Virus record (IMG/VR): IMGVR_UViG_3300020474_000136
Coordinates: 1 to 22,033 of that record
Source of the DNA: a virus
Length of the DNA: 22,033 nucleotides
Direction: 5' to 3' (one strand)
In this document: positions 1 to 22,033 of the stretch, one piece after another
How the letters are laid out: each line of letters begins with the position of its first letter
Position numbering within the stretch: the first letter of the stretch is position 1
The notes under the pieces: model-generated
Seen by the model: the letters and a program-made list of their open reading frames with translations, nothing else
Database searches by the model: none
Told to the model about the DNA's origin: nothing
Translations under genes and position numbers: made by a program

Positions 1-25
1 ATGTTTGTTTGTTGCTTATACTATT

Positions 26-83
26 ATTATAGAGGTTAGGATAGTTGAATGGGGCAACTATGTGCCACTTTCTATACTGTCAT
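26..83 (-). promoter_or_regulatory. Promoter module A: palindrome plus -10 box
   Basis: On the minus strand an imperfect palindrome (ATGACAGT-ATAGAA-AGTGGCAC, 83 to 62) is followed after 30 nt by TATAAT (31-26) and then AATAGTATAAGCAACAAAC. This is the same arrangement as eight other sites in the window. It should drive a minus-strand gene that starts beyond the left edge. The palindrome lies inside the last codons of the 58-240 gene. No good -35 box is seen. The module is seen directly; activity is inferred. Confidence 0.6.
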
Positions 84-240
84 ACACTCTTACCGATAAC
101 TCTGCATCTTGTGTTAGGGTTATCCCTGCCCGATCAAGTGCTTCCCATATCTTGTTAGAAATATGGTTATGCTCATCTTCTGGTATTACTTCCCATAGGT
201 TAATGTAACCATCAAGTTCTATAAGTTGTTTGTAGTTCAT
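58..240 (-). CDS. Small acidic protein of unknown function (60 aa)
   Basis: This is a 60-residue acidic protein that I do not recognise. It has no membrane segment, cysteine pair or known motif. It is the last gene of the small operon driven by promoter module B. Its ATG (238-240) overlaps the end of the 237-419 gene (stop at 237-239), so translation is probably coupled. Its final codons run through the palindrome of promoter module A, so the C-terminal residues DSIESGT are partly dictated by that DNA site. Small unknown genes of this kind are common in T4-like marine phages, where many act early on host functions; that role is not shown here. Confidence 0.7.
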   Translation of the reverse strand: MNYKQLIELDGYINLWEVIPEDEHNHISNKIWEALDRAGITLTQDAELSVRVYDSIESGT

Positions 241-419
241 TGCATTAAGTCCTCGAATCGTTTTGTTGCATCTGCTTCGATCTCTGGTAAGATACCGAAT
301 TGATGATTCTGCTCTATCGTAGTAAGTTGCTCGTATGTAAGATTATTCTTTTTTCGATAATCTTCCCATGCTTCATCATAGCAAGTTTCGAGTAAAGACT
401 CGTGATGTAAAACTGACAT
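237..419 (-). CDS. Small conserved-type phage protein, HHESLLE family (60 aa)
   Basis: The protein starts MSVLHHESLLETCYDEA and is 60 residues long. The open frame continues upstream to 524, but the start at 419 is preferred. It follows a strong ribosome binding site (AGGAGGAG) and forms a TAATG junction with the stop of the 48-aa gene before it. The frame upstream of 419 is occupied by that other gene. The acidic, helical HHES...LT.EQL pattern resembles small hypothetical proteins I associate with cyanomyoviruses (recollection, not checked). Function unknown. It lies second in a three-gene operon with the neighbours at 419-565 and 58-240. Confidence 0.75.
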   Translation of the reverse strand: MSVLHHESLLETCYDEAWEDYRKKNNLTYEQLTTIEQNHQFGILPEIEADATKRFEDLMQ

Positions 420-565
420 TAGAATAAATCTCCTCCTGTTTGCATATAATCTACTAGAGAATTGAATTTCTTTTGATGTTTTGGATTTATACCTAGTTCT
501 CTGAAGTAGGTAATCATGACCCAAAGGACTTCCATTTGGTCATTTGTAAAATCATACTTGTTCAT
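419..565 (-). CDS. 48-aa protein of unknown function, first gene after promoter module B
   Basis: This short frame begins MNKYDFTNDQMEVLWVM and ends MQTGGDLF. It has a good ribosome binding site (AGAGGA, 6 nt before the ATG) and lies directly behind the promoter at 589-594. Its stop TAA shares a base with the ATG of the next gene (TAATG), and its last codons (GGAGGA) serve as that gene's ribosome binding site. This pattern of mutual fit is strong evidence for translation despite the small size. No motif or function is recognised. Confidence 0.75.
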   Translation of the reverse strand: MNKYDFTNDQMEVLWVMITYFRELGINPKHQKKFNSLVDYMQTGGDLF

Positions 566-588
566 AAATCCTCTTTGTTTATACTACT

Positions 589-645
589 ATTATAGTCCAT
601 AATAGAGTGAATGGTCAAATGATGTGCCACTAATGTAACTGTCAC
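589..645 (-). promoter_or_regulatory. Promoter module B: palindrome plus -10 box
   Basis: The palindrome GTGACAGT-TACATT-AGTGGCAC (645-624) overlaps the TGA stop of the 642-860 gene. After 29 nt comes TATAAT (594-589), then AGTAGTATAAACAAAGAGG and the ATG at 565. This copy also has a possible -35 box (TTGACC, 18-nt spacer), making it the best sigma70 match of the set. Confidence 0.7.
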
Positions 646-860
646 ACCCAATCGGGTGAATTAAGTTTTATCTGCTTAAATGGTTTATTGAGTCTCTTAT
701 CAATTCTTGCAAGTTCATCAACCGCACTAAAAAGATCTAGATGTGCAACATCAGGTTCTTCATCATTAAATGCTAAATCTTCTTTGATCTCGTCAGGTAA
801 ATCCCTAACTGCATCATAAATTTCTTGAAATTGTCCTTTTGTTAGTTCAATTTTAATCAT
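642..860 (-). CDS. Small acidic protein of unknown function (72 aa)
   Basis: This is a 72-residue acidic protein with probable helices and no recognised motif. Its ATG (858-860) abuts the stop of the preceding gene (861-863). The GGAGGA ribosome binding site is formed by the last codons of that gene, so the two are translationally linked. It is the last gene of the operon started by promoter module C. Its TGA stop is embedded in the palindrome of module B. The pairing with the upstream acidic protein suggests the two are made together; function is unknown. Confidence 0.75.
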   Translation of the reverse strand: MIKIELTKGQFQEIYDAVRDLPDEIKEDLAFNDEEPDVAHLDLFSAVDELARIDKRLNKPFKQIKLNSPDWV

Positions 861-1112
861 TTAAAAATCCTCCAAAACAAGTTCTTCAAATGCTTCCACA
901 CTTAATGCGGTATAATTATTTTTTTCGCATTCTTCTATACCTCTGTCCGATAACTCTTCAAAATCGAATTCGGGATATATTAATACCATTTCTACAGTAT
1001 TATACTTATCACATATTCCAAGATTATATTTTTCTTGATTATCGTCATAAAATTTTCTCTCATCATTTGTGAGTGAGTCAAAATTTCTATACATAATGTT
1101 TTTGAGTTTCAT
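861..1112 (-). CDS. Small acidic protein of unknown function (83 aa)
   Basis: This 83-residue, strongly acidic protein begins MKLKNIMYRNFDSLTNDERKF and has no recognised domain. The ATG at 1112 follows a GGAGGA ribosome binding site and shares a base with the stop of the 56-aa gene before it (TAATG). An overlapping plus-strand frame (890-1072) is its shadow. It belongs to the three-gene operon 1282 to 642. DNA-mimic or host-takeover roles are possible for small acidic phage proteins, but nothing here proves that. Confidence 0.75.
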   Translation of the reverse strand: MKLKNIMYRNFDSLTNDERKFYDDNQEKYNLGICDKYNTVEMVLIYPEFDFEELSDRGIEECEKNNYTALSVEAFEELVLEDF

Positions 1113-1282
1113 TAGAAAAATCCTCCATTAACTTCTGCATCTTGAATATTCTCGAACACTTCGACCTGTTTAGAAGTGAGTGGAAAATCCATATCCCTAA
1201 GAATATCATACAGTTTTACCATCTGGTAAATCTGATCTCCGTTCATGTGAACTGGCAATGTTTCGGGAATCATTTGTTGCAT
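1112..1282 (-). CDS. 56-aa protein of unknown function, first gene after promoter module C
   Basis: The frame begins MQQMIPETLPVHMNG and ends AEVNGGFF. It starts about 27 nt after the -10 box at 1309-1314. Its leader carries CAAAGAAAC, a stretch shared with other module leaders, and only a weak ribosome binding site; the internal Met13 is an alternative start. Its 3' end supplies the GGAGGA site and a TAATG junction for the next gene, as in the neighbouring operon. The last three residues GG-F-F echo the end of the 48-aa gene at 419-565, because both encode the downstream ribosome binding site. Function unknown. Confidence 0.65.
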   Translation of the reverse strand: MQQMIPETLPVHMNGDQIYQMVKLYDILRDMDFPLTSKQVEVFENIQDAEVNGGFF

Positions 1283-1308
1283 TTTTGTTTCTTTGTTTTC
1301 TTACTCTT

Positions 1309-1366
1309 ATTATAAGGTATATTATACCCTATGCGTGGAAGTGTGTGACACATAATTAACTGTCCA
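1309..1366 (-). promoter_or_regulatory. Promoter module C: palindrome plus -10 box
   Basis: The palindrome TGGACAGT-TAATTA-TGTGTCAC (1366-1345) overlaps the stop of the 53-aa gene. After 30 nt comes TATAAT (1314-1309), then AAGAGTAAGAAAACAAAG. A second TATAAT (1326-1321) lies within a 13-bp palindrome (GGTATATTATACC, 1316-1328). Confidence 0.65.
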
Positions 1367-1517
1367 TTAAGGGTTTCATAATATCGTCCATTATGATACC
1401 GTTAAAAGTCTGGAATATGCCAAACTCTTCATCTTCAAGTGATGTGCAAGTTTCCAATATTCCTTTTACTTCATTCAAGTGAATGAGTAACTTTTGTTTT
1501 TTAGTTAACTCACTCAT
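1356..1517 (-). CDS. 53-aa protein of unknown function
   Basis: The frame begins MSELTKKQKLLIHLNEV and ends MKPLMDS. Its ATG (1515-1517) shares a base with the stop of the upstream 1517-1774 gene (TAATG) and follows a GAGGA ribosome binding site 9 nt before. It is the last gene in the operon started by module D. Its final codons GAC AGT TAA form one arm of the palindrome of module C. It is probably a helical protein; no function is recognised. Confidence 0.7.
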   Translation of the reverse strand: MSELTKKQKLLIHLNEVKGILETCTSLEDEEFGIFQTFNGIIMDDIMKPLMDS

Positions 1518-1774
1518 TAATTTGTTTCCTCGAATGGTTCTCTTAATGGTAGTTTAAAATCAGATTTCATATAATCTTGAATCTCATCAACAACTTCGCC
1601 AAAAGAATCGTCCCAATAGTTTTGTGCTTCATCAAGAAATTCTGCATCAGGCATATTCTTGTATAGGTCATCTAGATCATCTGTTACATATTGAACTAGA
1701 TCTTTTGTTGACATATTGTCAACATATCTTTCAACTAAAAAGGATTTTAGTTCATTAATTAGTGCTTTGTCCAT
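1517..1774 (-). CDS. Acidic protein of unknown function (85 aa)
   Basis: This 85-residue protein is rich in Asp and Glu with repeated aromatic residues and has no recognised motif. The start at 1774 has an AGGA ribosome binding site that lies at the end of the gene before it (stop at 1779-1781), with a 4-nt gap. The stop overlaps the start of the 53-aa gene. It is the middle gene of the operon 2033 to 1356. High acidity and small size are shared with its neighbours. Function unknown. Confidence 0.75.
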   Translation of the reverse strand: MDKALINELKSFLVERYVDNMSTKDLVQYVTDDLDDLYKNMPDAEFLDEAQNYWDDSFGEVVDEIQDYMKSDFKLPLREPFEETN

Positions 1775-1778
1775 TGGT

Positions 1779-2033
1779 TTAAAATCCTAGTTTTTGTGCT
1801 GTTTGCTCTGTTGCTCTTCTTTGAATAACAAAATCTCTTACTCTCTCTCTGTCTAGTGAATCGCCATCGCCCCAAGTGATGTTACTATTTTCAACCGCAC
1901 ATAGGTCAAGATAGTTGAGAGTTGCAAGTGCTAACTCTTGTCTAGTTAATCCATCGATAGGATATAAAACGTCAGGGTGACTAGGTGAATAGAATGATTC
2001 GCAATAATCAAGGAATTCTTTAAAGTTGTGCAT
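1779..2033 (-). CDS. Protein of unknown function (84 aa), first gene of its operon
   Basis: The protein begins MHNFKEFLDYCESFY and has a C-terminal stretch rich in Arg and Gln (ERVRDFVIQRRATEQTAQ). It starts 27 nt after the -10 box of module D with leader CAAAGAAACATC and only a weak ribosome binding site, like the first gene of the next operon. It contains a Pro-rich segment (SPSHPDVLYPIDG) typical of small soluble phage proteins. No function is recognised. Confidence 0.7.
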   Translation of the reverse strand: MHNFKEFLDYCESFYSPSHPDVLYPIDGLTRQELALATLNYLDLCAVENSNITWGDGDSLDRERVRDFVIQRRATEQTAQKLGF

Positions 2034-2059
2034 GATGTTTCTTTGTTTGCTATACCTCT

Positions 2060-2117
2060 ATTATAGGGATAAATGGGTATGAATAGGGGAACTATGTGCC
2101 ACTAAACGTACTGTCAC
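2060..2117 (-). promoter_or_regulatory. Promoter module D: palindrome plus -10 box
   Basis: The palindrome GTGACAGT-ACGTTT-AGTGGCAC (2117-2096) contains the TGA stop of the 2114-2323 gene. After 30 nt comes TATAAT (2065-2060), then AGAGGTATAGCAAACAAAG. The segment CACATAGTT-CCCC after the palindrome is also shared with modules A and E. Confidence 0.7.
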
Positions 2118-2323
2118 ACCTCCCAAGTCCAATCGCCAAAAGTTGTGTTAGGAATAAAGATGAACTCTGTATCCTCGTCTTGAGGGTCTTTTCCATCTAC
2201 TACCCACTCCTCGCAAATTGATAGAGCATCTAGTTTTCTATCTTCGCTGACTCTGGTAGTCATCGTATTAAACAAATGTTTAGACATTTGAGTAATTGCA
2301 TTGTCACGTTCTTGTGTAGTCAT
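2114..2323 (-). CDS. Protein of unknown function (69 aa)
   Basis: This 69-residue acidic protein ends FGDWTWEV. The ATG at 2323 follows AGGAAA, which lies in the end of the preceding gene (stop at 2327-2329). It is the second gene of the two-gene operon from module E. The stop codon TGA is part of the module D palindrome. No recognised motif or function. Confidence 0.7.
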   Translation of the reverse strand: MTTQERDNAITQMSKHLFNTMTTRVSEDRKLDALSICEEWVVDGKDPQDEDTEFIFIPNTTFGDWTWEV

Positions 2324-2326
2324 GAT

Positions 2327-2515
2327 TTAGTTTTCCTGTGCAATAATATCCCACACTTCAATATAATTGTTTAACCAATTTTGTTGAAATGTAGTGAGGG
2401 CATCGATCTCAGCATATACATGAGCATATAGTAGATCATCAGCACTCATGAATGGTAGATTATGCTTATCACAAAAATCCTCCAATACATCTGATAAGAA
2501 ATCAAGTTTGTTCAT
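2327..2515 (-). CDS. Protein of unknown function (62 aa), start uncertain
   Basis: The open frame reaches 2581, but I prefer the Met at 2515 (MNKLDFLSDVLEDF), which follows AAGG with good spacing. The other two possible starts lie at 2561-2563, only 3 nt from the -10 box of module E, and at 2579-2581, inside the promoter. If transcription begins from a second -10 box (2585-2580), the start at 2563 would have a leader of about 10 nt without a ribosome binding site. The 62-aa product is acidic with a Trp-containing C-terminus. Function unknown. Confidence 0.65.
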   Translation of the reverse strand: MNKLDFLSDVLEDFCDKHNLPFMSADDLLYAHVYAEIDALTTFQQNWLNNYIEVWDIIAQEN

Positions 2516-2566
2516 GTAGTTACCTTGAATAAATTGATCGGGTGTGATGGTTGTTGTTTTCATACT

Positions 2567-2627
2567 ATTATAATAGAGCATTATAGAGGGGAATGGGGAA
2601 ATTATGTGACACTAGTTAAACTGTCAC
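2567..2627 (-). promoter_or_regulatory. Promoter module E: best palindrome plus -10 box
   Basis: This is the most perfect copy: the arms ATGTGACA and TGTCACAT are exact inverted repeats around a 10-nt centre. The core is 2627-2606. TATAAT follows at 2572-2567 (33-nt gap), with another TATAAT at 2585-2580 (20-nt gap). The region after the -10 reads AGTATGAAAACAACAACC. Confidence 0.7.
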
Positions 2628-2628
2628 A

Positions 2629-2838
2629 TCACTTGATGATTTTATATTCTCTGATGATAGGGTAATAACCAACCTCGTCAATAATTACCTCTATTAAATC
2701 CTTTTCATCTTTTGCTTCCCAAATACCAAGTGCTGAGTCATGAATTGCTCTCTCTTCATCAAAAGTTAACTGAAATTCTGGAATTCCATCGCCAACTTCA
2801 TTTAACTCAAATTCAACTTCTTTTACATGAAATTTCAT
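2629..2838 (-). CDS. Acidic protein of unknown function (69 aa)
   Basis: This 69-residue acidic protein begins MKFHVKEVEFELNEVGDG, which looks like beta strands, followed by a helical middle. Its ATG shares a base with the stop of the preceding gene (TAATG at 2836-2840) and follows AGGGAGC. It is the second gene of the operon from module F, and its stop lies 1 nt before the module E palindrome. Function unknown. Confidence 0.75.
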   Translation of the reverse strand: MKFHVKEVEFELNEVGDGIPEFQLTFDEERAIHDSALGIWEAKDEKDLIEVIIDEVGYYPIIREYKIIK

Positions 2839-3272
2839 TATGCTCCCTGATACTTGTTTACAACTTCCTCTAAGTCTATTAGAGTTCTATTTTTTTCTGG
2901 GTAGTAGTCATCTGTATTGTATGCAAACCACTCTCCCCTATCAAAAACATAACCAAACTCTGCACCACATTTATCGCAATGATCGAAAAATTCTGTGATT
3001 GAGTTTGCTGTCTTAGGTTTCTCATCGTCTCCACCATAATATTCTGGTTGGGGGTCACGCTTGACAAATGTTTGCTTATCAAAATCATATACGTTATCAG
3101 AATAGCAAGATGACATATTGCCACCTTCAATAAGTTTTTCAACTTTATCCTGACTATTATACTGTTCTAATAGTGTTAAACCCAACCACTCAGGATAACC
3201 GTCCCAATGATGATAAACTGAAACAAAATTGTCATCTGACCTTTTAATTGCGATTCTTGCATTTGTTGACAT
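2838..3272 (-). CDS. Conserved-type phage protein with YHHWDGYP motif (144 aa)
   Basis: The protein begins MSTNARIAIKRSDDNFVSVYHHWDGYPEWLG. The combination of an N-terminal beta strand and a (C/H)HWDGYP motif (residues 20-27) recalls a family of small phage proteins of unknown function (recollection, not searched). A CDKCG pair near residues 98-102 could contribute to a metal site, but no second CxxC pair is present. The ATG at 3272 follows AAGGG at very short spacing, about 27 nt after the -10 box of module F. It is the first of two genes in its operon. The 2879-3142 frame on the same strand is a shadow. Confidence 0.75.
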   Translation of the reverse strand: MSTNARIAIKRSDDNFVSVYHHWDGYPEWLGLTLLEQYNSQDKVEKLIEGGNMSSCYSDNVYDFDKQTFVKRDPQPEYYGGDDEKPKTANSITEFFDHCDKCGAEFGYVFDRGEWFAYNTDDYYPEKNRTLIDLEEVVNKYQGA

Positions 3273-3298
3273 AACCCTTAATTTGTTTGTATGAATAT

Positions 3299-3356
3299 AC
3301 TATAGGTGACTATGAGGTGATATGCAAGCAATAGTGGACAGTACGTTAACTGTCAC
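3299..3356 (-). promoter_or_regulatory. Promoter module F: palindrome plus -10 box
   Basis: The palindrome GTGACAGT-TAACGT-ACTGTCCA (3356-3335) has a perfect core GACAGT-N6-ACTGTC. It lies just after the TAG stop of the methyltransferase gene. TATAGT (3304-3299) follows after 30 nt, then ATATTCATACAAACAAATT. Confidence 0.65.
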
Positions 3357-3357
3357 A

Positions 3358-4299
3358 CTAAAACAAATCAGTAAGCGATGTATTTGGTAATCTAGAATCT
3401 ATCAGGGATTTATATTCTTCATGTAGTTCACACCCAATATAATGCCTATCTAATTGTTTAGATACCATTGCTGTTGTGCCACTACCTATGAATGGGTCGA
3501 GAATTAAATCCCCTTTTTTGCTCCCTGCCAGTATGCAAGGTTCAATTAAGTCAGGGGGAAATACTGCAAAGTGAGTTCCCTTATATGGTTTATTAGTTAC
3601 TGACCAAACAGATCTTTTATTTTTTGTTGGGTAACTTTTAGTAAGTCCAGAATGAGGTTGTAATCCAGTTCCTTTATTATGATACTTTCCTTTAGTTCTA
3701 TCTCTAGTTCCCCAGTCTTTTGCGGGTTCTTTAATTGCTTCATTGTCATAATAATATTTCTTATTCTTAGAGAATAGGAAAATATATTCATGAGATTTAG
3801 TGCATCTATCTTTAACACTTTCTGGCATTGGATTAGGTTTATGCCAAATAATATCTTGCCTAAGATACCACCCATCTTTGCGTAATGCAAACGCTAATAA
3901 CCAAGGTATTCCAATTAAATCTTTCTCTTTGAGTCCATCTAATTTGTTACCTCGTTTATTACATTTATCAGGTAAATCTTGTTTAGTTTTAGATACTGTT
4001 TGTTTAGGATATGATTGACCTTTTCCTGGTCTATAGTTATAATAACTATCCCCTATGTTTAACCATAGAGTTCCATCATCTGCTAAGACATTCTTAACTT
4101 CTCTGAATACTTTTACAAGTTCTTCAATATATTCTTCGGGTGTTTGTTCTTGTCCTATTTGTGATGACTCCCCACCATAATCCCTTAGTCCATAATAAGG
4201 GGGCGAGGTTACACACATCTGGACTCTCTCATGTATAGTAGGAATTGTATTTCTACAATCCCCATATAATATTGTATCTTTTTGAGGTCTTAATTTCAT
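3358..4299 (-). CDS. Site-specific DNA methyltransferase, SPPY type (313 aa)
   Basis: This is an S-adenosylmethionine-dependent DNA amino-methyltransferase. The catalytic motif TSPPYY is at residues 31-36 and the SAM-binding motif LDPFIGSGTT at 267-276. This is the permuted order of the beta-class enzymes, with a central region (about 85-235) probably holding the target recognition part. The SPPY form of motif IV is more typical of N4-cytosine than N6-adenine enzymes, but the base cannot be decided from sequence alone. The frame can start at a TTG at 4305; the ATG at 4299 is chosen because it overlaps the helicase stop (TAATG). There is no clear ribosome binding site, so coupling is likely. 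No adjacent endonuclease is seen, so protection of phage DNA or regulation is more likely than a complete restriction system. Confidence 0.9.
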   Translation of the reverse strand: MKLRPQKDTILYGDCRNTIPTIHERVQMCVTSPPYYGLRDYGGESSQIGQEQTPEEYIEELVKVFREVKNVLADDGTLWLNIGDSYYNYRPGKGQSYPKQTVSKTKQDLPDKCNKRGNKLDGLKEKDLIGIPWLLAFALRKDGWYLRQDIIWHKPNPMPESVKDRCTKSHEYIFLFSKNKKYYYDNEAIKEPAKDWGTRDRTKGKYHNKGTGLQPHSGLTKSYPTKNKRSVWSVTNKPYKGTHFAVFPPDLIEPCILAGSKKGDLILDPFIGSGTTAMVSKQLDRHYIGCELHEEYKSLIDSRLPNTSLTDLF

Positions 4300-5546
4300 T
4301 AGCAATAAGCGATAGGGGGAACACCATCGATGAAAATTTGATTGACTACATGCTGTAATCTTTTTCCAATAGCATCGCCACGTTTGTATCCAGTTGGAAC
4401 ACTTACTTGTCCAAACTGTTTTTTGTATAAGTGAAATGCACCTGCAGGAATAAGACCATTAGCAACTGCTTTTCTGTCATCAGTATGAACTCTAATTACT
4501 CTACCTATTGTTTGTGCCATTTCAATAATTGGTAAATTCCTGAGTAAAACAGTATGAGTTAATCCTGGAACATTGATACCTTCAGATAGTATTGAATAGT
4601 GGAAAATAACAAATCTTTTGTTATCGTCCTGACCCCACTTTGTGAGGGTGTCGAAAAACTCTTCTCTACCAACCTTTACACCATTGATGATAGCACCAAA
4701 CTTTGATGTAATGTGCATAAAGTCATATCCATTATCCTTGAAATACTCAAGAATAGTAGTATGTCCGAGCATATTACCCAATACTCTTGAACTAGGTGCA
4801 GCAACTAGGATTTTGTTGTTCTGGTTGTCATCAAATGTATTGATAATATCTCTGAGGTTATCAGCATCAATTTCATGTGCATTATACTTATCTCTTTGTG
4901 TAGTGTTACGAGTCTCGAAAGGAACAACTTTAGGGGGAACAATCGAACCACTAGCAACTAATTCCTGTGCAGGAACATTCTCCAAGACACCACCGTATAT
5001 ATTTGTGTTGTTCATGCCTCTGTCAGTAGATACACCACGACCTATGCGAGGTGTTGCTGTAAAAAAGAAACTTCTCTTTGCATACTGGACTATCTGAGAT
5101 AGAGCAATATTAAAATGCTTACCACAACCATTGTGTGCTTCATCAAAGTAAATAGTATCAACTTCTACGTCAACTGCATTAACAACTTTCTGTAGTGAGT
5201 GATATGTGGTAAATATCAAAATGTTTTTTGTGCTGTTGTTTACCCATGTATTTAACTCGAACTGATTAGTTGTGCTAAAATGATGAGTCTCTCCTGAGTG
5301 AACATGAGCAACATCAACGTCAGTAATGAACTCTAGGAACTCTGCACTCAACTGGTTAGCAAGTAAGATACGAGGGGCGACTACAACTGTAGTCTGTGCA
5401 ACTGGTAACTTGAATCTCTTGATAGCGTCAGCAATCATGATATATGTTTTACCACCACCAGTAGGCACGATGACCTGACCCTTGTCATTCTCTTGCATAG
5501 CGTCAAATGCTCTTTTCTGATGTGGACGTAAATTCATAATAACCAT
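4299..5546 (-). CDS. Superfamily II DNA/RNA helicase, DEAH type (415 aa)
   Basis: This is an ATP-dependent SF2 helicase. Visible motifs are the Q-motif-like LRPHQ (6-10), Walker A PTGGGKT (28-34), Walker B DEAH (135-138), motif III TATPR (163-167) and motif VI QTIGRVIR (345-352). It resembles the ResIII/UvsW-like helicases of T4-type phages, which act in recombination and replication, but it lacks a recognisable extra N-terminal domain, so I do not assign uvsW. A second ATG at 5537 (MNLRPHQ) could be the real start; neither has a ribosome binding site. It is first in the operon from module G, coupled to the methyltransferase. Confidence 0.85.
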   Translation of the reverse strand: MVIMNLRPHQKRAFDAMQENDKGQVIVPTGGGKTYIMIADAIKRFKLPVAQTTVVVAPRILLANQLSAEFLEFITDVDVAHVHSGETHHFSTTNQFELNTWVNNSTKNILIFTTYHSLQKVVNAVDVEVDTIYFDEAHNGCGKHFNIALSQIVQYAKRSFFFTATPRIGRGVSTDRGMNNTNIYGGVLENVPAQELVASGSIVPPKVVPFETRNTTQRDKYNAHEIDADNLRDIINTFDDNQNNKILVAAPSSRVLGNMLGHTTILEYFKDNGYDFMHITSKFGAIINGVKVGREEFFDTLTKWGQDDNKRFVIFHYSILSEGINVPGLTHTVLLRNLPIIEMAQTIGRVIRVHTDDRKAVANGLIPAGAFHLYKKQFGQVSVPTGYKRGDAIGKRLQHVVNQIFIDGVPPIAYC

Positions 5547-5558
5547 TTCAATACTCTT

Positions 5559-5615
5559 ATTATAGCATTAAAAAACCCCTCTGTCGAGGGGTTGTGACAC
5601 TATCCTAACTGGTCT
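5559..5615 (-). promoter_or_regulatory. Promoter module G: palindrome, nested terminator and -10 box
   Basis: The degenerate palindrome AGACCAGT-TAGGAT-AGTGTCAC (5615-5594) starts in the stop codon of the 5614-6747 gene. After 29 nt comes TATAAT (5564-5559), then AAGAGTATTG. In this copy the gap holds a complete intrinsic terminator, yet the spacing is kept. Confidence 0.65.
5570..5593 (-). terminator. Intrinsic terminator for the 5614-6747 transcript
   Basis: On the minus strand a perfect 8-bp stem (AACCCCTC with GAGGGGTT) with loop GACA is followed by T residues (TTTTTT counting the last two of the stem). It lies 20 nt after the stop of the 5614-6747 gene and just before the -10 box of the next operon. 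It would end read-through from the upstream operon before the helicase promoter starts. Confidence 0.85.
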
Positions 5616-6747
5616 ATTCTTCCTCGTCTTCGGGGAATAACTCTATTGGTAATGTAGCATATTCAACGTGGGGTGTAGTCATACCATGTGCCACCTTCCA
5701 AAGAAGTTCCCACTCCTCTAAGTATGCTTTCCAGTTAACACCTCTCATGCTACCATCTTTACTAAGATACTTGCCTTCAATAAATCTATCAATACACAAT
5801 AGTGTAAATGATTTCATATTGTTAGAGGGGTAACTTCCGTTCATCGCTGAAGTCTGAACATACCTTGACGTACCTGCTTTGAGTTGTTGCCACTCTCTCA
5901 AGAATACATTTAAAGGATTAAATCTATCTTCACGTCCATTTGAGGGGTCAACTACCACTTCACAATTAGAGACTCTAAACATTAAATCTTTTAGTTTCTC
6001 TAGTGCTTCTGGTTCTTCCTTATACTTCATATAAGAAACAAGATATGCCCAAGTAAATGGGTTATAGTGTGGTAGTGCTGTGCTTTTGAAACTACCAAAT
6101 TCAGCATCAAGATATATCTTGCGAACCCACAAAATAGCATCTTCAATATCACAAACCCACATCTTGATGTTAACAGTATTTGTTTTCATCTTGACGTTAT
6201 ACTTGTTAGAAAAACATAGTAAAGCTGCGTGTTGTATTGGTTCAACTTTACGCAACTTACCATCTTTAATTACAATCTGTCTCTCTCCGAATACAGCACG
6301 AAAAGCACCATCTACCCGATCAGATGCAATTTCTGCATCATCTGGATTATCGTGCATTTCATATTCTCTGTATATGGATTTAATGTTATCGTGTTCCTTA
6401 TAACTCACACGCACTTTTGATGGTTGCCAATCATCAGTATCTTCTGACCACCAATGTGCGTCTCTAGTGTGTCCGTTAGTTTTAAATTTACTCCCTGCTT
6501 TATATGTTTTCTTCGTCTCTGGGTCGTAACAATCTTTTGTTAATATTGCCCCATCAACTTCTAAGTGTGCTGATTCTAGTGTAGAAAACTTATTTCTGTG
6601 CTTAGGTTTTCTTGCTCGTTCTTCGTGGTCTCTTTGTATTGGGCAAACTTCCCAATCGTCATGCCACTCATCTATTGAAATGATTTTCTGTAAATACAGT
6701 AAATCGTCAACGTCCACACGTTGCTTACGTCTTTGGTTTCTATTCAT
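5614..6747 (-). CDS. ParB-like protein of unknown role (377 aa)
   Basis: The N-terminal part (about 35-100) has the layout of a ParB/sulfiredoxin-like fold: an IQRD...R segment, then SAHLEVDGAILT and the motif TNGHTR (90-95), which corresponds to the DGxHR/GHRR box of ParB-like nucleases and partition proteins. The rest has no recognised motif and ends in an acidic tail (PEDEEE). ParB-like phage proteins can be DNA-binding, nucleases or ATPases of other kinds, so no activity is assigned. The start at 6747 has no ribosome binding site; an in-frame stop lies 18 codons upstream with no other usual start. It follows the methyltransferase after 76 nt and ends at an intrinsic terminator. Confidence 0.75.
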   Translation of the reverse strand: MNRNQRRKQRVDVDDLLYLQKIISIDEWHDDWEVCPIQRDHEERARKPKHRNKFSTLESAHLEVDGAILTKDCYDPETKKTYKAGSKFKTNGHTRDAHWWSEDTDDWQPSKVRVSYKEHDNIKSIYREYEMHDNPDDAEIASDRVDGAFRAVFGERQIVIKDGKLRKVEPIQHAALLCFSNKYNVKMKTNTVNIKMWVCDIEDAILWVRKIYLDAEFGSFKSTALPHYNPFTWAYLVSYMKYKEEPEALEKLKDLMFRVSNCEVVVDPSNGREDRFNPLNVFLREWQQLKAGTSRYVQTSAMNGSYPSNNMKSFTLLCIDRFIEGKYLSKDGSMRGVNWKAYLEEWELLWKVAHGMTTPHVEYATLPIELFPEDEEE

Positions 6748-6765
6748 TTTTTTTAACTGTAATGC

Positions 6766-6800
6766 CCTAATTAGGCGGTAAATATCAATCGTAGGATTGA
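6766..6800 (-). promoter_or_regulatory. Two inverted repeats in the leader of the ParB-like gene
   Basis: The gap between the two genes (6748-6823) contains a perfect stem TCAATC-GTAG-GATTGA (6785-6800, plus strand) and a 10-bp palindrome CCTAATTAGG (6766-6775). No T-run follows, so they are not a clear terminator; an operator or translational control site is possible. A possible -10 (TATGAT) is seen near the end of the previous gene, but no convincing promoter. Confidence 0.35.
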
Positions 6801-6823
6801 CTTAAGTATGTAGTCATATTCTA

Positions 6824-7342
6824 TCATAAAAGATCAGGGGAATAAGAAAACTTAATATTTCCTTCATAATCTCGTTGTGTATGAACAGCAGCTAGTTGAA
6901 AACCTAGTTGTGGCCAAGGTTTTGTAGGTGTGGGAACATTATATATTTCTTTGATTGCAAAGTTGTGTTCTCTCATATCTCTTATTCTACGTTTAGTAGT
7001 ATAATGATTGATCGTTGTTAAATATACAATATTATCTGCCACTTCCATGCCATGCTCTAGAAATTGTTGCATCATAGACCAAGGCGGATTAGTAATAATC
7101 CAATCAACTTTCTTCTGATATAATAAAAAGTCTCTTCCTTCTCCTAGTTCACACCAATCTTTAGTGCATAGAGAATCATGTAGTGTAGGATAGTTGTCAT
7201 AAAATGCTCCTGTTCCTCTACTAGGGTCAAGTATTTTACCAACAGGATTAAAGTGTTTAATGATCTCCTTAGCAAGATACTCTGGGGTCATTACTATATC
7301 CTTATCAGGTGTATTTTTTGGGGGGCAAAATGCTCTTGTCAT
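6824..7342 (-). CDS. Small DNA adenine-type methyltransferase (172 aa)
   Basis: The protein has a SAM-binding motif LDPSRGTGAF (38-47) and a catalytic motif NPPW (85-88), preceded by a TPEYLAKEII segment (19-28) like motif X. This order (X, I, IV) is that of N6-adenine or related amino-methyltransferases. At 172 residues it lacks room for a large target recognition domain, unlike cellular restriction-modification enzymes of 300 or more residues. The ATG overlaps the stop of the endonuclease-like gene (ATGA, 7339-7342), so the two are co-translated. It may protect phage DNA from that protein, or be a degenerate or host-regulating methylase. Confidence 0.8.
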   Translation of the reverse strand: MTRAFCPPKNTPDKDIVMTPEYLAKEIIKHFNPVGKILDPSRGTGAFYDNYPTLHDSLCTKDWCELGEGRDFLLYQKKVDWIITNPPWSMMQQFLEHGMEVADNIVYLTTINHYTTKRRIRDMREHNFAIKEIYNVPTPTKPWPQLGFQLAAVHTQRDYEGNIKFSYSPDLL

Positions 7343-7944
7343 TTATTAAACGTACGTTTTTTAGATTCTATGATTAAGTTTAAATCTTTCTTTTCGTATT
7401 CTACACCACTTGCAAGTAGTTCGTCAAGTTTTAGTGAGCATTGAACTCTTCTCTGTTTCTTACTATCTACTTTTGGATTAATAGAATATAATGCTCTATT
7501 ACATGATGCACTTTCTTGTAAACTATCTCTAACAATTTTAGAATCGTCTCTTGCTTTTCCTCCCTCTGCAATACTCTTTACAAAATTTACAAATAATTCT
7601 ACTTTTTGATAATCCATGTCTCCCCATAGAGTTAGATAATCATTTGGTTGTATAAAGAACTCATACTGAGTATGAAATATTTTTTGATCTCCAACCTGAT
7701 TATAGCACCCAACAATTAATCTGTAATCGTTATGTCTCATCATTCTGAGAATATCAGAACAGCAAATAGTATTGTTGCCAGTAGTTTTAATACTAGCATC
7801 ATACTCTACTTTAAGTCCTTTTGATAAATCAAATGATGAAGTATAACCATTCTTCTTTAGACCATCATATTCTTTTTTTGATAGACCAGTTCTCTCACGA
7901 GTTACAATGTCTTCAAATTTATTTCCGTGTGCTTGAACTTCCAT
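7339..7944 (-). CDS. Restriction-endonuclease-like protein (201 aa)
   Basis: The sequence resembles small type II restriction endonucleases: E11 in a first helix, SSFDL (36-40), then VEYDASIKTTGNNTICCSD (46-64), which fits a PD-(D/E)xK-type core with D39 or D49 and K53, and a C-terminal KVDSKKQRRVQCSL (158-171) that I associate with such enzymes. Recognition is by pattern memory, so the fold is likely but not proven. It is directly followed by, and overlaps, a methyltransferase gene, the usual arrangement of a restriction-modification pair. In a lytic phage it could cut host DNA or that of competing phages. No ribosome binding site precedes the ATG; a long structured leader does. Confidence 0.65.
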   Translation of the reverse strand: MEVQAHGNKFEDIVTRERTGLSKKEYDGLKKNGYTSSFDLSKGLKVEYDASIKTTGNNTICCSDILRMMRHNDYRLIVGCYNQVGDQKIFHTQYEFFIQPNDYLTLWGDMDYQKVELFVNFVKSIAEGGKARDDSKIVRDSLQESASCNRALYSINPKVDSKKQRRVQCSLKLDELLASGVEYEKKDLNLIIESKKRTFNK

Positions 7945-8180
7945 TTTAAAAAATAGTGATGGGTCTTACATGTTCTCGGTTGAACTAGATGCTCCAACGC
8001 AATGTTCGGTAGAGTGTGGCAATGCCCAGTGATGGGTCGAAACAAAACTCAACTGCTTAAGTTCGATTTAAATGCGTATTCATTACTGGTCAAGAGGTGC
8101 TTCACTTTTCAAAGAAAGTACTAACTCAGTTATGGTGTCCGCAACCTTGAAAGTCTTAGGTTGGTTTGTTTCGACATTCT
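7945..8180 (-). ncRNA. Candidate structured leader or small RNA
   Basis: The 262 nt between the two genes hold no standard gene. Transcription from the -10 box at 8187-8182 should start near 8175. Exactly there begins GTCGAAACAAA, whose perfect complement TTTGTTTCGAC lies at 8046-8036. The 11-bp stem closes a domain of about 140 nt with internal hairpins (AACCT/AGGTT; ACTTTC/GAAAAGT with a bulge). Downstream, GACCCATCACT occurs twice (8038-8028 and 7965-7955), around small hairpins (GGC-ATT-GCC; GTTC-AACCGA-GAAC). It is not a recognisable tRNA or a riboswitch I know. Functions as 5' leader control or free RNA are both possible. Confidence 0.45.
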
Positions 8181-8181
8181 T

Positions 8182-8239
8182 AATATAAACGATTTTGCAA
8201 GTAATGTCAATAGGGTGTGGACACTTGTTTATCTGTCAC
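8182..8239 (-). promoter_or_regulatory. Promoter module H: palindrome plus -10 box
   Basis: The palindrome GTGACAGA-TAAACA-AGTGTCCA (8239-8218) lies wholly inside the last codons of the 8207-8713 gene. After 30 nt comes TATATT (8187-8182), then AAGAATGTCGAAACAAACC, similar to the other initial regions. It should drive the structured leader and the endonuclease-like operon. Confidence 0.55.
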
Positions 8240-8713
8240 ATGAATATTACCTGAGACTATTACTCTGTCTGTAGATGACATATTGTTGTCAACAGCGTGT
8301 AATGCCCATGAGGGAAATACAATAAAGTCGCATTGCTTTTGATTCTCTGGATATATCTTCTTATCTCCAATAAGAAAATGGAATGATGGTTCGGGGGTCT
8401 TTAAAAAATGAACCCATGACACTAATTCTGTTCCTAAGAAATGATCGTGGTATGAATGTCCATTGCTTTCTGGTTCATATACTTGTAACCAAATATTTTG
8501 TGTAAATTCAGTAGTCTTTAACGGTAACTCTTTTGTTACTGTCATTGCTATCTGTCTATAGTAGTCATTGAGAGTTGAAAGATAGTCGGGTTGCCTAAAA
8601 GATGTATAGTGTTTCTCTTGTTCACTATACATTTCTTTTCTGGTTTTTATATCAGACCATAATGGTTTAATTAAACTCTCATCATAAAAGATATTAGCAC
8701 TCCAGACTATCAT
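8207..8713 (-). CDS. 2OG-Fe(II) oxygenase-like (double-stranded beta-helix) protein (168 aa)
   Basis: The C-terminal half has the layout of 2-oxoglutarate/Fe(II) oxygenases of the type common in marine T4-like phages: metal ligands H89 and H91 in YHDHF, strands ELVSWVHFLK, then IVFPSWALHAV with the distal H139, and R150 as possible 2OG ligand. The first 70 residues are helical. The substrate is unknown. Its ATG overlaps the stop of the 57-aa gene upstream (ATGA-like). It ends the operon of module I and carries the module H palindrome in its end. A +1 frame opens at its stop (see findings). Confidence 0.75.
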   Translation of the reverse strand: MIVWSANIFYDESLIKPLWSDIKTRKEMYSEQEKHYTSFRQPDYLSTLNDYYRQIAMTVTKELPLKTTEFTQNIWLQVYEPESNGHSYHDHFLGTELVSWVHFLKTPEPSFHFLIGDKKIYPENQKQCDFIVFPSWALHAVDNNMSSTDRVIVSGNIHVTDKQVSTPY

Positions 8714-8883
8714 ATTTCATACCCAAATCCACCCTTCTGTGCAATGATAGTTGATCTTTTCCACTCTTTGAGTTGTCTAAGTTTCTTCTTGAGTTTATAA
8801 AACTCCTCATCATTGTATAGAAATGGGTCTTCCTCGCCTTTCTTGATAGCGTGTTTCAATAGTTTAATTTCTTTACGAAACAT
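8710..8883 (-). CDS. 57-aa basic protein of unknown function
   Basis: The frame begins MFRKEIKLLKHAIKKGEEDP and ends AQKGGFGYEI; the middle is a lysine-rich helix (YKLKKKLRQLKEWKR) that could form a coiled coil. The ATG shares a base with the stop of the upstream gene (TAATG at 8881-8885), and its stop overlaps the start of the oxygenase-like gene. The KGFG-type ending resembles short cyanophage proteins I have seen, unnamed and without function. It is too short for standard ORF cut-offs, but the double coupling supports it. Confidence 0.75.
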   Translation of the reverse strand: MFRKEIKLLKHAIKKGEEDPFLYNDEEFYKLKKKLRQLKEWKRSTIIAQKGGFGYEI

Positions 8884-9074
8884 TATGTGTATAACTCCTG
8901 TAGGTGTAGTTCATCAACAATAGTCTGTATCTCTTTCATCTTACTTAGATAAAGAGACTCATCAATAATTTTATCTCCATAGTAACGCTTCTGTAAATTA
9001 GAAACGTATGCTAGTAGAGCATCTTTCAATAATTCCTTTTGCATTTTAGTTAATATAGCAGATTTAAGATACAT
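8883..9074 (-). CDS. Helical protein of unknown function (63 aa)
   Basis: This 63-residue protein is almost entirely predicted helix, with regular leucines (KELLKDALLAYVSNLQ), possibly a small coiled coil. The ATG at 9074 directly follows the stop of the preceding gene, whose last codons give a GGAG ribosome binding site; Met11 is an alternative but has no better site. It lies in the operon 9558 to 8207. Function unknown. Confidence 0.75.
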   Translation of the reverse strand: MYLKSAILTKMQKELLKDALLAYVSNLQKRYYGDKIIDESLYLSKMKEIQTIVDELHLQELYT

Positions 9075-9353
9075 CTATCTCCATTTAGAGTGTGGTGCGG
9101 TTTCTTCCAACTTCTCACTCTCTATTATATCTGACTCATCAGGGTTTTGCACGTTTTGTGTTGATTTCAATGTTGAAAGATACTTCAAGACGTGTTCTCT
9201 AATCTCCATGAGTTCATTAAAACAATCTTGATTATAGGCACAACCACGCAAGTCAGCATCAGGTTTCATAACTGATTCTGTGAATAGAGATAATGCTCTA
9301 TCATATTTTATAGCAGGTGTTTCATTCAGACCTACTGAACCTTGATCTTTCAT
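9075..9353 (-). CDS. Protein of unknown function (92 aa)
   Basis: This 92-residue protein has a helical centre and an acidic, probably disordered C-terminal third (NPDESDIIESEKLEETAPH). The ATG at 9353 follows AAGGAC at good spacing, although this means it overlaps the end of the upstream gene by 32 nt. Two cysteines (GCAYNQDCF) lie six residues apart. No function is recognised; it is part of the operon from module I. Confidence 0.7.
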   Translation of the reverse strand: MKDQGSVGLNETPAIKYDRALSLFTESVMKPDADLRGCAYNQDCFNELMEIREHVLKYLSTLKSTQNVQNPDESDIIESEKLEETAPHSKWR

Positions 9354-9558
9354 TTTTAAGTCCTTTGTAGTATGTATTAGATAATGGAAGTAAATCAGAC
9401 TTAAGATCCACTTCTGTTCTTAAATCTTCAAAACAATAACCAACTCCATGTAAGAAGTCAGCAGTTTTTTCTACAACTTCATCAAGGTATGTAGCTTCAA
9501 ATTCTTTTGATGATACGGTATCGTCCTCATCTGTGCAGATGAGTGTAAAGTGTGGCAT
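9322..9558 (-). CDS. Small protein of unknown function, MPHFTLICTDEDD type (78 aa)
   Basis: The protein begins MPHFTLICTDEDDTVSSKEF and has a beta-alpha pattern followed by a region with FLHGVGYCF. The opening resembles small cyanophage hypothetical proteins (recollection only). It is the first gene after promoter module I, 23 nt beyond the -10 box, with leader CACACAAACCA and no ribosome binding site. Its 3' end overlaps the next gene by 32 nt in another frame. Function unknown. Confidence 0.75.
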   Translation of the reverse strand: MPHFTLICTDEDDTVSSKEFEATYLDEVVEKTADFLHGVGYCFEDLRTEVDLKSDLLPLSNTYYKGLKNERSRFSRSE

Positions 9559-9581
9559 TGGTTTGTGTGATATACCTTTCT

Positions 9582-9638
9582 AGTATAGCATACAATTTTG
9601 AGAATGGCGAGCCTATAGACAGTTTATTTTACTGGCAC
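9582..9638 (-). promoter_or_regulatory. Promoter module I: degenerate palindrome plus -10 box
   Basis: The palindrome GTGCCAGT-N7-ACTGTCTA (9638-9616) has the stop TAA of the 9624-10235 gene in its centre. After 28 nt comes TATACT (9587-9582), then AGAAAGGTATATCACACAAACC. It is the weakest copy but occupies the expected place between two gene clusters. Confidence 0.5.
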
Positions 9639-10235
9639 ATAGTTCACCTTATTCACCATTGCATCAAATACACCTTCTAGTGTGTAGTCAAATGCTAGTG
9701 AGAATCTGGGTTCGTCCAATAAATTGGGAACAACACTATGCTTCAGACGTGAGGGAAATAACAAAATTGTTCCGTTCTTACATTCTATATTAGCACGGTG
9801 TGAATTTCTATTGTTAGGTTCAGTATAGTTTAATACTGTAAAATATCTACCAAATAGTCCGTCTCTATCATCATAAAATTGTATGCGTCCTTGTTGGTCA
9901 TTGACCGACAAATAATATACACCACTTATAAGTGAATTAGAATGATGATGTATCTCTGCATAATCTCCTTTGTCATTTCTGTTTAACCATGCACCATGAC
10001 ATTGCATATTATATTCTCTACTCAAACCTATATCATCATAAACGTACCTTTCAATATGCTTTCTTACCTTTAGTTCAATGCTCTGATACCAGTCCAATAA
10101 ATGTATATGTGGACTGACCCATGCAACTTGATCTCTATTTCTATTTAATTTTACATGAGATAAATTGTCATGATCTTCTGGGGATAGTTCAAAACTATCC
10201 ATGTAAATTGATGTTGGGAATAAATCTATTATCAT
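9624..10235 (-). CDS. 2OG-Fe(II) oxygenase, TIGR02466-like family (203 aa)
   Basis: This has the pattern of the putative 2OG-Fe(II) oxygenase family (2OG-FeII_Oxy_5/TIGR02466) frequent in cyanomyoviruses: the N-terminal DLFPTSIY, the metal motif EIHHHSNSLISGVYYL with H96 and H98, the distal LLFPSRLKHSVVPN with H166, and R177 in RFSLAFD. Length is normal for the family. Such enzymes hydroxylate proteins or small molecules; the phage substrates are not known. The ATG overlaps the stop of the P4H-like gene upstream (ATGA, 10232-10235). It is the last gene of the oxygenase cluster. Confidence 0.85.
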   Translation of the reverse strand: MIIDLFPTSIYMDSFELSPEDHDNLSHVKLNRNRDQVAWVSPHIHLLDWYQSIELKVRKHIERYVYDDIGLSREYNMQCHGAWLNRNDKGDYAEIHHHSNSLISGVYYLSVNDQQGRIQFYDDRDGLFGRYFTVLNYTEPNNRNSHRANIECKNGTILLFPSRLKHSVVPNLLDEPRFSLAFDYTLEGVFDAMVNKVNYVPVK

Positions 10236-10753
10236 CTGTATTTGTTTACTCCTATGTGAGTTTTATACCATACCGAAATAGTATAACGATTACCCTCTGT
10301 GACTTCTTCAACTCCATGTTTTAATTCTCCTTTAAAGGTGAGGATACTTCCTTTTTTTGGTGGTATTCTGTCACCTTCAATGATAGTATTACCACCTTTG
10401 AAGTCATCATTCAAATATAGGATAGATGTCCATACATGTTCATCAAAATCCGTATGTATTGGTTGATTAATTGGTGCTTTCCACTCTGTGCAATGTATAT
10501 AATTAGGAAATGCTTTAGCATCATACTTCCTAACCTCTGTAATTATATTTGCTTGAACCATCTTTAGATAGTCTGTTGCATCATAGGGTAGGTTATTATT
10601 GTAAAGAACATGAGTTAGTTCTGTTAAATTAATAATCTTTCTATTCTCAAACTCTGATCCATATAAAGGAAACATAGTTTGATGAAATGACATGAACCAG
10701 TCACATATATCATCACTTATAAAGTTGTCAGTTAAATAAACTTTATTCGACAT
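10232..10753 (-). CDS. Prolyl-4-hydroxylase-like 2OG-Fe(II) oxygenase (173 aa)
   Basis: All ligands of a functional 2OG-Fe(II) oxygenase are visible: H100 and D102 in PIHTDFDEH, distal H146 in ELKHGVEEV, and R156 (NRYTISVWY) for the 2OG carboxylate. The strands TSILYLNDDFKGGNT and KGSILTFKG are characteristic of the P4Hc family. The substrate may be a protein proline or another group. It overlaps both neighbours (10743-10753 and ATGA at 10232), so it is part of a tightly coupled oxygenase string. Confidence 0.88.
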   Translation of the reverse strand: MSNKVYLTDNFISDDICDWFMSFHQTMFPLYGSEFENRKIINLTELTHVLYNNNLPYDATDYLKMVQANIITEVRKYDAKAFPNYIHCTEWKAPINQPIHTDFDEHVWTSILYLNDDFKGGNTIIEGDRIPPKKGSILTFKGELKHGVEEVTEGNRYTISVWYKTHIGVNKYR

Positions 10754-11300
10754 TTGTCACTACCACATTAAAAGAGAATGTTTCTCTAATTATATCACAA
10801 TTATGAGGGGAAACACCATGTAACATATGTGAGGGAAATAACAAAACATCACCTGCCTTCACCTCTGGATAATATATGTTAGACAACTTCATCTGAGTGA
10901 GTATCTTAATCCAAGGTTTAGTAAATGCTGTATGATTAGCATCCCAAAAATAAAATTTTGAGAAATCTTCACCATCATTTAAAAATACCACTGCTGCAAT
11001 ATCACAATCATCGTGATAATGAATCTCTTGAAATCCACCACGATTATATTTGTTGAGCCAAGGATTTAAAATCTTAGCATTGAATTTAACACCAAGGTCA
11101 CCAGATAATTTTCCAATCGGTTTGACTAGAATATCAAAGAAGTCATTTATATTATATGAGTCACGTTCAATTTTACATAAGTCTCCCCATGTAAAATCAG
11201 AATCATCAAATTTTTCAACTGTATTTAGTCTTTCTTTGAGTAAATCAAAGTCAGGCATCCTATATTGATAATAGAATTGATTACTAAAGATTTGTTTCAT
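10743..11300 (-). CDS. 2OG-Fe(II) oxygenase-like protein (185 aa)
   Basis: The protein begins MKQIFSNQFYYQYR. The metal motif EIHYHDDCDIAAVVFLN gives H94 and H96; DVLLFPSHMLHGVSPHN gives distal H161; R172 (IRETFSFN) may bind 2OG. This is the same layout as the genes at 9624 and 11284, so the three are probably paralogues. The frame could begin at a TTG at 11312, but the ATG at 11300 is preferred; it overlaps the end of the upstream gene by 17 nt. No ribosome binding site is seen, so coupled translation is likely. Substrate unknown. Confidence 0.8.
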   Translation of the reverse strand: MKQIFSNQFYYQYRMPDFDLLKERLNTVEKFDDSDFTWGDLCKIERDSYNINDFFDILVKPIGKLSGDLGVKFNAKILNPWLNKYNRGGFQEIHYHDDCDIAAVVFLNDGEDFSKFYFWDANHTAFTKPWIKILTQMKLSNIYYPEVKAGDVLLFPSHMLHGVSPHNCDIIRETFSFNVVVTNVE

Positions 11301-11811
11301 GTGTAAAATCAAGGTTCAATACATGTCTCATCTTAGTTTTTTGAGGATAAGACCCATGCCAAAGAGTTGCAGGAAATATCAAAACGTCTCCCACACCTGG
11401 TGGAAATAGTTTGACACCATTCATAAAATAATAAAAAGATCCATTTTTTGCAGGGAAAATTTCTTCCTCTACATCTAAGTATATCACACTACAAATATCA
11501 TTGTTAGTGTTGTGTTGGTGCATTGTATGATATGTACCTTCTTCCCCATATACTGTCCATGCTGACGCTAATTTTAAATTCTTAGCACCTGTGGCATGCA
11601 CAATCATTTCTTTAACTTCCTTTACAATCCAAAAAAGATATGGAAGTGTTCTTTTGTCCATTAAATGATACTGTTTACCTTGTAAACTGGTAGATATATC
11701 AAATAAATGAGGATTGAGGCAATCTAACCCACAATCATTTACCGCTTCGTCAACATCAGATTTGAATTTTTTGGGGTCATTCAATCTGTAATGATAAAAA
11801 TACTCACTCAT
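11284..11811 (-). CDS. 2OG-Fe(II) oxygenase-like protein (175 aa)
   Basis: The C-terminal half shows TMHQHNTNNDICSVIYLD with H98 and H100, VGDVLIFPATLWHGSYPQ with distal H152, and R162 before HVLNLDF. This matches the paralogue at 10743-11300 in order and spacing. The N-terminal part (about 1-80) is helical. The ATG overlaps the stop of the 116-aa gene (ATGA, 11808-11811). The substrate is unknown, and the position next to probable fibre-associated proteins suggests a role in virion modification (inference). Confidence 0.8.
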   Translation of the reverse strand: MSEYFYHYRLNDPKKFKSDVDEAVNDCGLDCLNPHLFDISTSLQGKQYHLMDKRTLPYLFWIVKEVKEMIVHATGAKNLKLASAWTVYGEEGTYHTMHQHNTNNDICSVIYLDVEEEIFPAKNGSFYYFMNGVKLFPPGVGDVLIFPATLWHGSYPQKTKMRHVLNLDFTHETNL

Positions 11812-12158
11812 AAACTATTTGGATTTACACCACCTTTACCACCTATACCCTCTCCTTGTTCATTACCACCACCATAAGTATAAGTTGATCCTTTGATGTC
11901 TTCATCAAATCTCTCAGCAATACCACGAGGATCTTGAGCAGGGTCTACTGGATATTCTTGTTGTTCTGGTAAGAGAACATACTCTACGCTCTCTTCAAGG
12001 TCTTTAATTTTATTTAAACAATTTTCAATGTCTTCCATGGTTGGGCAAGGTCTAGAGTCTAACCATTCCAAGTTACCATGATCGATTCTCCATTTTGCAC
12101 GAGGTCTTAATAAATTAAGTGCTACGTCAAAAGAGACCAATTCATACTGTTTCTTCAT
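11808..12158 (-). CDS. Probable fibre-associated protein of unknown function (116 aa)
   Basis: The protein has LRPRAKWRIDHGNLEWLD (17-34), then a helix with acidic residues and a glycine-rich C-terminus (YGGGNEQGEGIGGKGG). Proteins of this size and make-up often lie beside tail-fibre genes in T4-like cyanophages, possibly as fibre chaperones or small virion parts (family recollection, not proven). The ATG overlaps the stop of the MAHYAKIS gene (ATGA), and its own stop overlaps the next oxygenase start. Confidence 0.7.
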   Translation of the reverse strand: MKKQYELVSFDVALNLLRPRAKWRIDHGNLEWLDSRPCPTMEDIENCLNKIKDLEESVEYVLLPEQQEYPVDPAQDPRGIAERFDEDIKGSTYTYGGGNEQGEGIGGKGGVNPNSL

Positions 12159-12535
12159 TGTGCTTCTTCATCCCATGCTAGTGTTGATTCATTCCATTCC
12201 CACGTACGAGTTTCATCTGCAGGGGGCATTGGTATAGGCGGTTCCCAATCTGAATCATCTGAATTTAAAACCCATGATGGATATGCAGACGGTTTAGGGG
12301 GAACAAACTTATCTTTACTAGCATCGTAGGTATCTCCAACACCTGCAAATTTACCACGGATATTTTGGTTGTAAGATGTTTTTTTCCAATTGGTTTCTGA
12401 ACCATGAAATGAACGAAGTTTAGCGACTGCACGATTTTCATCTAGTTCACCTGTATCTGTCCATTCATAAAAGTCGTCAAGAACCTCTACTGCCTCGACA
12501 ACATTAGAATCACTTATTTTAGCGTAATGTGCCAT
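12155..12535 (-). CDS. MAHYAKIS-type cyanophage protein, probable tail/fibre component (126 aa)
   Basis: The sequence MAHYAKISDSNVVEAVEVLDD, then W-KKTSYNQN, GVGDTYDASKDKFVPPKP, YPSWVLNSDDSDWEPP and a final TWEWNESTLAWDE is a pattern I know from many T4-like marine phages, where it is a small virion or fibre-associated protein of undetermined role. The repeated Trp/Pro-containing segments suggest an extended beta structure. A T4-type late promoter box (CTAAATA) lies 30 nt upstream, in line with late expression. The AAAAGGA ribosome binding site is unusually close to the ATG. Confidence 0.8.
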   Translation of the reverse strand: MAHYAKISDSNVVEAVEVLDDFYEWTDTGELDENRAVAKLRSFHGSETNWKKTSYNQNIRGKFAGVGDTYDASKDKFVPPKPSAYPSWVLNSDDSDWEPPIPMPPADETRTWEWNESTLAWDEEAQ

Positions 12536-12564
12536 TCCTTTTAATAGTTAGGTTATACTTTAGT

Positions 12565-12571
12565 TATTTAG
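12565..12571 (-). promoter_or_regulatory. T4-type late promoter box CTAAATA
   Basis: On the minus strand CTAAATA lies at 12571-12565, 30 nt before the MAHYAKIS gene, overlapping the stop of the preceding oxygenase gene. It resembles the T4 late promoter TATAAATA, which needs no -35 box. The same heptamer stands before another virion gene at 19611-19617. Confidence 0.5.
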
Positions 12572-13134
12572 CACTTAGTGTCATGAGCATATTCAACGTG
12601 GTATCCGTCTGCTCTAACAAAGTGCATAAAGATTTGGTGATAGTATGTCTTTGGCGTACCTTTTAAAGGTTCTCTCCAATGATCTACCTCCATACCTTTA
12701 TATAATACAGCATCACCATGATTTGTGTAAAGTTCTTTAACCTGTTTGTCAGGAAGTTCAAAAAATATTGGCCAAGGATAATCTGCATTGGTGCTGATAT
12801 TCATTGATACACTAATTTCACAAGCAGGTCTATCATGATGTCTCTTCAGTTCCTGACCTTTGAAATAAAATCTATCAAAGTAATATGTTGGGTATAATTT
12901 TTCTCCTAATATTTGTTCAACTTTTGATTGAACACCTTGATATAGTTCTTTATACTTAGGATGATTATATCTAGCGAGACTATTAGGAACTTGTCCTTCC
13001 TCTGATAAATTTTCCATCCTGCCTTTTTTATCATACCCAAACTTTCCTCTCTCAAGAGGGGGATCTTCAACTAATGCAGGGGCAAGTGCTAATTGTTTTA
13101 GTTGAATTACTGTCCAGTCTTTATAATATATCAT
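12568..13134 (-). CDS. 2OG-Fe(II) oxygenase-like protein (188 aa)
   Basis: The metal site is visible as RHHDRPACEISVSMNI (H99 and D101 of an HxD motif) and distal H152 in VDHWREPLKG, in a Pro/Trp-rich beta-helix context (YPWPIFFELP). R154 or the later YYHQIFMHF segment may bind 2OG. A GTG at 13140 is possible, but the ATG at 13134 (MIYYKDW) is chosen because it overlaps the upstream stop (ATGA, 13131-13134). The substrate is unknown. It differs from the TIGR02466-like paralogues and forms its own type within the cluster. Confidence 0.8.
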   Translation of the reverse strand: MIYYKDWTVIQLKQLALAPALVEDPPLERGKFGYDKKGRMENLSEEGQVPNSLARYNHPKYKELYQGVQSKVEQILGEKLYPTYYFDRFYFKGQELKRHHDRPACEISVSMNISTNADYPWPIFFELPDKQVKELYTNHGDAVLYKGMEVDHWREPLKGTPKTYYHQIFMHFVRADGYHVEYAHDTKC

Positions 13135-13688
13135 CGCCACTTAGGTCCCATAACCCATCCTACCAAAGTCTTACGAATACCACCAGTGACTTCAGTAACT
13201 CTATGTGGTGTCCTACTATCAAAAACAATAAACGTACCTCTACGTCTAGGAACTAGATATATATCTTCATCAGTATTTTTCATTTCAATATTACCACCTT
13301 GATAATCATCAGGGGATGATAGTTGTAAAATAAAAGACAGTTTCCTTAACCTACCTTCTTGAAGTGGAACAGTATTATCTGCATCTTGATGCCAGTTATA
13401 ATATTGACCTTTTTCATACACTGTGTATTGAATTGAATCTCCATCAATACCCTCTACATCATACATAAAGTTCTCTCTATTGGACTTTAATACATAAGAC
13501 ATACAGAAACCACCAACCCATGAAGTTGCAGGAATCCAAGATGTTTGAGCATCCCTAGTCTCATATACCTCTCCCTCTCTGACAGTTGCTACTTTAACAA
13601 CATCATCATATGGTTTACTCTCTCTTTCTATGAGACTAACTAATTCCTCTGGAATTTCTGTCTCATACCACATCGTATTCCATGTCAT
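13131..13688 (-). CDS. PKHD/P4H-type 2OG-Fe(II) oxygenase (185 aa)
   Basis: This has a complete 2OG-Fe(II) oxygenase core: YNWHQDADN with H100 and D102, RKLSFILQLSSPDDYQGGN, then FIVFDSRTPHRVTEVTGG with distal H162, and R172 (IRKTLVGWV) for 2OG. It is closest in pattern to the PiuC/YbiX PKHD-type hydroxylases. It is the first gene of the oxygenase string and diverges from the carbamoyltransferase gene across 48 nt. No ribosome binding site precedes the ATG, and Met6 (MWYETEIP) is an alternative start. Confidence 0.88.
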   Translation of the reverse strand: MTWNTMWYETEIPEELVSLIERESKPYDDVVKVATVREGEVYETRDAQTSWIPATSWVGGFCMSYVLKSNRENFMYDVEGIDGDSIQYTVYEKGQYYNWHQDADNTVPLQEGRLRKLSFILQLSSPDDYQGGNIEMKNTDEDIYLVPRRRGTFIVFDSRTPHRVTEVTGGIRKTLVGWVMGPKWR

Positions 13689-13704
13689 AATTTAAAAATC
13701 ATGT

Positions 13705-13710
13705 TATAAT
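13705..13710 (+). promoter_or_regulatory. -10 box of the carbamoyltransferase promoter (divergent region)
   Basis: TATAAT at 13705-13710 lies in the 48-nt AT-rich gap between the divergent genes, without a good -35 box. Transcription would start near 13717, leaving a leader with CAGGAATC before the ATG at 13737. On the other strand, TATTAT and TATAAC-like boxes overlap it and could serve the oxygenase string. Confidence 0.5.
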
Positions 13711-13736
13711 ATATGTATCAGGAATCAAAAACCCTC

Positions 13737-15377
13737 ATGAGAAATTTAGGTATCAGTAGAGTTCATAATTCTTCTACCACTATACTACAAAATGGCGAAA
13801 TTGTCTACCACCTTGAGAATGAAAGATTATCTAATAGAAAGTATGATGCGTTTCCATTTCAATGTTTAACTGAACTTGATACAAGAAATCTTGATAATAT
13901 TTGTATTGCAGGTGTAGGTAAGTTGACACCTGCTGACTGTTTCATTGATGATGACCCATATAGTTTGTATGTAAAGACGAAAGAAAATAAGTATGATACT
14001 AAGGTTCATGACCTATCACTATCACATCATAAATTACATGCAGCACACGCTTTTTATAACTCAGGGTTTGATGAAGCGATCTGTATTGTAAAAGATGGAA
14101 TGGGATCTGACGTACCTCTGATAGGGGATATGTTTCAGACAGGCACTTATGGTAGAGAAATATCATCAACCTTTGCAGCATCTTATCCTGCAAATTTTAA
14201 CCTTGTAGAGAGACACGTTGCTGTTCCTTTTGAAGCGAGAGATAGAATAGGTAAGACATTTATATCTAATAATCTTGGTGAGGGTATGGCATTTCAAAAG
14301 ACATCAATGGCATTTGGTTTTCATGAACTAGATGCAGGTAAGGTTATGGGTATGGCATCTTATGGGGAAGAACTACCCATATCAATATACGAGGACTGTT
14401 TGATTGATAATGAATTATTTTATATTGGAAAAGATTTACATGATACAGGAATAAATTATATATTTGGTGATTTTAATTCAAAAGCAGATTTTGCTTTCAC
14501 CTTACAAAAACAAACACAAGAACATGTTGCTCAACATATATTGTATCAGATTGAACAAACAGGGTGTAAGAACGTATGTTTATCTGGGGGATTTTTTCTA
14601 AACTGCGTTGCAAACTATTATTATTTGAGTGTGTTACCTAGTGATGTAAATTTATATATTGAACCTGTATCAAGTGATGCAGGTACATCTATTGGTGCAA
14701 CAAAACTTGTTCACCATGAAATAACTGGTGACATGACAAAACGTCCATTGAAAAATTTATATCTGGGACCTGTCCAAGATAACTTTACTCGGTTGTATAT
14801 GGAAAGCACTAGACCTACAACTCCATTTGAAGTAGCAGATATGATTGCTGACGGGAAAATAATTGCAATCTATCAAGGTAGATCCGAAGCAGGACCTAGA
14901 GCATTAGGAAATAGATCCATATTGTTTGACCCTCGTAATAAAGAAGCAAAAGATATAATCAATAGAGTAAAGAGACGTGAAGAGTTCAGACCTTTTGCTG
15001 CAACAGTTATGGAAGAATATGCAGACGGTTGGTTTGATATGAGAGGATTAAATCAGAGTCCTTATATGATGTACGCTGTAAATGTAATGTCAGATGAAAT
15101 ACCTGGTGTTACTCATGTTGATAATACTTGTAGAGTTCAGACAGTAAATGAAGATCAGAACTTTCATTACTATCAACTAATTAATTGTTTCCATGAAAAA
15201 ACAGGGGTTCCTATTTTGTTCAATACATCTTTTAACCTTGCGGGTGAATGTATTGTTGAAACTCCTGTTGATGCTATTGAAACTATGAAAAGATCTAAGA
15301 TAGATGCGATATATTTTGCTGACTTAGGGTGTTTGGTATCTAATAATAACAATACCACTACCACCTTGACCGCCTGA
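13737..15377 (+). CDS. NodU/CmcH-type carbamoyltransferase (546 aa)
   Basis: This enzyme family moves a carbamoyl group from carbamoyl phosphate, through a carbamoyl-adenylate, to a hydroxyl on a sugar or other small molecule. Visible are the ASKHA N-terminal start MRNLGISRVHNSSTTIL, the metal-binding HHKLHA (97-102) with VKDGMGSD after it, and the C-terminal YrdC-like domain with GRSEAGPRALGNRS (381-394). Full length is normal. The frame opens at 13713, but that ATG lies 3 nt after the -10 box; the ATG at 13737 fits the family N-terminus and an AGGA site. It is the only plus-strand gene here and overlaps the glycine-rich fibre gene tail to tail by 54 nt, which extends its C-terminus with NNNNTTTTLTA. 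Such genes are known in cyanomyoviruses; the acceptor is unknown. Confidence 0.92.
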   Translation: MRNLGISRVHNSSTTILQNGEIVYHLENERLSNRKYDAFPFQCLTELDTRNLDNICIAGVGKLTPADCFIDDDPYSLYVKTKENKYDTKVHDLSLSHHKLHAAHAFYNSGFDEAICIVKDGMGSDVPLIGDMFQTGTYGREISSTFAASYPANFNLVERHVAVPFEARDRIGKTFISNNLGEGMAFQKTSMAFGFHELDAGKVMGMASYGEELPISIYEDCLIDNELFYIGKDLHDTGINYIFGDFNSKADFAFTLQKQTQEHVAQHILYQIEQTGCKNVCLSGGFFLNCVANYYYLSVLPSDVNLYIEPVSSDAGTSIGATKLVHHEITGDMTKRPLKNLYLGPVQDNFTRLYMESTRPTTPFEVADMIADGKIIAIYQGRSEAGPRALGNRSILFDPRNKEAKDIINRVKRREEFRPFAATVMEEYADGWFDMRGLNQSPYMMYAVNVMSDEIPGVTHVDNTCRVQTVNEDQNFHYYQLINCFHEKTGVPILFNTSFNLAGECIVETPVDAIETMKRSKIDAIYFADLGCLVSNNNNTTTTLTA

Positions 15378-16502
15378 CCCACCTGGCCAAGGGTTACCAG
15401 CTCCTCCACCACCACCGCCTCCACGGTTGCCTGAACCATTTGCTCCATTTCCATTACCAGAACGTTGAGGGGATGAACCACCATGTCCACCTCCACCAGA
15501 ACCTCCATTTCCTCCACGACAGGAACCTGGGTGACCACCGCCACCTCCTCCGCCACCTGCGTAGGTTGTATTACTTCCAGAATATACACTTGAACGTCCG
15601 TTTCCGCCAGGTGCTTGACGTCCATTTCCTCCAGTTCCACCATTACCATTAGCACCTCCTCCACCAGAACCTGAGTAACATGCTTGGTTAGGATTTGGAC
15701 CACCAGGATTTCCATGTCCATTAGAACCAGACTGACCAGGTGCACCAGGTTGTTGTGCAGAACCACCAGAACCAGGTGAACCTCCACCTCCTCCTGCTCC
15801 ACCGCCAGATCCGCCAGGACCACCAGGTCTATTACCTGGACCTGAAGCACCGTATCCTCCACCATATGCTGTCAATCCAATAGGACCTCCAACTGATGAG
15901 TTACTACCAGGTTGACCAGGATTTTGTCCAGATGTATAACCAGTTCCTCCTCCACCAACACTAACAGGGAAACTTCCCGCAGTAACAGTCATAGATCCTA
16001 CTTGAACCCATCCTCCTGCTCCTCCTCCAGAACCTCCGTCAGTTCCTCCAGAACCAGGACCAGCATTACGAGTTCCACCACCTGCACCACCACCAACTAC
16101 AAGAACATCAACTGTTCCTTCTCCATTAGAAATATTAAATGTTCCACTACTAGTAAATGTATGAATAGTATATCCACCTGCAGTTGAAACTGATCCACCA
16201 GTCGCTGTTATTCCAGTTCCTTGTCCAACATTTCTCCATTCAGTTCCGTCCCAAACTTTCATTATTTCATCATTCGTATCCCATACAATACTACCAGTTG
16301 TGTTTCCACTACTAGGTAAAGCACTCGTTGCATATCGAGGAATAAGTAATACCGAGTTAACTGTTACATCATCAGTAGTAACATCACCAGTAGATGAGAT
16401 ATTACCTGCAAAAGATATATTTCCAGTTGAATCAAAGGTTACTTCAGGACCAGATGCAGCCGCCTGTCTACCTTTAACTTTATCTACTCTAATTTCAGAC
16501 AT
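15324..16502 (-). CDS. Glycine-rich, Pro-Gly-rich tail-fibre/adhesin protein (392 aa)
   Basis: The N-terminus (MSEIRVDKVKGRQAAASGP) and the segment GSIVWDTNDEIMKVWDGTEW (about 69-88) match the fibre module of the neighbouring genes. Then follows TFTSSGTFNISNGEGTVDVLVVGGGAGGG, which opens a long glycine-rich region (about 135-380) with 13 Pro-Gly dipeptides and many G-x-P or G-P-G triplets, and a closing GSGIVIIRYQTP. This recalls the glycine-rich adhesin domains (gp38-like, polyglycine II sandwich) of T-even phages, which bind host receptors. The ATG follows AGGATTT and a GATAAATA late box. The low-complexity codons give long shadow frames on both strands, which are not genes. Confidence 0.88.
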   Translation of the reverse strand: MSEIRVDKVKGRQAAASGPEVTFDSTGNISFAGNISSTGDVTTDDVTVNSVLLIPRYATSALPSSGNTTGSIVWDTNDEIMKVWDGTEWRNVGQGTGITATGGSVSTAGGYTIHTFTSSGTFNISNGEGTVDVLVVGGGAGGGTRNAGPGSGGTDGGSGGGAGGWVQVGSMTVTAGSFPVSVGGGGTGYTSGQNPGQPGSNSSVGGPIGLTAYGGGYGASGPGNRPGGPGGSGGGAGGGGGSPGSGGSAQQPGAPGQSGSNGHGNPGGPNPNQACYSGSGGGGANGNGGTGGNGRQAPGGNGRSSVYSGSNTTYAGGGGGGGGHPGSCRGGNGGSGGGGHGGSSPQRSGNGNGANGSGNRGGGGGGGAGNPWPGGSGGQGGSGIVIIRYQTP

Positions 16503-16525
16503 GTCTTAAAAAATCCTGTATGTTT

Positions 16526-16533
16526 TATTTATC
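16526..16533 (-). promoter_or_regulatory. T4-type late promoter box GATAAATA
   Basis: GATAAATA on the minus strand (16533-16526) is close to the T4 late consensus TATAAATA. It overlaps the stop of the preceding fibre gene and lies 23 nt before the ATG of the glycine-rich fibre gene. Confidence 0.5.
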
Positions 16534-17386
16534 ATTTTACCCAAAGGTAACCATTGGATGCACCATTAGTATCTTCACGAAATCCGCAGTTGTTGCCTGA
16601 TTCGGGGTGTCTACCCCAAGCGAAGTATGTTCCACCTGAGGTATGGTGGTCACCAAAACCCCTAGTTCCTGTGTTAGGGTTTCTATCAGATAGAGTTCCT
16701 TGATATGTAGTTGAAATTCTAGTTCTTGCATTTTGATTACTAGCAGAACTAACTAAATCTACAGTAGCAGAAGAATCAATAAACACATTTTTATTAAATC
16801 CAGTTGCTTCCATCCAATATCTAGTAGAACCAGAGTAAGTTGAACTATTTACAAGAGCATTGATCCATGAGTCTGCCATTTTAGTTGTGGATGTATTAGT
16901 AAGTCTAGGACCTGTAGTTCCACTAATACGAACAGAACCATTAGTCATATGATCTTGACATGTAGATGTTCTAACATGTGCCACCATAACCCATCCACCA
17001 CTATTTCTAGAATTATCAACGTACATCTCATATGCTGTTTGACCAGCTGGTTGAATCCAATAATTACCAGATACCAATCCTGCGAGTTGTGCTGTATTCG
17101 TTGCGGGAGTTCCTTGTGTACCTACAGCTCCTGCAGGAGCAGAACTTGCCCTATACCATGCACTACCATCATAAACTTCAACATAGGATAAAGTTGTATT
17201 ATATCTTACATGACCTGCTTGAGGTGAGCCAGGTCTTTGTGCAGTAGTTCCTTTTGGTAGGGTAAATCTACCTAAACGATTATGCGATAGAGTTCCAACA
17301 ATATTAATATTGTTACTACTCTCCATCGTGATCAATCGGTTAGTATCCGCAGATCCGTGTATTTCTCCAACTCTTAGTATACTCAT
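16532..17386 (-). CDS. Tail fibre with fibrinogen-like C-terminal domain, copy 1 (284 aa)
   Basis: The N-terminal third holds the shared fibre module LPKGTTAQRPGSPQAGHVRYNTTLSYVEVYDGSAW (about 43-77). From about residue 100 the pattern SGNYWIQPAGQTAYEMYVD...GGWVMV resembles the fibrinogen-related/collagen C-terminal fold, a sugar- or protein-binding domain in animals and in some phage fibres. Two cysteines (143 and 267) are kept in all three copies and might form a disulfide. It is the last of three tandem paralogues; the ATG is 1 nt after the stop of copy 2. It probably contributes to host recognition (inference). Confidence 0.85.
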   Translation of the reverse strand: MSILRVGEIHGSADTNRLITMESSNNINIVGTLSHNRLGRFTLPKGTTAQRPGSPQAGHVRYNTTLSYVEVYDGSAWYRASSAPAGAVGTQGTPATNTAQLAGLVSGNYWIQPAGQTAYEMYVDNSRNSGGWVMVAHVRTSTCQDHMTNGSVRISGTTGPRLTNTSTTKMADSWINALVNSSTYSGSTRYWMEATGFNKNVFIDSSATVDLVSSASNQNARTRISTTYQGTLSDRNPNTGTRGFGDHHTSGGTYFAWGRHPESGNNCGFREDTNGASNGYLWVK

Positions 17387-17387
17387 G

Positions 17388-18272
17388 TTATTTTATCCAT
17401 AGGTAACCATTTGATGCACCCAGATTATCAGATCTGAATCCGCAGTTATTTCCTGATTCAGGGTGTCTACCATAAGCATAATATGTTCCACCTGATGTAT
17501 GGTGGTCACCAAAACCTCTAGTTCCTGTGTTAGGACCTCTATCAGAGAGACTACCTTCATAGGAAGTAGAGACTCGTGTTCTTGCGTTTTGATTACTAGC
17601 AGAACTGAGTAAGTCTACAGTAGCATTAGAATCAATAAACATATTTTTAACAGGATTAGCAAAACCATGTGCTTCCATCCAATATCTAGTAGAACCAGAG
17701 TATGTAGATACACTTACCATAGCATTCATCCATGAATCTTCAACTTTACATGTGCTGGTATTACCAAATCTGGGACCTAAACTATTGCTAATACGAACAG
17801 CACCTTGATTCATATGATCTTGACATGTAGATGTTCTAGCATGAACAGTCAATACCCATCCACCTCCATTACGATCACAATCAACATACATTTTATAACT
17901 GTTGTTGCTTGAATTAGGTTTGATCCAATAGAGACCAGAAGGTAATCCCTCTGCCTTGATTGCCATACCACTGATAGCAGGGTTACTCTGAGTTCCTAGT
18001 GTAGATGTAGATGCAGCATCAGGACCTATAACAGATTTCCATTCACTTCCTGTATAAACCTCTAAAAAATTCTCTGTAGTATTAAATCTTACATAACCTG
18101 CAGATGCACTACCTGGTCTTTGTGCAGTCGTACCCGTAGGAACTTTCATTGCATTGATACTATTATGATGAAATATATCTCCATTAACTGTTAAAGTATG
18201 CCCTGAGGGAAGAGTTACTTGCCCAAGTGATGTAGCGATTCCGCCTAGTTTTCCGATAGTTACTCTGCTCAT
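17388..18272 (-). CDS. Tail fibre with fibrinogen-like C-terminal domain, copy 2 (294 aa)
   Basis: This is a paralogue of the genes on both sides. The fibre module is VPTGTTAQRPGSASAGYVRF (44-63) followed by NTTENFLEVYTGSEW, and the fibrinogen-like region begins near residue 110. This copy keeps the diagnostic MYVDCDRNGGGWV (128-140), matching the vyCD...GGGW signature of fibrinogen-related domains, which supports the assignment of all three. Its VRISNSLGPRFGN segment differs from the other two. Its stop is 1 nt before the ATG of copy 1. Confidence 0.87.
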   Translation of the reverse strand: MSRVTIGKLGGIATSLGQVTLPSGHTLTVNGDIFHHNSINAMKVPTGTTAQRPGSASAGYVRFNTTENFLEVYTGSEWKSVIGPDAASTSTLGTQSNPAISGMAIKAEGLPSGLYWIKPNSSNNSYKMYVDCDRNGGGWVLTVHARTSTCQDHMNQGAVRISNSLGPRFGNTSTCKVEDSWMNAMVSVSTYSGSTRYWMEAHGFANPVKNMFIDSNATVDLLSSASNQNARTRVSTSYEGSLSDRGPNTGTRGFGDHHTSGGTYYAYGRHPESGNNCGFRSDNLGASNGYLWIK

Positions 18273-18273
18273 T

Positions 18274-19170
18274 TTATTTCACCCATAAGTATCCGTTTGA
18301 TGCACCGTTAGAGTCAGATCTGAATCCACAATTGTTTCCAGATTCAGGGTGTCTACCGTATGCAAAGTATGTTCCACCAGAGGTATGGTGATCTCCGAAA
18401 CCTCTAGTTCCTGTATTAGGACCTCTGTCAGAAAGACCCCCTTGATATGAAGTTGATATTCTAGTTCTAGGATTATCGTTAGATGCACTACTTAATAGAT
18501 CAACAGTTGCTTCACTTTGAATGAAAACATTTTTAGGACCAAAGTCTAATGCATGCATCCAGTATGCAGTATTACCAGTGTAACTAGAACCATTGCGTAA
18601 TGCTTGAATCCAACTGTCCGCCATCTTCGTTGTAGATGTATCTGATGTTCTAGGACCTGTAGTTCCACTAATACGAACGGAACTATTAGTCATATGATCT
18701 TGACAAGTTGATGTCCTTGCATGAACACACAATACCCATCCACCACCATTATCATCATTATTAACATACATCTGATATGCAGTCTGTCCTTCTGGTTGAA
18801 TCCAATATATACCACTTGGTTTACTTGCATTATATATTGCGTTTCCATCTACTGCAGGGTTATCTTGACTTCCTATCTCACCTTGAGCAAGTCCTGTTAC
18901 CATATTACACCAACCACCTGCATAAACTTGAAGTTGGTTATCTGTAGTATTCCATCTTAGTTGCCCTTCAAGAAATGTTTTTTGAAATTCTCGTTGTTGC
19001 AGATCCCATTCTGTAGTAGTTCCATAAGGAACCACCATATGACTGGTTCCTAATGTAGTAAAACTTAATTGACTTCCTGCTGTAAAATTTAAGGCAGCAG
19101 CTTTATCTACAGTTATATTATAACTGTTTGATAATAAACCCTCTATCTGTTGGACGTTGAGTTTTGACAT
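18274..19170 (-). CDS. Tail fibre with fibrinogen-like C-terminal domain, copy 3 (298 aa)
   Basis: This is a third paralogue with the most diverged N-terminal part: PYGTTTEWDLQQREFQKTF and LRWNTTDNQLQVYAGGW replace the RPGS form of the other copies. The C-terminal domain is again fibrinogen-like (SGIYWIQPEGQTAYQMYVNN, then GGGWVLCVHARTST) and ends CGFRSDSNGASNGYLWVK. It matches copy 1 in the VRISGTTGPR region and copy 2 near SDRGPNTGTRGFG, pointing to exchange between copies. Its ATG directly follows the stop of the 138-aa gene. Confidence 0.86.
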   Translation of the reverse strand: MSKLNVQQIEGLLSNSYNITVDKAAALNFTAGSQLSFTTLGTSHMVVPYGTTTEWDLQQREFQKTFLEGQLRWNTTDNQLQVYAGGWCNMVTGLAQGEIGSQDNPAVDGNAIYNASKPSGIYWIQPEGQTAYQMYVNNDDNGGGWVLCVHARTSTCQDHMTNSSVRISGTTGPRTSDTSTTKMADSWIQALRNGSSYTGNTAYWMHALDFGPKNVFIQSEATVDLLSSASNDNPRTRISTSYQGGLSDRGPNTGTRGFGDHHTSGGTYFAYGRHPESGNNCGFRSDSNGASNGYLWVK

Positions 19171-19587
19171 TTATGTTACGCTCCATGCCCCACCTGATTC
19201 CACTGTAACTGTATATCCACTCGCCACTGTTATAGGACCTGCACTCATTCCGTTGGCAAACTCTGCACCTGCTGAAGGTCCGACTGTAATATTTTCTGAT
19301 ATAGTTGTAGGATTAGTTCTAATAATACTATCACTTCCAAGAGAAGGACCACCACCTGCAACGGGTGACCATCCCGCAGACCCCGTTCCATCATCTGCTT
19401 TGTAAATCTCTGCAGAATCTAATGAAGTATTGAAACGCATTGTTCCAACAGATACACCTGTAGGTCTATTTCCAGTCGTACCTGCAGGTAATCTGAATAT
19501 CGAGTTAGTGCTTAAAAAACTTAATGTAGTAATAATTGCACTTGTGCTTTGGGAAATTTGATTCCCACTAATCTTTGTAATTGCCAT
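19171..19587 (-). CDS. Small tail-fibre/structural protein (138 aa)
   Basis: The opening MAITKISGNQISQSTSAII is a common N-terminus of small cyanophage fibre proteins (recollection). The central LPAGTTGNRPTGVSVGTMRF followed by NTSLDSAEIYKADD is the same fibre module as in the genes downstream, but no fibrinogen-like domain follows; instead a beta-rich tail ends VTVESGGAWSVT. A late box (CTAAATA) lies 24 nt upstream at the end of the large structural gene. The ATG has only a distant AAGGA. It is probably an adaptor or short fibre part. Confidence 0.82.
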   Translation of the reverse strand: MAITKISGNQISQSTSAIITTLSFLSTNSIFRLPAGTTGNRPTGVSVGTMRFNTSLDSAEIYKADDGTGSAGWSPVAGGGPSLGSDSIIRTNPTTISENITVGPSAGAEFANGMSAGPITVASGYTVTVESGGAWSVT

Positions 19588-19610
19588 GTTATGTTACAAT
19601 CATTCCTTAC

Positions 19611-19617
19611 TATTTAG
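19611..19617 (-). promoter_or_regulatory. T4-type late promoter box CTAAATA
   Basis: CTAAATA on the minus strand (19617-19611) includes the stop TAA of the large structural gene and lies 24 nt before the next ATG. It is the same heptamer as at 12565-12571, and would start the fibre gene series. Confidence 0.5.
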
Positions 19618-22033
19618 ATAGGTAATTCAAGAATATGCACTGTATCTGTAGATAAAGGTGCGTCTCCTGAGGAGAATACCACGTTTGCACCATTGGAATC
19701 AACAGTATAGTTAGTGCCTGGAACTTGTGCAACACCATTTAAGAATACTATTACTGAATTTTCAGTATGTTGAATACCACCAGTATAAGTGCTAATAGCA
19801 AATGTAAGTCCTGAACCGTTTCCTACATAACTTTTCTTTTTATATTTGGCAGCTGTTACACCACCAGTTCCAGTAACAGTTAAGTCTCCGTCTATTCTTA
19901 CAGAACCATTTATGTTTGCCCTGTAAGGAGATGTAGGAGCAACACCAAGACCAATCCTCGTGACACCAGAGTCATTAATAACATTGATTTGACCAGTATC
20001 CGTGATACCAAACTCATACCATGAAGCTCCGTAATAAATCCAACCAAGAGATTTGCCAGGTGACCAGTTGATGTTATAAACAATATCACCGTCACCAGGC
20101 GTATCGTATCCTGTGATATTAGCGAAACTTGGATTTCCTGAGGCATCTTCGGGTGCTAGTAATGTTTGCTTAATTACCGTACCATCTTGGTTATTGTAGG
20201 TAAATTTCTTAGCGGTTATATTATTTGTAAATGTAGATTGCCCTTGGAATGTGACAGGACCTGCAAATATAGATTCAAGTGCGTTAGATGCACCACCAAT
20301 AACAGTCAGTTTATCAGTCAATACTAATTCAGAGAAAGTTTCAATAGTTGTATTCTCTTCACCAATAACATTTAATTGAGCAATATCTTCGTTAGTAACC
20401 TGACCTGTAACTGGGTTGATAATTTGGTTACCAATGAATAGGTCACCATTTGAGTTTAGTCCTGAGTAGAATGAAACTCCTCCCTCTTCTTTAATTGACT
20501 GTGAGAATTTAATTTGGTTAGCATCTAGAGTTTCTACCTGAGTTTGAGGGAAGGCAGTTGAGTAGTTACCTGGACCAAAACCAAGGTATTCAAACGTATG
20601 GTTTCCTGATCTTAGGATAGAGTGTCGTCTAAATTCTACATTGATAGGTGCAACTAATCCTGAATTATCCTCTCTTATATTAATCTTACGGGTTTCTTCA
20701 TCTCCTGCCCGTGCAGTCAGTTCAATGTTAGATAGACGTGCGTTAACAGAATCATAGTTAGGAGTTGTTCCTGGTTGTGTCCATCCAGTATCAGTCAGTA
20801 AGAATACTATTGCTTCTTTAGTAATCGATCTCTTAGGATCAAGTGCAGCAGTTGGTGTAGCACCATCAGTTGAGTTAACAAGACCTATAGTAACATTTGA
20901 AGCTTCAGAGACTGCAGCAGTAGGATCAGCAACTGGGTTGTCTCTATCAAATGTAGGATAAACTTCGTTAACGTTCTGTGAGAACTTTCTATCATCAAAG
21001 TTAGAAGTTGTTGGTGCGATAGATGCACATAATAGAGTTAGATAGTATATACCATCACTAACACCTCTTTCAAACTTTTGAACTGTCTCAATATCGTAAA
21101 TATAAAATGCACGTTGTAGATTATAAGTTGTAGTATCACTATTCAATGGTTGCATTACGAAACCAGAAATAGGATCTCTAGGTAGAGGATTAGTCTTATC
21201 CTTATCAATTACATAACGTACACGATAGGTTCTATCTTGTAAATCTCTTGGATCGGGGATCCTCTTTAAGAATGTAGTAGGAGTGAAACTAACTGTATTA
21301 TATTGTGTATTATTTGCTAGTGCATTGTAGATAGTATTGCTAGTTGCAGAAACACTTAAATACCAACCACCAACAGCACCTGCAACACCATTAATTGTAT
21401 AAGTTCCACTATCATATTGTAAAGGTGATCCAGTTGCTCCTGCAGCTAAACCAGAAACACTAGGTCCATATGGAGATATGCTTGCTGACTGAACAGTTGC
21501 GGATGATGCTCCTTGTGCTACTAAAAGACAATTAATTTTATCTGCTACAGCACTACCACCAGTTCCATCTTGTCTTGCTCCAACTGCGAAACCCTGAACT
21601 CTAGTTGTTGGAGGAGACGCTTCAACAGTATAACCATATAAGTATAGTCTTGTTCCTGGTGTTCCACCTTGTCCAGATAGAGCAGTGTTAATTACTTTAG
21701 TTCTTTGAATATCAATGTTTACCCAGTTAACAGAAGTTTCTTCACCGAAGATCACGTTCCCGTTAACAGTTCCCGTATTTGCAGCAGAGAGTGTAATTAC
21801 TCTAGTATTTGTGTTGATGGATGAAATAATTGCACCACTAGCAACATTAGTTCCAGATACTGTCATACCTTGAATAAGACCATTTACTGATCCATCATTA
21901 GCAAGAGTAATTGTTAATGCACCACTAGTTCCTGTTGCAGTCGTTGAAATTGTATTGAGTGCTTTTGGAGGAATAATATGAGTTATAGCTCCTGCTTTAT
22001 CTTTCGAGAATGATTTTGCTTTGAATCCTGCTG
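19614..22033 (-). CDS. Large virion structural / tail-fibre protein, 5' end outside the window (last 805 aa)
   Basis: The frame is open to the window edge; the first Met at 21866 is internal, since coding-like sequence (AGFKAKSFSKDKAGAITHII) continues upstream. The visible part is Thr/Ser/Gly/Asn-rich beta structure typical of large cyanophage structural proteins. It contains a trimeric-fibre-like segment (VINDSGVTRIGLGVAP and NINGSVRIDGDLTVTG) and ends with a C-terminal domain, SVIVFLNGVAQVPGTNYTVD to TVHILELPI, which I recognise as a repeated end-domain of cyanophage fibre proteins. The exact T4 counterpart is not clear. It heads the fibre gene series. Confidence 0.85.
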   Translation of the reverse strand, partial: AGFKAKSFSKDKAGAITHIIPPKALNTISTTATGTSGALTITLANDGSVNGLIQGMTVSGTNVASGAIISSINTNTRVITLSAANTGTVNGNVIFGEETSVNWVNIDIQRTKVINTALSGQGGTPGTRLYLYGYTVEASPPTTRVQGFAVGARQDGTGGSAVADKINCLLVAQGASSATVQSASISPYGPSVSGLAAGATGSPLQYDSGTYTINGVAGAVGGWYLSVSATSNTIYNALANNTQYNTVSFTPTTFLKRIPDPRDLQDRTYRVRYVIDKDKTNPLPRDPISGFVMQPLNSDTTTYNLQRAFYIYDIETVQKFERGVSDGIYYLTLLCASIAPTTSNFDDRKFSQNVNEVYPTFDRDNPVADPTAAVSEASNVTIGLVNSTDGATPTAALDPKRSITKEAIVFLLTDTGWTQPGTTPNYDSVNARLSNIELTARAGDEETRKINIREDNSGLVAPINVEFRRHSILRSGNHTFEYLGFGPGNYSTAFPQTQVETLDANQIKFSQSIKEEGGVSFYSGLNSNGDLFIGNQIINPVTGQVTNEDIAQLNVIGEENTTIETFSELVLTDKLTVIGGASNALESIFAGPVTFQGQSTFTNNITAKKFTYNNQDGTVIKQTLLAPEDASGNPSFANITGYDTPGDGDIVYNINWSPGKSLGWIYYGASWYEFGITDTGQINVINDSGVTRIGLGVAPTSPYRANINGSVRIDGDLTVTGTGGVTAAKYKKKSYVGNGSGLTFAISTYTGGIQHTENSVIVFLNGVAQVPGTNYTVDSNGANVVFSSGDAPLSTDTVHILELPI

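Follow-up and report, generated by a model that had tools for sequence, protein, structure and literature searches.

A repeated dyad upstream of -10 boxes in T4-like cyanophages matches a host yfr2 promoter element and is a candidate site for the host regulator PlmA

Nine dyad sites in a cyanophage fragment

The window, that is, the whole stretch of 22,033 nucleotides that was analysed (positions 1 to 22,033 of IMG/VR record IMGVR_UViG_3300020474_000136), was identified by megablast as part of a T4-like cyanophage genome, with S-SSM5, P-RSM4 and S-TIM4 as close relatives. Its left 9.6 kb carries short minus-strand genes together with a DNA methylase (N6_N4_Mtase, PF01555; 3358..4305, minus strand) and a superfamily 2 helicase (ResIII/DEAD; 4299..5546, minus strand). 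To the right of 9.6 kb, a 2OG-Fe(II) oxygenase, a carbamoyltransferase and fibre-type genes are found. The early-region genes are mostly of unknown function, and no Rfam motif was found in the window.

All nine imperfect palindromes described in a sequence-only reading of this DNA are present, each on the minus strand and each with a -10 box. Dyad 1 (ATGACAGT-N6-AGTGGCAC; 62..83) has TATAAT at 26-31, dyad 2 (624..645) TATAAT at 589-594, dyad 3 (1345..1366) TATAAT at 1309-1314 and dyad 4 (2096..2117), for which a homologous site exists in S-TIM4, TATAAT at 2060-2065. Dyad 5 (2606..2627) is followed by TATTAT at 2570-2575 or, alternatively, TATAAT at 2567-2572. Dyad 6 (3335..3356), which lies just beyond the end of the methylase gene, has TATAGT at 3299-3304, and dyad 7 (5594..5615), whose first downstream gene is the helicase, has TATAAT at 5559-5564. 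Dyad 8 (8218..8239) precedes a -35 box, TTGACA, separated by 17 nt from TATATT at 8182-8187. Dyad 9 (9616..9638), with one extra spacer base, has TATACT at 9582-9587.

Allowing up to three mismatches, the pattern GTGACAGT-N6-AGTGKCAC gave 12 matches in the window (both strands of palindromes counted) compared with 0.25 expected from shuffled sequences. A position matrix that included the -10 box and had been built from other viral contigs gave eight of the nine sites scores well above threshold, at gaps of 29-30 nt; run on the reversed sequence as a control, it returned 0 hits. Eight copies are strong. In the ninth (9616-9638), the spacer is longer by one base and the distal arm is weaker, but S-TIM4 and S-SSM5 preserve this site and it is counted as a variant of the motif. 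The nearly fixed distance to the -10 box stands overall, with the one outlier, a gap of 33 nt at 2606-2627, becoming 30 nt when TATTAT is used as the -10 box. Most copies in the window lack a -35 box, as had been noted, the exceptions being TTGACA (8218), TCGACA (5594) and TTGACC (624).

The sites do lie between gene clusters. The stop codon of the upstream gene falls inside the palindrome in five of the nine cases, dyads 2, 3, 4 and 7 among them, and in the other four this gene stops no more than about 11 nt away. From the site to the start of the following same-strand gene the distance is 24-99 nt, except at site 8218, where it is 273 nt, and at site 62-83, where that gene is off the window. 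Past 9,638, no further site with a usable -10 box was found, in line with the earlier impression that the right-hand region lacks the motif.

The dyad and its -10 spacing across viral contigs

An exact-pattern scan of IMG/VR matched at least 120 contigs, in which TATAAT-like hexamers were concentrated 30-31 nt downstream of the palindrome. Iterating a matrix over IMG/VR loci resolved the motif as a symmetric 24-bp dyad, TGTGMCASTT-N4-AASTGKCACA, i.e. TGTG(A/C)CA(C/G)TT-N4-AA(C/G)TG(G/T)CACA. Orientation analysis and recounting with the symmetric matrix yielded 862 distinct dyads and 530 oriented copies in viral contigs. Downstream of the 862 dyads, -10 boxes were found at a gap of 30 nt in 396 cases and of 31 nt in 222, against a background of about 9 per gap. 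A lack of enrichment of the palindrome upstream of -10 boxes in related genomes had been named as a refuting outcome, and the motif survived this comparison. In 82 of the 530 oriented copies, the dyad is followed at 7 nt by TTG, the start of a -35 box. Taking the -10 box as -12 to -7, the centre of the dyad falls near -53 relative to the expected start, and the arm nearer the promoter is slightly better conserved.

Eight of eight Kyanoviridae cyanophages tested (Syn9, S-SSM5, P-TIM40, S-PM2, P-SSM2, P-SSM4, S-CRM01 and S-TIM4) contain the dyad in 4-19 copies with up to three mismatches. At the same stringency, none was found in T4, Ma-LMM01, P-SSP7 or P-SS2 and one in the SAR11 phage HTVC008M. 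Sites combining dyad and -10 box are found mainly in the early-type regions of Syn9 (43-53 kb), P-TIM40 (45-55 kb), S-SSM5 (42-48 kb), S-PM2 (2-23 kb) and S-CRM01 (121-155 kb, and another group on the minus strand at about 79-124 kb); scattered copies occur in other regions as well. The combination is absent from T4 and HTVC008M; among the phages tested, it is limited to cyanobacterial T4-like phages. Among 84,980 genomes of bacteria and archaea, repeated occurrences of the strict motif with a -10 box were confined to cyanophage-like contigs filed under Nonlabens and Flavobacteriales; all other strict matches were isolated singles, and a host-wide regulon of strong sites was rejected on these grounds. 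A strict pattern of dyad and -35 box had 3 hits in 400 picocyanobacterial genomes.

Comparison with known phage promoter systems

The nine sites had been proposed to represent an activator-dependent promoter class different from the T4 MotA system. This proposal is borne out as far as promoter architecture can indicate, with the predicted class present throughout related phages at a fixed -10 spacing. T4 middle promoters, which depend on MotA/AsiA, are activator-assisted, as the window sites are predicted to be, and likewise combine a sigma-70 -10 box with a poor -35 box. However, the T4 MotA box lies near -30, unlike the window dyads. A search for MotA-type promoters in the window found no MotA box at the right place: TTGCTT occurs only in the region of site 3335, 21 nt from its -10 box, whereas a MotA box lies about 13 nt upstream. 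Neither MotA and AsiA nor the RNA-polymerase-modifying enzymes of T4 are present in T4-like cyanophages, whose early and middle control was left open by a 2010 review that noted sigma-70-like motifs for early genes of S-PM2 and Syn9 (PMC2984593).

The half-site spacing of the dyad, on inspection, does not fit a CRP/NtcA-type site. Doron et al. (2016; ISME J 10:1437) reportedly described a novel regulatory element of early genes in Syn9 and P-TIM40 that is said to be conserved in T4-like cyanophages. The phage group is the same, and both Syn9 and P-TIM40 carry clustered sites with dyad and -10 box. It is likely that the dyad is that early element. The nine sites would then belong to a known class, and the identification of a host factor is possibly the new part.

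A DNA site rather than an RNA hairpin

The sequence-only reading had also considered a combined RNA 3'-end and promoter signal. Cassettes of this kind, the promoter/stem-loop (PeSL) elements of other T4-like phages, have reportedly been described by Arbiol (2010) and Comeau (2014) and are mentioned in PMC4503421. As in the window modules, early-type promoters are repeated between gene clusters in PeSL cassettes. If the palindrome ended the RNA of the upstream operon, as a 3'-end hairpin or a terminator, its overlap with the upstream stop codon at five of the nine sites would be readily explained, and separate terminators do occur nearby. Specifically, an intrinsic terminator hairpin, AACCCCTC-GACA-GAGGGGTT followed by a T run (5574..5593, minus strand), is located between dyad 7 and its -10 box, the only one of the 9 sites here with such a hairpin, and 63 of the 530 copies elsewhere carry one in the same gap. 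Some modules therefore join end and start signals.

The palindrome itself behaves differently. An RNA hairpin would predict covariation at the two variable arm pairs, but standard pairs between the arms were observed 246 times at one pair compared with 244.5 expected and 133 times at the other compared with 206.5 expected. G.G and A.G mismatches are frequent, with the G.G opposition being favoured. Given this lack of covariation between the arms, the palindrome is best read as a predicted protein-binding DNA dyad and not as an RNA element, in contrast to PeSL cassettes, where the stem-loop is the terminator. Moreover, no T run follows straight after the dyad, and a terminator needs no fixed -10 spacing. 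An RNA-end role for the palindrome is accordingly very improbable, and it is the only one of the three rival explanations considered here that the data directly contradict.

A counterpart in host yfr2 promoters

A looser scan of cyanobacterial genomes gave 55 hits compared with about 15 in the control. Three of these, in separate genomes, are located directly upstream of genes for the Cyano-1 RNA, which we take to be the Yfr2 family. Cyano-1 was found in 57 of 61 picocyanobacterial genomes. At most host Yfr2 loci examined, the top match to the phage matrix within about 3 kb is found upstream of the sRNA at a constant distance, and at 16 of 21 loci it exceeds the 99% level of control windows. 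Alignment of 26 host yfr2 promoters, seeded with the phage matrix, a bias that the position controls limit, gave the consensus TGTGACAGTT-N4-TAGTGnCAC as the sole well-conserved block upstream of the -10 box. The -10-like box most often lies 30-31 nt after the host dyad, the same gap as for phage dyads.

According to PMC6778093, which describes Lambrecht 2018, PMM1637, a GntR regulator common to all cyanobacteria, binds yfr2 promoters containing the motif CGRE1; the same paper states that CGRE1 is found nowhere else in the MED4 genome and credits PMM1637 with mediating Yfr2 induction. The host dyad upstream of yfr2 is most likely this published CGRE1, an assignment made because no other block upstream of the yfr2 -10 box is well conserved. 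The yfr2 dyad and the phage sites share consensus and -10 spacing. They differ in that the host copies are less strong and often show only one good arm, whereas phages carry many copies before early-type operons. The earlier remark that no described factor was known for the motif consequently needs amending: the same element is found in host yfr2 promoters, where the host regulator PMM1637/PlmA is reported to bind (PMC6778093).

PMM1637 corresponds to PlmA of other cyanobacteria, a protein that interacts with PII-PipX (PMC6243067), is essential in S. elongatus (PMC5083789) and is scarce there, at about 400 chains per cell (PMC6243067). Members of the YtrA subfamily, the near kin of PlmA, recognise long palindromes with GT/AC far from the centre (PMC4494728), and the phage dyad fits this type of site. 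PlmA has been linked both to nitrogen signalling through PII-PipX and to thioredoxin. One clear GntR gene was identified in 27 of 31 picocyanobacterial host genomes. No gene for a GntR protein was found in the eight cyanophages or in the window, and a search of 50,697 phage records turned up no full-length PlmA.

PlmA as the proposed activator

The phage dyad matches the yfr2 control site in sequence and spacing, and it is therefore suggested that the virus borrows the host regulator. We hypothesize that the nine sites are probably early promoters of a T4-like cyanophage, built on a CGRE1-type host site and served by host PlmA. In each, the centre of a putative operator dyad would lie some 53 bp before the expected start; a -10 box of the host sigma-70 type comes next, often without a good -35 box. 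PlmA dimers of the host would bind the dyads as soon as the DNA has been injected, while phage proteins are still absent, and recruit host polymerase to these weak promoters, so that the early region would be switched on operon after operon. The dyad, its spacing, its DNA nature, its distribution, its host counterpart and the lack of a phage GntR gene come directly from the analysis; PlmA binding, activation in preference to repression and early timing are inferred. The few dyads outside early-type regions, the weaker host sites and the scarcity of PlmA all count against this explanation.

A phage-encoded protein, either injected with the virion or among the first to be made, might instead recognise the dyad and activate the promoters, the likeness to yfr2 being secondary, e.g. 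through mimicry of PlmA specificity. Such a novel binder could hide among the early-region genes of unknown function, and phages carry the motif far more often than host genomes do, and in stronger form. However, host yfr2 promoters share the dyad and the -10 gap, the phages are devoid of a GntR-domain gene and immediate-early use requires a protein that is already there. We regard this alternative as unlikely.

Many GntR regulators are repressors, and the dyad is a strong site close to the promoter. It could thus be a negative operator at which host PlmA or another factor represses transcription until conditions set by the phage bring release, with the site controlling timing and not activation. 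This arrangement seems less likely again: most copies are missing a good -35 box, which is typical of activator-dependent promoters, the position of the dyad, about -53, is fixed and lies upstream of where the polymerase binds, and PMM1637 is described as mediating induction of Yfr2 (PMC6778093). Activation by PlmA is the reading we prefer.

Extending activation by PlmA to the whole group is a more tentative step, which we put at somewhat short of an even chance. T4-like cyanophages in general may start infection by hijacking PlmA: a site that serves mainly a single sRNA in the host would be present many times, at consensus strength, in the phage genomes. In that case, early phage transcription would hinge on the nitrogen and redox state of the host and compete with Yfr2 for PlmA.

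Implications for cyanophage infection

A link of the phage element to Yfr2, CGRE1 or PlmA was not found in the literature searched, which excluded Lambrecht 2018, a study that may itself make this link. The symmetric matrix finds early operons in uncultured cyanophage contigs, and a named protein and a defined site are available for direct tests. If the proposal is correct, a host-encoded activator would answer the early half of the question of cyanophage transcriptional control, and the start of infection would be tied to the nitrogen and light signals of the host.

A long leader and further dyads in viral contigs and contigs labelled as bacterial

Downstream of dyad 8, the palindromic site at 8218-8239 on the minus strand, the promoter is separated from the gene at 7339-7944 by a long leader of about 240 nt (7945-8187). 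An Rfam scan of this leader returned zero matches at the gathering score and it is therefore possible that the region represents an undescribed leader RNA or an unannotated small gene.

Read in the opposite orientation, the dyads at five of the loci matched in the motif scans (L007, L037, L096, L101 and L106; e.g. GTGACACTTGAAGAACTGTCAC) lead into GC-rich hairpin-like sequence with the -10 box absent at the usual gap, and are possibly end-of-operon variants. Further, a GTGACAGTTTATCAAGTGTCAC pattern is repeated across one group of contigs (L002, L031, L033, L107 and L113). As the -10 box is absent at the usual gap from this pattern, it is probably an unrelated repeat.

Cyanophage promoters were also present in contigs labelled as Nonlabens and as a Flavobacteriales MAG (NZ_RMVE01000006.1, loci L129 and L144; NHFO01000061/63, loci L131, L137 and L143). 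The Nonlabens contig (188,235 bp) has its dyad copies in common with the T4-like cyanophage P-TIM40 (188,632 bp), which argues that this contig is probably phage contamination.

Dyads in picocyanobacterial genomes

Three loci (L253, L256 and L262), from several genomes within a single picocyanobacterial family, carry related dyads whose flanks are conserved, with the flank AAAAGGTAGCACCC shared by two of the three; these dyads appear to be one repeated element.

Picocyanobacterial genomes additionally contain rare dyads of phage strength, with TTG 7 nt downstream, that are not located near the sRNA gene yfr2 (L254, L257, L260 and L263; host genomes G118, G137 and G034). The dyad at L254 is followed by an AAA/STAND-type NTPase gene, those at the other three loci by genes of unknown function. 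The genes behind these host dyads might be defence genes under the same regulator.
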